Positions 1 through 64,000 of a stretch of 64,000 nucleotides of DNA are shown in pieces. This stretch comes from Chloroflexota bacterium (GTDB taxonomy: Bacteria > Chloroflexota > Anaerolineae > Anaerolineales > Villigracilaceae): NCBI GenBank assembly GCA_013388855.1, contig JACAEM010000025.1:62001-126000 (forward strand), written 5' to 3'. The notes under the pieces are model-generated. The model did not search any database. It had not been told where the DNA came from and was given only the letters and a program-made list of their open reading frames with translations. Position numbers and translations under genes: made by a program. Position 1 is the first letter of the stretch, and every line of letters starts with the position of its first letter.

Positions 1-117
1 TCAGATTGTTTTATCGGACTCACCTGCACTTGCGTCAGGTGCAAGTGTCATCCTCCTCGTAACACCGCACCTGTGGTGGGTGCAGGTGTGACGTAACACT
101 ACTGTAGGAATCTTAGA
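1..117. promoter_or_regulatory. Hairpin-rich leader before wecB
   Basis: No credible gene lies here. Two adjacent hairpins are visible: CACTTGC (27-33) pairs with GCAAGTG (41-47), and CACCTG (68-73) pairs with CAGGTG (83-88). A competing pairing, CACCTG (21-26) with CAGGTG (36-41), uses the same motif as the second hairpin. The stretch ends with AGGAA about 10 nt before the wecB ATG, a weak ribosome site. It could be an intergenic palindromic repeat, the terminator of a gene left of the window, or a leader structure; the sequence does not decide. Confidence 0.4.
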
Positions 118-1188
118 ATGAAATTTATCTCTGTTGTGGGCGCACGCCCGGAGTTTATTCAGGCAACGCCGGTCAGCCGCGCCCTGCGAAAGAACCATCA
201 GGAAATCCTCGTCCACACCGGTCAACATTACGACTATTTGATGTCGCAGACCTTCTTCGACGAACTTGGAATCCCTGCGCCCGACTACAACCTCGAAGTC
301 GGTTCCGGCACCCATGCAGCTCAGACCGCTGAGATTCTCGTCCGTTTTGAAGAACTGGTTTTGAAGGAAAAACCCGATGCTGTGATTATCCGCGGCGATA
401 CCAATTCCACCCTGGCGGGCGCGCTAGTCGCGAGCAAACTGCATATCCCAACCGTTCATATCGAAGCGGGTGAGCGCAGTTTCGACCGCCGCATGCCTGA
501 AGAGATCAATCGCCTTGTCGCGGATCAACTCTCTTCAGCATACTTTTGCGTGAGTCAGGCTGCGGTCGATCAACTTGCCAGGGAAGGCATCACGAAGAAC
601 GTCTTTTGGGTGGGGGATGTGATGCTGGACGCCAACCTTGCTAACCGTCCGCTTGCCCGACAGAAGTCCACAGTCCTTTCCAAACTGGAGCTTGATCCCG
701 GCAAATATAGCTTGGTCACTGTCCACCGCGCCGCCAATACCGACGATCTCGCCCGTTTGTCGAACATTGTCACAGCCTTGAGTAATGTCGGCGAAACAGT
801 GATTTTCCCCGTTCACCCGCGGACGCGTGGCGCGCTCCAAAAACTGGATGTGCAATTTGGCGATAATGTCCGCCAGATAGAACCAGTGGGCTACTACGAC
901 ATGATGGTACTGGAAGAGAATGCCCGTATAATCGCTACGGATTCGGGCGGCGTGCAGCGCGAAGCCTATTTTTGGAGCAAGCCCTGCCTCACCTTGCGCG
1001 ATGAAACCGAATGGACGGAAACTGTGCAGGTGGGGTGGAACAAACTCGTTGGCGTGGATGTGGATTGCATTTTGAGCGCATGGAAGACCTTCACACCTCC
1101 CGCGGAACAGCCACCAATATTTGGCGATGGGACTGCCGGAGAAAAGATTGCGAATATTTTGGGTCAAATTCAATTATCTGTTCATTAG
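118..1188 (+). CDS. wecB: UDP-N-acetylglucosamine 2-epimerase (non-hydrolysing)
   Basis: A cytosolic enzyme of 356 aa, normal for the family, that interconverts UDP-GlcNAc and UDP-ManNAc to supply a sugar donor for surface polysaccharide. Family hallmarks are the N-terminal GARPEFIQATPVSRAL, the HTGQHYD loop, the RGDTNSTLAGA stretch, HIEAGERSFDRRMPEEINR, the HRAANTD motif and the C-terminal DSGGVQREA segment that binds the nucleotide. The usual GLRS is GERS here, a modest change. It is the first of a long same-strand series of polysaccharide genes, 17 nt before the FAD oxidoreductase. A hydrolysing NeuC-type epimerase is less likely because the non-hydrolysing motifs are all present. Confidence 0.9.
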   Translation: MKFISVVGARPEFIQATPVSRALRKNHQEILVHTGQHYDYLMSQTFFDELGIPAPDYNLEVGSGTHAAQTAEILVRFEELVLKEKPDAVIIRGDTNSTLAGALVASKLHIPTVHIEAGERSFDRRMPEEINRLVADQLSSAYFCVSQAAVDQLAREGITKNVFWVGDVMLDANLANRPLARQKSTVLSKLELDPGKYSLVTVHRAANTDDLARLSNIVTALSNVGETVIFPVHPRTRGALQKLDVQFGDNVRQIEPVGYYDMMVLEENARIIATDSGGVQREAYFWSKPCLTLRDETEWTETVQVGWNKLVGVDVDCILSAWKTFTPPAEQPPIFGDGTAGEKIANILGQIQLSVH

Positions 1189-1205
1189 TAAGTGGAAAAA
1201 ACATC

Positions 1206-2531
1206 ATGGATAAAACATCAGATCAAAAAGTCGGCATCATTGGCGGTGGGATCATGGGCATCAGCCTGGGATACTTCCTCTCGAAGCAGGGTGTCAAGGT
1301 CACAATCTACGAAGCCTCGCCGGTGTTGGGCGGATTGGCGGGTCCCATTGTCCTCGAAGATGGCACAGAAGTGGACCGCTTTTATCACGCCATACTTTCC
1401 AGTGACCGCCACTTGAGCGACTTGTGCAAAGAACTGGGTATTCATGACCAATTGCGTTTCAAAGAGACCAAGACCGGTTTCTATTACAAAGGCGCGATCC
1501 ATCCGATGAATAACATCATCGAGTTCTTGAAGTTCCCGCCCCTCGGCTGGATCGACCGCTTTCGCCTCGGTCTTACCGTGCTTGCCGCGCAATTTGTCAG
1601 GGATTGGAAAAGCCTCGAATCGATCAGTGTGCAATCTTGGCTGTTGAAATGGAGTGGTCCGGGGACCTTCCATAACATTTGGCGCCCGATGCTCAAAGCC
1701 AAATTCGACGGTGGCTTTGATAATGTTCCGGCCACGTGGATCTGGTCGCGGCTCGTGCGCATGAAATCCACGCGTGAGGGTGCAAATCAGAAGGAGATGG
1801 CGGGGCACCTGATCGGCGGGTACATCACCCTCATCAAAGCCATGACTGAAAAGATCAAGGCGAACGGTGGGGAGGTGCTCCTCAAGACCCCGATCAAGGA
1901 AATTGTCATTGAGAACGGCAAAGCGACCGGAGTTCGCCTGACAAATGGCGAAGTTGCGAACTATGACAAGGTGGTTTGCACGATGCAGGCGCCCATCTTC
2001 CAGCGGTTGATTCCCTCGGCTGACCAGAAATATCGGGAGTACTTAAGCAAGCAGGATTATCTGGGAATTATTGCACCGCTTCTCGTACTGGACCGCCCGC
2101 TTAGCGGGAATTGGACCTTGAACATTACCGATGACCGATTCCCGTTCACGGGCGTCATTGAGACAACCGCTTACATCGATCCCAAGTATGTCGGTGGCTA
2201 TCATCTGGTATATCTGCCCAAATACACGGCTCCGGGCAGTTCGTGGCAGCAGAAGACGGATGATGAGATCAAAGCCATTTGGTTGGAAAATCTCCAGGCG
2301 ATGTTTCCAGCTTTCGATCCGAAGTCGATCCGCTATTTTCTCATCCACCGCGAGCGATACGTCGAGCCGTTGCATGGGTTAAATGAGACAAATTCCATCC
2401 CGGCGGTCAAGACCCCTGTCGCGAATTTATATCTGGCAACTACATCCCAAATCTATCCCGCTTTGACGAACGGCGAGTCGGTGAGCCGCCATGCGCGTGA
2501 AGCATCGGAGATTATTCTACAGGAGAAATAA
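1206..2531 (+). CDS. FAD/NAD(P)-dependent oxidoreductase (protoporphyrinogen-oxidase-like)
   Basis: A 441-aa flavoprotein. The N-terminus has a Rossmann dinucleotide fold with GIIGGGIMGIS (residues 10-20), followed by the FAD-binding segment GGLAGPI. The C-terminus has the ATTSQIYPALTNGESVSRH stretch typical of the amine-oxidase/protoporphyrinogen-oxidase-like family that occurs in polysaccharide loci. The ATG at 1206 is chosen because the GxGxxG motif then sits at the normal distance; the frame is open further upstream inside wecB but that part is not family-like. Its stop shares one base with the next ATG (TAATG), implying coupling to the sulfotransferase. The substrate is unknown; oxidation or ring change of a nucleotide sugar or lipid-linked sugar is inferred from context only. 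Confidence 0.75.
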   Translation: MDKTSDQKVGIIGGGIMGISLGYFLSKQGVKVTIYEASPVLGGLAGPIVLEDGTEVDRFYHAILSSDRHLSDLCKELGIHDQLRFKETKTGFYYKGAIHPMNNIIEFLKFPPLGWIDRFRLGLTVLAAQFVRDWKSLESISVQSWLLKWSGPGTFHNIWRPMLKAKFDGGFDNVPATWIWSRLVRMKSTREGANQKEMAGHLIGGYITLIKAMTEKIKANGGEVLLKTPIKEIVIENGKATGVRLTNGEVANYDKVVCTMQAPIFQRLIPSADQKYREYLSKQDYLGIIAPLLVLDRPLSGNWTLNITDDRFPFTGVIETTAYIDPKYVGGYHLVYLPKYTAPGSSWQQKTDDEIKAIWLENLQAMFPAFDPKSIRYFLIHRERYVEPLHGLNETNSIPAVKTPVANLYLATTSQIYPALTNGESVSRHAREASEIILQEK

Positions 2532-3106
2532 TGGATTCAAAAACAGTTATTGTAGTATCCGGTTTGCCGCGTTCCGGCACATCCATGATGATGAAGATGC
2601 TGGAGGCGGGTGGTCTGCCAATTTTGACCGACAACCTGCGCGAGGCGGATGCCAACAACCCCAAAGGGTATTACGAGTTCGAGCGCGTCAAACAAATGAA
2701 GGACGGCGACCTTGCCTGGCTTCCGGAGGCAGTGGGCAAGGTGGTAAAGATCGTCACCGGCTTGATCACATATCTGCCCTCGGAGTACAAGTACAAGGTC
2801 ATCTTTATGCGGCGTGACCTGAATGAGATCCTGTCCTCACAGAAAAAAATGCTTGGGCGGCTTGGCAGGGAGGATGATAATATCCCTGACGACAAGATGG
2901 CGAAGGTATACGAGGAACATCTGAAGCAGGTGCGAGGCTGGCTGGTCAGGCAGCCCAACATCGAAGTGTTGTATGTAAACTACAATACGATGATTGCCGA
3001 CCCAACCGAATCGCTGCAAAAGATCAATGAATTTCTAGGCGGCGGCATGGATGTTCAGGTTATGGCTGGCGTGGTGGACAAGGAACTCTATCGCGAAAGA
3101 AAATAA
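2531..3106 (+). CDS. Small sulfotransferase-family protein
   Basis: A protein of 191 aa. Residues 11-19 (GLPRSGTSM) form the 5'-phosphosulfate-binding P-loop of PAPS-dependent sulfotransferases. The later FMRRDLNEILSSQKKML segment resembles the 3'-phosphate-binding region, with Arg followed by Ser. It is shorter than classical sulfotransferases (250-300 aa), so it may be a minimal form. It is translationally coupled to the preceding FAD gene (TAATG overlap) and followed after 34 nt by a small membrane protein. In this locus it could sulfate a polysaccharide, which would fit the sulfatase-fold genes downstream, but the acceptor cannot be read from sequence. Confidence 0.7.
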   Translation: MDSKTVIVVSGLPRSGTSMMMKMLEAGGLPILTDNLREADANNPKGYYEFERVKQMKDGDLAWLPEAVGKVVKIVTGLITYLPSEYKYKVIFMRRDLNEILSSQKKMLGRLGREDDNIPDDKMAKVYEEHLKQVRGWLVRQPNIEVLYVNYNTMIADPTESLQKINEFLGGGMDVQVMAGVVDKELYRERK

Positions 3107-3140
3107 GTCGGCAATTGCTTACAAAGAAAGGAACAGACAA

Positions 3141-3401
3141 ATGAATTCACCGTTTCGATTATCCAGATTATTGACCCTGATGGGACTTTCAGATCCCATT
3201 AATGGACGCGGCTATTTGGGTCCGGAAACCCTGATGCCCTTGGCGTCCGTCCTGGCCGCGATTGCCGGTTTCTTCCTGATGTTCTGGCGGGTTATCGTTA
3301 AATTCTTCAAAACGACTTATCGCAAAATGCGAGGTCTGCCCGAAGAATTGCCGCCCGATCTGGATGTGGAAGAGCCTGTCGAAGAACAGACAGAGAAGTA
3401 G
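3141..3401 (+). CDS. Small single-pass membrane protein
   Basis: An 86-aa protein. The start at 3141 follows AAAGGA with suitable spacing; an upstream in-frame start inside the sulfotransferase is less likely. One hydrophobic helix (about residues 32-52, LMPLASVLAAIAGFFLMFW) is followed by a basic stretch and an acidic Pro/Glu-rich tail. I recognise no family. It sits 13 nt before the phosphodiesterase, so it may be an accessory subunit of the membrane-associated phosphohydrolases that follow. Confidence 0.6.
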   Translation: MNSPFRLSRLLTLMGLSDPINGRGYLGPETLMPLASVLAAIAGFFLMFWRVIVKFFKTTYRKMRGLPEELPPDLDVEEPVEEQTEK

Positions 3402-3414
3402 ACCTTCATAACAG

Positions 3415-5253
3415 ATGAAAAAAGTCATTGTCATCGGGCTGGATGGTTTCGAACCGAAGATCGCCGAAACCATGATGTCTCGTGGTGAACTCCCCAATTT
3501 GATGAAATTGCGTGAGCAGGGCGGATATTCGCGTTTGAAGACGACCGCCTCAGCTCAGACGCCTGTGGCTTGGTCCACCTTTTCAACCGGCACCAATCCC
3601 GGTGGGCACGGCATTTTCGATTTTCTGACTCGGGACACAAAAACCTATCTGCCGTTGATGGCATTGAGCCGCTACGAGCAGAAGAATGCCTTTGTCCTGC
3701 CCAAGGTCGTCAACATGCGCCGTGGCACCCCGTTCTGGGACCTGCTCTCAGCCAGGGATATTGAATCCACCATCCTGCGCATCCCGTGCGCGTACCCGCC
3801 GGACAAGGTCAAAGGGCGGATGCTTTCCGGGGTCGGCGTCCCTGACCTGCGCGGTGGATTTGGCACCTCTGCATTCTATACGACGCGCACTGGTCTGCAT
3901 GTCGAGTCCAGCGAGAAGGTGGTCAATGTCAATGTGAAGGATGGGAAGGTTTCCACGCATGTCATCGGTCCGCGCGACCCGAAGACCAGGTCCGATCACA
4001 AGTTCGATATCCATATCGAGGTACAGAAGACCGAGAACAAGATCGTCATCAGCTCGCAGGGACAGCCCGAAAAGCTGGAAGTGCAATTGGGTAGATGGAG
4101 CAAGTGGCTCAAAGTGAAGTTCAAGGTGGGTATGATGCAGTCTGTCTCCGGAATCGTGCGCTTTAACTTGCGGCAGCTCGAGCCTGATTTTGAATTGTAC
4201 GCCTCACCGGTCAACTTTGAAACGGAAGAGCCGTTGTTCCCAATCAGTTCGCCGCAGGAATATGCCCATGACCTGGCGATGAAGATTGGGCGTTATTACA
4301 CGGCGGGCATGGCGGAAGACCATGATGGGTTGAACAATGAACGCTTTGATGAAGCCGCGTATCTCGACCAATGCCGTATTGTCCTGCGCGAACGCCGCAA
4401 GATGATGGAGTTCGAACTGGGCAGGCTCGAAAAGGGATTCTTCTTCTGCCTGTTCGATACCCCGGACCGGCTGGCGCACATGTTCTGGCGATTCACCGAA
4501 CCCAATCATCCTGCCAACAAAGGCGAAGATGTCTCACGGTATGCCAGGGTCATCGAAGAGCACTACCGCGAATGTGACGAGATCGTCGGCGAAGCGATGA
4601 GACATGCCGATGCGGACACGTTATTCGTCGTCCTAAGCGATCATGGGATGAACTCCTTCCAGCGCGGCTTGAATCTCAACACGTGGCTGCATGATAATGG
4701 CTTCCTCGCCTTGAAGCCCGGTTTCAAGCCCGGTGAAAGCGGCGACTTTTTCCAGAACGTGGACTGGGATAGAACCCAGGCTTTTACACTTGGTTTGGGC
4801 GGCATCTTCCTCAATATGAAGGGACGCGAAGCGAATGGCATCGTCGGTGATGAGGATGCGGAAAAGGTGCGGGAGGGGATCGTAAGCGGATTGACCGGTC
4901 TGGTAGATTCCGACCGCGGTACGGTGGCAGTTCGCAGTGTAGTTCGACGCGAAGCGGTCTATCAGGGTCCATATGCGGGCGAGGCGCCCGACCTCATCGT
5001 CAATTTTTCCGAGGGCTATCGCGTTTCGTGGGATACGCCGCTTGGTGGAGTCCCCCAGGGTCTGTTCGTCGATAATACGAAGCGCTGGGGCGGCGATCAC
5101 GTCATTGACCCCGCGCTGGCTTCGGGGGTTTTGTTCATGAATAAAAAATTCCGCGCAGATGCGCCGGGGCTTGTTGACCTTGCGCCAACGATTCTCAATG
5201 TGTTCGGTGTGGCGAAAATTGCCGCGATGGAAGGGAGCGATTTGCTGTCATGA
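3415..5253 (+). CDS. Alkaline-phosphatase-superfamily phosphodiesterase (NPP-like)
   Basis: A 612-aa protein of the type I phosphodiesterase/nucleotide pyrophosphatase group. Asp10 in VIGLDGFEP is the first metal ligand. Thr49 in SAQTPVAWSTFSTG occupies the nucleophile position, followed by the NPGGHGIFDFL motif. Asp409-His410 in VVLSDHGMN are further metal ligands. There is no signal peptide, so it looks cytoplasmic. The next ATG overlaps its stop by 4 bases (ATGA) and encodes a shorter, degenerate homologue of its C-terminal part. Known relatives cleave phosphodiesters; the substrate here may be a nucleotide sugar, a lipid-linked precursor or phosphoglycerol, which is inference. Confidence 0.8.
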   Translation: MKKVIVIGLDGFEPKIAETMMSRGELPNLMKLREQGGYSRLKTTASAQTPVAWSTFSTGTNPGGHGIFDFLTRDTKTYLPLMALSRYEQKNAFVLPKVVNMRRGTPFWDLLSARDIESTILRIPCAYPPDKVKGRMLSGVGVPDLRGGFGTSAFYTTRTGLHVESSEKVVNVNVKDGKVSTHVIGPRDPKTRSDHKFDIHIEVQKTENKIVISSQGQPEKLEVQLGRWSKWLKVKFKVGMMQSVSGIVRFNLRQLEPDFELYASPVNFETEEPLFPISSPQEYAHDLAMKIGRYYTAGMAEDHDGLNNERFDEAAYLDQCRIVLRERRKMMEFELGRLEKGFFFCLFDTPDRLAHMFWRFTEPNHPANKGEDVSRYARVIEEHYRECDEIVGEAMRHADADTLFVVLSDHGMNSFQRGLNLNTWLHDNGFLALKPGFKPGESGDFFQNVDWDRTQAFTLGLGGIFLNMKGREANGIVGDEDAEKVREGIVSGLTGLVDSDRGTVAVRSVVRREAVYQGPYAGEAPDLIVNFSEGYRVSWDTPLGGVPQGLFVDNTKRWGGDHVIDPALASGVLFMNKKFRADAPGLVDLAPTILNVFGVAKIAAMEGSDLLS

Positions 5254-5864
5254 AAATTCTGGTCTTTGATTTGAATGGTGCGAAACGGACAAAGTTATTT
5301 GGCGATGAGCGGCTGGAAAATCTGTGCCGCCTGATGGACATGGGTTGTTTCGGCGAGTTGGAGGGCAATCCACGCGAATGGAATATTCTGGCGCGCCATG
5401 AGTCACATACATTGACATTGGGCGAGTTTCTCATTCAGGCAGGCAAGGAATTCGCAGTGTTCGATGATTTCGCCGCATTACAGGCAAAGCTTGCATCAGG
5501 GGCGTGGGATTGTTGCCAATACTCCGCCTCTTTCTCAGCCGAGGGCGACTCCACCGACCCTTACCTCGATTTTGACCTCGGTCTCGGTGAAACGCTCCAC
5601 TACCTGAGCGATGATACAGCACTGGTTATAGTCGGCGAGAGTTGTTTTGTGCTGGTTGCTTCGAATAACCCAATTACAGGGTATCAAGACGGCTCCACCC
5701 TCGACCTCACGCCGACGATACTTGAACTTGCCGGGTATCCATTACCCTCCGCGGCAGAGGGCAAATCCTGGGTGGCGGGTATGGAGTTGAATAACTCCTC
5801 CGGCTTGACCGAGGATGAACAAGCCATGCTTCGGGAGCGCTTGAGCGGGCTGGGATATATTTAG
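5250..5864 (+). CDS. Degenerate alkaline-phosphatase-fold partner protein
   Basis: A 204-aa protein whose start overlaps the preceding phosphodiesterase stop (ATGA). It begins ILVFDLNGAK, resembling the first strand of its neighbour (VIGLDGFEPK). It ends with DLTPTILELAGYPLPSAAEG, matching the conserved DLAPTILNVFG end of that enzyme. The metal-binding SDHG of the neighbour aligns by eye with GESC here, and no Thr nucleophile motif is present. It is therefore probably a catalytically dead relative, either a regulatory subunit or a structural half. A decaying pseudogene is possible, but the frame is intact and the coupling tight. Confidence 0.6.
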   Translation: MKILVFDLNGAKRTKLFGDERLENLCRLMDMGCFGELEGNPREWNILARHESHTLTLGEFLIQAGKEFAVFDDFAALQAKLASGAWDCCQYSASFSAEGDSTDPYLDFDLGLGETLHYLSDDTALVIVGESCFVLVASNNPITGYQDGSTLDLTPTILELAGYPLPSAAEGKSWVAGMELNNSSGLTEDEQAMLRERLSGLGYI

Positions 5865-5873
5865 AACGGATGA

Positions 5874-5896
5874 AGGTCACGCCGCAAGCGTGACCT
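5874..5896. repeat. Intergenic hairpin
   Basis: A perfect 9-bp inverted repeat, AGGTCACGC (5874-5882) with GCGTGACCT (5888-5896), loop CGCAA. It lies in the 55-nt gap between the degenerate phosphatase-fold gene and the first membrane sulfatase-fold gene. No T-run follows, so it is not an obvious terminator. It may stabilise or partition the mRNA, or be a small dispersed repeat. Confidence 0.55.
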
Positions 5897-5919
5897 ACGA
5901 TTTGATAAGGGTAGCATTC

Positions 5920-7770
5920 ATGAAAAGATTCGACAAAAAGTTTGCGCTCGAGATCCTTCAAATGGCGCTCTGGTTTGGTCTGGTCGCCGGGTTGGTGGAG
6001 GGCGTTTTGCTTTATGCTCTGCAACGCTATGACGCCCTGAAGGGACAAATCACCTATCTCGGTTCGGATTGGCAGGTATTGTGGGTCGCACCGATTTTCG
6101 ACGCATTATTCTTCCTTCTCGCGGGGCTCTTCCTGGCAGTCGCTGGACAATTTCCGCCGCAGAAATTCGCGAAGCGGATTGTTTATTTCGTGTTTTGTTT
6201 TCTTTTGTTTTTTGATTGGCTCATCATCTATCTTTCGGGCAGACTTTCACCGGTTGCCACCGGTGTTCTCGCGGCGGGCATTGCTTATCAGGTTTCGATG
6301 GTCATTTATGAGCGGGAGAAACGCTTCGTTCCATTTATTCAGAGGTCGTTCAAAGTGCTTGCAGGCGTGACAGTCGCTTTGCTGGTCATCATTCAAGGCG
6401 GTTTTTGGATTCAGGAACGCGTCGCAGTTGGCAACCTGCCTGAGGCGAAGGTGGATTCCCCGAACGTGCTGTTGATTGTTGTGGATACCCTGCGCGCCGA
6501 CCACATGTCGCTTCAGGGGTATGAACGTGAAACCGACCCGACGATGAAGCGCATTGCCTCGGAGGGGGTGATGTTTGAGAACGCTTACGCCACCTCCTCG
6601 TGGACATTGACCGCCCACGCTTCGCTCTTTACCGGTCGCTGGCCCTACGAACACAAGGCGGATGGCGGACGCGACCTCGATGAGACCTATCCCACCATTG
6701 CCGAAGCGTTAACCGCACGCGGCTACCGCACCGGTGCCTTCAACGGAAATTTTGAGACCGTCACCAAACGTTGGGGCTTTGCGCGCGGTTTTGTCCATTT
6801 TGAAGATTATTACCAGACTCTCCCCCAATTGGCAGTCAGTTCCTTGTATGGTCGCTTTTTGGAATATTATGCCCTTCATAAGGTTCTTAATATGGAATTT
6901 TCCATCGACCGCCGCTGGGCGCCAAGCGTCAACCAATCTGCTCTGGACTGGATCGATCAGGACAACCACAAACCATTCTTCGTCTTCATCAACTATTATG
7001 ATGTCCATGCGCCGTATATCTCCCCAGAACGGGCGCGCTTCTCCGAATTCGAGAACCCAGGCGGACTGGTCAACACAGACTGGACGACGGCCGATATTTA
7101 TAACCCCAAGACCCCTGAACAGGTCCAGGGCGAGGTCGACGCCTACGACGGCGGCATTTACTACACCGATCAGCAGATCGATTGGTTGTTGAAGGAACTG
7201 GATGCGCGCGGCGTACTGGATAACACGATTGTGATGATTACCTCCGATCATGGCGAATTATTCGGCGAACACGGTCTTTGGGAACATCATAACTCGTTGT
7301 ACAAGCCGGTCATACACGTGCCAATGATCATCTGGCGTCCAGGCTCTGTGCCACAAAACCTGCGGATTGATACGCCCGTCTCCAACGTGGCGTTACCTGC
7401 CACCATCCTGGATCTGTTGGGAGAACCGGAACAATCCCAGTTCCCTGGCCCATCGCTGGCGGAACTGTGGCGTGACCCATCCTCGGCGGTCAAATTTCCT
7501 GACCCGATTGCTGAAATGGCGCAGTCCAGTTGGGTGAATCCCAACCACCTCGCCATTTCCGGGGATATGTTCTCGGTCATCTCGCCCGAATGGCAGTATA
7601 TCGAACACTCGAAATTAGGCGTTGAATTATATGACATGGAGAATGACCCGGATCAATTGAACAACGTTGCTGAAGAAAGCGAAAATGCAACCGTTCTTGA
7701 AGACCTGAGGAATTACTACCTCGACGCATTGGAAAAAATAGGCATGACCTGGTCCGGGTCGAATCCGTAA
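5920..7770 (+). CDS. Membrane-anchored sulfatase-fold enzyme, Thr nucleophile (copy 1)
   Basis: A 616-aa protein. The first 170 residues contain about five transmembrane helices, followed by an extracytoplasmic sulfatase-fold domain. VVDTLRADH (Asp189) supplies a metal ligand, and TSDHGELFGEHG (Asp443-His444) the second site. At the activation loop, where true sulfatases have C/S-x-P-x-R, this protein has Thr229-Leu-Thr-Ala-His. It therefore cannot form formylglycine in the usual way. N-terminal helices plus a Thr nucleophile resemble LtaS/EptA-type phosphotransferases or NPP-type phosphodiesterases. The ATG at 5920 follows AAGGG; the frame is open a little further upstream. It is the tandem paralogue of the next gene. 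Confidence 0.75.
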   Translation: MKRFDKKFALEILQMALWFGLVAGLVEGVLLYALQRYDALKGQITYLGSDWQVLWVAPIFDALFFLLAGLFLAVAGQFPPQKFAKRIVYFVFCFLLFFDWLIIYLSGRLSPVATGVLAAGIAYQVSMVIYEREKRFVPFIQRSFKVLAGVTVALLVIIQGGFWIQERVAVGNLPEAKVDSPNVLLIVVDTLRADHMSLQGYERETDPTMKRIASEGVMFENAYATSSWTLTAHASLFTGRWPYEHKADGGRDLDETYPTIAEALTARGYRTGAFNGNFETVTKRWGFARGFVHFEDYYQTLPQLAVSSLYGRFLEYYALHKVLNMEFSIDRRWAPSVNQSALDWIDQDNHKPFFVFINYYDVHAPYISPERARFSEFENPGGLVNTDWTTADIYNPKTPEQVQGEVDAYDGGIYYTDQQIDWLLKELDARGVLDNTIVMITSDHGELFGEHGLWEHHNSLYKPVIHVPMIIWRPGSVPQNLRIDTPVSNVALPATILDLLGEPEQSQFPGPSLAELWRDPSSAVKFPDPIAEMAQSSWVNPNHLAISGDMFSVISPEWQYIEHSKLGVELYDMENDPDQLNNVAEESENATVLEDLRNYYLDALEKIGMTWSGSNP

Positions 7771-7786
7771 TGATTTGGATGGGCTG

Positions 7787-9628
7787 ATGAAAAAAACAAT
7801 TGACAACTCGAAGACCCTCCAAAAAGACATCCTCGCGGTTGCCGCCGGGATGGGGTTGCTGACCGGCCTTGTCGAGGGCTTGGGCTTGTTTTTGTTGCGC
7901 CGGGTGGAATGGCTGAATTGGAGGCTGTATAACCGCGCCTTTTGGGTCGAGACTCTATGGATCGCGCCGTTCGTGGACCTGACCCTGTTCCTATTCGCGA
8001 GCTTTTTCCTGGCATTACTTGGCCTTGTTCTTCCCAGATTGCTGGCAAAAAGGATTGCCTGGTTTTCCCTCATCTTCCTGATGGTTTTTGACTGGGCGTT
8101 CATCCTTTTGTTTGGGAGGGTATCCCTGTTGCCGTTGCTGGCGCTGACGGTCGGCTTCAGTGTGCAGTTGGTCTATTACGCGGTCCGTTTCGACGCAAAG
8201 TGGACAAATTTTTTCCGGCGAGCGACTCCGTGGCTGGCGGGAGTCGCCTTGGGGGTGTTTGTGGCAATTCAGGGCGGTGGATGGATTCGTGAAAAGCGGG
8301 CAACGGCGAATCTTCCCGAACCTCCAGCAGACACGCCAAATATCATCGTGATTGTGGTGGATACCCTGCGCGCGGATCATCTTTCCGCGTATGGCTACGA
8401 ACGGGATACCAGTCCGTTCATCGACAGCCTCGCCTCCGAGGGCGTCCGCTTTGATAATGCGATTTCACCCTCCTCATGGACTCAGCCCTCCCATGCCTCC
8501 ATGCTGACCGGGCGCTACACCTACGAACACCAGGCGGAGACCCTGCCTCTCGATGACCGATTCCCCACGATTGGCGAAGCGCTTCAATTCAAGGGCTACC
8601 GCACGGGCGCGTTCTCAGCCAATACACTTTTCTTCACGCGCAGGCAGGGATTTGGACGCGGATTCCTGCGTTTCGAAGACAACGGTCACTCTGTTTTGGA
8701 TAATTTCCTCAATTCATCGTTATATGGGTTTATCTTCGATTATTACGGATTGCGCAAGGCATTGAATTACGAAGGTGTGCCCACGCGAAGATACGCCGAA
8801 GATATCAATCGCTCGGTTCTCGACTGGGTGGACGGCGATGCCGACAAACCATTCTTCGTCTTCATCAATTATTTCGACGTGCACGATCCTTACACACCGC
8901 CGGAACCGTATCGAAGCAAATACGCCTCCGTTTCCAATCCTGGCGGGCTGATCAACGGTTTCGTGGATCGCTATCATCCCGAATTGACTCCCGGGCAGCT
9001 GCAAAGCGAGATCGATGCTTACGATGGCGCCATCTCCTACGTGGATGACCGGATCAAAGTGCTTTTCGACGAGCTTGACCGGCGCGGCGAATTGGACAAT
9101 ACCATCGTCATCATCACCTCCGATCACGGCGAATCGCTGGGTGAACATGGATTGCTCCAGCACAGTGCATCGTTGTATCGACAGGAGATTCATGTCCCGT
9201 TGATCGTATGGGGCGCAGGAATTCCCGCAGGTAAACAAATCGACGCGCCGGTGACCACCACCGGGCTTCCGTCCACGATTCTTTCTTTGATCGATGCTCA
9301 AACAGACCCGTTCCCTGGACCACCCCTCACACAGTTGATCTTCAGCGATGATGTCCCGGCAGACTGGCCAGACCCGATCTCGGAAGTGGCGCAATTTTCC
9401 GGCGCAGCAGAACAAAACCCCACAACCTATGGCGAAATGAAATCCGTGGTTGGGGATGAAATGCAATACATTGTCCACGAGGAATTTGGCGACGAACTGT
9501 ACAACTGGCGCACCGACCCGGAGGAAACAAACAGCCTGGCGGACAACCCAGCTTTCACCTCCATGCTGGACGCGTTCAAAAACTATCTCAAGGAACTGGT
9601 CGGCGAACCGATCTTCAAAAACCCATGA
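7787..9628 (+). CDS. Membrane-anchored sulfatase-fold enzyme, Thr nucleophile (copy 2)
   Basis: A 613-aa tandem paralogue of the preceding gene with the same plan: N-terminal membrane helices to about residue 175, then VVDTLRADHLSAYGYERD, an activation loop Thr232-Gln-Pro-Ser-His, and TSDHGESLGEHG (Asp446-His447). The TQPSH loop keeps the Pro of the sulfatase consensus but has Thr for Cys and His for Arg, which argues for phosphoester rather than sulfate-ester chemistry. ATG 7787 is preferred over an upstream TTG. Its stop overlaps the next ATG (ATGA). Likely role: modification or trimming of the polysaccharide or its lipid anchor outside the cytoplasmic membrane. Confidence 0.75.
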   Translation: MKKTIDNSKTLQKDILAVAAGMGLLTGLVEGLGLFLLRRVEWLNWRLYNRAFWVETLWIAPFVDLTLFLFASFFLALLGLVLPRLLAKRIAWFSLIFLMVFDWAFILLFGRVSLLPLLALTVGFSVQLVYYAVRFDAKWTNFFRRATPWLAGVALGVFVAIQGGGWIREKRATANLPEPPADTPNIIVIVVDTLRADHLSAYGYERDTSPFIDSLASEGVRFDNAISPSSWTQPSHASMLTGRYTYEHQAETLPLDDRFPTIGEALQFKGYRTGAFSANTLFFTRRQGFGRGFLRFEDNGHSVLDNFLNSSLYGFIFDYYGLRKALNYEGVPTRRYAEDINRSVLDWVDGDADKPFFVFINYFDVHDPYTPPEPYRSKYASVSNPGGLINGFVDRYHPELTPGQLQSEIDAYDGAISYVDDRIKVLFDELDRRGELDNTIVIITSDHGESLGEHGLLQHSASLYRQEIHVPLIVWGAGIPAGKQIDAPVTTTGLPSTILSLIDAQTDPFPGPPLTQLIFSDDVPADWPDPISEVAQFSGAAEQNPTTYGEMKSVVGDEMQYIVHEEFGDELYNWRTDPEETNSLADNPAFTSMLDAFKNYLKELVGEPIFKNP

Positions 9629-11649
9629 AAAAAAGACCGTTGAGTCGAAGAGATTTTCTCAAACTGGCGGGGGTTGGCACAGCAATTGTCGTACCCGGCG
9701 CGTTGGGCTATGGCGTCTTTCGCTCGGCGCAGGGAGAATACCCGGTCGAAGGTTCGCCATATGTGGAGAACCTGCTGACGGAACCTTTGGATGGTTCCGT
9801 CCCGATCCTGCTGATCGTAAATGGGGATTCCCCGAACCCATTCGGACTCTACCTCGGAGAGATCCTCCGCGCCGAGGGAATCAACTGCTTCCACATAACG
9901 GATCTTTCCACCGTTCAGGCTGGGTCGCTGGAAAAATACGACATCGCCATCCTGGCGGAAACACCGTTAAGCGCGGCACAGGCGGAAATGTTTGAAGCCT
10001 TCGTAGCGCGCGGCGGACGATTTGTCGGCATGAGACCGGATTCTCGTCTCGCACCAATTTTCGGCTGGGAAAGAAGCGATGGGACTCTGTCCGAGGGATA
10101 TATCAAGACCGAATCGAGTCATCCGGCGGGCGAAGGCATCGACCCGTCCACTCTGCAATTTCATGGCGCAGCGGACCTGTATCAGCTGGCTGGGGCGCAG
10201 ACAGTCGCATGGTTGTACACAGACCGTGACACGGCAAGCGAATACCCCGCGGCGGCGCTGAACGAATTCGGCGCTGGCATGACCGTCGCCTTCGCGTTCG
10301 ATCTGGCGAAGAGCATTGCACTCATGCGTCAAGGAAATCCTGAGCTTGCCAACCAGGATGTGGACGGGTTGAACGGCGTCCGCACTGTGGACATGTTCAA
10401 GGGTTGGATTGATCTTGAACGGATTGAAATTCCGCAGGCGGACGAGCAGCAGCGTCTATTTGTCAATCTTCTTTCGCAACTCAGCCGGGGCAAACGACCG
10501 TTGCCACGCTTGTGGTACTTCCCCGAAGATAAAAAGAGTGTGCTGATTGCAACAGGCGACTCACACAGCAACCCCCAGCCGTTCATCGAACAGGCGCTGG
10601 AGATCGTGGAGAAATATGGCGGTCACATGACGGTATATTACTCGCCGCAGATCGTGAGCGATGTGGGACGCGCCGTGCGCGTGACGCGCTTCTGGCTGAC
10701 CGATCATGTACCGGTGGTCTCAACTGTGCTGGGGGAGGAATTTGGCTCGCCGACCCCATTTGTGGTTGAGGGTTGGCGGGCGCGCGGGCATGACATCGCC
10801 CTGCATCCCTACGCCGACGCCGGGTTGGAGCAATGGTTGGTTTACTGGAAGGAATTTACCGGCAGAGGCTATGGACCGGTCTCTGAAACCGTCCGCACCC
10901 ACCGGGTCCTGTGGACGGGCTGGATGGAAACTGCGCGCCTTCAAGCATCCTACGGTATCCGCATGAATTTTGATTATTATCATGTCGGTCCGTCCCTGCA
11001 AAAGCCGAACGGCGAATGGCCCAACGGTCACCTGATTGGAAGCGGACGCCCGATGCGCTTCATCGACGAACAGGGGCGCATCCTTAATTTGTACCAGCAA
11101 CACACCCATTTTGCCGATGAACACCTCATCCCGATGGATGTGCCGGGGTGGGGCGGCTGGCCCCAACTCTCGGCGCAGGAGGCAGTGGAAGTCGTCAAAG
11201 ACCTGCTGAACCGCTCCGTCAAGCAGAGTGATTTCTCAGCGCTCGGCGGGCAGTTCCACATCGACCCCTTCCAGTTGGGCGGCGATCCGGCGGAAAAGGC
11301 AACTGTCTTTTTGGACGGCTCACTGGCATATGCGGCGGAATTGGGGGTGCCGATCTGGTCGGCGCAGGAATGGCTGGAATTTACCGAACGCAGGCACGAG
11401 GCAGATTTCAAAGACGTGACCTGGGACGCGAACGCTTCCAGCCTGACCCTCAGCCTGATTCCGCGCCATGAGGCAGACTCTACACTGACAGTTCTCATCC
11501 CCGCCGCCCACACCGACAAAGCCATCAGCGCCCTGAGCGTGGACGGTGTAACAACTCCTCATTCAGCCCGTCTCGTCCTTGGCAATGTGGAATATGTGCA
11601 GGTCATCGTGAGCACACAAGCACACACGGTCAAAGCAGACTACGCATAG
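9625..11649 (+). CDS. Tat-exported protein with GATase-like and deacetylase-like domains
   Basis: A 674-aa protein beginning with a twin-arginine signal (SRRDFLKLAGVG, about residues 8-19) followed by a hydrophobic stretch. Residues about 50-270 look like a class I glutamine-amidotransferase-like fold (ILLIVNGDSPN, YDIAILAETPLS, ARGGRFVGMRPDS), as found in some glycoside hydrolases. Residues about 300-590 resemble a polysaccharide deacetylase. ATGDSHSN (Asp312, His314) and GHDIALHPY (His389, His394) are candidate metal ligands. The start is coupled to the preceding gene (ATGA). Periplasmic or cell-surface modification of the exported glycan is the likely job, but no exact family is recognised. 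Confidence 0.6.
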   Translation: MKKRPLSRRDFLKLAGVGTAIVVPGALGYGVFRSAQGEYPVEGSPYVENLLTEPLDGSVPILLIVNGDSPNPFGLYLGEILRAEGINCFHITDLSTVQAGSLEKYDIAILAETPLSAAQAEMFEAFVARGGRFVGMRPDSRLAPIFGWERSDGTLSEGYIKTESSHPAGEGIDPSTLQFHGAADLYQLAGAQTVAWLYTDRDTASEYPAAALNEFGAGMTVAFAFDLAKSIALMRQGNPELANQDVDGLNGVRTVDMFKGWIDLERIEIPQADEQQRLFVNLLSQLSRGKRPLPRLWYFPEDKKSVLIATGDSHSNPQPFIEQALEIVEKYGGHMTVYYSPQIVSDVGRAVRVTRFWLTDHVPVVSTVLGEEFGSPTPFVVEGWRARGHDIALHPYADAGLEQWLVYWKEFTGRGYGPVSETVRTHRVLWTGWMETARLQASYGIRMNFDYYHVGPSLQKPNGEWPNGHLIGSGRPMRFIDEQGRILNLYQQHTHFADEHLIPMDVPGWGGWPQLSAQEAVEVVKDLLNRSVKQSDFSALGGQFHIDPFQLGGDPAEKATVFLDGSLAYAAELGVPIWSAQEWLEFTERRHEADFKDVTWDANASSLTLSLIPRHEADSTLTVLIPAAHTDKAISALSVDGVTTPHSARLVLGNVEYVQVIVSTQAHTVKADYA

Positions 11650-11690
11650 CCGGACATTTATCACCGCCGCTTCTTCGGAGAGAGAATTTT

Positions 11691-13247
11691 ATGGACAATA
11701 CACTGGGAAAATTCAGCAGATTTATGACTCAACATCAAAAGATCCTCACCTGGATCACGCTCGCGTTATTGATCTGGTTCTTCGTATTCTTCAACCTGGC
11801 AAGTTTCCCGGAACCTTGGTTCGATGAAGGGTCGCACCTGCACGTGCCGAAGACACTGGTCAAATACGGCGTCTATGCCGATTACAGCAGTGACGGTTTT
11901 CGTTATTACGGTCCGACCATCGGTGTCGGCCCTACAGTTATGTTGCCGATTGCGGGAATGTTCAAGTTATTTGGTATCGGTCTGTTTCAGGCGCGCATCG
12001 TTGTGGGACTGTACATGGTCGCGGCAGTCTACGTTTTCTATAAATTGGTCAAAGACATCTCCAATGGCACGCTGGCGCTGGTCGCTACGGCATTACTGGT
12101 TTCCTCGAGGAGTATTCTATTCCTGAACTACGGGCGGCAGATCCTTGGGGAGGTGCCGGGTTTGTTCTTCCTCATCCTTGGACTGATGTTATGGTTCACG
12201 AACTGGGGCAACAATGGTTGGAAGAAACTGACCCTCGTCGGACTGCTCTTCGGGCTGGCGATGATTACCAAGTATCAATATTTGCTGTTCCTCGCGCCTG
12301 CGTTGATCCTTTCGTGGGGGCTTGATATTTTCTATTACAAAACTGCCTCCCATAAAAATTTTCTGATTCCGGGCATCGTCGCCGCCGGAAGTTTTGCCCT
12401 CTGGCAGGGAATCACGCTCCAATTCATGGGTCCCGCCACGGCTATCGAGAATTTTGCCCTCCTGCGCGAGTCCGCTGAAGGCGCCGCGTTCAGCTTCGAT
12501 CCGGCGCAGATCGTTCGAAATGTCCGCGCATTATTATCCCGATCTGTGTATCTATGGGCGCTCATTCCGGCAGTGGTCTATGGCTTTATGGTCTCGCGCC
12601 CGCGCAACGGCGAAGGTCAAAAGTGGAGTGTTCTCTACCTGCTGATGATGTTGAACCTGGTGTGGTTCGTCATCGCTTCCATTGGCTGGATCCGCTATGC
12701 ATTTCTAGGGTTGGCGGTGGCGAGTATTTTCATCGCCCGCATGTTTTACGATGCGACGAACGGTTTCCGGTTCGATTTTAGCGGTACACTCAGGGATTTT
12801 TGGAACTCTTTCTTCTCGGGCAAGACTGCCATCCGCTGGGCGCTCATCGTCTGGCTGTTTTTGATCATTGCATTGCCAATGGCAAAAAATGTTCTGGAAA
12901 TTGCCAGAGGCGGTACGCGGTCCGCGGAGCAGATGGCGGCGTATCTCGATGCGAACCTTCCACAGGATGCCTTGATCGAGACTTGGGACCCTGAAATGGG
13001 CTTCTTTACTGACCACAATTATCACTATCCGCCTAATGCTTTGCTGGCTGTCGCAGTCGAACAGATTTACGCTGGAGGGGAACCGGTCAAGAACCATTAT
13101 TCCTTCGTGCAGGATGAGAAGCCGGAGTACATTCTTGCCGGTGAATTCTCGAAGTGGGTGGATGTTTATCCCGTTGACCAGCTTTGGGGTCAGTATGAAT
13201 GGGTGACGACGATTGGCGACTACGATCTGTACCAGCGTGTCGAGTAG
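11691..13247 (+). CDS. GT-C (family 39-like) membrane glycosyltransferase
   Basis: A 518-aa polytopic membrane protein with about 11-12 hydrophobic helices. After the first helix comes PEPWFDEGSHLHVPKTL, the Asp-Glu of the first outer loop being the catalytic feature of the GT39/ArnT/PMT group. Such enzymes move a sugar from a polyprenyl-phosphate donor to an acceptor on the outer face of the membrane. The ATG follows GGAGAGAG. It lies 41 nt after the Tat-exported protein and 30 nt before a second GT-C protein. Confidence 0.75.
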   Translation: MDNTLGKFSRFMTQHQKILTWITLALLIWFFVFFNLASFPEPWFDEGSHLHVPKTLVKYGVYADYSSDGFRYYGPTIGVGPTVMLPIAGMFKLFGIGLFQARIVVGLYMVAAVYVFYKLVKDISNGTLALVATALLVSSRSILFLNYGRQILGEVPGLFFLILGLMLWFTNWGNNGWKKLTLVGLLFGLAMITKYQYLLFLAPALILSWGLDIFYYKTASHKNFLIPGIVAAGSFALWQGITLQFMGPATAIENFALLRESAEGAAFSFDPAQIVRNVRALLSRSVYLWALIPAVVYGFMVSRPRNGEGQKWSVLYLLMMLNLVWFVIASIGWIRYAFLGLAVASIFIARMFYDATNGFRFDFSGTLRDFWNSFFSGKTAIRWALIVWLFLIIALPMAKNVLEIARGGTRSAEQMAAYLDANLPQDALIETWDPEMGFFTDHNYHYPPNALLAVAVEQIYAGGEPVKNHYSFVQDEKPEYILAGEFSKWVDVYPVDQLWGQYEWVTTIGDYDLYQRVE

Positions 13248-13277
13248 AACCTGGAATGATTTTTTGCAGGCAATAAG

Positions 13278-14840
13278 ATGGTCCTTTATCAACTGTTAAT
13301 TTTCAGTCTGACTGTAGCATGTTCAGCGATCTATATGTTTGGGCTAAAGCGGAACAACGCTTCCCTGACAAAGATCATCCTGAATGTATTTGCTGTCTAT
13401 GCTCTGGGGTGGATTGTATTCATGGTCTTTCTGTGGTTTAACCACATCGATTTCCCGTTGAATCTGGAAGCCATGGAACTGACTGTCCTCCAGCATCTTC
13501 AACGAATCATGGCTGGCCAGCCGGTTTACGTCGAGCCTTCTCCCGATTTTGTACCGTTGGCATATGCTCCACTTTACTATTATTTTTCTGTTCCATTTGC
13601 CTGGCTGTTTGGCGCCAATCTGTTCACCCTTCGGCTGGTTGCGATATTGGGTATGCTGGGGGCCGGAATTGTTCTCTTCCTTGCCGTGAAAAAGCAGACT
13701 AATTCCAATTGGTGGGCGATCATTGCTGTCGGGTTGTTTGCTGCTGCCTATCGTGTAATGGATACATACTTGGACAATGCCCACTCTGACTCATGGCTAT
13801 TGTTCACGGTCCTGTTTGGCTGTTATCTCATTGAACAGAATCGGTCTCGTGTAACCAATATAATTGGTGTGTTGTTCCTGGTAGTTTCCTTCTGGTTCAA
13901 GCAGCATGGCGCCATCTTTGCAATCGGCGGCGTGTTGTATCTGACCTGGCGTGACGGGATAAAAAGTTCATGGTTGTACTGGCTCCTTGCTGCGTTGCTG
14001 GGCCCGGGACTGTATGCCGCGATGCCTGCCGGAGTATTTGGCCCGCAATTCCATTACTACACCTTTACCGTTCCGAGCCATTGGAGCGAATTCAGTGTCG
14101 ATGCGGTTAAACGGTATCTTGGTTTTATTATCAAGAATTACCCGATCCTTGCTGCTGCGGGCGGATTTGCTTCCGTTTATTTTGCGTTCAAAAAACTGAA
14201 AACTGTCAGTGTGTGGTATTTCATGTTTCCCTTTGCCATGCTCAGTGGATTCATGGGTGCTCTTGACCCCGGGTCGAACAACAACGTTTTTATTACAATG
14301 GGCGTTTGGTTCATCCTCACCGGTGTGCTGGGATTGCATGCCTTGGTCGAAAAGTACGCTCCTGCAAATCAGTGGGCTTTGTACCTGTTGGGAATCGGAT
14401 TATCTTTCACTTTATTCTTTTATAGCCCTGCCTCAGTGGTCGTCTCACCAAAGGCGCCGGAGGCATATCAGGACCTGATTGGTTATCTCAACTCGCTCGA
14501 CGGTCCCGTGTATGCTCCTTGGGTGGGACAATTGGAGAGCGGTTACGCCTTTTCTCCATCCGTGCATTGGGTGCCAATGGAGGATCTGATTCGCGGACCT
14601 GGCGAGGATACATTCAACCACCCTAACACGCGGATGTTATTGAAGCCAGTTCTGAGCCCGGACGCAGATACAGCGTACATCTTAATGAACTATCCCCTGG
14701 AGAATGATACGCTTCTTTCCTTTCTTTTAGCTGAATATCGTTTGGAGGCGGATCTCGGCGACCGCTTTGCCCCGTTATCCACCCTGCCGAAACGGTATAA
14801 CCTTGAATATCCAAGGTATCTCTATAAACTCGGGCGATGA
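13278..14840 (+). CDS. GT-C-like membrane protein
   Basis: A 520-aa polytopic membrane protein with about a dozen hydrophobic segments. The first outer loop carries FPLNLEAMELTVLQH, with Glu residues where related GT39-like proteins have an Asp-Glu pair. It resembles GT-C glycosyltransferases in size and topology but is more divergent than its upstream neighbour. A mannosyl- or glucosyltransferase using a lipid-phosphate sugar is probable; donor and acceptor are unknown. The dehydrogenase frame is open from an ATG overlapping this stop, although that gene more likely starts downstream. Confidence 0.6.
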   Translation: MVLYQLLIFSLTVACSAIYMFGLKRNNASLTKIILNVFAVYALGWIVFMVFLWFNHIDFPLNLEAMELTVLQHLQRIMAGQPVYVEPSPDFVPLAYAPLYYYFSVPFAWLFGANLFTLRLVAILGMLGAGIVLFLAVKKQTNSNWWAIIAVGLFAAAYRVMDTYLDNAHSDSWLLFTVLFGCYLIEQNRSRVTNIIGVLFLVVSFWFKQHGAIFAIGGVLYLTWRDGIKSSWLYWLLAALLGPGLYAAMPAGVFGPQFHYYTFTVPSHWSEFSVDAVKRYLGFIIKNYPILAAAGGFASVYFAFKKLKTVSVWYFMFPFAMLSGFMGALDPGSNNNVFITMGVWFILTGVLGLHALVEKYAPANQWALYLLGIGLSFTLFFYSPASVVVSPKAPEAYQDLIGYLNSLDGPVYAPWVGQLESGYAFSPSVHWVPMEDLIRGPGEDTFNHPNTRMLLKPVLSPDADTAYILMNYPLENDTLLSFLLAEYRLEADLGDRFAPLSTLPKRYNLEYPRYLYKLGR

Positions 14841-14893
14841 CCGCGAAACGGTGGTTCCCGAACCGCCCGTTTTGTGATGGAGGATGGCAGTAT

Positions 14894-15874
14894 ATGGAAC
14901 AAGTCAGAATCGGTGTGATTGGTACCGGCAGGATGGGGCAGAACCACTGCCGCGTCTTCTCCAATATGAGGCATGCTAAATTTGTCGGTGTGTGTGATGT
15001 AAATGGAGACCTTGGCAAAGAGATCGCCCGCAAGTATGAAGTCTCCTATTTCAGGGACGTGGATTCCTTGATCGAGAATGTGGATGCCGTCAGCATATGC
15101 ACGCCTACGCCTCAGCACTATGAACTCGTCATGCGTTGCCTCGATCGGAACGTCCATGTCATGGTGGAGAAACCGTTCACAGAAACGCTGGAACAAGCCC
15201 GGGCTTTGAAAGAGGCGGCAGAGTCGAAAAGGAAACTGGTCGTTCAGGTGGGGCATATCGAGAAGTTCAATCCTACGTTCATCGAACTTCGCAAGGTTCT
15301 GGAGGGAATGACCATTCTGGCGATGAATTTCAATCGCTTGAGTCCATTTCAGGGCAGCAATGTAGATGTGGATGTGGTGCTGGACCTGATGATTCACGAC
15401 ATCGGACTAGTGGTTGACCTGTTTGAGGCGGAACCCATCTCAATGGACGCCTATGGTCTATCCGTTTTCAGCGATACCATCGATCATGGACTGGCGGTCT
15501 TGAGGTACGATCCAGGATTGCTGGTCTCGCTCACAGCTTCGCGCGTGACCGAACAAAAGGTTCGTGGAATTAATGTCACATCCAAGGAGGCATACATTGA
15601 GGCAGACCTGTTGAACAAAAATATCTCTGTCCATCGCCGCACCCTGGGCGATTATGTGAACCATAAGAACAGCGGTGTTAAGTATCGGCAGGAAAGCCTG
15701 ATTGAGCGCATCGTTGTCCCTGCCATGGAGCCGCTTTTTCTGGAGTTGCAGGACTTCGTTAATTGTGTGATTGAAAACAAGACGCCGCAAGTGACCGCTG
15801 CTGATGGATACAATGCTTTGCGGTTCGTGTTGCTGTTGCGCGACAAAATTTTAGAGACCATGAAGGTGCAGTGA
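14894..15874 (+). CDS. Gfo/Idh/MocA family NAD(P)-dependent dehydrogenase
   Basis: A 326-aa protein. RIGVIGTGRMGQNH (G10-T-G-R-M-G15) is the Rossmann fingerprint, and MVEKPFTETLEQA contains the Glu-Lys-Pro motif whose Lys is catalytic in the family. FNPTFIELRKVLEG and VDVVLDLMIHDIGLV belong to the C-terminal substrate domain. The ATG at 14894 is chosen over the longer frame at 14837 because it follows GGAGG and places the motif normally. In this context it probably oxidises a nucleotide sugar, for example in amino-sugar or uronate synthesis. It is followed after one base by the GT2 gene. Confidence 0.8.
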   Translation: MEQVRIGVIGTGRMGQNHCRVFSNMRHAKFVGVCDVNGDLGKEIARKYEVSYFRDVDSLIENVDAVSICTPTPQHYELVMRCLDRNVHVMVEKPFTETLEQARALKEAAESKRKLVVQVGHIEKFNPTFIELRKVLEGMTILAMNFNRLSPFQGSNVDVDVVLDLMIHDIGLVVDLFEAEPISMDAYGLSVFSDTIDHGLAVLRYDPGLLVSLTASRVTEQKVRGINVTSKEAYIEADLLNKNISVHRRTLGDYVNHKNSGVKYRQESLIERIVVPAMEPLFLELQDFVNCVIENKTPQVTAADGYNALRFVLLLRDKILETMKVQ

Positions 15875-15875
15875 A

Positions 15876-16643
15876 ATGAAATTATCTGTAGTTGTTCCCT
15901 GTTATAACGAGGAAGACAATATCGGCAAATTGCGGGTCGAATTTTTTCCCGTGTTGCAAAGCCTGATCGGTACCCGCCTGCCGGATGGCGCGCAGGTCGA
16001 TTCGATCGAAGTCGTATTTGTGGATGATGGAAGCAAGGACAACACATACAACACCTTGAAGAATTCATTCAGCGCGTCGTTGCACCCCGCCATCACGGTG
16101 AAGTTCGAGAAGCACAGCATCAATCGCGGATTGGGCGCGGCGCTCAAGACAGGATTTAAGGCAGTTACGGGTGACGTGATTGTGACGACCGACAGCGATG
16201 GGACCTATCATTTTTCGACCATTCCGGCAATGCTTTCCCACTTGACCGGGGATGTGTCCATCGTGACCGCTTCACCATACCATCCTGATGGAGAGGTGGT
16301 TGGCGTCCCCCCATTCCGCATCTTTCTCAGCCGCGGCTCGTCCCTGCTTTACCGCATTTTGCTCAGCTGGAAGATTCACACCTACACGGCATTGTTCCGC
16401 GCCTATCGCCGCGAAGTCGTTGACCGGATCTCCTTCACCGCCGATGATTTTCTGGGGCAGACTGAGTTGATGGTCAAAGCCATGCTTAAAGGCTATAAAG
16501 TGGATGAGTTTCCCGCGGCACTGCATCGACGTATGTTTGGCGTCTCGAAAGCCAAGTTGATCAAGACGATCAAATCTCATCTTGGATTTCAGACCCGTCT
16601 TCTTCTCCACCGTTTCCACATCCGCTCGATGTTTGCTGAATGA
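15876..16643 (+). CDS. Glycosyltransferase family 2
   Basis: A 255-aa protein. It begins LSVVVPCYNEEDNI, has VFVDDGSKDNT for nucleotide-sugar binding and VIVTTDSDGTYHF in place of the DxD motif. It resembles the dolichyl-phosphate mannose/glucose synthase branch, without an obvious C-terminal membrane domain. Such enzymes make polyprenyl-phosphate sugars, which would supply the two GT-C enzymes just upstream. The start lies one base after the dehydrogenase stop, so both are likely co-translated. Confidence 0.8.
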   Translation: MKLSVVVPCYNEEDNIGKLRVEFFPVLQSLIGTRLPDGAQVDSIEVVFVDDGSKDNTYNTLKNSFSASLHPAITVKFEKHSINRGLGAALKTGFKAVTGDVIVTTDSDGTYHFSTIPAMLSHLTGDVSIVTASPYHPDGEVVGVPPFRIFLSRGSSLLYRILLSWKIHTYTALFRAYRREVVDRISFTADDFLGQTELMVKAMLKGYKVDEFPAALHRRMFGVSKAKLIKTIKSHLGFQTRLLLHRFHIRSMFAE

Positions 16644-16674
16644 TGGAGTTTCACAGCCAATAGTCAGAATTCCA

Positions 16675-17898
16675 ATGCGTATCGCCTACATCGTTCCCTA
16701 CGTACCTAATTTGATTCGAACCCGCCCCTACAATCTGATTGCTAATCTTTCAGCGGTAGGGCATGAGGTCGTTGTCTTTACGCTGGGGTCGGGCGAACAG
16801 GACCTGGCTGATGTCGAAGCATTGAAGTTATTCGGGATAGAAGTCCACTATTGGGAGATGCCGGTTTGGCGTTCCTTGTTGAATTCGGTGGCTGCCTTTC
16901 CCGGTCGGCAGCCTCTTCAGACAGTGTATAGTTGGCACCCAGGCATGGCGCGGCGGCTTGTTGAGATGCTCGGCAACGAAGGATCGAAAAAAAGATTCGA
17001 TGTTGTCCACGTGGAACATTTACGCGGTTCCCAGTATGGAATGTTCCTCAAGTCGAAATTTCCTGTCATGCCGATGATCTGGGATAGCGTTGATTCGATC
17101 AGCCACCTGTTTCGACAAGCATCCAGTCATAGCCGAAGTATGTTTGGGAGACTGGTTACCCGTTTGGAATTACCGAGGACTGAACGGGCAGAGGGGCGTC
17201 TAACCTGCCTCTTTGACCATGTTTTGATCACATCTGAGGCGGATAAGAACGCCTTGTTGAAGCTGGTCCCAAACGGAAAAAAGTCTGCTCCCGTTACCGT
17301 CCTGCCAAACGGCGTGGACTTGGATTATTTCCAGCCCAATCCTTCGGTTCAGCGGGAACCAGAAACGCTCGTTTTCAGTGGCAAGATGAGCTATCATGCC
17401 AATGTATCCATGGTGAAGTATCTGGTCATGGAAGTGATGCCCAAGATTTGGGAACGCCGTCCGACAGCCCGTCTGCTCGTAGTGGGGAAAGATCCGCCTG
17501 CCGACGTGAAGGCGCTTGGGGGCAATCCGCTTGTAAAGGTTACCGGAACAGTTGATGATATCCGTCCATTCCTTTGGAAATCCACTGTTGCAGTTGTACC
17601 TCTCATTTATGGGGCGGGGATACAAAACAAAATTCTTGAGGCAATGGCAACGAGTACGCCTGTTGTCACAACATCAAAGGCGCTGGCTTCTTTGGGGGCT
17701 GAACGGGATGTTGAAGTCCTTGTTGGCGATACGGCGGACGATTTTGCTGCCAAGGTTTTGGAACTCATCGATAGCCCAACCCTTCAAAACTCCGTTGGAG
17801 GGGCTGGATTAAGATATGTGCAACAAGAGCATAATTGGAAGAACAGTGTTTCAAAGTTAATAGAAATATACCAAGCGAGTGTCCCCAGCCGCGTTTAG
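16675..17898 (+). CDS. Glycosyltransferase family 4/1 (GT-B)
   Basis: A 407-aa cytoplasmic GT-B enzyme. The N-terminal domain starts MRIAYIVPYVPNLIRTRPYN; the C-terminal domain has LVFSGKMSYHANV, LLVVGKDPP and the donor-binding stretch VVPLIYGAGIQNKILEAMA, where the Glu binds the nucleotide sugar. The start at 16675 matches the family N-terminus; an open frame into the GT2 gene is ignored. It is the last glycosyltransferase in the locus and is followed by a 190-nt gap before the chain-length regulator. Confidence 0.8.
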   Translation: MRIAYIVPYVPNLIRTRPYNLIANLSAVGHEVVVFTLGSGEQDLADVEALKLFGIEVHYWEMPVWRSLLNSVAAFPGRQPLQTVYSWHPGMARRLVEMLGNEGSKKRFDVVHVEHLRGSQYGMFLKSKFPVMPMIWDSVDSISHLFRQASSHSRSMFGRLVTRLELPRTERAEGRLTCLFDHVLITSEADKNALLKLVPNGKKSAPVTVLPNGVDLDYFQPNPSVQREPETLVFSGKMSYHANVSMVKYLVMEVMPKIWERRPTARLLVVGKDPPADVKALGGNPLVKVTGTVDDIRPFLWKSTVAVVPLIYGAGIQNKILEAMATSTPVVTTSKALASLGAERDVEVLVGDTADDFAAKVLELIDSPTLQNSVGGAGLRYVQQEHNWKNSVSKLIEIYQASVPSRV

Positions 17899-18088
17899 TT
17901 GTTACCTGAACAAGTTACTTCGTGTAATCGTTTTAATTCGTAACCTTTCACCTTTGAAAGCGTCATGGTGCTGATAAACACAGTTACATCCCTTCTGGCA
18001 GGTTACGCCTCTCTATAGTAATATTGAGGCTGGCGTAGGAGCGCCTGCAATTTTGTTTTTTTAACTTTTTCGTTACTCTTCTCAAAAT
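17899..18088 (+). promoter_or_regulatory. Structured intergenic region before the Wzz/BY-kinase gene
   Basis: This 190-nt gap has no gene. CGTAACCT (17939-17946) and AGGTTACG (18000-18007) form an inverted repeat, and CTTTCA/TGAAAG (17945-17950/17955-17960) a small hairpin inside it. CTGGCA (17995-18000) and TAATAT (18019-18024), 18 nt apart, are a possible weak promoter. No clear Shine-Dalgarno sequence precedes the ATG at 18089. The region may hold a separate promoter and leader for the kinase gene. Confidence 0.35.
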
Positions 18089-19840
18089 ATGGATATTAAC
18101 GCTTATATCAAACCGATCATAAAGTGGTGGCGTCTGCTGGCGGTGACCACGATTCTCGCTTTGGTTTCCAGTGCCATTTCCACGGTATTCCAGCCCAAGT
18201 TGTATGTTTCCCGGACCACTCTGATGATCGGGACGACAATCTCGAATCCAAACCCGGATTCCGGGCAGATATATATCGCGGCTCAACTTGCCACAATTTA
18301 TGCCGACATAGCCAAGCGCGAACCGATTCAGGCGGCAACCATGGAAGCTCTCGGCATCGACTGGCTTCCATCCTATAATGTTCGTGTTGTACCCAATACG
18401 CAACTAATCGAAATTGCGGTAACGGATACCAGCCCTCAGCGGGCGCAAATCATTGCGAATGAACTGGCAAATCAATTAATCCTCCAAAGCCCGGCGACGA
18501 ACGAATCGGAAACCGGACAGCGCCAGGAATTCATTCGACAGCAACTTTCCAGTCTGGAAACCCAGATCGATGATACAAAGAAAAAAATCGAGGAGTTACA
18601 GACCCGTTTGACTGTAGTGAACAGTTCCAGTGAAACAGCAAGTGTGGAAAAAGAGATCACCGACCTTACTGTCAAGCTGAACGGGTTGTATGAAAATTAC
18701 GCCAGTTTCCTTGCTAACTCACAGGAAGGTGCGCTGAATATTCTTCGGGTGGTTGAACCGGCGAACCTGCCCACCACATCGGTTGGTACAAGCAAAGTCC
18801 TGATCATCGGGTTGGCAGGCATGGTGGGATTGGTGCTGGCAACCGGCGCAGCTTACCTGATCGAATTCCTTGACCGGACGATCAAGTCCACGTCCGATGT
18901 TGAGCGGGTTTTCAGTTTCCCAGTCATCGGTTACCTCTCGGTAATGTCCGAGAACGGAAATAACGCCACCTATGTTTTGAATCACCCAACCTCTCTTGTG
19001 ACGGAAAGTTTCCGACTCTTGCAGTCGAATCTTGAGTTCTTTCAGGCCTATAATTCTGCGAAAACGATCCTGATTACAAGCCCGACTCAGGGTAATGGCA
19101 AGACGACCATTGCTGTGAATCTGGCGCTCTCGCTCGCGTTAAGCGGACAGAAGACCATCTTGATAGACTCCGATCTTCGCCGCCCAGCGGTTCATGCCGC
19201 GCTTGGAGTCGAAAAAGAACCGGGACTGTCCGATGTCATCCGAAACAAAATGAAACCGGCTGATGTCGTCAAATCTATGAATGGTTCAAAGATCGACGTG
19301 ATCACTGCGGGCAATGTGCCCCCCAACGTGACGGAAGTGGTCGGTTCAAAAAGGATCGCTGAAATTTTAAATGGGATGAAGGATGATTTCGAGACGATTA
19401 TTGTCGACGCTCCTCCGCTGGTCATATCGGACTCGTATACACTCGCCTCTAAAGTGGATGGCGTGATTTTGGTTCTCGAACCTGGACAAACGCGTGAGGA
19501 ACAAGCCAAGGTCATCAAGGAGCAGCTTAATCGGGCGGGCGCCAGGGTGATCGGTGTGGTCTTTAATCGCGTGACAGAGACGAATGCCAAGAGTTATGGC
19601 GATTATCAATACCTTTCCATGTATGCACCGCATCATTACAACGATTATGTGTCCGGTTCGGCGAGAGAAAAGGAGTTGCGCCCGCCCTCACCGACAAAGA
19701 AATTGCTCGCCTTCTTCGAGCGCGGCGAAGTGCCGCCTGACTTGACCGAGTCTCTGGAAGGGGCATTCAATAAGTTCCAGAAACAGCGACAGGCGCTCCG
19801 TGATCGTTTCCGTAAAGTCCCGAAACAACCCAAAGAGTAA
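18089..19840 (+). CDS. Wzz-type chain-length regulator fused to BY-kinase
   Basis: A 583-aa protein. The N-terminal Wzz-like part is bounded by two membrane helices (about residues 16-35 and 230-255), with a coiled-coil region between them. The cytoplasmic tyrosine-kinase domain has Walker A TSPTQGNGKTT (Lys338), Walker A' TILIDSDLRRPA and Walker B TIIVDAPPLVISDS. A tyrosine-rich segment near the end (SYGDYQYLSMYAPHHYNDY) is the likely autophosphorylation cluster. Such proteins set polymer length during Wzy-dependent export. It closes the polysaccharide locus and ends at a strong terminator. Confidence 0.88.
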   Translation: MDINAYIKPIIKWWRLLAVTTILALVSSAISTVFQPKLYVSRTTLMIGTTISNPNPDSGQIYIAAQLATIYADIAKREPIQAATMEALGIDWLPSYNVRVVPNTQLIEIAVTDTSPQRAQIIANELANQLILQSPATNESETGQRQEFIRQQLSSLETQIDDTKKKIEELQTRLTVVNSSSETASVEKEITDLTVKLNGLYENYASFLANSQEGALNILRVVEPANLPTTSVGTSKVLIIGLAGMVGLVLATGAAYLIEFLDRTIKSTSDVERVFSFPVIGYLSVMSENGNNATYVLNHPTSLVTESFRLLQSNLEFFQAYNSAKTILITSPTQGNGKTTIAVNLALSLALSGQKTILIDSDLRRPAVHAALGVEKEPGLSDVIRNKMKPADVVKSMNGSKIDVITAGNVPPNVTEVVGSKRIAEILNGMKDDFETIIVDAPPLVISDSYTLASKVDGVILVLEPGQTREEQAKVIKEQLNRAGARVIGVVFNRVTETNAKSYGDYQYLSMYAPHHYNDYVSGSAREKELRPPSPTKKLLAFFERGEVPPDLTESLEGAFNKFQKQRQALRDRFRKVPKQPKE

Positions 19841-19854
19841 AACTAAATCAGCCG

Positions 19855-19889
19855 AACAGCCTCCAGAACAGGGGGCTGTTTTTATTTTT
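19855..19889 (+). terminator. Intrinsic terminator after the BY-kinase gene
   Basis: AACAGCCTCC (19855-19864) pairs with GGGGGCTGTT (19871-19880), ten pairs with one G-T wobble and loop AGAACAG, followed by TTTATTTTT. It begins 14 nt after the kinase stop and ends the polysaccharide transcript. Confidence 0.85.
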
Positions 19890-19900
19890 CCCGAACAGTG

Positions 19901-19913
19901 TATACTGGACGGT
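19901..19913 (+). promoter_or_regulatory. -10 element of a leaderless transcript (YibE/F-like gene)
   Basis: TATACT (19901-19906) ends 7 nt before the ATG at 19914 and no Shine-Dalgarno sequence is present. Transcription would start at or next to the A of the start codon. The -35 region overlaps the preceding terminator's T-run and is not a good match. Confidence 0.5.
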
Positions 19914-21113
19914 ATGAAATATGAAAAGTTGGCTCAATATACTCTTTTGACTTTCGCGGCGGCGGCAATTTTCTGGGGGTGGAATAATTTTGGGCGGGTG
20001 GAATTGCCTGATGCCGGGATGAGCGCCATGGGTTCCGAGACGATGCGCGCCCGCGTGGTGGAGATCTTGGAGGATGGTGAAATCGACTTGGGCGGAATCG
20101 TCCAGCGGTATCAGATTGCACGTGTAGAGTTGCAGGAGGGAAAATATCAGGGAGTGATCGCCGAGATTGATTACGGCAAACGGCAGGTGCTTTCGAACGC
20201 GGTCTACCTTCAGGCTGGCAACGAGATCCTGGTAACGGTTGGGTCGCGACCTGACGGGGTGTTAACCTTCTATTTTGCAGATTTTATTCGCACCGATACA
20301 CTGTTGTGGCTTGCCGCAATCTTTGCTGTAAGCATCCTTGTAATCAGCCGTTGGAAGGGGTTGCGTTCACTAATCAGCATGGCATTCAGCCTGATGATCA
20401 TTGTCGGTTTTATCATTCCAAACATATTGGTCGGAAAAGATCCATTGCAGGTCAGTATTACTGGTTCCATCCTCCTGCTTGCGGTGACGTTATACCTGAC
20501 CTACGGTTGGAATCTCAAGACGCACGCGGCTGTGGTCAGTATGATGCTCGTCCTGCTGATCACCGGCGTGCTGGCGGGTGTTTTTGTGAATTTCACAAAG
20601 CTGAGCGGTTCGGGAGATGAGAATGCCCTTTTCCTGATCCAGATGCTCGATACGCAGATCAACTTGCGTGGACTGTTGCTGGGCGGGATGATCATCGGTG
20701 CGCTGGGAGTGCTGGATGACCTCGTCACGACGCAGGCCTCGGCTGTGTTTGAACTGCGCCGTGCGAATCAAACCCTCGGTTTTCGCGGCCTGTTTCTTTC
20801 CGCCATGCGGATCGGACAGGATCATGTAGCGGCGACTGTCAACACACTGGTACTGGCATATGCAGGCGCGTCGCTCCCGATGTTGCTCATGTTCTCGCTT
20901 GGGCGTGGCGATTACGGGACCCTCGTCAATTTTGAATTTATTGCGGAAGAAATCGTTCGAACGCTGGTCGGTTCCCTTGGTATGGTGACGGCTGTGCCGC
21001 TTACTACCGCCATTGCAATTCTGTTTGCTCTCCGGGTTGATACGCCCGGAAAATGGAGGCAGTTTCTCGGTCCGGCAGAGGGAAGCGGGGATGCGCATAG
21101 CCACAGTCATTAG
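19914..21113 (+). CDS. YibE/F-like multi-pass membrane protein
   Basis: A 399-aa protein with an N-terminal helix, an extracytoplasmic domain (about residues 25-120) and seven to eight membrane helices. IIGALGVLDDLVTTQASAV and RIGQDHVAATVNTLVLAYAGA are the conserved YibE/F motifs. The C-terminus is His-rich (DAHSHSH). The ATG at 19914 follows a -10 element directly, and the first residues are hydrophobic. Family members are uncharacterised membrane proteins sometimes linked to transport; I cannot assign a substrate. It is isolated by a terminator upstream. Confidence 0.75.
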   Translation: MKYEKLAQYTLLTFAAAAIFWGWNNFGRVELPDAGMSAMGSETMRARVVEILEDGEIDLGGIVQRYQIARVELQEGKYQGVIAEIDYGKRQVLSNAVYLQAGNEILVTVGSRPDGVLTFYFADFIRTDTLLWLAAIFAVSILVISRWKGLRSLISMAFSLMIIVGFIIPNILVGKDPLQVSITGSILLLAVTLYLTYGWNLKTHAAVVSMMLVLLITGVLAGVFVNFTKLSGSGDENALFLIQMLDTQINLRGLLLGGMIIGALGVLDDLVTTQASAVFELRRANQTLGFRGLFLSAMRIGQDHVAATVNTLVLAYAGASLPMLLMFSLGRGDYGTLVNFEFIAEEIVRTLVGSLGMVTAVPLTTAIAILFALRVDTPGKWRQFLGPAEGSGDAHSHSH

Positions 21114-21161
21114 TTGCAACTTTTCCCCCTCTCCAGCGTATAGGAAGTACAAGGAGCGCGA

Positions 21162-21764
21162 GTGAACGACGAACTAACCTGGGTCATCCAGGCTCAGCAA
21201 GGAAATGACGAAGCGTTTACAAAACTCGTCGAAGAACATCAGACCCATGTCTATAACCTGTGTTATCGGATGTTGGGTGAACCGGAAGCCGCGGAAGATG
21301 CCGCCCAGGAAGCGTTTCTGCGCGCCTACCAGAATTTGCATCGCTACGATCAAAGTCGACCGTTCCCGACCTGGCTGCTCTCCATCGCCGCTCATTACTG
21401 CATTGACAGACTGCGGCGCAGGAAGCTTTCGGTTTTTTCATTGGATGATGAAAATGATGAAGGCGGCACCTTTGAAGTGGCGGATCCCGCCTCTCCCGAC
21501 CCCGAAGCTGAATCCGTCAAACGCGAGGAACGCGACCGCCTGCACACTCTTTTGAAGGACCTCGACGAAACCGACCGTGCCGCCATCATCATGCGTTACT
21601 GGTACGACTATTCGGAAGTGGAGATCGCTGAATCCCTGCGGTTGACCGTCAGTGCGGTGAAGAGCCGCCTCCACCGGTCCCGCCGCGCACTGGCAGGCAT
21701 GTGGCAGGAACAGACACCCCGCACCCGCGCCGAAAGGAGACCTCATGAATCACCGGCCTTTTGA
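21162..21764 (+). CDS. ECF RNA polymerase sigma factor (RpoE-like)
   Basis: A 200-aa sigma-70 family protein with a GTG start after AAGGAG (21151-21156). Region 2 is seen in NLCYRMLGEPEAAEDAAQEAF and PFPTWLLSIAAHYCIDRLRRR. Region 4 is in LDETDRAAIIMRYWYDYSEVE and LTVSAVKSRLHRSRRAL, the helix-turn-helix for the -35 box. The next gene, which overlaps it by 20 bases, encodes a zinc-binding membrane anti-sigma factor, so the pair forms a classical extracytoplasmic stress switch. Confidence 0.9.
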   Translation: MNDELTWVIQAQQGNDEAFTKLVEEHQTHVYNLCYRMLGEPEAAEDAAQEAFLRAYQNLHRYDQSRPFPTWLLSIAAHYCIDRLRRRKLSVFSLDDENDEGGTFEVADPASPDPEAESVKREERDRLHTLLKDLDETDRAAIIMRYWYDYSEVEIAESLRLTVSAVKSRLHRSRRALAGMWQEQTPRTRAERRPHESPAF

Positions 21765-22269
21765 AGATTGGCTGTTGAATGACATGCCCATCACCCCTGA
21801 GCAAAAACGCGACCTGGATGCGCACCTGCGAAGCTGCGCCCATTGCGCCGCGCTTTCCGAAACGGGTGTGGTGTTGAAATCTGTGAAGAAAGTATCGCCT
21901 GCCCCCGGCTTTACCATGCGTTTCCAGGCTCGTCTGGCGGAGCGCAAAGTGGTGGAACGCCACCGCAGGTTTTGGGGAGCAGTCCTGTTCACGGTGGGTG
22001 GATTGGCATTGCTTGCCTGGCTGACGATGCCGGTTCTGGCACGATTCTTTTCCGCGCCTGCCACCTGGATTTCCGCCTTCGTGGAGTGGGGGCTGTTCCT
22101 GGTTACCACCATACAAGCGCTGGCGCAGGCTGGCTCGGTATTGTTGAACGTGATCCCCGGTTTTCTATCTCCATTTGCTTGGATGGTGATTATTTCGGCT
22201 CTTGCCGGGATTAGCCTGCTTTGGTCTGTATCAATATGGCGGTTCTCTCGAGTTCCGCGAGGAGTGTGA
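21745..22269 (+). CDS. Membrane anti-sigma factor with zinc-finger (ZAS) domain
   Basis: A 174-aa protein. The N-terminal HLRSCAHCAAL stretch has the H-x3-C-x2-C zinc site of anti-sigma domains and should bind the ECF factor encoded just upstream. Three hydrophobic segments follow (about residues 80-100, 112-132 and 145-165). The overlap with the sigma gene suggests stoichiometric co-translation. Release on envelope stress is the known family behaviour; the signal here is unknown. Confidence 0.82.
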   Translation: MNHRPFEDWLLNDMPITPEQKRDLDAHLRSCAHCAALSETGVVLKSVKKVSPAPGFTMRFQARLAERKVVERHRRFWGAVLFTVGGLALLAWLTMPVLARFFSAPATWISAFVEWGLFLVTTIQALAQAGSVLLNVIPGFLSPFAWMVIISALAGISLLWSVSIWRFSRVPRGV

Positions 22270-22272
22270 TCT

Positions 22273-23298
22273 ATGAAGTTAATGTATAAAATTCTGACCC
22301 TTTTTGCTCTACTTACCCTGTTTCTTGTTCCGACTGGCGCAGTTCACGCGCAGGGACCCGACCCCGATGGAGACGGGCGTGTCATCTTTGGGAGCAATTT
22401 TACCCTCGAGAGCGGAGAGTCCTTTACGGGCGATCTTGTTGTCTTTGGTGGAAATGTGACCGTGGAAGAGGATGCCAGCCTGAACGGTAACCTGGTTGTC
22501 TTTGGCGGGACCGCCAAAAGCAATGGCGATGTGAATGGTGATGTGGTCATCATCGGCGGGCAGGTTAGCCTTGAGGAAGATGCACATGTGACCGGCGACG
22601 TTGTAACCGTGGGCGGGCAGTTACAACAAGCGGATGGTGCCCGGATTGATGGTGATGTGGTAAACAACGTTGAGCCCGACATCCAAATCCCTGATGGGAC
22701 TCTGCCGCCCTCCATCCCTGTGCCGGATGTAACCCCTCCTTCGGTACGCGTGGGCTTTGACCCGTTCTGGTCTGCCGCGGGGATCCTTGTCCGTGCGGTG
22801 GCGGTCGCCTTGCTGGCAATGTTGGTGGTAATGTTCCTGCAGCCGCAATTGAACCGTGTAGGACAAGCAATTACTGACCAGCCTCTGATGAGCGGAGGTA
22901 TCGGTTTGTTGACCGTCCTGGTGGCTCCCATTGCTGTGGTCATATTGGCGGTAACGATTATTCTGATCCCGATTGCATTTGTAGGGATTCTTCTGCTGGT
23001 GTTCGCCTGGCTGTTCGGTATGATTGCCTTGGGACAGGAGGTGGGTGAGCGGTTTACCCGCTCAATCAACCAGACTTGGGCGCCGGTGTTTACCACCGGG
23101 TTTGGCACCTTCCTGCTCATGCTGGTTGGCGGCGCATTGGGTGAGATTCCCTGCGTTGGCTGGCTGGCTCCCGCTGTACTGGGTTTTCTCGGAGTTGGTG
23201 GGGTGGCGCTCACTTTGTTTGGTTCCCGGCCCGCTCTGGTGAAGGTGATAGCCTCCAATCCACCGACAGATGCCGGACAAATCCCGCCCGCTTCCTAG
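22273..23298 (+). CDS. Secreted beta-helix (polymer-forming-like) protein with membrane helices
   Basis: A 341-aa protein with a signal peptide ending near VHAQG. Residues about 35-135 are short repeats such as GDLVVFGGNVTVEEDASLNG, the parallel beta-helix pattern of bactofilin/polymer-forming proteins. A Pro-rich linker follows and then four membrane helices in the C-terminal half. It starts 3 nt after the anti-sigma stop, so it is the third gene of the sigma operon and probably either a target or an envelope sensor partner. The combination of exported beta-helix and membrane domain differs from cytoplasmic bactofilins. Confidence 0.65.
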   Translation: MKLMYKILTLFALLTLFLVPTGAVHAQGPDPDGDGRVIFGSNFTLESGESFTGDLVVFGGNVTVEEDASLNGNLVVFGGTAKSNGDVNGDVVIIGGQVSLEEDAHVTGDVVTVGGQLQQADGARIDGDVVNNVEPDIQIPDGTLPPSIPVPDVTPPSVRVGFDPFWSAAGILVRAVAVALLAMLVVMFLQPQLNRVGQAITDQPLMSGGIGLLTVLVAPIAVVILAVTIILIPIAFVGILLLVFAWLFGMIALGQEVGERFTRSINQTWAPVFTTGFGTFLLMLVGGALGEIPCVGWLAPAVLGFLGVGGVALTLFGSRPALVKVIASNPPTDAGQIPPAS

Positions 23299-23316
23299 CC
23301 GAAAACATCCCCATGA

Positions 23317-23358
23317 TATAATCAATTCGCCCCGGTGCAAGAACGGGGCGAATTGATT
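23317..23358 (+). promoter_or_regulatory. -10 element overlapping a 15-bp perfect hairpin
   Basis: TATAAT (23317-23322) overlaps the left arm of a perfect inverted repeat with 15-bp arms (23320-23334 and 23344-23358) and a 9-nt loop. The right arm ends 12 nt before the ATG of the C45 gene. No T-run follows, so it is not a standard terminator. It could be an operator, since it covers the expected transcription start, or a terminator for the upstream sigma operon. Confidence 0.6.
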
Positions 23359-23370
23359 TCTGGAGGAAGT

Positions 23371-24489
23371 ATGGCTTTACGAGAACTACCCGTCCCCAAT
23401 ACGATTATTCACAACGCGCCTCCGCCGCTGATCGAAGTCTCTGGCACCCACTACGAAATGGGATGCCAGATCGGCGAGGCGAGGCGTGAACAGATACAGC
23501 ATAGCATTGAGAATGCTCACGTGCTGATTGACCAATCATACGATACACTCGAATTGACCTGGGAGGGGGCAAAGATACAGGCACGCAAATACCTGCCATT
23601 TGCCGAAGAACGCTATGCTCAATACGTGGAGGAAATGCGCGGCGTTGCAGAAGGCGCGAATGTTGCCTTTGACGATATTGTTGTATTGAACGCCATGGAA
23701 GCTGTGACGATGGACGCGCTTCATCTCACCCGCTGTACGAGTTTTGCTGTCAACGAACAGCGCACGGCGGATGGGCATGTGCTCCTCGCTCACAATGAGG
23801 ACTGGGTACCGGAGGATGAGAACGACGTTTTCGTCATCTCTGCAAAACCGGCTGGGGATGAACCGCCGTTCCTTGCCATGACGTATGGCGGACTCCTGCC
23901 CAATGTCGGATTCAATGCCTATGGCATCGCCCAACTGATCGACTCAGTCTATCCGACCGACTCGCGCATTGGAATTCCGCGTCTTGTCGTGGCGCGGGCT
24001 GTGCTGGCTTCGAAACGCATCTCTGGTGCCCTCGGGCGGACCCTCATCTCCCACCGCGCGGCCGGATACAACCACCTGCTTGCTCATGAAAGCGGCGAGA
24101 TCTATTCCGTGGAAGTCTCTTCGCGCAAGTTTGATATCCTGCATGGCACGGATGGCTACATGGTCCATACCAACCATTACCTGAGCCAGACCATGAAGGA
24201 AATCGAGAGCGACCCGGAGGAATTGATTTCCTCCCGTGTGCGCTACTTCCGCGCCAACCGTTTGTTGCGTCAAAACTCCACGCATACGATCAAGACATTG
24301 CAAGCGATCCAAAAGGACCATGTCAACCTGCCGAATTCGATCTGCAACCACAACATTCAGGGCATCGATCCGCTCGATCGCGAGAGTACTATTACAGCAT
24401 TGGTCATTGACCTGACCACCCGCGAGATGCACATTGCCTGGGGCAATCCGTGCCAGAATTCGTATCACACCTATCACTTGAATGCCTGA
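23371..24489 (+). CDS. C45-family autocatalytic hydrolase/acyltransferase
   Basis: A 372-aa Ntn-hydrolase of the acyl-CoA:6-aminopenicillanate acyltransferase type. Cys122 in LTRCTSFAV is the predicted N-terminal nucleophile exposed by self-cleavage. LLAHNEDW and FLAMTYGGLLPNVGFNAYGI are conserved core segments. ATG 23371 follows GGAGGAAG; an upstream GTG in the same frame would run through a hairpin and is rejected. Relatives hydrolyse or transfer acyl groups on amide substrates, and the natural substrate is usually unknown. It is a single-gene transcript between a hairpin and a terminator. Confidence 0.8.
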   Translation: MALRELPVPNTIIHNAPPPLIEVSGTHYEMGCQIGEARREQIQHSIENAHVLIDQSYDTLELTWEGAKIQARKYLPFAEERYAQYVEEMRGVAEGANVAFDDIVVLNAMEAVTMDALHLTRCTSFAVNEQRTADGHVLLAHNEDWVPEDENDVFVISAKPAGDEPPFLAMTYGGLLPNVGFNAYGIAQLIDSVYPTDSRIGIPRLVVARAVLASKRISGALGRTLISHRAAGYNHLLAHESGEIYSVEVSSRKFDILHGTDGYMVHTNHYLSQTMKEIESDPEELISSRVRYFRANRLLRQNSTHTIKTLQAIQKDHVNLPNSICNHNIQGIDPLDRESTITALVIDLTTREMHIAWGNPCQNSYHTYHLNA

Positions 24490-24510
24490 TTTGAATAAAA
24501 GGTGCACAAG

Positions 24511-24541
24511 AAAAGGTTCAGGATATATCGCTGAACCTTTT
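24511..24541. terminator. Bidirectional terminator
   Basis: AAAAGGTTCAG (24511-24521) pairs perfectly with CTGAACCTTTT (24531-24541). A/T runs on both sides let it serve the C45 gene on + and the membrane protein on -. Confidence 0.9.
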
Positions 24542-24569
24542 TGCTTTCCGTTACCTCGGTTGGCGAAGA

Positions 24570-25265
24570 TCATCTCAATGTTTGTGCCGCCAAACTTCCG
24601 ATCAGCCCCAGCCAGTAGGCTGCCGTGTAATAAATGAACATTGGCTGTCTGCCGCGACGCCAGAGCAGCAAAACCGAGACGATTGCCAGCAATGCTACAA
24701 CATACAAATCCAACCCGATCTCTTCAAAACCCAGGTTTGCCATCACGCCGACTCCCAGAAACAGGGAGTTGAGTAATAATAAAACGATATCGAGTCTGCC
24801 TGTATTGTCTCGATGTGGAAACAAATTCTGCAGGAAGAGGATGGCAGTATTAACCATGATGAACCCGGTAAAGAAAATCCAGTGACTGAATTCATCGTCG
24901 TTGAAAATGATGATACGACACAAGTCGCTGCCTGGATCGGGCTCGCAAAAGCGGACATGAAGATAATTGGTCACTTCATGGCCGCCGTAGCTGACGGCGG
25001 TGAGATACAAACCGACAATGAAAACCAGATTCCAGGCGATGTGCATTTTGCCATCACGCTGTGGGGAGTTGTATTCGATTGTCTTTTTAAGGAGATAGGT
25101 CGCTGTCAGGCTGATGAGCGGGATAACGAGCATGTTGTTGAAATCAACCCAGCGGAGAAATTCATTTGGCAGAACATACCCCAAAGTCCATGTACTGAGC
25201 CGATTGATCGAGACTAGAATTGCTAAAACGGATTGCACGGCCAATAAAGTGTGAATGCGCTTCAT
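24570..25265 (-). CDS. Unrecognised polytopic membrane protein
   Basis: A 231-aa protein with about seven hydrophobic helices, starting after AGGAG. Conserved-looking polar residues sit next to helices: GGHEVTNYLH and NDDEFSHWIFF, the latter with adjacent acids and a His. These could bind a metal or heme, but I do not recognise the family. A cysteine pair (FCEPDPGSDLC) lies in the loop between them. It is the downstream partner of nothing obvious: HEAT-repeat gene and this gene are both on - with 55 nt between them, so co-transcription is possible. Confidence 0.6.
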   Translation of the reverse strand: MKRIHTLLAVQSVLAILVSINRLSTWTLGYVLPNEFLRWVDFNNMLVIPLISLTATYLLKKTIEYNSPQRDGKMHIAWNLVFIVGLYLTAVSYGGHEVTNYLHVRFCEPDPGSDLCRIIIFNDDEFSHWIFFTGFIMVNTAILFLQNLFPHRDNTGRLDIVLLLLNSLFLGVGVMANLGFEEIGLDLYVVALLAIVSVLLLWRRGRQPMFIYYTAAYWLGLIGSLAAQTLR

Positions 25266-25320
25266 ATTGCTCCTGTTGACAAAAAAGAGACACGATGGCT
25301 TTTTGAAAACCTGTCAGGTA

Positions 25321-26460
25321 TTAACCAAAATGAGCAATGGCTTCTTTCGCTAGCGCGTGAAATTCCCGGTCGGCACGGTTGTTCATGATCTCTTGCAAGA
25401 TGGGAAGCGTGCGCGGGTCTTTCAATTCTCCCATCGCCTGGATCACATGCTTGCGGACCTCACGCTCGGGATCCTTCCACATCTCCAGCAAGACAAGCCC
25501 GACACGCGGTTCTTTGACCTTTGGAAGCACATCCACCGAATGGATGCGGATCCACATCTCAGGATGATCCAGCGCCTCGACCAGGATCTCGAAACTTGCC
25601 GCGCCGAAATTGACCAGCGCCTCTGCTGCTGTTCTCCCCACATCGTGATGCAAGTCATAGAGCGCCATGCCCAGCGGTTCGATGGCGCGCGGATCGCCAA
25701 TACGCCCCAGCACCAGTGCCGCATACTTGCGGACCGCGCCTTCGTTGTCCTTGAGGGCTTCGATCAATGGCTCGACGGCCGTCGCACCCATCTTTTCGAT
25801 GGCGGAAAATAGATCGCCCGCCTGCGTCTCCCGTTCGTACCACCAAAATGGATCGCGCAGGGCTTCCATGAGATAGGGCACTGCTTTTGGATGTTGTGTA
25901 TTCCCCAATGCCATTGCCGCTGCCTGCCGGACTTCGATCTTCGGATCGTCTAGCAAAACAGTTGTGATCTCGTCAAAGGTGGAGGGGTCTTTGAAAAATC
26001 CAAGCGCGAGACATGCCGCGATGCGAACCTCATCCTCGCGATCTTTGAGCAGTTTGAGCAAGGGCTCGATGGCTTTGGTTTCTCCCATGCGTCCTAGTGC
26101 AATACCTGCACGTGCGCGGACGGTAAAGTATTCACCAGAAAGAGCGTCTAGGAGTGCGGGGACGGCGGACCTGTCCTTGCTTATGCCGAAGATCTCTGCC
26201 ACTCGTCCGCGGATGAGGGGATGCGCCGTCGAGAGAAGTTTGATCAAAGTAGGGGAGGCGGAGGGGATGCGGGCAAGCAGATGTTGAACCGGCGGGAGCA
26301 GGCTCAAGTCCTTGGTTTGAAGCGCTTCCACGAGGGCAGGTACTGCGTCGGCTCCGAGTCCCAGTAAATCCCGGGCTGCCTGTTCACGTTTGGTTGAATC
26401 CACGAGTTGGGCGATGAGCCTTTTTGCTTCTGCTTGTTTTCCGCCAGTGAGCCAGTCCAT
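25321..26460 (-). CDS. HEAT-repeat (PBS lyase-type) protein
   Basis: A 379-aa protein made almost wholly of about ten HEAT-like repeats of about 31 residues, for example DEVRIACLALGFFKDPSTF-like units with the LG..GD.RAI.PL pattern (VLGRIGDPRAIEPL, ALGRMGETKAIEPL). Such alpha-solenoids mediate protein binding or, in the phycobilisome lyase branch, chromophore attachment; no phycobiliprotein gene is present. The ATG follows a -10 hexamer by 6 nt with no Shine-Dalgarno sequence. It is divergent from the dehydrogenase operon. Confidence 0.8.
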   Translation of the reverse strand: MDWLTGGKQAEAKRLIAQLVDSTKREQAARDLLGLGADAVPALVEALQTKDLSLLPPVQHLLARIPSASPTLIKLLSTAHPLIRGRVAEIFGISKDRSAVPALLDALSGEYFTVRARAGIALGRMGETKAIEPLLKLLKDREDEVRIAACLALGFFKDPSTFDEITTVLLDDPKIEVRQAAAMALGNTQHPKAVPYLMEALRDPFWWYERETQAGDLFSAIEKMGATAVEPLIEALKDNEGAVRKYAALVLGRIGDPRAIEPLGMALYDLHHDVGRTAAEALVNFGAASFEILVEALDHPEMWIRIHSVDVLPKVKEPRVGLVLLEMWKDPEREVRKHVIQAMGELKDPRTLPILQEIMNNRADREFHALAKEAIAHFG

Positions 26461-26466
26461 GCCGTT

Positions 26467-26472
26467 ATTTTA
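26467..26472 (-). promoter_or_regulatory. -10 element of a leaderless transcript (HEAT gene)
   Basis: On the minus strand TAAAAT ends 6 nt before the ATG at 26460 with no ribosome-binding site between. The -35 match is poor. Confidence 0.4.
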
Positions 26473-26520
26473 CTTGGAAATGGATTGAGTTTGAGAGAAA
26501 ATTGGACGGAAAATCTCTGA

Positions 26521-26615
26521 TATAATCGTACTTTGGAGAGAGGAAAGCACACCGTGGCGCTTGTAGCGCCATGTATTTTGCCTGAACCCCGCCATTATTT
26601 TGATTTGGAGTAACG
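26521..26615 (+). promoter_or_regulatory. -10 element and leader of the dehydrogenase operon
   Basis: TATAAT (26521-26526) is a consensus -10; the -35 is weak. The roughly 80-nt leader has a hairpin TGGCGCT (26555-26561) with AGCGCCA (26565-26571) and loop TGT. GGAG precedes the ATG at 26616. Confidence 0.5.
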
Positions 26616-27572
26616 ATGAAGAAGGAACAACTGCTTGATTTATATTACCAGATGGTGCTGATTCGCCGCGTGGAGGAACGCGGCGCGGAATTGTACCAGG
26701 CCGGCAAGATTGGCGGCTTTATGCATTTGTATATCGGACAGGAAGCTGTCTCCACGGGTCTGATCGCGGCGCGTGAGCCGCGAGACCGCGTGATTACCGC
26801 TTACCGCGACCATGGAGTTGCCCTCAATTGTGGCATTTCTGCCAATGAAGTGATGGCAGAACTGCTTGGCAAAGCCACAGGCATGTCGAAGGGCAAGGGC
26901 GGTTCGATGCACATGGCAAGCGTGGAAAAGAACATGTGGGGCGGTCACGCCATCGTGGGCGGACATCTGCCTGTCGCGGCGGGACTCGCGTTGGGTGACC
27001 AGTATGCCAAGAACGACAATATCACCATCTGTATGTTCGGCGACGGCGCGACGAACATCGGTTATTTCCACGAAGCGTTGAACCTTTCGAAAACCTGGGG
27101 GTTGCGCGTGTTGTGGGTCTGTGAGAATAACCAATACGGTATGGGCACTGCTGTAAGCCGCGCCTCCGCTGTGGATGAGATCCGACAGAAGGCGGAAGGT
27201 TATGGCATGAAAAACGCCGAGGTCAACGGCATGGATGTATTGGCGGTCTACGAGGCAGCCAAGGAGTCCATGGACTTCGTCCGCAAGGAGGGGCAACCGT
27301 ATTTTCTCGAAGTGGATACGTATCGTTTCCGCGGTCACTCGATGGGCGACCCGGAACGCTACCGCAAAGCGGAGGAAGTGAAGCAGTGGCAGGAGAACGA
27401 TCCAATCGGTATTTTTAATAAGTATTTATTGGATAAGAAAGTCACCACCCGCAAGGGGCTGGATGAGATCGAAGCCCGGGTGGAAGAGGAAGTGCAGAAG
27501 GCGGTCGAGTTTGCCGAGACTTCTCCCGAACCTGCGCTGGAAGACCTGTTCAAGGATATTTACGCGGAATAA
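26616..27572 (+). CDS. pdhA: Pyruvate/2-oxoacid dehydrogenase E1 alpha subunit
   Basis: A 318-aa thiamine-diphosphate subunit. The ThDP motif runs from GDGATNIGYFHEAL to WVCENNQYGMGT (GDG...NN). GKGGSMHM and YRFRGHSMGDPE are the conserved active-site and phosphorylation-loop-like regions. It should decarboxylate pyruvate or a related 2-oxoacid with the E1 beta subunit encoded downstream. The length fits the compact AcoA/PdhA type, so an acetoin dehydrogenase cannot be excluded. A palindromic repeat separates it from the E1 beta gene. Confidence 0.87.
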   Translation: MKKEQLLDLYYQMVLIRRVEERGAELYQAGKIGGFMHLYIGQEAVSTGLIAAREPRDRVITAYRDHGVALNCGISANEVMAELLGKATGMSKGKGGSMHMASVEKNMWGGHAIVGGHLPVAAGLALGDQYAKNDNITICMFGDGATNIGYFHEALNLSKTWGLRVLWVCENNQYGMGTAVSRASAVDEIRQKAEGYGMKNAEVNGMDVLAVYEAAKESMDFVRKEGQPYFLEVDTYRFRGHSMGDPERYRKAEEVKQWQENDPIGIFNKYLLDKKVTTRKGLDEIEARVEEEVQKAVEFAETSPEPALEDLFKDIYAE

Positions 27573-27577
27573 CAATA

Positions 27578-27660
27578 TGTCATTGCGAGGGCGATAGCCC
27601 GAAGCAATCCCCTATTTAGCGAGGAGATTGCTTCGTCGGCTACGCCTCCTCGCAATGACA
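27578..27660. repeat. 83-bp palindromic REP-like element inside the operon
   Basis: Outer arms TGTCATTGCGAGG (27578-27590) and CCTCGCAATGACA (27648-27660) are perfect inverted repeats. Inner arms GAAGCAATC (27601-27609) and GATTGCTTC (27626-27634) pair as well, and GGGC/GCCC (27589-27600) makes a third small hairpin, giving a cruciform-like fold. The unit matches the well-known family of dispersed bacterial palindromes beginning with TGTCATTGCGAG. It fills almost the whole gap between E1 alpha and E1 beta. Confidence 0.85.
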
Positions 27661-27673
27661 TGAGGAAAACACT

Positions 27674-28648
27674 ATGGCAAAAATCACAATGCGCGAGGCG
27701 ATCTCGCAAGCTCTTATGGAAGAAATGGACCGCGACCCGGCTGTCTTCATCATGGGCGAGGAAGTCGGTGTGTGGGGTGGCACCTATGCGGTGACCAAAG
27801 GCTTTTATGACAAATATGGCGCAGACCGCGTAAAAGATACCCCGATTGCGGAAAACGCCATCCTTGGCGCGGCGATTGGCGCCGCGATGGTCGGTCAGCG
27901 TCCCATCGCGGAATTGATGACCATCAACTTCGCCTTCTCGGCGATGGATTACATCGTCAACCAGGCGGCGAAACTGCGCTACATGTTCGGCGGACAGTTC
28001 ACCCTGCCGCTGGTCATCCGCGCCGTCGGCGGCGGCGGACGCCAACTCGGCGCGACACACTCGCAAACGCCGGATGCAATCTTCGCTCACTTTCCCGGAC
28101 TGAAAGTAGTCAGCCCCGGAACGCCGGAAGACGCCAAAGGGTTGCTGAAGTCAGCCATTCGGTCGAATGACCCGATCCTGTTCATTGAACATGCCACGAT
28201 GTATCAGGTCCGTGGCGAAGTGCCAGAAGGCGAGTATCTCATTCCGATTGGAAAATCCAAAGTCCAGCGCGAAGGAAGTGACCTGACCATCGTCACTTAC
28301 TGCAAAGGGCTTGAGCTTTCCATGAAAGCGGCGGACGAACTCGGCAAAGAAGGCATCCAAGCCGAGATCGTCGACCTGCGCACCCTGCGCCCGCTTGACA
28401 TGGAACCTGTGCTCCAATCGTTCAAGAAAACCAACCGCGCCATTGTCGTTGAAGAGGGCTGGAAGTCCTACGGCGTCGGCTCTGAAATCGTCAGCCGCAT
28501 CTACGAAGAAGCCTTCGACTATGTGGACGCGCCCATCATCCGCGTGGCGCAAAAGGAAGTTCCGCTTCCGTACAACCGCACGCTCGAACAAGCCGCTCTC
28601 CCGCAAGTGACCGACATCGTCGCCGCGGCAAAGGAGGTGTTGAAATAA
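27674..28648 (+). CDS. pdhB: Pyruvate/2-oxoacid dehydrogenase E1 beta subunit
   Basis: A 324-aa transketolase-type subunit. It begins ITMREAISQALMEEMDRDP, with GEEVGVWGGTYAVTKG, the ThDP-contacting FAFSAMDYIVNQAAKLRYM segment and the C-terminal LRTLRPLDMEPVLQS and VVEEGW motifs. It pairs with the alpha subunit upstream to form the E1 heterotetramer. GAGGA precedes the ATG. The stop overlaps the E2 start (TAATG). Confidence 0.9.
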   Translation: MAKITMREAISQALMEEMDRDPAVFIMGEEVGVWGGTYAVTKGFYDKYGADRVKDTPIAENAILGAAIGAAMVGQRPIAELMTINFAFSAMDYIVNQAAKLRYMFGGQFTLPLVIRAVGGGGRQLGATHSQTPDAIFAHFPGLKVVSPGTPEDAKGLLKSAIRSNDPILFIEHATMYQVRGEVPEGEYLIPIGKSKVQREGSDLTIVTYCKGLELSMKAADELGKEGIQAEIVDLRTLRPLDMEPVLQSFKKTNRAIVVEEGWKSYGVGSEIVSRIYEEAFDYVDAPIIRVAQKEVPLPYNRTLEQAALPQVTDIVAAAKEVLK

Positions 28649-29895
28649 TGGCTGAGACCATCAACATGCCCAAACTTGGCTTCGACATGGCGGAAGGATT
28701 GCTGGTCCGCTGGGTCAAGCAGGTTGGCGAAAACATCAACAAAGGCGACGTGCTCGCTGAGATCGAAACCGATAAAGCCACGGTGGAAGTCGAATCCTCC
28801 GCGAGCGGTGTGGTGCTGCAACACATCGTCGAGCAGGGGACGGTCGTTCCCGTCAACGCGCCGATTGCTGTCGTTGGGCAGGCCGGTGAAAAGGTGGATG
28901 CATCAAACGTAGAAAGTGGAAAGAAGAAAGAAGAAAAAATAGCGGAAGAAAAGTCTGCGGCTCCGACTCAGCCGATACCTGCTCCCGTTGCTTCAACTCC
29001 TGCCCCCGCTGAAAGCGGACCCGTTAAAGCGTCTCCGCTTGCGAAGAAAATCGCGCGTGATAACAACATCAACCTTGCTTCCATTCAAGGCACGGGTCCG
29101 GGCGGGCGGATTGTCCGCAAGGATGTGGAGGCAGTCTTCACTGGTCAGTCATCAGTGATCGGTAAACAGCCATCTGCTCCGCTTATCACTTACCAATTAC
29201 CAACATCCATCGAAGACAAAGTTATTGCAACCACCAAACTCCGCCAAGCCATCGGGCGCCGCCTGGTCGAATCCAAGACCACCATCCCGCACTTCTACGT
29301 CACGCACGAGTACAAGATGGATGCGCTGATGGAGATGCGCAAACAAGCCAATGCCTTCCTGCCCGACAACGAAAAACTCTCCGTCAACGACTTCATCGTC
29401 AAGGCGGTTGCGCTCGCGCTGAAGCAGTTCCCGAATCTCAACGCAACCATCAAGGGCAACGAGATTATCCAATTCGGTCACGTCAATGTCGGCGTGGCGG
29501 TGACCGTCCCCGGCGGACTGATGACCGTCGTTGTGAAGGACGCGGATGTCAAGCCGCTGCGCCAGATTTCGGGCGAAATCAAGGCAATGGCGGCGCGCGC
29601 CCGCGAAGGCAAGGTCAAACCTGAAGATGTCGAAGGCTCGACGTTCTCCACGTCCAATCTCGGCATGTACGATGTGGAAGAATTCATCGCCATCATCAAC
29701 CCGCCTGAAGCCGCGATTTTGGCGATTGGCTCCGCAAAGGAGGTTCCTATCGTCGAGAACGGTCAAATCAAAATCGGCTGGCGGATGAAAGCCACCATCT
29801 CCGTGGATCACCGCGTCAGCGATGGGGCGGAGGCGGCGCAGTTCATGCAGTCGCTGGCAGAGTTTTTGGAAAACCCGGTCAGGATGCTGGTGTAA
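28648..29895 (+). CDS. pdhC: Dihydrolipoamide acyltransferase (E2)
   Basis: A 415-aa E2. Residues 1-78 form the lipoyl domain with Lys43 in EIETDKATVEVES. A charged, then Pro/Ala-rich linker follows. The peripheral subunit-binding domain is at about 127-163 (SPLAKKIARDNNINLASIQG, GPGGRIVRKDVE). The catalytic domain ends with SVDHRVSDGAEAAQF, carrying the His and Asp of the HxxxDG site. It completes the E1-E2 operon, but no E3 gene is here, so dihydrolipoyl dehydrogenase must come from elsewhere. A hairpin terminator follows the stop. Confidence 0.88.
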   Translation: MAETINMPKLGFDMAEGLLVRWVKQVGENINKGDVLAEIETDKATVEVESSASGVVLQHIVEQGTVVPVNAPIAVVGQAGEKVDASNVESGKKKEEKIAEEKSAAPTQPIPAPVASTPAPAESGPVKASPLAKKIARDNNINLASIQGTGPGGRIVRKDVEAVFTGQSSVIGKQPSAPLITYQLPTSIEDKVIATTKLRQAIGRRLVESKTTIPHFYVTHEYKMDALMEMRKQANAFLPDNEKLSVNDFIVKAVALALKQFPNLNATIKGNEIIQFGHVNVGVAVTVPGGLMTVVVKDADVKPLRQISGEIKAMAARAREGKVKPEDVEGSTFSTSNLGMYDVEEFIAIINPPEAAILAIGSAKEVPIVENGQIKIGWRMKATISVDHRVSDGAEAAQFMQSLAEFLENPVRMLV

Positions 29896-29900
29896 AAGCA

Positions 29901-29937
29901 AACTTCCGAAGTCGAACGGCTTCGGAAGTTTTTCTTT
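29901..29937. terminator. Terminator, CTTCCGAAG type (copy 1)
   Basis: AACTTCCGAAG (29901-29911) pairs perfectly with CTTCGGAAGTT (29920-29930), followed by TTTCTTT. It sits between the convergent E2 and GH3 genes and can serve both. The same core occurs at 34272 and 45690. Confidence 0.9.
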
Positions 29938-29959
29938 CAGGTGCTTATGCCGTGCCAGA

Positions 29960-32197
29960 TCAGTTGACCACTTTCAGATCCGCATGGAGCGTCGCCGTCG
30001 AGTCGGCGCCAACCCAAATGTCGAACTCAGTTGCATCCTGTATCCATTTTCCCGCATTTGTGCTCCAATACTGCAGCTCGTCTGGGCCAAGTCGGAAAGT
30101 CACTTTCTTCGTTTCTCTCGGCTGAAGAGTAATACGCTCGAAGCCCTTTAACTCGCGCATTGGACGGGTATCGGTACCCCATTTCTGGTGGATGTAAAGT
30201 TGGGCGACTTCGTCCCCGGTCACTTTACCGGTATTAGTCACATCCACGCTGACGGTCACACTTTTGCCTACCTTAACCTTCGACTTTGAAACCTTCAAAT
30301 TGGAAAACTCAAACGTCGTGTAGCTCAAGCCATAGCCGAAGGGATAGAGTGGTACGGGCAAACCGTCCCAATAGCGCGGGTTATACATTGGGCTGCCTTC
30401 GGGTGAGTGGGTCAGGTTACGGGCATAGTACAGCGGGGCGTGGCTGCCCTTGCGCGGGAAACTGACCGGTAGTTTGCCGCCTGGGTTTACATCGCCAAAC
30501 AGGATGTCAGCTACAGCATGACCGCCTTCAGTGCCGGGCTCCCACGCCTCGAGGATGGCAGGGATGTGTTCCGCCGCCCAGTTGACGCTCAATGGTCGAC
30601 CGTTCAACAGCACCAGCACGACCGGCTTGCCCAATGCTGCAACGGCTTTGAGCAATTCCTCCTGCCTGCCGGGCAGATCTAAAGAGGCGCGTGAAGCGGC
30701 TTCGCCTGCCATCAGGTCAGTCTCACCCAGCACCATGATCACTTGGTCGGCGGCGCGGGCAGTCTCCAACGCGGCTTGGAATGCCGCCTCGGCTTCTTCG
30801 GGGGATTGGGCCGGCTTGCGAACCTCTCCGGCCATCATACTCTCGAACCAGGAGGGAATGTCGCGTCGTATCTCAGGACCGGGAGAGTAAGTCACTTGGG
30901 CGCCGGGCAGCTTGGCGCGGATGCCTTGCAGGACGGTTACTACCGCCGGTTTGTGCCCGAAGACCATCCACGACCCTTCCGTGGCTTCCATCGAGTCCGC
31001 CAATGGCCCGATCACTGCTACGTTCTTCAAATCTTTAGAGAGCGGCAGAAGCCCGCCCTCATTGCGCAACAACACCATCGAACGTTGTGCCGACCAGCGT
31101 GAGATTTGGCGGTGCTCGGGCAGGGCTATAACTTTCTCCAGTAGACCCTCATCCACGTATGGATTCTCAAACAATCCCATCTTGATTTTGAGAGCCAATA
31201 TCGGACGCACCAATTCCTCGATCTCGCTCACTTTCAGCAGTCCATTCTTCACCAGCTTGACCATACCCTCGGTGTAGGTGTAGCTGGACATGTCCATATT
31301 GAGACCAGCCTTAATGCCCCGCAGGGCGGCATCGAGCCGGTCGCGAGCATGTCCTTGGATGACCATGTTGGCAACTGCAAAGGCATCTGAAACCACAAAG
31401 CCACCAAAACCCCACTCCTTGCGCAAAACCTGGCGCAGCAGCCAGCGGTTGCCGCTGGCAGGTACATCGTTCAAATCCATGTAGGCGCTCATGAAAGTTG
31501 CCACACCGGCTTTAACAGCGGCTTTAAAGGGCGGCAGAACGATATTGCGCAGTTGGGTTTCAGACAGGTAAACCGGGTCATAATCGCGCCCGCCGTCCGA
31601 GTAACCGTACCCGGCGAAATGCTTAGCGCAAGCCAGCATCCGTTCAGGATTCGAAATGTCATTACCCTGAAAGCCACGCACTTGCGCAGCTGCCATTGCT
31701 GCTCCAAGGTAAGGATCCTCACCAGCGCCTTCCACAATGCGTCCCCAGCGCGCGTCGCGGCAGATGTCGAGCATCGGGCCAAAGGTCCAGTGTAAACCGG
31801 CGGCGCGGGCTTCTTTGGCTGCTACGGTCTGGGACTTCTCAGGCACATTAGGGTCCCAGGAGGACGCCATTGCAAGCGGCACGGGGAAGATGGTATGGTA
31901 GCCGTGGATGACATCCAAGGCAAACAGCAGGGGGATGCCTGAAGGGCTTTCCTCCACGGCGATCTTTTGTAGTTCGTTGAAACGTTTGGTGTCATTGAGC
32001 CATAGCACGGAACCAGCCCCACCTTTGCGAATCTGATCCTCCGCTTTGGGGCCTGGAGCGAAATCTGCCCCGCCAACTTGGTTAAGTTGCCCGATCTTCT
32101 CTTCGAGGCTCATTTTCTTCAAGAGAGCCTTGACCCGCTTGGCAACTTCCTTGTCCGATGAAATGGACATTTTCATTCCTGTCCTTTTCTTGTTCAT
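29960..32197 (-). CDS. bglX: Glycoside hydrolase family 3 beta-glucosidase
   Basis: A 745-aa protein with the complete GH3 plan: N-terminal barrel, alpha/beta sandwich (GLLPLSKDLKNVAVIGPLADS) and a C-terminal fibronectin-III-like domain (VSVDVTNTGKVTGDEVAQLY). Asp271 in GGFVVSDAFAV is the nucleophile. The substrate-binding CAKHFAGYG motif is present. No signal peptide is seen, so it probably acts in the cytoplasm on imported oligosaccharides. AAGGAG precedes the ATG. It lies 36 nt after the MFS transporter and is very likely its operon partner. A beta-xylosidase is an alternative. Confidence 0.82.
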   Translation of the reverse strand: MNKKRTGMKMSISSDKEVAKRVKALLKKMSLEEKIGQLNQVGGADFAPGPKAEDQIRKGGAGSVLWLNDTKRFNELQKIAVEESPSGIPLLFALDVIHGYHTIFPVPLAMASSWDPNVPEKSQTVAAKEARAAGLHWTFGPMLDICRDARWGRIVEGAGEDPYLGAAMAAAQVRGFQGNDISNPERMLACAKHFAGYGYSDGGRDYDPVYLSETQLRNIVLPPFKAAVKAGVATFMSAYMDLNDVPASGNRWLLRQVLRKEWGFGGFVVSDAFAVANMVIQGHARDRLDAALRGIKAGLNMDMSSYTYTEGMVKLVKNGLLKVSEIEELVRPILALKIKMGLFENPYVDEGLLEKVIALPEHRQISRWSAQRSMVLLRNEGGLLPLSKDLKNVAVIGPLADSMEATEGSWMVFGHKPAVVTVLQGIRAKLPGAQVTYSPGPEIRRDIPSWFESMMAGEVRKPAQSPEEAEAAFQAALETARAADQVIMVLGETDLMAGEAASRASLDLPGRQEELLKAVAALGKPVVLVLLNGRPLSVNWAAEHIPAILEAWEPGTEGGHAVADILFGDVNPGGKLPVSFPRKGSHAPLYYARNLTHSPEGSPMYNPRYWDGLPVPLYPFGYGLSYTTFEFSNLKVSKSKVKVGKSVTVSVDVTNTGKVTGDEVAQLYIHQKWGTDTRPMRELKGFERITLQPRETKKVTFRLGPDELQYWSTNAGKWIQDATEFDIWVGADSTATLHADLKVVN

Positions 32198-32233
32198 AAG
32201 AGTCTCCTTTTTGGATTTCCGGTTCCATATAAA

Positions 32234-33472
32234 CTAGACTGCATGCTCACCTGGCACGGTGAAGTTTGCAGATTGTAGCTTCGGGTGTCTCGCTGCCAGG
32301 ATGTAAAAACCGAACAAACCGGCATATACCGCCAGCAGGCAAATTGGAATGACCTCCAGCGAGATCCGACGCGCCAGAATTCCCATCATACTGGGAATGA
32401 TAGCTGTCCCAAGACCCGTTGCTGCCATTTGCATGCCGATTGTATTGGCGGCAAAATGATCACCCACCCGCGTGCTGGTGCCCGACATCATCGCTGGAAA
32501 GATGGGTGCGATCGAAAAGCCAATAACCGCCACCGCGATCACGTTTGCCGTTTTGGTGGGATTCCAAACCAGCAACCCTGCACCCAGCAAGGCTCCCACC
32601 AGCCCGCCCAGCACCAACTTATTGACTCCCGCCCGCCTGGCGAATAATCCTGCCATGATGCGGCCGGCGGTAAAAGTGAACCAATAGCTGCCTGCGAAGA
32701 ACCCTGCCAGTGTCGTATCCACCCCACGCGACTCGGTCAGCAGTGTGTAAGTCCAGGTGCCGAGCGATCCTTCCGCGCCAACGTAAAGGAAGAATAGCAC
32801 CACACTCAGCCATACTTGCGGCTGTCGTAATGTCTCTCCTATCGGAGTTTTGTAATCTGTTAGTTTTTTCTTCGTTTCACTTTCCGATGGTGCGTCATTC
32901 TGGCTCCACATGGGCAGGGTCAGAACAAAACAAATTGCCAATATGATCTGGAAAACGCCCACCACCTGATAACCGAACCGCCATGTGCTGAAGTTTGTCA
33001 GCCCAAGGGTCATGATTATCGGTCCCATGGTAATTCCAACGCCCCAACTGGCATGCAACCATTGCATCAGCCCCTCGCTGAAGTGTGTCGCCACATAGGT
33101 ATTGAGTCCGGCGTCAATTGCGCCAGCCCCTAACCCAGCCACCACGCCCAACAAGACCATCATCCACCAAGCCGGGACAAGGGTGTAGCCGATCAAGGCC
33201 CCTCCCGTGAGGAAGCAACTGGCTGCAAGAACACGACCCACACCTACGCGTGAGAGCAGGAAGCCGCTTAGGAAGCTGGAGGTCATATAGCCAACTACAA
33301 GTGCTGTCAGAAACATGCCGATCGCATCGAGGGGAATGGAAAAACCGGTTCGGATTGACGGCCACCCAACGCCAAGCAGCCCATCGGGGAGCCCCAAAGC
33401 GATGAAAGCCACATATGCCAAAATAACAAGTCCGAGTTTGGGGTAGTGCTTAACCTTATTCCAGAATTTCAT
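32234..33472 (-). CDS. MFS transporter, FHS/FucP-like
   Basis: A 412-aa protein with 12 predicted helices. GLGAGAIDAGLNTYVATHF and MQWLHASWGVGITMGP match the conserved region of the fucose-glucose-galactose (FHS) branch, in which an Asp/Glu near helix 4 couples protons. AAAGGA precedes the ATG. The gene heads an operon with a GH3 beta-glucosidase and is transcribed divergently from a TetR regulator, so sugar or glucoside uptake is more likely than drug efflux. Confidence 0.72.
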   Translation of the reverse strand: MKFWNKVKHYPKLGLVILAYVAFIALGLPDGLLGVGWPSIRTGFSIPLDAIGMFLTALVVGYMTSSFLSGFLLSRVGVGRVLAASCFLTGGALIGYTLVPAWWMMVLLGVVAGLGAGAIDAGLNTYVATHFSEGLMQWLHASWGVGITMGPIIMTLGLTNFSTWRFGYQVVGVFQIILAICFVLTLPMWSQNDAPSESETKKKLTDYKTPIGETLRQPQVWLSVVLFFLYVGAEGSLGTWTYTLLTESRGVDTTLAGFFAGSYWFTFTAGRIMAGLFARRAGVNKLVLGGLVGALLGAGLLVWNPTKTANVIAVAVIGFSIAPIFPAMMSGTSTRVGDHFAANTIGMQMAATGLGTAIIPSMMGILARRISLEVIPICLLAVYAGLFGFYILAARHPKLQSANFTVPGEHAV

Positions 33473-33528
33473 GTTTTTTCCTTTTAGGTGGGTGATTGGC
33501 TTGTGAAGATTTATGCAAGTTTGAGAGT

Positions 33529-33557
33529 ATTTTATCTTAAAAACTTACCTAATACAA
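33529..33557 (-). promoter_or_regulatory. Promoter of the MFS-GH3 operon
   Basis: On the minus strand TTGTAT (33557-33552), a 17-nt spacer and TAAAAT (33534-33529) form a good sigma-70-type promoter. The -35 lies inside the TetR-type operator, so a bound repressor would block it. Confidence 0.7.
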
Positions 33558-33569
33558 GGTAGGTAAGTT
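33542..33569. promoter_or_regulatory. TetR-type operator
   Basis: AACTTACCTA (33542-33551) and TAGGTAAGTT (33560-33569) form a perfect 10-bp inverted repeat around an 8-nt spacer, 28 bp in all. It overlaps the -35 boxes of both divergent promoters, the usual arrangement for an autoregulated TetR repressor. Confidence 0.85.
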
Positions 33570-33602
33570 GCGGTTTTTGCTATATGGACGTATAATTGAA
33601 AC
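33568..33602 (+). promoter_or_regulatory. Promoter of the tetR gene (leaderless)
   Basis: TTGCGG (33568-33573), a 17-nt spacer and TATAAT (33591-33596). The hexamer ends 6 nt before the ATG at 33603 and there is no Shine-Dalgarno sequence, so the mRNA probably begins at the start codon. The first two bases of the -35 are inside the operator. Confidence 0.7.
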
Positions 33603-34217
33603 ATGAAGCAATCCCAAACTCCCCGGCGTACGCAAGCAGAACGAACCCGTGCCAGCCGTGAAAAGATCATCCATTCTGCCATAGAAGCCTTCGCCCGAAA
33701 TGGTTTTCGCGGCGCAAAACTGGCTGACATTGCCAAAGCTGCGGGTCTGACCGAGCCGGGACTATTGCATCATTTCCCCAGTAAAACTCATCTCCTGATG
33801 GAAGTGCTCAAAGAGCGAGACCGGATTGATAGTGAACGAATGCGCGCCACTCTACAGAAAAATGGTAATCAACTTCTTGAAGCGGGAATCGAATTAGTCA
33901 AACATAATCAAACAGTTCCCGGATTAGTGCAGTTGTTCAATCTGCTGGTGACGGAGAGTATTTCCCCCGATCATCCGGCGCATGAGTTTTTTATAGAACG
34001 TTATCAGCGTGAGCGTGGACATTGGATCCAGGCGATTGTACAAGCACAACAAGCCGGGGAGATTCGTTCGGATATTTCCCCCGAGGCGCTGGCTGTCTTG
34101 ATATTTGCCATTATGGATGGTTTGCAGATGCAATGGCTGATGGAACCCGAGAAGATCGACATGGCCGGGCTGTTTCGAGTGATGATGAATATGCTAAAGG
34201 CAGAATCGGGAAGATAA
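33603..34217 (+). CDS. TetR/AcrR family transcriptional repressor
   Basis: A 204-aa regulator. The N-terminal helix-turn-helix spans about residues 20-65 (SAIEAFARNGFRGAKLADI, AAGLTEPGLLHHFPSK), typical of TetR. The C-terminal ligand domain has many aromatic and Met residues near the end. It is divergent from the MFS-GH3 operon across a perfect palindromic operator and very probably represses both units until a sugar-derived ligand binds. A convergent terminator follows at 34272. Confidence 0.85.
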   Translation: MKQSQTPRRTQAERTRASREKIIHSAIEAFARNGFRGAKLADIAKAAGLTEPGLLHHFPSKTHLLMEVLKERDRIDSERMRATLQKNGNQLLEAGIELVKHNQTVPGLVQLFNLLVTESISPDHPAHEFFIERYQRERGHWIQAIVQAQQAGEIRSDISPEALAVLIFAIMDGLQMQWLMEPEKIDMAGLFRVMMNMLKAESGR

Positions 34218-34271
34218 ATGTCAAGGATGGGATGCTGTACGAGCTATCCGGCCGGAGATCGCTTGGAAAGT

Positions 34272-34303
34272 AAACTTCCGAAGCCCAGCGGCCTCGGAAG
34301 TTT
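34272..34303. terminator. Bidirectional terminator, CTTCCGAAG type (copy 2)
   Basis: AAACTTCCGA (34272-34281) pairs with TCGGAAGTTT (34294-34303), between the convergent tetR and TIR-WD40 genes. It shares its core with the hairpins at 29901 and 45690. Confidence 0.82.
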
Positions 34304-34335
34304 TGTAGGATCAGATATTCTGGACGAAGCAGATT

Positions 34336-37332
34336 TTAGGGTTTACCTTCGCAAAAGACAGTTTTTGGCTCTCCGCTAAAGAAAAACGACCATTGAGTTT
34401 GGTCAAAGTTTCTGACGACTCTGGAACAGGCAGTTTGTACGAGTTGATCGGGCGCGATCTTTTGCAGGGAATCAACATCCCAGACCTGTAACACATTTGC
34501 TGATGCGGTGAGAAGCATGTTCGTGTCGCCTGAGAATGAGACACTGATCACGGCATTCGCGTGCGGGATGCGGTTCATCTCTTCCCCGGTAAGCGGATTG
34601 ACCAGATATACAGTCTGTGCCCCGCCCACTGCCAGGATATCCCCTTTGGCGTTGAACGCGAGTGAAAAAGCCGGTTCTTTGATGATTGTCTGGAGCAGGT
34701 TGTATTTGCCATCTCCATATTTCCAGATATGGAGCTGGTCCGACTCGTTGCTGGATGCCAGCAGGGATCCGTCTGCACTGAACGCGAGTACCCGGTTCTC
34801 ACCGGGCTGTTCAACCTCGCCGGCAGGGTCATGATTGGAATCAAGAATGAGCACCTTGTCTTTGATACCGACTGCGGTGAGCGACGGACCGACCGCAATG
34901 GATAGGATGCCCGAATCGTTATCAAGGATGGTATCCATAACGTTTCCTGAATTTACATCGCGGGTTTGAAGCTGCCCGACAGTATCACCCACGAGAAGTT
35001 GTGAACCGTCCGATGAAAAGGCAAGGCTTGTTATGGGAATCTCCATTGTCATGGCGATGTCAGCGCGATTATTGACATTGTACAAGATCAATTCTTTCTG
35101 GGTTGTTGAAACAGCGATCTGTGTCGAAACGGGATTGACGGCGAAATGATCGATCTTAACCCTGCGATTATCCAAATTCAACACCGGTTTGTCCTGCGAA
35201 CAGCGCGTCAGCGCGGGTAACGCGTTGGGGTTCAGAGACCAGACGCAATTTTCGTCTGAGGCGAAGATCAATCCGCCCTCCGGATCGTATTGTGCATCAC
35301 TGATGAGTCCGCTGAACAGGACGGAATCCGTGGGTACAGGCATGACAGAGATATCCCAGATACTGATTTCGCCGCTGTCATCACCTGCGACCAGGTATTT
35401 CGCCTCGCTGTCGAAGCCGAGTACCAGTCCGCTTCTCCGGAGCGGGATGCGGAACATTTCCGCGCCAGTGGCTGCGCTCCACACACGCACACTCTTATCC
35501 GCACCGGTTGTCGCAATCCACTGACCATTCGCGCTCACTTGCACATCCTGGATGGCGCTGTCCTGCAACATACGCAGTCTTTCCTCGCCGCTTGCAATGT
35601 CCCACACGCGGATGCGCTGATCATTCGAGACGGTTACGAACCATTTGTTGTCCGGGCTGAATGCCAGATCGGTCACCCAGTCTTCATTTGGGATGCGAAG
35701 CAATTGACGTTTGTTATCTGGCTCGAATACAAATGCAAGGTTATCCCTCCCGCCTGTAGCCAGGTATCGGCTATTCGGGCTGAACGACAGGGCAAGGACT
35801 TCTCCGTTGCCATGTTTTGAACTGGAGATTATCCGGTTTGAATCACTGAGACTCCACAGTGTGACGCTGCCTGTGCTGGAACCGGCGGCAAACCACTCGC
35901 CATTTGGACTGAACGTTGAAACGACCAGACTCCCGCTGGTTTGCAGAAAGCCGCTTTCCTTGCCTGTCGGCAGTTCAAACAAACTGACAAGTCCGTCGTT
36001 TCGGGCGGCAGCGGCGGATCGATTGTCCAGCTTGATGCTTACATCCAGGACCGAAACTTTGAAATCGAGCGGCTCCCTTTTGGGGTCTCCAGTGGATGCG
36101 TCCAGGATGTGAACCAGCCCCGTGTCGTCGCTGGCGACAATCAAGTTCCCGTCCGGGCTGAACGTCGCGTCTGTTGCAGACCCTCGGCTGGTCACACAGA
36201 ATAAATTATTCCCACTCTCCACCTTCCACGCGCAGATCTGGCCGTCGGCGCTGGCAGTCACGAAAGCATCGCCCGCAGTATTGAACTCCAGCGCGTTGAT
36301 CTTTCCATTCAGTGGAATTTGTTTTACCGGGATGGGAAGCAGGCTGATGTTCTTGCGCAGGATCTCCTCGGCTTCATCCGAGGGAGACTTCAGCATTGAG
36401 TCAATGGCGAGCAGGGTGCTGGTGAACAATTCGCCCGGTCTGGCTTGATAGATCTGGGCTTTTGCGGCACTGCTTTGCGCTTTGGCGATCCGTTCCTGTT
36501 CTATGGCTTTTTCCCGTTCGTCCAGCGCTTTATTACGTTCGTTATTGGCGATTCTTTGGAAGTCCCTGGCTCGTCTGGCGTTTTCATCGGCATTCTTTGC
36601 TTCCGCTTTGGCAATCTTCTCCTGATTTCTGGCGATCTTTTCAGATACCAGGGCGCGGTCGCGTTGGTCGAGGGCGTAGATTGAAAGAACTGCCATGATG
36701 AGAACGGCAACCCCGGTTGCAATCCAAGTGATGAGCCGCCGCCTTTCGTCGCGCAGACTGTGGGCTATATAGGTCTTTTGCAAGAGGGTTGGCTTGGGGT
36801 TTTTATCTGCCGCGGCCTCCACCATCTTTTGCGCGTCGCGCAAGTCCCTGCCCCGCAGGAGCAGGCTGGATTCCTTTTCGCGTTCCCATTCCAGGGCACG
36901 CACCTGCAAACGGTTATGCTCCTCCACCCAGGGGAGGTCCAATTCAATGGCGGTCTTGACCCGGAGCAAGCCTTCTTCAAAGTTGTCTGTTTCGCGTATG
37001 AATATCCAGTTCAGTTCACCGATAACAGGGTTGACCTTGGTTGTCTTGGGGTCCACGTCCCGCACGACGACCGGGATAATACGCTTGTTGTTCTTGGCGG
37101 CTTGACCGATCTCCACGTTACACACTTCGGATACGACAGAATCGGGGCTGACTAGAAAAATGAACGCATCCGAGCCTTCGATGGCGCGAAAAATCTGATC
37201 CATCCAATCCACGGCTGGGGGGATATCTTCCCAATCCACCCAGACATCCTGTTGAATCTTTTTGAAGGCTTGAATCAATTTTCGGGCGGCTCCTGAATCC
37301 TTCCGGGAATAGGAAACGAATAATTTGGCCAT
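34336..37332 (-). CDS. TIR-transmembrane-WD40 protein
   Basis: A 998-aa protein. Residues 1-130 are a TIR domain (KLFVSYSRKDSGAARKLI, then SPDSVVSEVCNVEIG); Glu74 after Cys71 is at the position of the NADase glutamate of catalytic TIRs. A single membrane helix lies at about 201-221, followed by a highly charged coiled coil with Ala/Glu/Lys repeats to about 300 and an LLAIDSML segment. From about 340 to 970 there are roughly 13-14 WD40 repeats (FSPDGNLIVASDD, VRVWSAATGAEMF). No NACHT or other STAND ATPase lies between the TIR and WD40 parts. GAGAGAGG precedes the ATG. Known TIR proteins act in NAD+ depletion defence or signalling; the role here is inferred. Confidence 0.82.
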   Translation of the reverse strand: MAKLFVSYSRKDSGAARKLIQAFKKIQQDVWVDWEDIPPAVDWMDQIFRAIEGSDAFIFLVSPDSVVSEVCNVEIGQAAKNNKRIIPVVVRDVDPKTTKVNPVIGELNWIFIRETDNFEEGLLRVKTAIELDLPWVEEHNRLQVRALEWEREKESSLLLRGRDLRDAQKMVEAAADKNPKPTLLQKTYIAHSLRDERRRLITWIATGVAVLIMAVLSIYALDQRDRALVSEKIARNQEKIAKAEAKNADENARRARDFQRIANNERNKALDEREKAIEQERIAKAQSSAAKAQIYQARPGELFTSTLLAIDSMLKSPSDEAEEILRKNISLLPIPVKQIPLNGKINALEFNTAGDAFVTASADGQICAWKVESGNNLFCVTSRGSATDATFSPDGNLIVASDDTGLVHILDASTGDPKREPLDFKVSVLDVSIKLDNRSAAAARNDGLVSLFELPTGKESGFLQTSGSLVVSTFSPNGEWFAAGSSTGSVTLWSLSDSNRIISSSKHGNGEVLALSFSPNSRYLATGGRDNLAFVFEPDNKRQLLRIPNEDWVTDLAFSPDNKWFVTVSNDQRIRVWDIASGEERLRMLQDSAIQDVQVSANGQWIATTGADKSVRVWSAATGAEMFRIPLRRSGLVLGFDSEAKYLVAGDDSGEISIWDISVMPVPTDSVLFSGLISDAQYDPEGGLIFASDENCVWSLNPNALPALTRCSQDKPVLNLDNRRVKIDHFAVNPVSTQIAVSTTQKELILYNVNNRADIAMTMEIPITSLAFSSDGSQLLVGDTVGQLQTRDVNSGNVMDTILDNDSGILSIAVGPSLTAVGIKDKVLILDSNHDPAGEVEQPGENRVLAFSADGSLLASSNESDQLHIWKYGDGKYNLLQTIIKEPAFSLAFNAKGDILAVGGAQTVYLVNPLTGEEMNRIPHANAVISVSFSGDTNMLLTASANVLQVWDVDSLQKIAPDQLVQTACSRVVRNFDQTQWSFFFSGEPKTVFCEGKP

Positions 37333-37368
37333 CGATGACCTCTCTCCATTTAGCGGAACGCAAAACGA

Positions 37369-38145
37369 TTAATACACCTGCCCAATGACTTCGCCCTCTA
37401 TTTTATCAGCCCAGGGATAGACCTCGGTCCCTTTGGCGGCTTCACGGATGGCTGGATCGTCAGAATAATGCCCTCGTTTTTCAGGCGGGAGCAATGCAGC
37501 GATCCGGCGCATGATCTCATGACCGATCTCATCGAGTTGCTCACGATGCTTTTGTCCGTGCCCATCTGTTTTGAAGGGACCGAACGGCTTGCCGATATTA
37601 ACCTGGATGCGGGCGCGTCGTCCGCGCTTGAGGCTGGGGAAAACGCCATTGAGCCCCACCAAGCCGACGGGTAGCAGCGAAGCGCCTGTCCGGGCTGCGA
37701 GAAATGCCGTTCCCGGGCGGGCAGGGCGCAAGACGGTTGCCCAATTCCCTGCTTCGGGGAAGATTCCGAGGATGCCGCCCTGTCGGAGGATCGCCTCCGC
37801 GGCTTTGAGCGAGTCTTTTGCGCCGGTACCGCGATATAGTGGATGATAGCCCCACAGCAGCGGGATGATGCGCGTGGCAAGCGGAGCATGCGGCATGTCT
37901 GCCCCGCCGACAAATTCGATCTCCCATGGAGCGACGCGCACAAAGCAAACAGGGTCGATGAAGCTGAAGTGATTCCCCACCATGATGAGCGGACCCTTTT
38001 CTGGAAGATTCTCCACGCCATTGATCTCAAGGTCGGTTAACATAGCGAACGCCGGGCGGGACAACCAGCGAAGGAATCGCCGGATGAGTCTGCGTGCCGG
38101 TGTGTGAAAACGTTGTGAAGAATGGGGCATCATTTTGACGCCCAT
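37369..38145 (-). CDS. plsC: 1-acylglycerol-3-phosphate acyltransferase-like (PlsC family)
   Basis: A 258-aa membrane-associated acyltransferase. NHFSFIDP carries the HX4D catalytic motif; LYRGTGAKDSL and GIFPEAGNW correspond to the acceptor-binding and E-G-type motifs, with PEAG instead of PEGT. It should acylate lysophosphatidate or a related lipid. The start is either the ATG at 38145 or the Met four codons later; neither has a clearly placed ribosome site. It follows the UMF1-type MFS gene by 24 nt on the same strand. Confidence 0.78.
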   Translation of the reverse strand: MGVKMMPHSSQRFHTPARRLIRRFLRWLSRPAFAMLTDLEINGVENLPEKGPLIMVGNHFSFIDPVCFVRVAPWEIEFVGGADMPHAPLATRIIPLLWGYHPLYRGTGAKDSLKAAEAILRQGGILGIFPEAGNWATVLRPARPGTAFLAARTGASLLPVGLVGLNGVFPSLKRGRRARIQVNIGKPFGPFKTDGHGQKHREQLDEIGHEIMRRIAALLPPEKRGHYSDDPAIREAAKGTEVYPWADKIEGEVIGQVY

Positions 38146-38169
38146 CTCCCGATCTGAGAGAGGTGAGAA

Positions 38170-39483
38170 TCAGTCGGTTGCGGCATATTCAAGAGCGGCT
38201 TTTCTGGCGCGCGCCTCATTGACGAACGAAAGAATGGCAAAGCCTGCAATCAAAAAAATGGCGATGGTCCCGATACTGGCGCGTTGACCGTATTGTTCGG
38301 CGAGTGTTGCTGTGACACCCTGTTGCGAGAAATACTGCGTTGCCGAATACGCGATCAAGCCGTAGACGGTCGGCCCAATGAATGAAGAGGATTTGCCTGC
38401 CACTGCGAAGAAACTGAAGAACTCGGTACTCTTGCTTTCCGGCGCGAAGAGTCCTGCCATGGTGCGACTCAAAGATTGAACGCCGGTCAATGCGAAGCCT
38501 GCCAGAGCGCCGATAAAATAATAGCCTGTCAGTGAAGGATTGAAAATCATGCCGATGACTGCCGCGATCATCAACAGGATGGACCAGTTAAGCATCCGTT
38601 TGTAACCGTATTTTTCACCCCAGATGCCAAATACATACGCGCCGAGCGCGCTGGTCAACTGTACGATAATCATGAAAACGATGAGTTGGGTCTGGTTCAT
38701 ACCGAACAGCACGCGCCCGATAATGGATGCGAATCCCAACGCCATGAGAATGCCATCATTGTAGATCAGGAATGAGACAATGAATTGAATGTATTCACGA
38801 AAATGCCGAACAGATCGGAACGTACTGGCAAGCCGCTTGAATGCGATTGAAAAATAATTCTCCCCAGCTGGCAGGAATTTGGGAGCGCGTGTCTCTTTGA
38901 CCCATAAAAACAGGGGAATGGTCGCCATTGCAAAAAAGGTCGCCGTTAATACGAACGAACCGCGCACGACCAGCATGTTGCTTTGACTGAGAACAATGGG
39001 CGGTAAAATGAATAACAGGCATACGATCCCCCCAATGGAGCCGAACGCCCAGCCATTGCCAGAGACGCGTCCCATTTCATCAGTTGTTGCCACGTCGTAC
39101 AGTAACGCGTTGTAGAAAACCTGTCCGCCGCGGTATCCGATTTCAGCCAGGACGAAGAACAACATGCCGGTGACCACATCTCCTTTTTCGACAAAGAAGA
39201 GCAAAGCGGTTGCCATCCAGGAGAGCATTGAGAAGAATAGCAGGAATTTCTTTTTTGCCACCGAATAATCCGCGATTGCCCCAAGTACCGGAGAAACAAC
39301 GGCCACTACCAGCATGGCGAGACCCATCGAAACACCCCACAGGCGGGTGCCTTCTGCTCCGCCTACCACCGTTCCCTGAAAGTATGCTGCATACACCGCC
39401 AGCAGGATCACTGCCGCATATGCTGAATTCCCAAAATCGAACCAATACCAGCCCCATTGCGCGCGTTTTTTTGTCTTTTCCAT
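38170..39483 (-). CDS. MFS protein of the UMF1/Atg22-like family
   Basis: A 437-aa transporter with about 12 helices. It starts GWYWFDFGNSAYAAVIL, the hallmark of the UMF1 (Atg22-like) family, and has PVLGAIADYSVAKKKFL as the first MFS loop. The substrate is unknown in bacteria, with amino-acid or metabolite efflux suggested for relatives. The ATG follows TAGGAGA. It heads a short operon with plsC. Confidence 0.8.
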   Translation of the reverse strand: MEKTKKRAQWGWYWFDFGNSAYAAVILLAVYAAYFQGTVVGGAEGTRLWGVSMGLAMLVVAVVSPVLGAIADYSVAKKKFLLFFSMLSWMATALLFFVEKGDVVTGMLFFVLAEIGYRGGQVFYNALLYDVATTDEMGRVSGNGWAFGSIGGIVCLLFILPPIVLSQSNMLVVRGSFVLTATFFAMATIPLFLWVKETRAPKFLPAGENYFSIAFKRLASTFRSVRHFREYIQFIVSFLIYNDGILMALGFASIIGRVLFGMNQTQLIVFMIIVQLTSALGAYVFGIWGEKYGYKRMLNWSILLMIAAVIGMIFNPSLTGYYFIGALAGFALTGVQSLSRTMAGLFAPESKSTEFFSFFAVAGKSSSFIGPTVYGLIAYSATQYFSQQGVTATLAEQYGQRASIGTIAIFLIAGFAILSFVNEARARKAALEYAATD

Positions 39484-39598
39484 GCGGGTCTCCTACGGTT
39501 TTGAATTCTACCAATGTATATAACAACCGGGACTCCGTTTCGATTTGCCGTAAATCACCGAATATCTCATTAAGAAGACCGCCCTGTCATCAGGTTCA

Positions 39599-41137
39599 TT
39601 AACGGGTCGATTTGCTGCGCAGAAAAATGACCGCCGAGTCCGAGTCGTAAACAACGGGAAATTCACTGGATGCGCGCAAAGAGGTTTCCAGTACACTGAC
39701 TTGTAATTGAATGCTGCCATCCTTTTGTGGTCTGACTTTGCGGATGTAAAGATAGTCAAAATTCCATTCAGAAAGACAATCAGCAGCCTCGTTCAAGCAA
39801 AGCTGTGCCCGGTTGTATGCTTTCAAGTTGTCGATCAAGGGTGAATCGGAAGTCCATTCGTGCCCCTGTATGGTGACGAGGCTGACTCGCTCCGTTAGCG
39901 CAGGGAACCACTCCGAGAGTGGGTCGCTCAAGGCGGCGTCACCGGTCAGCACGAGGAATCGGCTGTTTGTCGGTGTGTTTTCCATGCTCCAGGTCAAGGC
40001 TTGTCGTTCTTCGGGGAGAAGGCGAAGTCCATTGCCGAATTGCATGGAGGAGATCATACCGGATAAAAACAGGTAAGCGATCATTCCGAACAGGACGTGG
40101 CGCGAGAACTTCGACGTAAAGCCATTTTCAACGGACTCGGACTCGCCGAGTCCGTTCAGTGTAGATTCGAATCCTTTGACGGCGAGCAGGAGGAGGGGAG
40201 GCAAAGAGGCGAACGGCGCGGCGCGTGGATCACTGATAAAGCTGAATCCGATCCAGGCGGGCAGGAAAAAATCGTGATGGCGGAAATCCCGAACAAGACC
40301 GATAAGTCCCAGTACAGCTACCACTGCAAGGATGACTTCTCCGCTCAGATTGAATTGAAAGAGATATAGCAGCGATGTGGCAAGATCACGTGGGTGGGAT
40401 CCCAGCGCAGTTTGGAACGGAGTGAGTCCGTGACGAGTGAGGACCGTCGCCCACCACGGCGATGTGAACAGAACGACAGCAATAACAATGATGAGTGAAT
40501 GAATAATGCTTTTGCGGTCACGCAGGTGAAAGAGTGCAATCACAAAGACGCTGAAAGCGGTCTGAAATGTGATCTCAGGATGTGTAAGTGTCAGCAATGT
40601 GGCAAAGAGCGTAGTGGATAGAATGTTGCGCGCATCCTTGGCAGTAAAGAGTCGGTAGGCAAAAGCCAGTGTAAGAAGGGAAAAACAAATTGCGGGCGCA
40701 CGCGTGACGCCCCCACCCATGATTGCCCAGTCGAAACTCTTGGGAATCATGGCATAAAAGAGCGCCGCGAGAGATGCTTTAAGTGAATCGCCTGTGAATT
40801 GGAACGCGAGAAAATAAAAGGCAAGGATGGCGAGCGCAGAAAGAATCGCGGGGAGATATGTGAACAGAGAAAGGAGAGGAAGACCTGTGATGCTTTGTAA
40901 CGCACCTGTGAGGTAGAAACCAAATGGTGGATAAGCGAAGGGAATATGTAACTGGTTGTATGTTGTAGTGACTGGTAATTTAAAGCGATTCTCTTGCAGG
41001 TCCTGTGTCATTTGCAGGAATAGCCCGCCATCGTTGACGGGACCACCTGCGCTCATCGGCGCGGCGAGCCGGATGAAAAGCCCAAATAGAAATGCAGTAA
41101 TAAGAATAAGTGCGGCAAATTGCCGTCGCTGGTTCAA
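39599..41137 (-). CDS. GT-C-like polytopic membrane protein
   Basis: A 512-aa protein with about 11 hydrophobic helices and a C-terminal soluble tail rich in charged residues. The first loop has GGPVNDGGLFLQMTQDL, an Asp in the position of the GT39-type catalytic acid. It starts with TTG behind AGGGAGA. It resembles the GT-C enzymes of the first region in size and plan, but lies alone here. It may be a glycosyltransferase for a lipid-linked sugar; acceptor unknown. Confidence 0.6.
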   Translation of the reverse strand: MNQRRQFAALILITAFLFGLFIRLAAPMSAGGPVNDGGLFLQMTQDLQENRFKLPVTTTYNQLHIPFAYPPFGFYLTGALQSITGLPLLSLFTYLPAILSALAILAFYFLAFQFTGDSLKASLAALFYAMIPKSFDWAIMGGGVTRAPAICFSLLTLAFAYRLFTAKDARNILSTTLFATLLTLTHPEITFQTAFSVFVIALFHLRDRKSIIHSLIIVIAVVLFTSPWWATVLTRHGLTPFQTALGSHPRDLATSLLYLFQFNLSGEVILAVVAVLGLIGLVRDFRHHDFFLPAWIGFSFISDPRAAPFASLPPLLLLAVKGFESTLNGLGESESVENGFTSKFSRHVLFGMIAYLFLSGMISSMQFGNGLRLLPEERQALTWSMENTPTNSRFLVLTGDAALSDPLSEWFPALTERVSLVTIQGHEWTSDSPLIDNLKAYNRAQLCLNEAADCLSEWNFDYLYIRKVRPQKDGSIQLQVSVLETSLRASSEFPVVYDSDSAVIFLRSKSTR

Positions 41138-41192
41138 TGGTTATCTCCCTTTGAATTTTACTTCTTTATACCCTTCCCGTCGCATTATATGG

Positions 41193-41204
41193 TAAAACAA
41201 TCCC
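41193..41204 (+). promoter_or_regulatory. Possible -10 just before hemW
   Basis: TAAAAC (41193-41198) ends 6 nt before the GTG start and no Shine-Dalgarno sequence is visible, suggesting a leaderless mRNA. The hexamer is a weaker match than at the other such sites. Confidence 0.3.
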
Positions 41205-42443
41205 GTGTACAGTCTTTATCTCCATATCCCATTTTGCACCCATCGCTGTGCCTATTGTGACTTCAATACCTACGCCGGGCAGGAGGACGCCATCCCCGCA
41301 TACGTTAATGCCTTGTGTAAAGAGATTGAATTTATGGGAGGGCGATTTCCCTCTCCTGGCGGCGACGCGGGAAGAGATGAGAGGAAAGTCCACACCGTAT
41401 TTTTCGGCGGCGGGACACCCTCACTTCTTTCCCCGCTTCAATTTGACTCAGTCTTCAGAAGCCTGCGCGCCAGCTTTGACCTGATTCCCGGCTGTGAGAT
41501 GACCATCGAAGCGAATCCTGGCACGGTCTCTTACGAGGGGCTTACCCAACTTCATGCGATTGGCATCAACCGCATCTCATTTGGAGTCCAATCTGCCAAC
41601 ACATTCGAACTGCGGATGCTCGAACGGTCGCATACTTTCCTCGATGTTATCGAAGCCGTGACATCCGCCCGCAAAGCCGGGCTCGATAACATCAATCTGG
41701 ATCTCATCTACGGCTTGCCCGGGCAGACCCTCTCCGCTTGGCAGACCACTATCAAACGAATCCTCGACCTCCACCCAGAACACATTTCCGCCTATGCCCT
41801 GACCCTTGAGCATGGCACGCCGTTCGGACGTTGGTCATCGAAAGGATTACTTCCGCTCCCTGATCCTGACCTCGCCGCTGAAATGTATGAATGGGCAGAT
41901 GAAATGTTGGAAGCAAATGGATATGTTCAATATGAAATCAGCAACTGGGCAAAACCCGGGCGTGAATGTCGCCATAATCTTCAATATTGGCGTGGACTCC
42001 CCTATCTCGCCTTCGGCGCAGGCGCGCATGGATATGCGGGCGGCTACCGTTATTCCAACGTTTTGCGTATTAAGACTTATATAGACCGGCTTGCCAATTA
42101 CCAATTACCCGAATCTCAAATCTCCAATTTGCCCTTCCCCTTGTCTCCTGCCACAGTCAATCACCACAAACAGACTCTCAAAGATGACATGTCTGAATTC
42201 ATGATGACAGGATTAAGGCTGACTCGAGAAGGTATTTTGTCATCCGAGTTCGAAAGACGGTTCGACCGCAAACTTGAGGATGTGTTCGGGAAGGAGATTC
42301 AAAAATTGGGAAAGTTGGGATTGCTGGAAAAAAAACTCTCCCCTGGCGTAAGAGGAGGGATGGATGAGGAGGAAACCCTGCGACTCACCAGGCGCGGGCG
42401 GCTGCTTGGTAATCAGGTCTTCATGCAGTTTGTGGGGGAGTGA
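41205..42443 (+). CDS. hemW: HemW-like radical SAM protein
   Basis: A 412-aa radical SAM enzyme with Cys11, Cys15 and Cys18 in FCTHRCAYCDF binding the 4Fe-4S cluster, FFGGGTPSLL for SAM, and the C-terminal LRLTRRGRLLGNQVF of the HemN C-terminal domain. HemW proteins are heme chaperones rather than coproporphyrinogen oxidases. The start is GTG; no ATG fits. Two short inserts carrying SPG, at residues about 48-61 and 377-389, derive from similar DNA and look like repeat elements in the reading frame. Confidence 0.85.
   Translation: MYSLYLHIPFCTHRCAYCDFNTYAGQEDAIPAYVNALCKEIEFMGGRFPSPGGDAGRDERKVHTVFFGGGTPSLLSPLQFDSVFRSLRASFDLIPGCEMTIEANPGTVSYEGLTQLHAIGINRISFGVQSANTFELRMLERSHTFLDVIEAVTSARKAGLDNINLDLIYGLPGQTLSAWQTTIKRILDLHPEHISAYALTLEHGTPFGRWSSKGLLPLPDPDLAAEMYEWADEMLEANGYVQYEISNWAKPGRECRHNLQYWRGLPYLAFGAGAHGYAGGYRYSNVLRIKTYIDRLANYQLPESQISNLPFPLSPATVNHHKQTLKDDMSEFMMTGLRLTREGILSSEFERRFDRKLEDVFGKEIQKLGKLGLLEKKLSPGVRGGMDEEETLRLTRRGRLLGNQVFMQFVGE
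41349..41385 (+). repeat. Possible palindromic insert in hemW (copy 1)
   Basis: The stretch runs from CTCTCC..TGGCG to GATGAGAGGAAA, with CCTCTC and GAGAGG as inverted ends. It encodes a hydrophilic insert with SPGGDAGRDER before the conserved GGGTPS strand. Similar DNA recurs at 42336 in the same gene. Confidence 0.4.
42336..42372 (+). repeat. Possible palindromic insert in hemW (copy 2)
   Basis: CTCTCCCCTGGCG through GATGAGGAGGAAA resembles the insert at 41349 and encodes SPGVRGGMDEEE just before the conserved LRLTRRG strand. The inverted ends are less perfect here. Confidence 0.38.
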
Positions 42444-42572
42444 AAATCCTAAACCTGATTTAATCAAATTAAACAAAATTCTTACAAATCGGTTTTATTA
42501 ATTCCTGCCGAAAAATCGAAATATCCTTCAAAATCCAAAATCTGATTCCAATTGTCACTCAGGAGGTTGACT

Positions 42573-43739
42573 ATGAATCACTTGCGATTTTTGGTTCTTG
42601 TTTCACTTGTGGCGGGACTGGTATTCGCTCCCGCCTCGCCCGTCCTCGCTCAGGATGGGAGTGGTGGTTTGACCATCAGCACGTCGTACCCCAGCATGGT
42701 GGTCGGCATTGGAGAAACTGTCACTCTGAACATGGAAGTTGAGTCAGCAGTGGCGCAGACCGTAGACCTGTCCGTAGCGAACCTGCCCAGTGGTTGGACT
42801 TCCGAGTTTCGCGGCGGGGGGCGTGTTATTGCCGCAATCTATGTGGCGGATGGTGCTTCAACCCGGGTGGAATTGCGCGTAACCACATCTGCAAATGTAC
42901 AGGCAGGCACATACAAGTTCACCGTGGTCGCGCAGGGGCAAAACGAACGTACGGAATTCCCCATCGAATTCATTGTCAAAGATAAAGCTCCGGCGCGGTT
43001 GACGTTCGAAACGGATTTCCCCACCATCCGGGGTGGTTCGGAGGCGACGTTCAACTTCAGCGTAAATGTCAAGAATGAGGGTGATGATGACCTGTCAGTC
43101 AGTTTCACCTCCGATGCACCGCGCGAGTTCGTCGTAACGTTCAAATCAGCGGGCAAGGACATTACCAACCTCCCCACGGACATCAAAGCCGGCAGTTCAC
43201 AAAAAATCGATATTACCGCCACACCGTTGACCGCACTGGCAGTTGGAACGTACCCATTCACCGTCACCGCCCAGAGCGACACCGTAACAGCCAGCATGCA
43301 GTTGACCGCCGAAGTCGTCGGTCAGCCGCAGTTGACCCTCACCACGCCGGATGGGCGTCTCTCCGGCACGGCGACCATCAATCAACAGAACCAGATCAAG
43401 TTGGTGCTGCGCAACAGCGGCAATTCACCCGCGGCAGGCGTGAAGTTGTCCGCCTCCGCGCCGAGTGGTTGGACGGTTACCCTCAACCCTGAAACTGTCG
43501 TCGAAGTGCCTGCCAATCAAGAGGTCGAAGTGACCGCGGACATCAAACCGTCTGAAAAAGCCATTGCAGGCGATTATGTGGTCACTTTCCGCGCCCAGCC
43601 CAACCAGAGCGCCAGCAAATCGGCTGAGTTCCGCATCACCGTGCAGACCTCCACCTTGTGGGGCGCGGTGGGCATTGGCTTGATCGCGGTCGCGGTTGCC
43701 ATCGTGGGCATGGCAGTCACCCGCTTTGGACGCCGCTGA
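42573..43739 (+). CDS. NEW3-domain exported protein with C-terminal anchor
   Basis: A 388-aa protein. A signal peptide ends near SPVLAQ. Three immunoglobulin-like NEW3/alpha-galactosidase-associated repeats follow (LPSGWTSEF, the mid-domain [16 protein letters not shown], and [17 protein letters not shown]). A C-terminal membrane helix (about 365-383) with a basic end anchors it outside. AGGAGG (42561-42566) selects this ATG over an upstream TTG. It leads an operon with an ABC ATPase and permease, an arrangement that suggests an envelope-exposed accessory of the exporter. Confidence 0.75.
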
Positions 43740-43771
43740 TGTCTGCCGCTCGTTTACGAAAGGAGGCGGAG

Positions 43772-44719
43772 ATGAGTGACCTGGTGCTCGAAGCCAAAGG
43801 GTTGACGAAACAATATGGGGACTTCGTTGCCGTGGATCATCTCGATCTCAGCATACGCCGGGGGGAGGTCTTCGGTTTGCTCGGTCCAAACGGCGCGGGC
43901 AAAACCACTACCATCCTCATGCTGCTTGGTCTCACCGAACCCACGGGCGGCGAAGTGAGTGTGCTGGGCTTCGACCCGGCGCGTCAGCCGTTAAGTGTGA
44001 AGAAGCGCGTCGGGTACATGCCCGATCAGGTCGGTTTTTACGATGACCTGACCGCGCGCGAAAACCTAATCTACATCGCCAAACTGAACGGGATTCCGCG
44101 CGACCAGATCAAACGCCGGGTGGAGGAGGCGATTGAACGCGTCCGCTTGAGTCATGTCATCGATCAGCGAACAGCCACTTTTTCACGCGGGATGCGTCAG
44201 CGTCTCGGGCTGGCGGATGTACTGATCAAGAATCCGCAGCTCATCATCATGGATGAACCGACTCAGGGCCTGGACCCGGAACTGGCCCATGAATTCCTGG
44301 ACCTGATCCACAGCCTGAAAACAGAGGGGACGACAATCCTGCTATCATCGCACCTGCTGCATCAGGTGCAGGCGATCTGTGATCGCGTGGGGTTGTTCAG
44401 CCAGGGGCGCATGGTTCTGCAAGGGACGGTCTCGGAACTGGCGCGCAAAGTGCTGGGCGGTGCGTATCGCATCCAACTGCAGGCAGAAGGACCCGCGGCA
44501 AAACTCCGCAAGGCGCTGGAGGGATTGCGGGATGTGAACGCCGTGGAGATGAATAACGGCGCGATTCAGATCGAGGCGCAGAAGGATGTGCGCGCCGACG
44601 CTGCCGAAGCCGTGATCCAGGCAGGCGGCAGATTGCAGGGCTTGAGCGTTGAAGCGCAAAGCCTGGATGACATTTACACGCGTTACTTCGAGGAGGTGCG
44701 GAATGAAAAAGTCAACTAA
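43772..44719 (+). CDS. ABC transporter ATP-binding protein (ABC-2 type)
   Basis: A 315-aa ATPase. Walker A is GPNGAGKTT, the signature is [14 protein letters not shown], Walker B is [13 protein letters not shown] and the H-loop ILLSSHLLH. The C-terminal extension of about 90 aa is typical of the drug/exporter ABC-2 subgroup. AAAGGAGG precedes the ATG at 43772. The permease start overlaps its end by 17 bases. It powers the truncated permease encoded next. Confidence 0.9.
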
Positions 44720-45596
44720 ACCGCTGAAGACCCGCGATGAACGCGAAGGTTCCCCGTGGACGGGGCTGGGCGCGGTGCTGACCAAGGAAATGGCAGACCA
44801 CCTCACCGGGGCTCGCATGTTGATTCTGGACGCGCTCGTGGTGCTGACAGCGGTCGGGACGATCTATACCGCCTTACAAAATATTCGACCGGGAGCGAAT
44901 AACGAGTTTCTCTATCTGCGGTTGTTTACCACTGCCCAGGAGCCGTTACCCGCCTTCGTGTTCTTTTTGGCGATCCTGGTGCCGCTGATTGCCATCGCGC
45001 TAAGTTTCGATTCGATCAACGGTGAGTTCAACCGCCGAACACTTTCGCGCATTCTAGCCCAGCCGGTTTATCGCGACGCACTGCTGATGGGCAAATTCCT
45101 GGGCGGCTTGATGACCCTGACGATGGTCTTCTCGGCGATCTGGCTGTTGATCTTCGGCATCGGCATTCTGCGGCTGGGCGTCCCGCCGACGGCAGAGGAG
45201 ACCGGGCGCGCGCTGTGGTTCCTGCTCGGCACGATTTTCTACGGCGGTATCTGGATGGCGCTGGCGATGTTGTTCTCGACCGTGTTCCGTTCCTCGGCGA
45301 CCGCCGCGCTGGCTTCGATTGCGGTGTGGGCGTTCTTCATCTTCTTCTGGAACATCGTGGTTGGGCTGGTCACGCCGCTGCTGGCGCCGGACCAGATCAC
45401 TAACCTTGAACAGTTGGTGGCGGCGAGTCAATCGCAAATGGTGCTGACACGCATCTCACCCCTTACACTCTACGCGGACATTGCCACGATCATGCTCCAG
45501 CCGACCGAACGATTCCTCGGCTTCGTCCTGCCCGTCCAATTGGACCGCGCCATCGAGGCCCCGTTGCCGCTCGCCCAAAGCGTGCTGGTCATCTAG
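44703..45596 (+). CDS. ABC-2 permease, truncated by an in-frame TAG
   Basis: The protein of 297 aa has a basic N-terminus and about five membrane helices, with the substrate unknown. It ends at TAG (45594-45596). The same frame continues without a break for 28 codons to TGA at 45681-45683, encoding PQLTGLIAATILLFALSYVL and ending FQRQEIRA. That is the normal last helix and end of this permease family. The expected residue at the stop is Trp (TGG to TAG). The intact protein would be 326 aa. It is either a real recent nonsense mutation, a sequencing or assembly error, or a suppressed stop. The start overlaps the ATPase gene, so the pair is co-translated. Confidence 0.8.
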
Positions 45597-45683
45597 CCCC
45601 AACTCACGGGTCTCATCGCCGCGACGATTCTACTGTTTGCGCTGAGTTATGTGCTGTTCCAGCGACAGGAGATCCGGGCATGA
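45597..45683 (+). pseudogene. Detached C-terminal helix of the permease
   Basis: This continues the permease frame beyond the TAG for 28 codons, ending in TGA. It encodes one hydrophobic helix and the FQRQEIRA end. It has no start codon or ribosome site of its own, so it is lost from the protein unless the stop is suppressed. Confidence 0.8.
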
Positions 45684-45689
45684 TTTATG

Positions 45690-45724
45690 CAGGCTTCCGA
45701 AGTCTTAAATACTTCGGAAGCCTG
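45690..45724. terminator. Hairpin, CTTCCGAAG type (copy 3)
   Basis: A perfect 14-bp stem, CAGGCTTCCGAAGT (45690-45703) with ACTTCGGAAGCCTG (45711-45724), loop CTTAAAT. It begins 6 nt after the full-length permease stop, which supports that TGA being the ancestral end. The flanking A/T-rich stretch is weak as a T-run. It lies between convergent genes. Confidence 0.8.
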
Positions 45725-45773
45725 ATTATTATGCCATCTGCCCGACAATTAATCCGACTCGTATGAGGCGTGA

Positions 45774-46691
45774 TTATTTTCGCATTACTGTCCGCCAGAT
45801 GGCGGGAGCAATATGCGTTAAGTCGCTCATCCCGCGCGTGAAATCCTCGCGTGCCTTTTTCTCTCCGATCACCAGCGCCGGGACCATTGCATCCGTGTGC
45901 TTGCGCGTCGAAAGGTCCTCCATGTTGCCGTGGTCAGAGGTGACAAGTATCAGCAGGTCTTCGCCCATTTCTTCCAACACCCCGCCTAGCACGCCATCGA
46001 ATGTCTCCATTAACTCAACAGCAGTATCCATTTGCTGTTTGTGACCGGCATAATCGCTTGCCCAATATTCGAAGAGGGAGAAGTCGCACTCTTTTGCAAG
46101 CGCGGCAAGTTTCCGCCCCGCCTGACGCGGTTCCAGGATGGGCGCTTCGGGAAATCCAAGCATGGTCCGCCAGCCTTCGCCGGTGAAATCGGCTGAGAGC
46201 GCGCGTCCCGCGAAATAATCATCGTGTTTGAACAGCTCGAGCCCGGCATTTATCACAGCCAGCGGAATGGATGAATACAGCCGTTTTCCTGAATCGATGC
46301 CGTGAAAATAGCGCGGCGGATAGGCATTGAGCAGGGCTGTTCGCTTCCCCTCTTTCATGAAACGCGAAAACAGAGTACCGTCGTTTAAATAAGCTGCGAC
46401 CTCGGGGTTGGGCTTTGGCCCGTAGTGGTAGCCAATCTCCGCTGGAATATTTTTCCCGGTCAACAAAATGGCTTGTCCCGTCGCTGATTGCGGCAAACCG
46501 TCCACGCCAACCGCTGGATCGATGGCAAGCAACGTGGCGCGTTCGCCTGTAAACGGGGCAGATTCTTTCAGGAACGACCTTCCACCCAATATTGCATGTA
46601 GATTTGGCATCTTGGCGCGCGCAAACGGATTAATGGTTGGATCATTTTTACCCAGACCGACCCCATCAAGAAAAAGGAACAGGACACGCAT
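45774..46691 (-). CDS. Phosphoglycerate-mutase-like metalloenzyme
   Basis: A 305-aa protein of the alkaline-phosphatase superfamily. LFLDGVGLGKNDP supplies the first metal Asp, and LVTSDHGNMEDLSTRKHTDA the second site with Asp-His and a later His, as in cofactor-independent phosphoglycerate mutase and phosphopentomutase. It is shorter than those mutases and lacks their inserted domain, so it is probably a phosphatase or phosphotransferase of unknown substrate. The ATG lies 8 nt after a -10 element shared with the divergent gene. Confidence 0.75.
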   Translation of the reverse strand: MRVLFLFLDGVGLGKNDPTINPFARAKMPNLHAILGGRSFLKESAPFTGERATLLAIDPAVGVDGLPQSATGQAILLTGKNIPAEIGYHYGPKPNPEVAAYLNDGTLFSRFMKEGKRTALLNAYPPRYFHGIDSGKRLYSSIPLAVINAGLELFKHDDYFAGRALSADFTGEGWRTMLGFPEAPILEPRQAGRKLAALAKECDFSLFEYWASDYAGHKQQMDTAVELMETFDGVLGGVLEEMGEDLLILVTSDHGNMEDLSTRKHTDAMVPALVIGEKKAREDFTRGMSDLTHIAPAIWRTVMRK

Positions 46692-46699
46692 AAGGCAGG

Positions 46700-46707
46700 A
46701 TTATAAT
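46700..46707. promoter_or_regulatory. Symmetric -10 shared by a divergent gene pair
   Basis: ATTATAAT is its own reverse complement and contains TATAAT on both strands. It ends 8 nt before the minus-strand ATG at 46691 and 12 nt before the plus-strand ATG at 46720. The whole divergent gap is only 28 nt, so both promoters must use this element. Both -35 regions are weak. Confidence 0.65.
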
Positions 46708-46719
46708 CGACGCATACCC

Positions 46720-47568
46720 ATGATCGACTTGAAGAAACTCAATGCGTATCGCACGCGGACTTTCAACCTGCCTCCGTCAAAGCGGCTTACCTCTCCTGCC
46801 CAGGCGTTGACCTTTGTCAACGCGCGCGGCTTTATTTATTTCTGGCCCATCAAAGGAATTGACCTGCCCAACCTGTGGACTGCTGTTGCCGGAGACCGTC
46901 CCGTCGCCGATGCTCACGATGACCCCGGTCACATTACATGGCGTTGGAAGGACAATGCGCTTGATAAACGGATTTGGTATTATGCGAAGGTCCTCCGCCG
47001 AAAGGCAACAATAATCTCGCTGGATGTGGCCCCATATTTTTATGCACTTTCGGAGAACTACGGCTCGCCGGAGGAGGATTACCTGCTTGCCTATGAAGAG
47101 GGACGATTATCACAAGCCGCAAAACAGGTTTATGAGGCTCTCCTAAAAGAAGGCGCGCTCAACACCCTTGACTTGCGTCGTGTAGCCAAGCTGACAAATG
47201 CCAAGGAATCGGAATTTAACAAAGCTTTGGAATTTCTGCAGGCGGATTTCAAAATACTCCCAGTCGGGGTGGCGGAGGTGGGTGCATGGAAATATGCATT
47301 TATCTACGAAATCGTCCCCAGACAATTCCCTGAATTGCCCGAACAAGCACGCAAGATCGGAGAAGGTGAAGCCCGAATGAAATTGGCGGAATTGTACTTC
47401 CGATCCGTGGGCGCGGCTCAAGAGAGGGATGTGGGTAAGCTCTTCGGCTGGAAAAGGGAGTTGGTAGCGAGGACAATCTCCGGTTTGATCGCGAAGCGGA
47501 AGTTGATCGAATCCGAACACTCGGAACAGAAAGGAAAGTGGCTGGTTCTGCCGGATTTAATCCGATGA
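46720..47568 (+). CDS. AlkZ-related winged-helix protein
   Basis: A 282-aa protein resembling the AlkZ/YcaQ family of DNA glycosylases that repair alkylated or cross-linked bases. PAQALTFVNARGFIYFWP and LDLRRVAKLTNAKESEFNKAL belong to winged-helix modules; the usual catalytic QxQ/QxD motif of YcaQ is not evident. It is therefore labelled AlkZ-related with unproven glycosylase activity. A much longer open frame from 46468 overlaps the neighbouring gene and is rejected. The short 5' leader suggests leaderless or near-leaderless translation. Confidence 0.65.
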   Translation: MIDLKKLNAYRTRTFNLPPSKRLTSPAQALTFVNARGFIYFWPIKGIDLPNLWTAVAGDRPVADAHDDPGHITWRWKDNALDKRIWYYAKVLRRKATIISLDVAPYFYALSENYGSPEEDYLLAYEEGRLSQAAKQVYEALLKEGALNTLDLRRVAKLTNAKESEFNKALEFLQADFKILPVGVAEVGAWKYAFIYEIVPRQFPELPEQARKIGEGEARMKLAELYFRSVGAAQERDVGKLFGWKRELVARTISGLIAKRKLIESEHSEQKGKWLVLPDLIR

Positions 47569-47596
47569 CCGTCAAGAAATTAATGTGACAGTCATC
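47564..47596 (+). terminator. Possible terminator hairpin over the stop codon
   Basis: GATGACCGTCA (47564-47574) and TGACAGTCATC (47586-47596) pair with one mismatch. The left arm includes the TGA of the AlkZ-related gene. No strong T-run follows. Confidence 0.4.
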
Positions 47597-47599
47597 TAC

Positions 47600-47628
47600 T
47601 TGTATTTAATCCGAAACTATTCCATAAT
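47600..47628 (+). promoter_or_regulatory. Promoter of the multiheme gene
   Basis: TTGTAT (47600-47605), a 17-nt spacer and CATAAT (47623-47628). GGAGG follows about 8 nt before the ATG at 47661. Confidence 0.55.
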
Positions 47629-47660
47629 AATTACATTACACTTTAGCAGGTGGAGGATCA

Positions 47661-49502
47661 ATGAGGCTCCCAGGGGATTATTTAGTGCAGCATTGGCGGG
47701 TTATGTATGTGAGTATCCTGCTTGTATATTGTGTTGTCCTGACATCCTGTAGCTCCATGGTAAATGCAAAAACTGTTACACCGGTGCCAACCTCCATTCC
47801 TGACGGTCCCATCTCAGTTGTTGTGCTGGATGAAAACGGGCAGCAATTGTCGAAATCCTTAATGCATCATATAGTTGTTGGCGTGAAAGATACTTGGCAA
47901 TCAGATGATTACGACAATGACAGGTTTGGGATTGATTCGTGCTGGGATGGTCAATCCATATCTGCGTGGGCGCCGGGTTATAAAGTTACCTTTGTTCCGT
48001 GTCGGAGCGATCAATTCTCTTATGAGGTAAGACTGGAGCCCCTGAATAAGAATGGGGCTTTGTACACCTCGTGGATGTCTGCTATAGGGGAATGTCAACG
48101 ATGTCATGTGGATGAGGTCGCAGAGTGGGGGGTATCAAGTCATGCCACGACGCTCCGTGATGGTTACTTTGAAACAATGTATAAGGGGAGTAGTCTAAAT
48201 GGAAATGTTAGCCAGCAAACCGATTGGGTAATTACTGCAAACGGTAGAATCCGTCTTCCTCCTAAGGATAAGGACTTAGTTACTTTTGCTGGCCCGGGTT
48301 TTCGCCTTGATTATCCTACGGAGAATGGAAATTGTAGCTATTGCCACATTCCCACCGCACAGGCAGGCACGGACTTGACGAAATTTTTTTATAGCGAAGG
48401 CGTTACGTGTGACGTTTGCCATAAAGTGTTGGGCGTGATGCTAGACGATACTGGATATCCATACTCAGACCGCCCCGGCGTGCTATCATTTACATTTCTT
48501 CCGCAACAATATGATCCCAATTTCTATATAGGGCCTTTTGCCAATACAATCACTTCTCAGGGAGAATTCCCAAAGATCATTTGCTCTCCGGTTTTTAGTG
48601 AAAGTACGTTTTGTGCAGCTTGTCATTATGGCAAGTTTTATAACATGGTGATCTATAATTCATACGGTGAATGGCTTGCTAGCCCATACAGTCAAAAAAT
48701 GGTGCGAAATGAGGGCGGCCAAGAGGTGGAGAATAAAGATTATCGTTCATGCCAAGACTGCCATATGTTAGTATCTGATCAGCTCCAAGACAAACTCCCC
48801 AGTGAGCGTGAGGCATGTTCCGCATCCAACCATGAATTTAGTGATTTCAATCACAATATGATGAGAAATGGGACTGAAAGCCAGTTGATCAAGGACGCCG
48901 CCTCTCTCACTATCGAATCGGAATATGTTGTTGAAACGAATTCGTTCCGCGTGATTGTCAAGACAACGAATGAGAAAGCAGGGCATAAATTCCCGACCGA
49001 TTCGCCTCTCCGTCATCTTATTTTGGTTGTGCAGGCAAGCGACGAACAAGGAAATTCATTGACGCAGATTGACGGTGGGACAATCCCGAACTGGGGTGGG
49101 GTGGTGCCGAATCCTCCACCAGGAATGAAGAATTATGGTGGGTTACCAGGGAAGATTTTTGCCAATCTGTTGGTGGATAAAGATACCAATATGTCTCCCG
49201 TTTCTGCTTATTGGAATCCCACGAAATATGCTTGGGTGGATGAAGTCACTGGTGCAACATCGGATACCCGACTTCCTCCTCTGCCTTTTCCAGGTGACCC
49301 TCGCTCGAATACAGACGAGAGTACGTATACTTTTACTATTCCTTCTGCCGGTAATATAAATATTAGTGTCGAGTTGATTTATCGATATGCGTTCATTGAA
49401 CTGGTCCGGCAAAAAGGCTGGCAGAGACCTGACCTTGTCGTCACATTGAAAAACTGTATGGTCGATCCTAAAAACATTGAAACTTTGAAATGCAATCCTT
49501 AA
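47661..49502 (+). CDS. Pentaheme cytochrome c-like lipoprotein
   Basis: A 613-aa protein. The N-terminus has a hydrophobic helix and a lipobox-like VVLTSC, so it is probably anchored outside the membrane. Five CxxCH heme sites are at residues about 145, 225, 250, 318 and 364 (CQRCH, CSYCH, CDVCH, CAACH, CQDCH). The spacing resembles the cytochrome c554 family, which carries electrons from small nitrogen compounds. The C-terminal 200 residues look beta-rich (GHKFPTDSPLRHLILVVQAS). No partner oxidoreductase lies nearby. The gene is visibly AT-richer than its neighbours, with its own promoter, which could indicate transfer. Confidence 0.8.
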   Translation: MRLPGDYLVQHWRVMYVSILLVYCVVLTSCSSMVNAKTVTPVPTSIPDGPISVVVLDENGQQLSKSLMHHIVVGVKDTWQSDDYDNDRFGIDSCWDGQSISAWAPGYKVTFVPCRSDQFSYEVRLEPLNKNGALYTSWMSAIGECQRCHVDEVAEWGVSSHATTLRDGYFETMYKGSSLNGNVSQQTDWVITANGRIRLPPKDKDLVTFAGPGFRLDYPTENGNCSYCHIPTAQAGTDLTKFFYSEGVTCDVCHKVLGVMLDDTGYPYSDRPGVLSFTFLPQQYDPNFYIGPFANTITSQGEFPKIICSPVFSESTFCAACHYGKFYNMVIYNSYGEWLASPYSQKMVRNEGGQEVENKDYRSCQDCHMLVSDQLQDKLPSEREACSASNHEFSDFNHNMMRNGTESQLIKDAASLTIESEYVVETNSFRVIVKTTNEKAGHKFPTDSPLRHLILVVQASDEQGNSLTQIDGGTIPNWGGVVPNPPPGMKNYGGLPGKIFANLLVDKDTNMSPVSAYWNPTKYAWVDEVTGATSDTRLPPLPFPGDPRSNTDESTYTFTIPSAGNINISVELIYRYAFIELVRQKGWQRPDLVVTLKNCMVDPKNIETLKCNP

Positions 49503-49507
49503 TCTCC

Positions 49508-49538
49508 TTGAAACCCTGCCTCCTCTTTTTCGTATAAT
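49508..49538 (+). promoter_or_regulatory. Promoter of the LiaI/LiaF-like operon
   Basis: TTGAAA (49508-49513), a 19-nt spacer and TATAAT (49533-49538), followed by AAAGGAG at 49561-49567 and the ATG at 49576. Confidence 0.55.
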
Positions 49539-49575
49539 GTAATTGGACTTTCACGCGACAAAAGGAGAATGAACT

Positions 49576-50106
49576 ATGAGACAAAATCGTTCCAATCTTG
49601 CCCTGGGTATCATCCTGCTTGTGATTGGTGGATGGCTTCTCGTCACCCGGCAGGTGCCTTCCATTCAGGAGTGGCTGGACGCCAATTTCACTTGGCCCAT
49701 GTACACGATCGGCGCAGGGTTGGTCGTGTTGCTTATCGGTTTAATCACCGGGGCCCCTGGCATGGCTATCCCTGCATCCATCATTGCAGGCATTGGCGGG
49801 ATTCTGTACTACCAGAATAGCACGGACAACTTCGGTTCCTGGTCCTATATGTGGACGCTCATCCCCGGTTTTGTCGGGGTGGGGACCATCCTGGCAGGGC
49901 TGCTCGGTGAGAACACGCGCCGAAATCTGGGGCATGGCTTGCGCCTCATCGTAACCAGTACCGTTCTATTCCTCATCTTTGCCACGTTCTTTGGCGGGCT
50001 GTCCATTTTGGGTGAATACGGCTTGCCAATCCTCCTGATCCTGTTGGGTGTGTATGTCCTTGCCAGTGGATTTTTGAGGAGAGGAGGAAACCATGAGGCG
50101 CGATAG
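49576..50106 (+). CDS. DUF5668/LiaI-like membrane protein
   Basis: A 176-aa protein with about five hydrophobic helices, beginning NLALGIILLVIGGWLLVTRQ. The repeated LGIILL-type helix pairs match the LiaI/LiaF-TM (DUF5668-like) group. The ATG at 49576 follows AAAGGAG with 8-nt spacing; an ATG 7 nt upstream is in another frame. The next start overlaps its end by 14 bases. Confidence 0.7.
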   Translation: MRQNRSNLALGIILLVIGGWLLVTRQVPSIQEWLDANFTWPMYTIGAGLVVLLIGLITGAPGMAIPASIIAGIGGILYYQNSTDNFGSWSYMWTLIPGFVGVGTILAGLLGENTRRNLGHGLRLIVTSTVLFLIFATFFGGLSILGEYGLPILLILLGVYVLASGFLRRGGNHEAR

Positions 50107-50875
50107 TCTCTTTTGGGGAGGAGCGCTCATCCTTTTCGGTGTGCTGTTCCTGCTCCAGACGCAAAACATCATTCCAAGCATTTTCCCCTATCTCTGGCCC
50201 TTGGCGCTGATCCTCTTTGGCGGCTGGCTGATTCTGAGTGCCTTTTGGAAACCCGCTCAGTCGGAAGAAGATACCTTCTCGATACCCATCGGTCAGGCAA
50301 AAAATATCAAATATCGATTTTCGCATGGCGCGGGGCAGATTGCAATCGGTGGTGGAGCGCCTGCCGGGCTGGCGCTTGTCGGTTCGTCGGCGACCGGGAT
50401 GAACTGGTCGAGTCAATTAAACGGAGACAGGCTCGATGTCAAGATCGAGGCGGGCGCGTCCTTCGTCCCCTTTGTCGGTCCATCGGAGGGAGTCTGGCGA
50501 TTTCAACTCGCGCAGAATATCCCGGTGACCTTGAAGGTGGAAACGGGAGCAAGCCAGCTTGACATGGATCTGACGGATGTGCAAGCCACATTCATCGAAT
50601 TGGAAACCGGCGCCAGCAGCACAAACGTGATCCTGCCCGCACGCGGCGCCTCTCTTTTGGAACTGGAGGCAGGTATGGCTTCGGTCAATCTCCGCGTTCC
50701 CAATGGGACCGCAGCGCGCATCCGCGTGAAGGAGGGATTGACCTCGTTGAACGTGGATACGAACCGTTTCCCGCAATTGGATTCGGGTATGTACCAATCT
50801 GCCGATTTTGATACGGCTGTGGATCGCGCCGAGATTAATATCGAAACAGGACTTGGCTCGATCTCGGTGAAATAA
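50093..50875 (+). CDS. LiaF-like protein: membrane helices plus beta-stack domain
   Basis: A 260-aa protein. Residues 1-50 contain two helices of the DUF5668 type (LFWGGALILFGVLFLLQ). From about 75 to 260 there is a beta-rich toast-rack/DUF4097-like domain with short repeats (LKVETGASQLDMDLTD, ELETGASSTNVILPA). LiaF proteins restrain a two-component system responding to envelope stress, but no LiaS/LiaR pair is present here. It is the middle gene of three overlapping or adjacent genes. Confidence 0.72.
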   Translation: MRRDSLFWGGALILFGVLFLLQTQNIIPSIFPYLWPLALILFGGWLILSAFWKPAQSEEDTFSIPIGQAKNIKYRFSHGAGQIAIGGGAPAGLALVGSSATGMNWSSQLNGDRLDVKIEAGASFVPFVGPSEGVWRFQLAQNIPVTLKVETGASQLDMDLTDVQATFIELETGASSTNVILPARGASLLELEAGMASVNLRVPNGTAARIRVKEGLTSLNVDTNRFPQLDSGMYQSADFDTAVDRAEINIETGLGSISVK

Positions 50876-50885
50876 GGAGACTGCC

Positions 50886-51518
50886 ATGAGACGATATGAC
50901 CCTCGATTGATCATTGGTGTGTTGCTGGTGCTCGGCGGCTTGCTTGCCCTGCTCGACACCATGGGGATCATCTCCAATGCAAGTGGGATATTTTGGGGTT
51001 TGATTTTCGGAGCGGGAGGTCTGATCTTCCTCTTTATGTTGGTGAATCATCGCAGCAACGTGTGGGCGGCTTTCCCTGCTTTCACGTTGCTTGGTCTGGC
51101 GGTGCAAGCCTTCCTGCCGGAGTCGCTGGAGGCGTTCGACAGACTGGTCTTCTTTGCCGGGCTTAGTCTGGGCTTTTGGTGGGTCTACTTGACGGATGTA
51201 AAGAGCCATTGGTGGGCGATCATTCCGGGCGGAGCATTGCTCACACTTGGAGCGGCCTCAGCATTGGGCGATATCACCGGCAGGGACACGGGAGGTTTTT
51301 TCTTCCTCGGTCTGGGGCTCACCTTCATATTAGTCGCTTTGTTGCCTGGCGGCGGAGACCGATCCTGGTCGTTGGTCCCTGGCGCTATGCTTTTACTGTT
51401 TGGCGCGATCCTTGGTACTTCACTGGGGAATCTTGCCGATTACATCTGGCCCGCCGTCCTGATCCTGTTAGGTGGCTTTTTTGTACTTCGCTTCTTCAGA
51501 GGATCATCCCCTGGCTAA
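50886..51518 (+). CDS. DUF5668-type multi-pass membrane protein
   Basis: A 210-aa protein with six or seven hydrophobic helices, starting DPRLIIGVLLVLGGLLALLD and repeating the same two-helix unit later (WPAVLILLGGFFVLRFF). It begins 10 nt after the LiaF-like gene, completing a three-gene operon closed by a strong terminator. Function unknown; a membrane stress-sensing or scaffold role is inferred from the neighbours. Confidence 0.68.
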   Translation: MRRYDPRLIIGVLLVLGGLLALLDTMGIISNASGIFWGLIFGAGGLIFLFMLVNHRSNVWAAFPAFTLLGLAVQAFLPESLEAFDRLVFFAGLSLGFWWVYLTDVKSHWWAIIPGGALLTLGAASALGDITGRDTGGFFFLGLGLTFILVALLPGGGDRSWSLVPGAMLLLFGAILGTSLGNLADYIWPAVLILLGGFFVLRFFRGSSPG

Positions 51519-51535
51519 ATACTCCGAATCGAACC

Positions 51536-51566
51536 AAAAACGGGAGCGCCAAGCGCTCCCGTTTTT
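51536..51566. terminator. Strong bidirectional terminator
   Basis: A perfect 14-bp stem, AAAAACGGGAGCGC (51536-51549) with GCGCTCCCGTTTTT (51553-51566), loop CAA, between convergent genes. Confidence 0.92.
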
Positions 51567-51592
51567 ATACCTGCCCTCTCCGGAGGTATTCA

Positions 51593-52069
51593 CTACGGTT
51601 GTTTTTCCCGCATTCCTTGAACAAGGATGGATTTTACCTGCTCGTGCGCGTCTTTCCACCGGGAGGAGACGCCGTTCGCAAGCCGCTCTAAAATCTCCCT
51701 GCCTGCTTCGGGATGTTCGCGACAGAACTTGCGGAGATCCCTGCCCCGAATGCGGAACGCCTCCAAATCCTCGATTGCTGTGGCGGAGGATGTATATTCA
51801 CTGCTGCCAACCACAGCAGACCAGCCGAAAATACCGTCTTTTTCCAAATGCGATATTGTGATCGGAGTCCCATCGTATGGCTTATAGGAAACCTCCACCT
51901 TTCCTTTTAGGATTAAGTAGATATGATCTGCCGGCATGCCTTGTCTGAGGACAATCGTTCCAGCCTGACAGGAAAATGGTTCGAGTAATGGCTGAAACAT
52001 GTCCATAAGCTCTTCTTCAATGCCGGTAAAAATTGCCAATCGATACAAAGCGGGTAACCTTTTGAGCAT
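51593..52069 (-). CDS. Stand-alone cyclic-nucleotide-binding domain protein
   Basis: A 158-aa protein that is nearly all a CRP/cNMP-binding beta-barrel (GTIVLRQGMPADHIYLILKG, FGWSAVVGSSEYTSSATA), plus a C-terminal helix. There is no DNA-binding winged helix. The GEWSLI-type cAMP pocket sequence is replaced by FGWSAV with no RSA motif, so ligand binding is uncertain. The start at 52069 follows GAGGG; a longer frame to 52150 is rejected. It is divergent from TlpA-OsmC. Confidence 0.75.
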   Translation of the reverse strand: MLKRLPALYRLAIFTGIEEELMDMFQPLLEPFSCQAGTIVLRQGMPADHIYLILKGKVEVSYKPYDGTPITISHLEKDGIFGWSAVVGSSEYTSSATAIEDLEAFRIRGRDLRKFCREHPEAGREILERLANGVSSRWKDAHEQVKSILVQGMREKQP

Positions 52070-52135
52070 GTTAACCCTCAGACAATGCCCATTCCAGTGG
52101 CGAATATCACATTTTGCATGACATTTATCCCGACT

Positions 52136-52165
52136 TTGAGCGTGACTCACTTGGCGAGGTATACT
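52136..52165 (+). promoter_or_regulatory. Promoter of tlpA-osmC
   Basis: TTGAGC (52136-52141), an 18-nt spacer and TATACT (52160-52165), giving a leader of about 25 nt before the ATG at 52198. Confidence 0.6.
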
Positions 52166-52197
52166 TACCGCAACTTAAAGCGTCCAAGAACAAAAGT

Positions 52198-52770
52198 ATG
52201 AATGAAACACGACCATTAAGTGCATCCCGACTTGCCGTACCCGTCATCATCTTTGGATTGGGACTTGTCCTGATCGCCGTTTCAGCCTTCCTTATCTCGC
52301 GGAACACCTCGCTTCAGAACGACTTTGCGACTGTTCCCGTTAAAGTGAATTTTCCCGCCCCCGAAGTGACCCTCAACGATACACGCGGTGTGACTCGTTC
52401 ACTGGCAGAGTATCGCGGGCAGGTGGTGCTTGTCAATTTGTGGGCAACATGGTGCCCACCCTGCAAGGAAGAGATGCCAACGCTACAAGCCTTTTATAAC
52501 GAACACAATGCTGAAGGATTTACCATCATCGCCATCAATGACGGCGACCCGGAGGCAGATGTTTTGCAATTTGAAAAGGATTACCGGCTGAGTTTTCCCG
52601 TCTGGCTGGATCCGGAATATTATTCCACCGAAGAGGCATTCAAGACGGTGAACCTGCCGACTTCGTTCGTGATCGACCGGGAGGGGACCGTCCGTCTGAT
52701 GTGGGTGGGAGGAATCAGCCGGAGGGCACTCGATCAATATGTAATACCGATCATCATGGAGAAACAATGA
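52198..52770 (+). CDS. TlpA-family thioredoxin-like protein
   Basis: A 190-aa membrane-anchored thioredoxin. The N-terminal helix spans about residues 13-34. WATWCPPCKEEMP has the redox pair Cys86/Cys89. FPVWLDPEYY and NLPTSFVIDREG include the cis-Pro loop. Such proteins reduce disulfides outside the membrane, often for cytochrome c maturation, which would suit the multiheme protein 3 kb upstream. The stop overlaps the OsmC start (ATGA). Confidence 0.85.
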   Translation: MNETRPLSASRLAVPVIIFGLGLVLIAVSAFLISRNTSLQNDFATVPVKVNFPAPEVTLNDTRGVTRSLAEYRGQVVLVNLWATWCPPCKEEMPTLQAFYNEHNAEGFTIIAINDGDPEADVLQFEKDYRLSFPVWLDPEYYSTEEAFKTVNLPTSFVIDREGTVRLMWVGGISRRALDQYVIPIIMEKQ

Positions 52771-53243
52771 AAGCAACTGTAAATTGGAAGGGCAATCTGG
52801 CATTCGAGGGGGCGGGGGATTCGGGGGTCCCGGTGAAATTGGACGCAGAGTCAACTGTCGGCGGGGAGGGAGGCGGCGCGCGCCCGATGGAGCTGATCGC
52901 GCTGGGGCTTGCCGGATGTACGGCGATGGATGTGATCTCCATCCTGCAAAAGAAGCGCCAGAACGTCACCCGCTTCGAAGTAACGGTGGATGCGGCACGC
53001 GCAGAAGAACATCCGAAGGTGTTCACGAATGCCGAGATCACCTACAGGGTGACAGGCTCGAACATTGAGGAAAATGCACTTCTGCGCGCCATTGAGTTGT
53101 CTGCCACGCGATATTGTCCGGCGCAATCCATGCTTGGGCAGGTGTTCCCCATTGACCTTCGTTATGAAATTTATGAGGAAGATGCGAACGGTGAAAGGCA
53201 CTTAACCTGTCAGGGAAGCTGGCAGGAAGTATCGCAGGCATAG
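52767..53243 (+). CDS. OsmC/Ohr-family peroxide reductase
   Basis: A 158-aa protein with the two family cysteines, Cys51 in LGLAGCTAMDV and Cys117 in TRYCPAQSML. These reduce organic hydroperoxides with lipoyl or thiol donors. The start overlaps the TlpA stop by 4 bases, so the two redox proteins are coupled. It ends 3 nt from the convergent LysM/M23 gene. Confidence 0.88.
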   Translation: MKATVNWKGNLAFEGAGDSGVPVKLDAESTVGGEGGGARPMELIALGLAGCTAMDVISILQKKRQNVTRFEVTVDAARAEEHPKVFTNAEITYRVTGSNIEENALLRAIELSATRYCPAQSMLGQVFPIDLRYEIYEEDANGERHLTCQGSWQEVSQA

Positions 53244-53246
53244 GTC

Positions 53247-54773
53247 CTATTGATCATCGGCCCTGACCGCACTGAAGGCGTTCGAGCATTCGCAGGCTGT
53301 GACTGTTGCTGCTCCGCGGGTCAGTGTGCCTTGATAGGCCTGGGCTCCGTTGTGAGCGATCCAACCTTCCAGGTTGAACGCCAACGGACCGTCTGCAAGG
53401 ATCCATTCACCGTTGTATTTTCTGGCGATATGCACATGAGTGCCTGTCACGCGCCCTCCCTCGCAGGACGGATACCCGATCGGGTCGCCGGCTTTGACCT
53501 CCACGCCGGCTTGTACGCGTCCATTTGTGGCAAGGTGCAGGTAGTATAGTACCCAGCCCGTGCGTTCATCCCCGTCCTTGTCGAGATCAATGATGACACC
53601 GTCCAGGTTCGAGCGGACGACAAACCCATCTGCCATTGCGATGACATATTCGTCCTCCGAAACGGCAAAGCATCCCGAATATTCAGAGGGCGGGGCAAAA
53701 TCTATCGCTGCGAATGGCTCGCCTGTGCCCCATCCAGTGTGTGGACCGCCTGTGTAAGTCCAGGTATGCCCGGCGGGGAATGGGAAACGCAGTTCGGGTT
53801 GTTTGAGACTGCCGGGGAGGGTAATGAAGGAGTCGTCCCATGGGTCGCCGAAAAAGTCCCGATATACGCGTGCCAGCCCATCGGGCCCGATGGACGCGTA
53901 GAATTGATCCCCCGAATACAGTCTGGAAAAATAATATTGAAGTGCGACCGATGCCGCGTTCTGCCACGGGTCGGGACGGTATAGGGATCCATCCGGCAGT
54001 TCGAACTCGGTTAACCCTCCGCCGCGCCAACTGTAGTAGGCATTGTTTAAGATGTTGGCGGCAACGACAAGTTGCAGATAGGGGGTCTCATAATACCGTC
54101 GCCGGAATCCAAGAATATATTTTTCTGTGGGGGCTTCCGGCTGGGAGAGCGCGCCGGTTTGATATTCCAGAATGGCTAACAACAAACGCGGGCTGATGCT
54201 GTAGTTGGTCGCCACATAGTCTACCATCTCATGCCCGGTGCGCCACTCGTCCCCGGCATAGACGCGGTAATTCTTCAGCCATCCATTCGTCGCTGCCACC
54301 AATGCGGATGTGCTGACACCCACTTGTGCCAGTCCATTGACGAAAGCATGGTCGGGGATGCTTTGAAAGGTTGTTCCCCAAAGCGGCAGATAATAAATCG
54401 GAATTTTCATCGGAAAGCCGGGCGGCATGGTGGTCGCGTCATCTGGAATGACCGGGTTTGCCTGCCGGATCTCCTCGATAGTGGTGTTGAATCGGCTTGC
54501 CAGAGCGGGGAGGGTATCGCCGCTCTGCGCGATGTAGTCCACGAGTTCGCCGGGTTCGTATTCCGGGCGTTCGGAGGTGGGCGCAGGGACCGAAGTGGGA
54601 GCGAGCGGTGTGATCATCGTTTCGATACTGGTATTACCTCTGCGCGGGCTGCATGAGGCGAACAGGCTCGAAATGATAACCAGCATGGTCAAAAAACACA
54701 GAGACAGCCCCTGTTCTCTGTGTTTTAACGGCGCTGGAATGTCTGAGTTCTTCTTACAGGGGATGTTATTCAT
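53247..54773 (-). CDS. LysM / lysozyme-like / M23 lipoprotein (A)
   Basis: A 508-aa lipoprotein with lipobox LFASC. A LysM-like domain lies at about 75-125 (IAQSGDTLPALASRFNTTIE). A central alpha-helical domain follows (ISPRLLLAILEYQTGALSQ). The C-terminal domain resembles M23 endopeptidase (GGPHTGWG, AIDFAPP, GTHVHIARKYNGEW). At the place of the transglycosylase catalytic Glu it has Gln (EYQTG). The start overlaps the preceding gene (ATGAATAA, 8 bases). It is the last of three tandem paralogues acting on peptidoglycan or another polymer. Confidence 0.72.
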   Translation of the reverse strand: MNNIPCKKNSDIPAPLKHREQGLSLCFLTMLVIISSLFASCSPRRGNTSIETMITPLAPTSVPAPTSERPEYEPGELVDYIAQSGDTLPALASRFNTTIEEIRQANPVIPDDATTMPPGFPMKIPIYYLPLWGTTFQSIPDHAFVNGLAQVGVSTSALVAATNGWLKNYRVYAGDEWRTGHEMVDYVATNYSISPRLLLAILEYQTGALSQPEAPTEKYILGFRRRYYETPYLQLVVAANILNNAYYSWRGGGLTEFELPDGSLYRPDPWQNAASVALQYYFSRLYSGDQFYASIGPDGLARVYRDFFGDPWDDSFITLPGSLKQPELRFPFPAGHTWTYTGGPHTGWGTGEPFAAIDFAPPSEYSGCFAVSEDEYVIAMADGFVVRSNLDGVIIDLDKDGDERTGWVLYYLHLATNGRVQAGVEVKAGDPIGYPSCEGGRVTGTHVHIARKYNGEWILADGPLAFNLEGWIAHNGAQAYQGTLTRGAATVTACECSNAFSAVRADDQ

Positions 54774-56379
54774 CTTCTTCACGGGAAATATTCGATTTTG
54801 CCTGACCATTAATGTCTGCGGTGACGACCTTGTTACCTTTTACCATTTTCCCCAGATACGGTTCGTTCCCGGCAACGACAGTCCAGCCGCTAAGGACAAA
54901 GGGAAGAAAACCGTCTGCGATCACCCATTCGCCGTTGTACTTCCTGGCGATGTGAACGTGGGTGCCGGTGGCGGCGCCTCCTTCGCAGGAGGCGTGACCG
55001 ATGCGCCCGCCCTGATCCACCCATTCACCTTTTGTCACCGCGCGTTCTTCGGTGGCAATATGCAGGTACAGAATATTCCAGCCGGTTTGTTCCGAGCCGT
55101 CGCCGTCCATGTCAGTGACGACAACGCCTTTTTCTGAGCGGACGACCAATCCCGGCGCGATCGCCACAGTCCACGATGTGGTCGGCGCACATCCGCTTTT
55201 GTCGTTGGAGGGGGCGAAATCGATGGCAGCGAGCGCTCCATCATGCTCCCATGCGCCATGAGGCCCGCCGGTATATGCCCAGATCATGCCTGGTTCAAAG
55301 GGCAGGATCATCTCCGGCTGGGTAAGACCCGGCGGGAAGATCGGTCCAACCTGGTCGGCTCTCAGCCATGGATCGCCGAACATGTTCTGATAAAAATACG
55401 GAAAACCGCTGGTCTGGTCCATGATGCGGAGCCACTCGTTCATTGTGTGCTGGCGGGAGAAGAAATACATGATCGAAACCGTACCCGCATTGAGCGTGGG
55501 GTCGAGGCGCAGTTTCTCTCCGTCGCGGAAGCTGAGTTCAGTGATCATTCCCATGCGCCAGCCATAATATCCAATGGACAGTTGATTGATGGCCCATGCC
55601 AGTTGCTGGAACATTCCCTTGTAGGCGGGTTTTTGATAGTCCAGCGGGTAATCAGTGCGCAGGATGGTTTGAGGTCTGCCGCGCACCCAATTGGCTTCAT
55701 AATCCAGAATGGCAAGCAAAATTCGCGGGTCGATCGAGTTCTCGTAAGAAAGCCGTTCAATCTCGCTGATGCCTGTCGTCCAGCCTGTGGAGCCGAGATA
55801 CTCACGGTACGTGGCAAGATATCCACCGGCGTCGCGGATGTACCCGGCAATGTTAAAATCCGCGGCGGTCGCGGAAAATACGATTTCGCTGTCTGGGATG
55901 AGTTGCGCGCCGGGTGTGTACCCCACAGACTCGTCGCGTCGGTCGGGGATGATGAGCAGGGTGCCGGGGTCGATCAAGCCTTTATTGGAAACAGGTTTCG
56001 GGGATGTGATCTCGCTCTCGCTCACCCCGAACCTGCTCGCCACTGCCGGGAGCCAGTCCCCGCTTTGGGTGTAATACAGGATCGAATCGGGTGGGATGGT
56101 CGCGGGGGTCGAATCGGTCGCTGTTGCAGTGACATCACGCGTGACAAAAACATCGAGCAGGGAGGTGGGTGTGGCTGTGTACGTCCGCGTCGGCAACGGA
56201 GTGTTTTCGAGTGTGGGAGTGGGAGTCTGCGTGTTGAACACATCCACCGCCGGGGACGCGCTGACGGGATTCCATCCAGCCGGTGTAGGTGTCTGATATT
56301 GCCCCCAGAGGGATGTGCTTCCCATACAGGAGACCATTAACAAGGATGCGGCAACAAAAAGGGGAATGATTCTTTTCAC
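54766..56379 (-). CDS. LysM / lysozyme-like / M23 lipoprotein (B)
   Basis: A 537-aa lipoprotein with GTG start and lipobox LLMVSC. Thr/Pro-rich linker, LysM-like domain (YYTQSGDWLPAVASRFGVSE), central helical domain (IDPRILLAILDYEANWVRG) and M23-like domain (GGPHGAWEHDGALAAIDFAP, GTHVHIARKYNGEW). The central domain keeps an acidic residue, DYEAN, where its paralogues have Gln or Arg. TATAAT (minus strand, 56402-56397) 17 nt upstream may be its own promoter. It overlaps the next paralogue by 8 bases. Confidence 0.72.
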   Translation of the reverse strand: MKRIIPLFVAASLLMVSCMGSTSLWGQYQTPTPAGWNPVSASPAVDVFNTQTPTPTLENTPLPTRTYTATPTSLLDVFVTRDVTATATDSTPATIPPDSILYYTQSGDWLPAVASRFGVSESEITSPKPVSNKGLIDPGTLLIIPDRRDESVGYTPGAQLIPDSEIVFSATAADFNIAGYIRDAGGYLATYREYLGSTGWTTGISEIERLSYENSIDPRILLAILDYEANWVRGRPQTILRTDYPLDYQKPAYKGMFQQLAWAINQLSIGYYGWRMGMITELSFRDGEKLRLDPTLNAGTVSIMYFFSRQHTMNEWLRIMDQTSGFPYFYQNMFGDPWLRADQVGPIFPPGLTQPEMILPFEPGMIWAYTGGPHGAWEHDGALAAIDFAPSNDKSGCAPTTSWTVAIAPGLVVRSEKGVVVTDMDGDGSEQTGWNILYLHIATEERAVTKGEWVDQGGRIGHASCEGGAATGTHVHIARKYNGEWVIADGFLPFVLSGWTVVAGNEPYLGKMVKGNKVVTADINGQAKSNISREEDE

Positions 56380-56483
56380 GAGAATTCTATTGACGAATTA
56401 TACCTGTATTGCCCGACACTCTTCTCATTGCTCACTTAACTGGAGGCAAATTCACATGAATCCTGCTTCACCCTCCGCCGTGT

Positions 56484-58079
56484 TTACCTCGATATTTGGT
56501 TAAGACCTTCGAACACACCCTCCCAGGCTTCGACAATGGTCGTGCCGCGCGTGAGATACCCGTCGTACTCGATGCCATTCCCGCTGGAGATCCAGCCATC
56601 TAGGTTAAAGGGAAGATTCCCGTCCGCGGGAATCCACTCGCCGTTGTAGCGTCGTGCAAGATGAAGATGTGTGGCATTCGAGACACCTCCCTCACACGAA
56701 GGATGCCCGATGATGTCACCGGCATAGACATAGGTGCCCGACTCGACGCGTTCGCTCGAGTCGATGTGCATGTAGAGCACCGACCAGCCGGTTTGTTCGT
56801 AGCCGTCGTTATCCAGGTCCTGAACAACTGCGCCATCCTCGGCGCGCACGATGAGACCGTCTGCCACGGCAACAACCCATGCTTCACTGGGCGCACAGCC
56901 GCCGCCTTCGCCGGGTGGTGCAAAATCAAGCGCGGCCCAGCCGGAGCCCGAATCCCAGCCGCCATGCGGACCGCCCGTGAAGGACCACGTCACGCCCGGC
57001 TGGAAGGGAAGCTGCATCGGAGGCTGAGACAGGTTGAAGGGCAGAAGCGATGCGAGTCCATAATTGAAGGGGTTATCGAACATACGGCTGTAGATGCGGA
57101 AGAAGCCATCCTTGCTCACATCCAGGTCCCAAGTGGCGCGGTCGTTGAATTTCGAGAAGAAATACTGCACGCCCGCCGTGCCTGCGTTGATGGTCGGATC
57201 GAGGGGAACATAGGTGCCGTCACCCAGCGGCAGGGTGGAAATGGCATTGGCGCGCCAGTAGTAATAACCGCGATTCAAATTATCTGCGGCCCAGGCGACC
57301 TGCCGATACAGCCCCGAATAATACGCGTCGTAAAATCCAAGCGGATAATCCACGTTTTCGGGCACCTGATTGTTGACCCAGCCGCTTCGATATTCAAGGA
57401 GCGCCACCAGCAGACGCGGGCTGACCGAATAATTTTTTGCAATTCGTTTGATGATCTCTGCACCGCTCAGATATTCGCCGTCCACCTCCTGAATGTAATT
57501 CGAGAGGTAACCGCCTTTTGTGGATAAATAAGCGTCGAGGTCGAATGGAATGACCGCCGGGCTATAGACTAATTCAGAATCAGGGATGATCTTGAACGAT
57601 GAGCCGGGTATCGGGTCCGGGTTGATCGGCGGGATGTTCAATACGGTACCGATGGAGAGCAGGTTCGGATCGACCGACGGGTTGGCTTGGATCAGCGCCT
57701 CAAGCGATATCCCATATCCCTGCGCGATGCTGCCAAGCGTGTCCCCAGCCTGTACAGTATATGTGTCGACCACTTCACGCGGCGGTGGAAGTGGATGTGG
57801 GAGATCGGGAGTTGGAGATTTTGATTCGGCATTTGAATCGCGCGGCGGAAGTGTTACTGATAACGCCGCACGCGTGGGCGTGGGTCCCGGAGTTCTGGTG
57901 AAAACGGGAACGACAACCTCACCCTGCTGAATCGGGGCGGGGATGCTCGTTTCGTCCACGGGTGCGAAGGGATCATATGTTGGGTAGGGATGCGTCTCGC
58001 CGGAGGGAGCGCACGAAGAAATGACAAAAGCAAGAAAAACAATAAAATGAAAGAACTTGGCGTTTTTGCATAATGACAT
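56484..58079 (-). CDS. LysM / lysozyme-like / M23 lipoprotein (C)
   Basis: A 531-aa lipoprotein with lipobox FVISSC. LysM is well formed here (YTVQAGDTLGSIAQGYGISL, ANPSVDPNLLSIGTVLNIPP). Central domain VSPRLLVALLEYRSGWVNN and M23-like domain (GGPHGGWDSGSGWAALDFAP, ATHLHLARRYNGEW, HLH replacing HVH). The catalytic-Glu position of the middle domain is Arg. A -10 hexamer 7 nt before the ATG at 58079 favours this start over 58124. First gene of the trio. Confidence 0.72.
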   Translation of the reverse strand: MSLCKNAKFFHFIVFLAFVISSCAPSGETHPYPTYDPFAPVDETSIPAPIQQGEVVVPVFTRTPGPTPTRAALSVTLPPRDSNAESKSPTPDLPHPLPPPREVVDTYTVQAGDTLGSIAQGYGISLEALIQANPSVDPNLLSIGTVLNIPPINPDPIPGSSFKIIPDSELVYSPAVIPFDLDAYLSTKGGYLSNYIQEVDGEYLSGAEIIKRIAKNYSVSPRLLVALLEYRSGWVNNQVPENVDYPLGFYDAYYSGLYRQVAWAADNLNRGYYYWRANAISTLPLGDGTYVPLDPTINAGTAGVQYFFSKFNDRATWDLDVSKDGFFRIYSRMFDNPFNYGLASLLPFNLSQPPMQLPFQPGVTWSFTGGPHGGWDSGSGWAALDFAPPGEGGGCAPSEAWVVAVADGLIVRAEDGAVVQDLDNDGYEQTGWSVLYMHIDSSERVESGTYVYAGDIIGHPSCEGGVSNATHLHLARRYNGEWIPADGNLPFNLDGWISSGNGIEYDGYLTRGTTIVEAWEGVFEGLNQISR

Positions 58080-58086
58080 GGGAATG

Positions 58087-58092
58087 ATTTTA
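58087..58092 (-). promoter_or_regulatory. -10 element of a possible leaderless transcript (lipoprotein C)
   Basis: On the minus strand TAAAAT ends 7 nt before the ATG at 58079, with no ribosome site. The -35 is poor; a second candidate promoter (TTGAAC at 58168-58163, TACAAA at 58145-58140) lies upstream. Confidence 0.35.
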
Positions 58093-58177
58093 CCAAATCT
58101 ATAGCCTCGCTTTTGACTTGTCATGAAAGCTTAATTGCATTTGTAAGACGAAGCGATTTGCTGTTCAATGCGCAGAG

Positions 58178-58951
58178 TCACCCTCCAACCCGCTGTGAGT
58201 TTGAATAAACATTAAACCGATTCCTTCGTGCGTAGCCAATCAGTGTGATGCCATATCGTTCCGCCATTTCGATGGAAAGTGAACTGGGCGACGTACGCGA
58301 GATCAGAATGGCCGCCTCCATGCGCGCGGCTTTTTGCAGCATCTCCGAACTGATCCGCCCGGTTGTGATTAGTATCCTTTTTTCGGGAAAAATATTCTTC
58401 ATCAAACACAACCCGGCAATTTTGTCGAGCGTGTTATGCCTTCCAATATCCTCCGCTGAAAGAACGACCTTTTCCCCATCGCTCAACGCAGAGGTATGGA
58501 CTCCGCCTGTTTCGCGATATAACTCCTGTGACTCGAAGAGCATCTCAACCAGATTCCCAATCGCCTCCGGCTGGACCTCAAACCTGTTCCCGCTAAAAGA
58601 AACATCAGGCTTGGCGAGCAGGTCCACCGCCGTGATGCCGCCTGTGCATCCCGATGTCCGCCGCCAGCTGACAGGCTGTTCTATGCTGCGATCCAGCCAC
58701 ACATCCACATTGTCACCGTGTTCGCAGATGCGTACATCCTCCACCTCTTTCATCGATTCGATGACGCCCTCATTGTAGAGGAATCCAACCGCCAATGCTT
58801 CGAGATGGACAGGCGTGCACATAAAAGTAAGCCACACCTGTCCATTGACAGTCAATGAAACGGGGGTTTCGACGATGGTCTCCGCGTCGTGGTGTTCCCA
58901 TTTCTTAAACTCATACCTGTCATAACGAATCGCTTTTTGAGGGGTGATCAT
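58178..58951 (-). CDS. fdhD: FdhD-like sulfur carrier protein
   Basis: A 257-aa protein. VVLSAEDIGRHNTLDKIAG and GRISSEMLQKAA are FdhD signatures. FdhD transfers sulfur from the cysteine desulfurase to the molybdenum cofactor of formate dehydrogenase. The usual CxxC is reduced to a single cysteine, Cys102 in RRTSGCTGGI. No formate dehydrogenase lies in the window. It is the last gene of an operon with a YHS-like protein and a GH13 glucosidase, both unrelated to formate. Confidence 0.85.
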   Translation of the reverse strand: MITPQKAIRYDRYEFKKWEHHDAETIVETPVSLTVNGQVWLTFMCTPVHLEALAVGFLYNEGVIESMKEVEDVRICEHGDNVDVWLDRSIEQPVSWRRTSGCTGGITAVDLLAKPDVSFSGNRFEVQPEAIGNLVEMLFESQELYRETGGVHTSALSDGEKVVLSAEDIGRHNTLDKIAGLCLMKNIFPEKRILITTGRISSEMLQKAARMEAAILISRTSPSSLSIEMAERYGITLIGYARRNRFNVYSNSQRVGG

Positions 58952-58980
58952 ACTATCTCGCTTTACGACTAAGGTAGCAA

Positions 58981-59208
58981 TTATTTGCCTTTTTCAGAAT
59001 TGCGGTGAGCCTTGTAGAACACATCTGGGTCAGACAGGAACGCGCCCAGGCAGGATTCGGTACAGAGGTAGATCGTCCTGTTGCGATATTCTGCACGTGG
59101 AAAATACCGCGGGTCCGCGTTGCGGAAGATCCGTCCGCAGAGGGCGATAAATCTTTGTGAGGTTGACCTCTCGATGCCAGGTGCTGCGATCTTTGCAGGG
59201 GCAGACAT
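58981..59208 (-). CDS. YHS/TRASH-like small metal-binding protein
   Basis: A 75-aa protein. The second half, YRNRTIYLCTESCLGAFLSD, has the C-x3-C-x3-F pattern and following DPxxFY of YHS/TRASH-type domains, which bind metals. The start is 6 nt after the GH13 stop, so translation is coupled. Function unknown. Confidence 0.6.
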   Translation of the reverse strand: MSAPAKIAAPGIERSTSQRFIALCGRIFRNADPRYFPRAEYRNRTIYLCTESCLGAFLSDPDVFYKAHRNSEKGK

Positions 59209-59214
59209 GAATGG

Positions 59215-60930
59215 TTATTTCACTTCCGCAATATAAACCTCGAACGCACCAATACGCAGCCCCTTGGGGCCCTGGATGGTGTTTGCCCGCCCCGCACTGG
59301 AGAACAAAACATGCAACTTGCGCTCTTTGAATTCTTTTGTGCGCGAGAAATTTAGTTCCAATTGTTTTGTCGAAAAGTTTAGCACGACGAGAACCGTTTG
59401 TTCCCCGGTGACTCTCAGAAAGGCGAAATAATCCCTGGCGGTGTTGTTGAGCGGAATATATTCACCTTCGATCAGAGCCGGTGTGTGTTTGCGGACGCGC
59501 AAAAGGTGCTTGTAATAATTTAGGAGCGAGTTCGGGTTGTTGTGTTGGTCTTTGACGTTAATACCATCGGCATAATTCGGATTGACCGGAAGCCAGGTCT
59601 TGACATTGGCCGGGGCGAATCCGGCGTTGGGATTATCTGACCACTGCATGGGGGTGCGGTTCTTGTCGCGCGTCATGGCGGCGGTACGCTGCATGGCTTC
59701 GTCGGGATGAACGCCCATTTCGGTGACAATGGCATGATAATACCAGGAGCCCATGGTGTCCTTGACCTGCGAGATATCGGTGAGCATGTAGTCGGTCATG
59801 CCGATCTCTTCGCCGTTATAAAGGAAGGGGGTGCCTTTGAGGGTCAGTACAAGTGCGGCATGGAGGCGAGCCAGGCCGGCATCATGTTGCTTATCCCCAT
59901 AGCGTGTATAGATGCGCGAGGAGTCATGGTTGCCTAGTGTGTTGCACGGCCAACCTTTAAACGGAAGCGCTTCCAGTTGGGACAGGCGCTCTTTCTGGTT
60001 GCGCCGGATGTGGGCGGGGGTGATGCGGTCTGTCCGCATGAGCGGGAAGTTGAAGACAAGATGCAGTTCGTCGTTTCCGTTCCCCATGTAGGCGATATTG
60101 TCATCTTCGCCGACCAACATGCGGTCGCCATCGTACTCATCAATGATCGCGCGCAGTTCCTTCATCAAGTCATGCAAACCGGGGCCGCCCCACTGGTTCT
60201 TGAACATATCGTACCAGTATTTCTCGATCTTCTTTTTCATGGCGGGCGTCTGTGCCAGTTCGGAGGCGCGGCGCAACTCAGCCAAATTCATTGGGACAGT
60301 GTGCGGTGTGAGATTTGGGTCTTCGAAGATCGTGCCGATGGCGTCGAGGCGATAGCCGTCCACGCCGAGATCGAGCCAGAAGCGCACTGCATCCCACATG
60401 GCTTTTTTGACCTCAGGGTTGCGCCAGTTGAGGTCAGGCTGCTGCTTCATGAAGTAGTGATAATAATATTGACCGCGCTCGGGCACATAAGTCCAGGCGT
60501 CGCCATCAAAGCAGGATTGCCAGTTGTTGGGAGGCGTATCCGCCCAGACATACCAGTCGGCTTTGGGGTTGTCGCGGCTGGATTTCGACTCGAGGAACCA
60601 CGGATGCTCATCGGAGGTGTGATTCAGCACGAGGTCAAGAATGACGCGGATGCCACGTTCGTGTGACTCGGAGAGGAATACCTTGAAATCGTCCAGCGTG
60701 CCGTATTCGGGAGCAACGTTGGTGTAGTCTGAGATGTCGTAACCACAGTCCCAGTTGGGGGAGGGGAAGTGCGGCGAGAGCCAGAGGGCGTCAATGCCGA
60801 GGTCTTTGAGATAATCGAGTTTTTCGGTGATGCCTTTGAAATCACCAATGCCATCGCCGTTGCCATCCGCAAAACTGCGGGGGTAAATCTGATAAAAAAC
60901 TGCGGTCTGCCACCATTTGAGTTTCGACAT
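59215..60930 (-). CDS. GH13 alpha-glucosidase
   Basis: A 571-aa cytoplasmic enzyme of the alpha-amylase family. Asp196 in GYRLDAIG is the nucleophile, Glu275 in MLVGEDD the acid/base and Asp336 in LGNHDSSRI the stabiliser. ADGNGDGIGDFKG includes the calcium-type loop of oligo-1,6-glucosidases. It probably cleaves maltose- or isomaltose-type oligosaccharides. Its partners in the operon, a cytochrome b5-like protein upstream (27 nt) and a YHS protein downstream (6 nt), are unexpected for a glucosidase. Confidence 0.87.
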   Translation of the reverse strand: MSKLKWWQTAVFYQIYPRSFADGNGDGIGDFKGITEKLDYLKDLGIDALWLSPHFPSPNWDCGYDISDYTNVAPEYGTLDDFKVFLSESHERGIRVILDLVLNHTSDEHPWFLESKSSRDNPKADWYVWADTPPNNWQSCFDGDAWTYVPERGQYYYHYFMKQQPDLNWRNPEVKKAMWDAVRFWLDLGVDGYRLDAIGTIFEDPNLTPHTVPMNLAELRRASELAQTPAMKKKIEKYWYDMFKNQWGGPGLHDLMKELRAIIDEYDGDRMLVGEDDNIAYMGNGNDELHLVFNFPLMRTDRITPAHIRRNQKERLSQLEALPFKGWPCNTLGNHDSSRIYTRYGDKQHDAGLARLHAALVLTLKGTPFLYNGEEIGMTDYMLTDISQVKDTMGSWYYHAIVTEMGVHPDEAMQRTAAMTRDKNRTPMQWSDNPNAGFAPANVKTWLPVNPNYADGINVKDQHNNPNSLLNYYKHLLRVRKHTPALIEGEYIPLNNTARDYFAFLRVTGEQTVLVVLNFSTKQLELNFSRTKEFKERKLHVLFSSAGRANTIQGPKGLRIGAFEVYIAEVK

Positions 60931-60957
60931 GTTGTAGTTGATCCTTGAGGAAGATTT

Positions 60958-61224
60958 TCAATTTGTGAGGTCTTGGGATTCCAGTCTGCCAACCGCTTTT
61001 ACGCAGGGTCTGGAGAAGACATCTTCTGCGTGTGGAGCGTCGGGGAGTTCGCTGGTGAGGTCCTGCCCGGGAAAGTGCAGGTTCTCGTGCATGTCCAGCC
61101 GCCATTGGGGGCAGTCGGTCACGTCGTAGACAAGGCCTTGATATGCGATGAATTTGCGTGTGCCGCGTTCGCCCGTATTGCGGCGAAGTTCCATTTCTGT
61201 AACGATACGGTTGGGGGTGTTCAT
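60958..61224 (-). CDS. Cytochrome b5-like heme/steroid-binding protein
   Basis: An 88-aa protein. KFIAYQGLVYDVTDCPQW and MHENLHFPGQDLTSELPDAP match the cytochrome b5-like domain of small bacterial proteins; His residues in HENLH and APHAEDV are potential heme ligands. The ATG lies 7 nt after a -10 element with no ribosome site. It heads an operon with GH13, YHS-like and FdhD genes. Confidence 0.75.
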   Translation of the reverse strand: MNTPNRIVTEMELRRNTGERGTRKFIAYQGLVYDVTDCPQWRLDMHENLHFPGQDLTSELPDAPHAEDVFSRPCVKAVGRLESQDLTN

Positions 61225-61231
61225 TTCATCG

Positions 61232-61260
61232 ATTATAAATAGAAAATCCCCTGTTGTTAC
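61232..61260 (-). promoter_or_regulatory. Leaderless promoter inside the previous gene's terminator
   Basis: On the minus strand GTAACA (61260-61255), a 17-nt spacer and TATAAT (61237-61232) precede the ATG at 61224 by 7 nt. The -35 is in the loop and first stem base of the terminator that ends the hydrolase gene. Confidence 0.6.
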
Positions 61261-61270
61261 AGGGGATTTT
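61243..61270 (-). terminator. Terminator of the S33 hydrolase gene
   Basis: AAAATCCCCTG (61243-61253) pairs perfectly with CAGGGGATTTT (61260-61270), loop TTGTTA. It lies 25 nt downstream of the hydrolase stop. Confidence 0.9.
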
Positions 61271-61295
61271 AGCGAGGTGGAAAATTGACAGTTCA

Positions 61296-63323
61296 TCAAT
61301 GATCTTGCCTGAGCCTGTTCAGTTCGGGAACTTTGTGGAATTCACTGTCTTCATCAGTATGTTTTTCTTTCATAAATTTTCCGTCGCATGTTCCAGTGAC
61401 GCTGATGTCCTCGCCAGTGCGGGTGTAGATCAGGTCGCATTTCCAGCGTCCCGCAGTCTTTACGCTCAAGGTAAATTGATCCATGGTACCGTCATAGGAG
61501 CCTGTGCCTGTCATGATGAAGTTATTCGTGAAAGTACACTTGTTGAGCGAGAGGTCATAGCCCGTGCCATCTTCGTTGAGAGCAAAGTCGAGCGTACCGC
61601 CGTATGTGCAGCCCACGGATTGCGGTTCGAAGCCATCCCAATAATAGAATTCGGGCAGATAGTAGATTTCAGTTTCCATGGAAGACAAAGCCCTACGCGG
61701 TCCGAGGAAGGAGATTGCAAAACGCGGAGCCAGCGGAACGTAATCGTCCATGACATATCCTTCACAGACAGTTTCACGATTGGCTGGCATGGCATCGTTG
61801 ACGAGGAAGTCTGTGACCAGCGCGTCGGGACATTCATTTCCACGCCCGAAGATGACGTGAGGTCCATTTTCCTGGGTAATGAGGTAGCCATCTGCAAGGT
61901 GTTCATACACATTAATCCCGTGTTGAACAGGAGTGGCAGGATCGGCTGTGGCGCCCAGGACGAGGGTGGGAATTCCTTCGGCGAAGAGATATTCGGGGCG
62001 GGTCAGGTCGGAGGTGGCTTCAGGCCAATAGGCACAGGGAAGGTCTCCGTAGACGATCGAAGCGAGGCGGGGGATGGACGCTTCGAATGGGTCCGCCGCT
62101 CGAAGGTATCGGTTCGCCTTATCTTCCGGCGACGAACCGGGATAGCCGTAGTCTTGACACTCGACTCCGTAATAGACAGCGTCTGAATAATAGGGATCCG
62201 GGATCACGTCAAGCGTTTGGGGGTCAAGACCGAGGTCGATGTAGAGCAGGCGCGCCAGCGGAACCAAATCTCTTCTTGAACTATAGGCGGCAAGCGCACG
62301 GACGAACATCATGCGATCGCTCTCGTTGTACATCTGGCTGGCTGTCACGAACTCGAGATTAGTAAGCGTGAATTTTCGATGTGCGGTTTTGCCATTGGCA
62401 AGCGGGAACTTAAAGGGGATAGGGGCATGACTTAATCGAGCCGCGAGCATGTCATACCCACGAATCGCGTTTCCGAGCATGTCCTTCCGGCAGGTGGGAT
62501 CATCGTTGCAGGCGGTAAGAGCCGCGACCAGCGTGCCATTGAAGCTTTGTGCTTGTTGTGCGTAGAAATTAATCCCGTCGAAGGTCAGGTCAACAGTGCC
62601 GTCAAGAATCATCCCGGCGAGATGGCCGCCATGAGCGGCGGCGTAGGTCTGGGCATATTGTGTTCCGTAGCTTTCACCGTACAGCCAGAATCGTTCGTCG
62701 CCGACAAGTTGACGGAAGTATTCGAGGTCCTCCACTGCCTGTTTTGTGCCGAGATATGGCAGGATGGACGAGTCGCCCATTTCGTTGACGCATTCTGTGC
62801 TGAAGGTACTTGCGGATTTTTTGAGCGCCTTCTCCTGTTTGGGCGTTTTGCCGCGCGCATCCCGTTGATAGTATTCGGTTGCAGCATACGGACAGGTTGT
62901 GCCAGCCGGATCAGAGTAGCCAATCCCGCGCTGGTCGAAGAAAACCACATCAAAGGCGGAGAGGATGCTTTCATCAAAACCGGTGATGTAGTAATCTGCC
63001 GAGGCGATACCGGAGTAACCGGGGCCGCCCGTCGCAGTGACGAACATCCCTTTACGCTCGCCGGATGCAGGGAGCACGGCGAAGGTCACGGGAATGGTGC
63101 GATGGTCGTCCGGGTTGAAATGGTCAAGCGGCGCCTCAACGGTTACACAAGTAAAGGCACTGCCATCAAAACACGGGTAGCCGCCCAATTCTTCAAGCAC
63201 GGTTTCAATCGGGGATTTTTGTTTTTTATCCTGCATTTGTGGAGCCGGAGCGGCGGCAATGGAGGAGAATAGAAATATGATGAAAACCATCCATCGAACT
63301 GGGACAAATTTACTTGTTTTCAT
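61296..63323 (-). CDS. Secreted S33 alpha/beta hydrolase with C-terminal extension
   Basis: A 675-aa protein with a signal peptide (cut near IAAAPAPQ). GESYG carries the nucleophile Ser218; the Asp lies in GIPTLVLGATADPATPVQHG and the His in NGPHVIFGRG. Together these match the tripeptidyl-aminopeptidase/TAP-like branch. From about residue 560 an extra domain of about 110 aa (WDGFEPQSVGCTYGGTLDF, TFTNNFIMTGTGSYDG) follows, with paired cysteines. The truncated gene upstream has the same extension, so the two are tandem duplicates. It should act outside the cell on peptides or esters. Confidence 0.8.
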   Translation of the reverse strand: MKTSKFVPVRWMVFIIFLFSSIAAAPAPQMQDKKQKSPIETVLEELGGYPCFDGSAFTCVTVEAPLDHFNPDDHRTIPVTFAVLPASGERKGMFVTATGGPGYSGIASADYYITGFDESILSAFDVVFFDQRGIGYSDPAGTTCPYAATEYYQRDARGKTPKQEKALKKSASTFSTECVNEMGDSSILPYLGTKQAVEDLEYFRQLVGDERFWLYGESYGTQYAQTYAAAHGGHLAGMILDGTVDLTFDGINFYAQQAQSFNGTLVAALTACNDDPTCRKDMLGNAIRGYDMLAARLSHAPIPFKFPLANGKTAHRKFTLTNLEFVTASQMYNESDRMMFVRALAAYSSRRDLVPLARLLYIDLGLDPQTLDVIPDPYYSDAVYYGVECQDYGYPGSSPEDKANRYLRAADPFEASIPRLASIVYGDLPCAYWPEATSDLTRPEYLFAEGIPTLVLGATADPATPVQHGINVYEHLADGYLITQENGPHVIFGRGNECPDALVTDFLVNDAMPANRETVCEGYVMDDYVPLAPRFAISFLGPRRALSSMETEIYYLPEFYYWDGFEPQSVGCTYGGTLDFALNEDGTGYDLSLNKCTFTNNFIMTGTGSYDGTMDQFTLSVKTAGRWKCDLIYTRTGEDISVTGTCDGKFMKEKHTDEDSEFHKVPELNRLRQDH

Positions 63324-63367
63324 GGGCCATCCTTATCGATATGAATGAATATATTTTTCCATCATTC

Positions 63368-63395
63368 ATTATAGATGGAATATTTTTGAGCGCAA
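63368..63395 (-). promoter_or_regulatory. Promoter of the S33 hydrolase gene
   Basis: On the minus strand TTGCGC (63395-63390), a 16-nt spacer and TATAAT (63373-63368). The leader holds an inverted repeat, ATGAATGA/TCATTCAT (63341-63348/63362-63369), and an AAGGATGG ribosome site. Confidence 0.5.
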
Positions 63396-63428
63396 TGTTT
63401 GCGGCTGAGAAAAAGGTTACAACCTTGT

Positions 63429-63476
63429 AAATTGAATAAAAATCTCCTGCCGAGGCAGGAGATTTTTATTCAATTT
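63429..63476. terminator. Very long perfect palindromic terminator
   Basis: Two 23-nt arms (63429-63451 and 63454-63476) are perfect inverted repeats around a 2-nt centre. The core CTCCTGCC/GGCAGGAG is flanked by A/T runs on both sides. It follows the truncated hydrolase gene by about 10 nt. Confidence 0.9.
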
Positions 63477-63485
63477 CTTTTTGGT

Positions 63486-64000
63486 TTACCACCAAGGCAA
63501 GGCTGACGGCAGTGGCTGGTCATCAACAGGTTGTTGAGTGCATGTTCCGGTTAATTTGCTCTTGCCGACGTTTCGAACGAAAGTGGCGGAGTCGCATTGC
63601 CAGAACCCTTCCGTTTTGACCTTGAGGCGGAAAATATCGTCGTAGTAATCGTAACTTCCGGTTCCGGTCAGAGCGAAATGCCTGGAAAAGGAACATTTAT
63701 CGAATGTGTATTCGTAACCAACATCGGAGGCGGAGACGGTCATAATCCCGCCAAATACGCAGGCTGTGCTGGTGGGTGTGATACCGTCCCAGTAATAGAC
63801 CTCAGGCAGGTAGTTGATCTCGGTTTCGATCGACTTGAACGCATCGATTGGTTTGGCAAAGGCGGTGGCGCTACGCGGAGCAAGCGGCACAAATTCCTCG
63901 GCGACCACGCCTTTGCACACTGTTTCGCGCTTGGCTGGCAACTTTCCATTGACAAGGAAGTTGGTGACGATCTTGTCCGGGCATGCATTCCCATACCCAA
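63486..64000 (-). CDS. S33 hydrolase, second copy (partial at the window edge)
   Basis: The C-terminal 170 residues of a paralogue of the neighbouring hydrolase; the gene runs off the right edge at 63998-64000. It starts with GYGNACPDKIVTNFLVNGKL, matching GRGNECPDALVTDFLVNDAM of the neighbour, so the catalytic part lies outside the window. The extension (WDGITPTSTACVFGGIMTV, GTGSYDYYDDIF) is conserved. An apparent start at 63941 is an internal TTG, not the real start. The strong palindromic terminator lies just downstream. Confidence 0.8.
   Translation of the reverse strand, partial: GYGNACPDKIVTNFLVNGKLPAKRETVCKGVVAEEFVPLAPRSATAFAKPIDAFKSIETEINYLPEVYYWDGITPTSTACVFGGIMTVSASDVGYEYTFDKCSFSRHFALTGTGSYDYYDDIFRLKVKTEGFWQCDSATFVRNVGKSKLTGTCTQQPVDDQPLPSALPWW

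What the first reader, a model, noticed from the sequence alone, without database searches (positions are those of the whole stretch)
34336..37332. TIR-membrane helix-coiled coil-WD40 protein without a STAND ATPase
The N-terminal TIR keeps a Glu (residue 74) at the NADase position. It is joined by one membrane helix and a charged coiled coil to a 13-14-repeat WD40 propeller. Typical immune fusions have a NACHT or NB-ARC module between these parts. This could be a membrane-tethered sensor in which the propeller sees the ligand and the TIR consumes NAD+. The gene stands alone, with no obvious defence neighbours.
Basis: partly seen in the sequence, partly recalled or inferred. Interest (0 to 1): 0.6.

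Follow-up and report, generated by a model that had tools for sequence, protein, structure and literature searches.

The report
Bacterial Toll-like transmembrane NAD-cutting receptor
This gene most likely encodes a bacterial receptor that passes once through the membrane, with a large sensor outside the cell and a Toll-type, probably NAD-destroying domain inside, a layout that resembles animal Toll-like receptors turned end for end.

Summary
The ORF (34336-37332, minus, 998 aa) is as described: TIR with Glu74, one membrane helix, coiled coil, about 14 WD40 blades, no STAND ATPase. It belongs to a widespread family with a constant TIR, helical linker and membrane helix. The linker also lies shortly before the membrane helix of nSTAND1-type proteins, so TIR and ATPase look like alternative front ends. 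Glu74 is kept in all 156 aligned TIRs (142 distinct). Three indirect lines put the propeller outside: charge bias across the helix (119 of 124 distinct proteins), an excess of even cysteine numbers after the helix only (63 even, 9 odd, 7 zero of 79 clusters), and one member with CHASE2, an extracellular sensor domain. The stalk varies only in seven-residue steps in all 20 aligned close sequences; three of 14 further ones break the rule. A paralogue in the same genome lies in a conserved four-gene run with SLATT, predicted in print to form pores; the window gene has no such neighbours. Most likely: an N-in/C-out receptor whose ligand switches on the TIR NADase. NADase activity and an immune role are inferred, nothing was measured. 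New variant of a known kind.

The parts
34336..37332 (-). whole gene, 998 aa, TIR-linker-membrane helix-stalk-WD40-tail
36943..37332 (-). TIR domain, residues 1-130
   Evidence: Pfam TIR_2 5-122 E 3.2e-23; fold nearest to SPARTA TIR-APAZ, SARM1 TIR from rank 13; profile nearest to Cat1
37111..37113 (-). Glu74, predicted catalytic residue
   Evidence: invariant in 156 of 156 aligned TIRs, 142 of them distinct
36736..36942 (-). LINK, helical linker, residues 131-199, shared with nSTAND1 proteins shortly before their membrane helix
   Evidence: HMM built here matches 14 of 17 fetched nSTAND1 loci at 13-25 bits
36679..36735 (-). single membrane helix, residues 200-218
   Evidence: hydropathy 2.41; K/R-rich on the N side
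36430..36678 (-). coiled-coil stalk, residues 219-301, conserved Ala in heptad register
   Evidence: 20 of 20 aligned close sequences have length = 4 mod 7; 8 length changes needed on the tree; start of the stalk has low pLDDT
36334..36429 (-). neck helices, residues 302-333
   Evidence: AF2 helices 302-315 and 319-331; invariant residues
34477..36333 (-). WD40 region, about 14 blades (probably two seven-bladed propellers), residues 334-952
   Evidence: blade count is mine from the DSSP string
36232..36234 (-). Cys367, proposed cross-strand partner of Cys379
   Evidence: invariant 18 of 18; strands 365-370 and 376-381 are successive in the model; distance not measured
36196..36198 (-). Cys379
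   Evidence: as for Cys367
34339..34470 (-). C-terminal helical tail, residues 955-998
   Evidence: conserved tail motif
34426..34428 (-). Cys969 of the tail, proposed partner of Cys994
   Evidence: invariant 18 of 18; distance not measured
34351..34353 (-). Cys994
   Evidence: invariant 18 of 18

Best explanation
A single-pass membrane receptor with its N terminus inside and C terminus outside. The cytoplasmic TIR is an NADase held off by its arrangement at rest. The extracytoplasmic WD40 propellers, pinned by two conserved disulfides, bind an external or envelope ligand. Binding changes the pairing or rotation of the coiled-coil stalk, whose heptad register is kept between membrane helix and propeller, and brings the TIRs into the active assembly; NAD+ is then cleaved. 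In the paralogous operon the TIR product probably also signals to a neighbouring SLATT membrane protein; the window gene has no such partner next to it and more likely acts by NAD+ loss or by signalling to a distant gene. Shown by sequence: architecture, invariant Glu, shared linker, cysteine and charge patterns, stalk length rule in close relatives, group B operon. Inferred: topology, disulfides, NADase activity, oligomer switch, ligand, immune role.
For: Glu74 in 156/156 TIRs; the nearest folds are SPARTA and SARM1 TIRs, active NADases (recalled). Net charge before the helix exceeds that after it in 119 of 124 distinct proteins, 4 equal, 1 reversed. After the helix, cysteine numbers are even and above zero in 63 of 79 clusters, odd in 9, zero in 7; before the helix 36 of 79 are even; control ORFs without a membrane helix give 25 even, 33 odd, 1 zero (five near-duplicate loci left out). 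In 15 of 18 full-length sequences the WD40 region holds no cysteine except 367 and 379. The unit also carries CHASE2 (L239, E 2.9e-27). Stalk lengths 67, 74, 81, 88: 20 of 20 in register, 8 changes needed on a tree of 28. Group B operon with SLATT, a similar grouping in three Verrucomicrobiota loci.
Against: No activity, localisation or disulfide was measured, and no coordinates were available, so Cys-Cys distances are unverified. WD40 proteins are mostly cytosolic (recalled). Some members carry TPR repeats (L241, L211), which fit either side. SH3_3 is weak evidence for the outside: the group B partner with three SH3_3 domains shows no hydrophobic N terminus. The nSTAND1 proteins with the same linker do not show the cysteine bias (8 even, 6 odd) and show the charge bias in only 10 of 14. 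Three of 14 further sequences break the heptad rule (L125, L184, L201) and were left out of the tree; heptad-phased Ala is significant in only 77 of 136 stalks; the full-length model is poor and broken at the start of the stalk. Seven-residue steps could partly come from slippage of 21-base repeats. The window gene keeps its chromosomal surroundings in several relatives without defence neighbours, G007 and G014 carry it without any SLATT_1 gene, and the commonest neighbours of the wider family are histidine kinases and ABC transporters.
Confidence: 0.6

Rival explanations
1. The propeller faces the cytoplasm: the helix only tethers an internal sensor near the membrane, and the TIR reacts to an intracellular phage or damage signal.
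For: Most WD40 proteins are cytosolic (recalled). The SH3_3-bearing partner of group B has no visible signal peptide. TPR-bearing members exist. The nSTAND1 relatives show no cysteine bias.
Against: Charge bias in 119 of 124 distinct proteins, even-cysteine excess on the C side only, CHASE2 member. A single helix with the N side inside leaves the C side outside unless the helix is re-entrant.
Confidence: 0.22
2. The TIR is not an NADase but a scaffold or signal maker: ligand-driven TIR clustering recruits or activates a partner such as SLATT or the TPR-S protein.
For: Group B operon with SLATT and TPR-S; Kaur et al. 2020 (PMC7159879, passage) predict SLATT as a nucleotide-signal-responsive pore.
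Against: Invariant Glu; no partner found near the window gene, and two genomes have the group A gene without any SLATT_1 match.
Confidence: 0.2
3. The receptor serves envelope stress, cell-cell recognition or development, not phage immunity.
For: Group A keeps the same surroundings, near the pyruvate dehydrogenase genes in L037-L039 or the HemW gene in L036 and L040-L042, unlike a mobile defence island; group B and Nostoc-type partners carry wall-binding-type domains; the commonest neighbours of the wider family are generic.
Against: Group B partners SLATT and TPR-S are conflict-system domains (PMC7159879 passage for SLATT); 8 of 17 same-genus genomes have no match better than 1e-41.
Confidence: 0.38

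Closest known systems
nSTAND1-linker-membrane helix-WD40 proteins (PF20703)
   Same: LINK segment, then a membrane helix, with WD40 repeats in the same order in several; LINK HMM matches 14 of 17 fetched loci
   Different: They carry the STAND ATPase where this protein has its TIR, with about 3-65 residues between LINK and helix, and lack the even-cysteine bias
Caspase (EACC2) proteins with variable C-terminal regions, some extracellular with membrane helices such as CHASE2 (Kaur et al. 2021, PMC8195603, passages)
   Same: Constant cytoplasmic effector plus swappable, possibly extracellular C-terminal sensor
   Different: Effector is a caspase plus EACC2 domain in two-gene systems; no TIR version appears in the passages seen
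Animal Toll-like and IL-1 receptors
   Same: Single membrane helix joining a cytosolic TIR to an ectodomain (PMC7075850, passages)
   Different: Opposite order (TIR after the helix), LRR or Ig ectodomain; functional analogy only
Dictyostelium TirC (PMC13142454, preprint, passages)
   Same: TIR NADase tied to a predicted membrane helix; removing that helix made the protein toxic in amoeba cells
   Different: N-terminal helix only, no ectodomain; a eukaryotic protein of bacterial origin
Thoeris (ThsB, type III ThcB4)
   Same: TIR domain; NF058526 matches residues 3-96 at 41.6 bits; PADLOC ThsB models match at up to 38 bits
   Different: Far below the NCBIfam cut-off of 220 bits; no Thoeris effector among the window neighbours scanned
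TIR-NB-WD40 proteins (third architecture in the review PMC9153377, passage)
   Same: TIR at the N terminus, WD40 at the C terminus
   Different: Central nucleotide-binding domain; no membrane helix is mentioned in the passage

Membership tests
TIR NADases | TIR fold | tested here: met
   Pfam TIR_2 E 3.2e-23; Foldseek to SPARTA and SARM1 TIRs
TIR NADases | catalytic Glu after the conserved Cys | tested here: met
   Glu74 in 156 of 156; aligned with a Glu of Cat1; its catalytic role in other TIRs is recalled
TIR NADases | NAD+ cleavage | not testable with these tools
   needs an assay
STAND / NLR-like receptors | STAND ATPase between effector and sensor | tested here: not met
   only about 200 mostly helical residues, including the membrane helix, lie between TIR and WD40; none among the families shown (25 of 61)
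Thoeris | ThsA-type effector encoded nearby | tested here: not met
   no such family among the neighbouring genes scanned (nine by NCBIfam; four by Pfam)
Thoeris | ThsB/ThcB family score | tested here: not met
   NF058526 41.6 bits against a cut-off of 220
Toll-like transmembrane receptor topology | TIR inside, sensor outside | tested here: inconclusive
   indirect support only: charge, cysteine and CHASE2 evidence; no localisation
Toll-like receptors | LRR ectodomain N-terminal to the membrane helix | tested here: not met
   WD40, C-terminal
TIR + SLATT conflict systems | SLATT gene next to the TIR gene | tested here: not met
   0 of 9 group A loci including the window; L042 and L043 lack downstream sequence. 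The group B paralogues meet it in 13 of 13 loci with enough sequence

The most novel reading that the evidence does not exclude
Bacteria of several phyla possess a class of transmembrane TIR receptors with interchangeable extracytoplasmic sensor domains and a register-locked stalk, wired to NAD+ cleavage and, in some operons, to SLATT membrane effectors: an outside-sensing counterpart of internal TIR immunity, convergent with animal Toll-like receptors.
Probability: 0.5. Interest if true: 0.82.

Novelty: new variant of a known kind. Interest (0 to 1): 0.62.

Why it matters
The bacterial TIR immune proteins that I know of (recalled) are set off by signals inside the cell. A receptor that carries the signal from outside through one helix to a TIR NADase would show how a bacterium can respond before or during adsorption, would parallel the Toll-like receptor design in bacteria, and would show how TIR domains can be switched without an ATPase. 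The heptad rule, the two cysteine pairs and the group B SLATT operon make it directly testable in laboratory hosts.

Tried and rejected
Rejected: that the architecture is a one-off or a broken STAND gene (19 close relatives aligned with it, and a linker shared with nSTAND1 proteins). Rejected: Thoeris membership. Weakened: SH3_3 ectodomains as proof of an outside location, because the SH3_3-bearing group B partner shows no hydrophobic N terminus. Not done: exact Cys-Cys distances (no coordinates are returned), a PADLOC survey of neighbours, viral-contig scans, VIA-align. A promoter and terminator scan found no more than shuffles do. Literature searches: nothing; off-topic hits. Neither their listings nor the passages read show a bacterial TIR-helix-WD40 or TIR-helix-CHASE2 receptor; listings show only the best 10-20 papers, subscription journals are largely missing, and Burroughs and Aravind 2020 is not held, so absence from print is not claimed.

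Full report
OBSERVATION. The gene at 34336-37332 (minus, 998 aa) is real and as described. Residue 74 is Glu, one membrane helix lies at 200-218, and the AlphaFold2 model (pLDDT 86.5, pTM 0.71) shows TIR, a helical linker, a helix through the membrane, a coiled coil, about 14 propeller blades by my count and a helical tail; residues 222-244 have pLDDT under 50. A second model of residues 1-235 has one continuous helix 183-234 (pLDDT 88.9). No STAND ATPase fits between TIR and propeller. Genes around it: a BglX-type beta-glucosidase, an MFS-type transporter and a TetR-type regulator on one side; an acyltransferase, an Atg22-like MFS transporter, a membrane protein (PTPS_related) and HemW on the other (the first transporter and the regulator score below their family cut-offs). 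The acyltransferase gene ends 36 bases upstream on the same strand.

FAMILY. In the own genome there is one full-length paralogue (36%, G000:C29). In 61 genomes (60 relatives plus the own) the gene has two full-length groups: group A (about 44-53%; window plus eight loci, one interrupted by unread bases and one cut by a contig end; a further partial match in G004 was not fetched) and group B (31-36%; the own paralogue and ten more). 8 of 17 same-genus genomes have no match better than 1e-41. A tree of 28 sequences sets group A (11 rows) apart with support 100/100. The profile of TIR, linker and helix (A2) scores in 101 of 298 genomes of the class at E 1e-10 or better, though many of these matches cover the TIR alone.

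SHARED LINKER. An HMM of residues 131-199 matches 14 of 17 fetched nSTAND1 loci, 3-65 residues before their membrane helix, at 13-25 bits. The simplest reading is that TIR and nSTAND1 ATPase are alternative front ends on a related linker-helix-sensor unit. The rear end is swapped too; among 20 relatives scanned: WD40, WD40 plus SH3_3, SH3_3 alone, FGE-sulfatase (L147, L230), a Vps10-like region (L146, below its cut-off), CHASE2 (L239), TPR (L241, L211), and several with no named family.

TOPOLOGY. Net charge of the 15 residues before the helix exceeds that of the 15 after it in 131 of 136 proteins, or 119 of 124 distinct ones with 4 equal and 1 reversed. After the helix, cysteine numbers in 79 clusters (45% identity) are even and above zero in 63, odd in 9, zero in 7; before the helix 36 of 79 are even. 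ORFs without a membrane helix from the neighbourhoods give 25 even, 33 odd, 1 zero. In 18 full-length sequences (window included) Cys367, 379, 969 and 994 are invariant, and 15 of 18 have no other cysteine in the WD40 region. Cys367 and 379 fall in successive strands of the model at positions that would face each other in a hairpin (365-370 and 376-381). The window protein has two extra cysteines, 696 and 711. L239 joins the same unit to CHASE2, which PMC8195603 names a small-molecule receptor domain among those that might be extracellular with accompanying helices (passage). Against: clusters are not fully independent; no distance was measured; WD40 is usually cytosolic; SH3_3 is not decisive; the 14 nSTAND1 proteins with the linker give 8 even and 6 odd and a charge bias in 10 of 14.

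STALK. Between Ala220 and Leu302 lie 67, 74, 81 or 88 residues: 20 of 20 aligned sequences are 4 mod 7. Of 14 further sequences, 11 fit (three of them re-fetched copies; L154 has 109) and three distant ones do not (114, 61, 47). The tree of 28, from which those three were left out, needs 8 length changes. Over the wider set, Ala is significantly heptad-phased in 77 of 136 stalks. Slippage of 21-base repeats may help make such steps, but the lack of out-of-register changes in 20 of 20 points to selection for a register-keeping rod.

TIR. Profile search of solved structures puts Cat1 first (5e-12); Foldseek puts SPARTA TIR-APAZ first, with SARM1 from rank 13. Glu74, Cys71, Asp33, Lys83 and Pro87 are invariant in 156 of 156 TIRs, 142 distinct. 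NADase activity is inferred.

NEIGHBOURS. Group B, by BLAST with the L046 proteins, which Pfam names: a C39-like peptidase with SH3_3 domains lies upstream in 14 of 14 loci, SLATT downstream in 13 of 13 with enough sequence, a TPR-S protein after it in 12 of 13, all on one strand. None of the nine group A loci has them, though L042 and L043 lack the downstream side. SLATT_1 occurs in 16 of 61 genomes; G007 and G014 (97 and 98% complete) have group A without it. L154, outside both groups, has a SLATT-like gene beside it on the other strand. Three of four Verrucomicrobiota loci (L201, L227, L237; not L211, a short contig) have SLATT-like (DUF4231 by Pfam in L201) and TPR-S-like genes near TIR genes of the family, the latter at 25-29% identity to the Chloroflexota TPR-S protein; the TIR ORF of L227 is short and lacks the helix. 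Four Nostoc-type loci have a downstream papain-family protein, with peptidoglycan-binding domains in the one scanned. Over 101 loci the commonest neighbour clusters are histidine kinases (13 loci) and C39-ABC transporters (12), each merged by single linkage and named from one member, so no general defence enrichment is shown. Kaur et al. 2020 (PMC7159879, passages) note SLATT in systems with nucleotide-related effectors including TIR and predict it to be a signal-responsive pore.

LITERATURE. Passages of PMC7159879, PMC8195603, PMC10907252, PMC7075850, PMC9153377, PMC3710099, PMC13142454 and PMC13174449 were read, no paper as a whole. PMC9153377 names TIR-NBD-WD40 and TIR with short additions such as transmembrane regions; PMC8195603 describes caspase proteins with possibly extracellular C-terminal domains; PMC13142454 reports an amoeba TIR NADase restrained by its predicted membrane helix. 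None of the passages describes a bacterial TIR-helix-WD40 or TIR-helix-CHASE2 receptor.

VERDICT. An ATPase-free transmembrane TIR receptor, most likely sensing outside and cutting NAD+ inside. My estimates: outside topology 0.75, NADase 0.75, immune role 0.5. The topology estimate and the overall confidence were lowered slightly (0.62 to 0.60) on re-checking, because the nSTAND1 relatives do not share the cysteine bias.

Noticed in passing
G000:C29:244282-247326 (L046) and L044-L054, L116, L120, L242: Conserved gene run: C39_2-SH3_3 protein, TIR-TM-WD40, SLATT_1/DUF4231, TPR-S protein (TPR-S not seen in L049); a candidate defence operon.
   Followed up: partly
L201, L227, L237: Verrucomicrobiota loci with SLATT-like and TPR-S-like genes near TIR genes of the same family; L201 and L237 carry two TIR-TM genes each.
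   Followed up: partly
L207, L219, L236, L243: Nostoc-type TIR-TM-WD40 genes have a downstream papain-family protein (peptidoglycan-binding domains in L243, the one scanned); the Chloroflexota group B counterpart is a C39-like peptidase with SH3_3 domains. A cysteine-peptidase-type partner in both.
   Followed up: partly
L188, L230, L201, L237, L185, L202: Two or three genes of this TIR family in tandem, with rear parts of different length or kind.
   Followed up: no
L188:5250-6668, L189, L190, L191: TIR-linker proteins with about 190 residues between two membrane helices; no Pfam family for that stretch in the two scanned (L188, L190).
   Followed up: no
L156-L166, L168, L169, L172 (nSTAND1 loci): nSTAND1 proteins with the same linker have net positive charge before their membrane helix in 14 of 14, more than after it in 10 of 14; L156 and L169 have the same tail cysteine pair, but overall cysteine parity is 8 even, 6 odd. 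Their topology is open.
   Followed up: partly
window 34336-39483: Acyltransferase and Atg22-like MFS genes precede the TIR gene on the same strand, as in L037.
   Followed up: partly
L122, L126, L225: A protein cluster recurs beside TIR-TM genes in three loci; the L225 member has a RyR domain.
   Followed up: no
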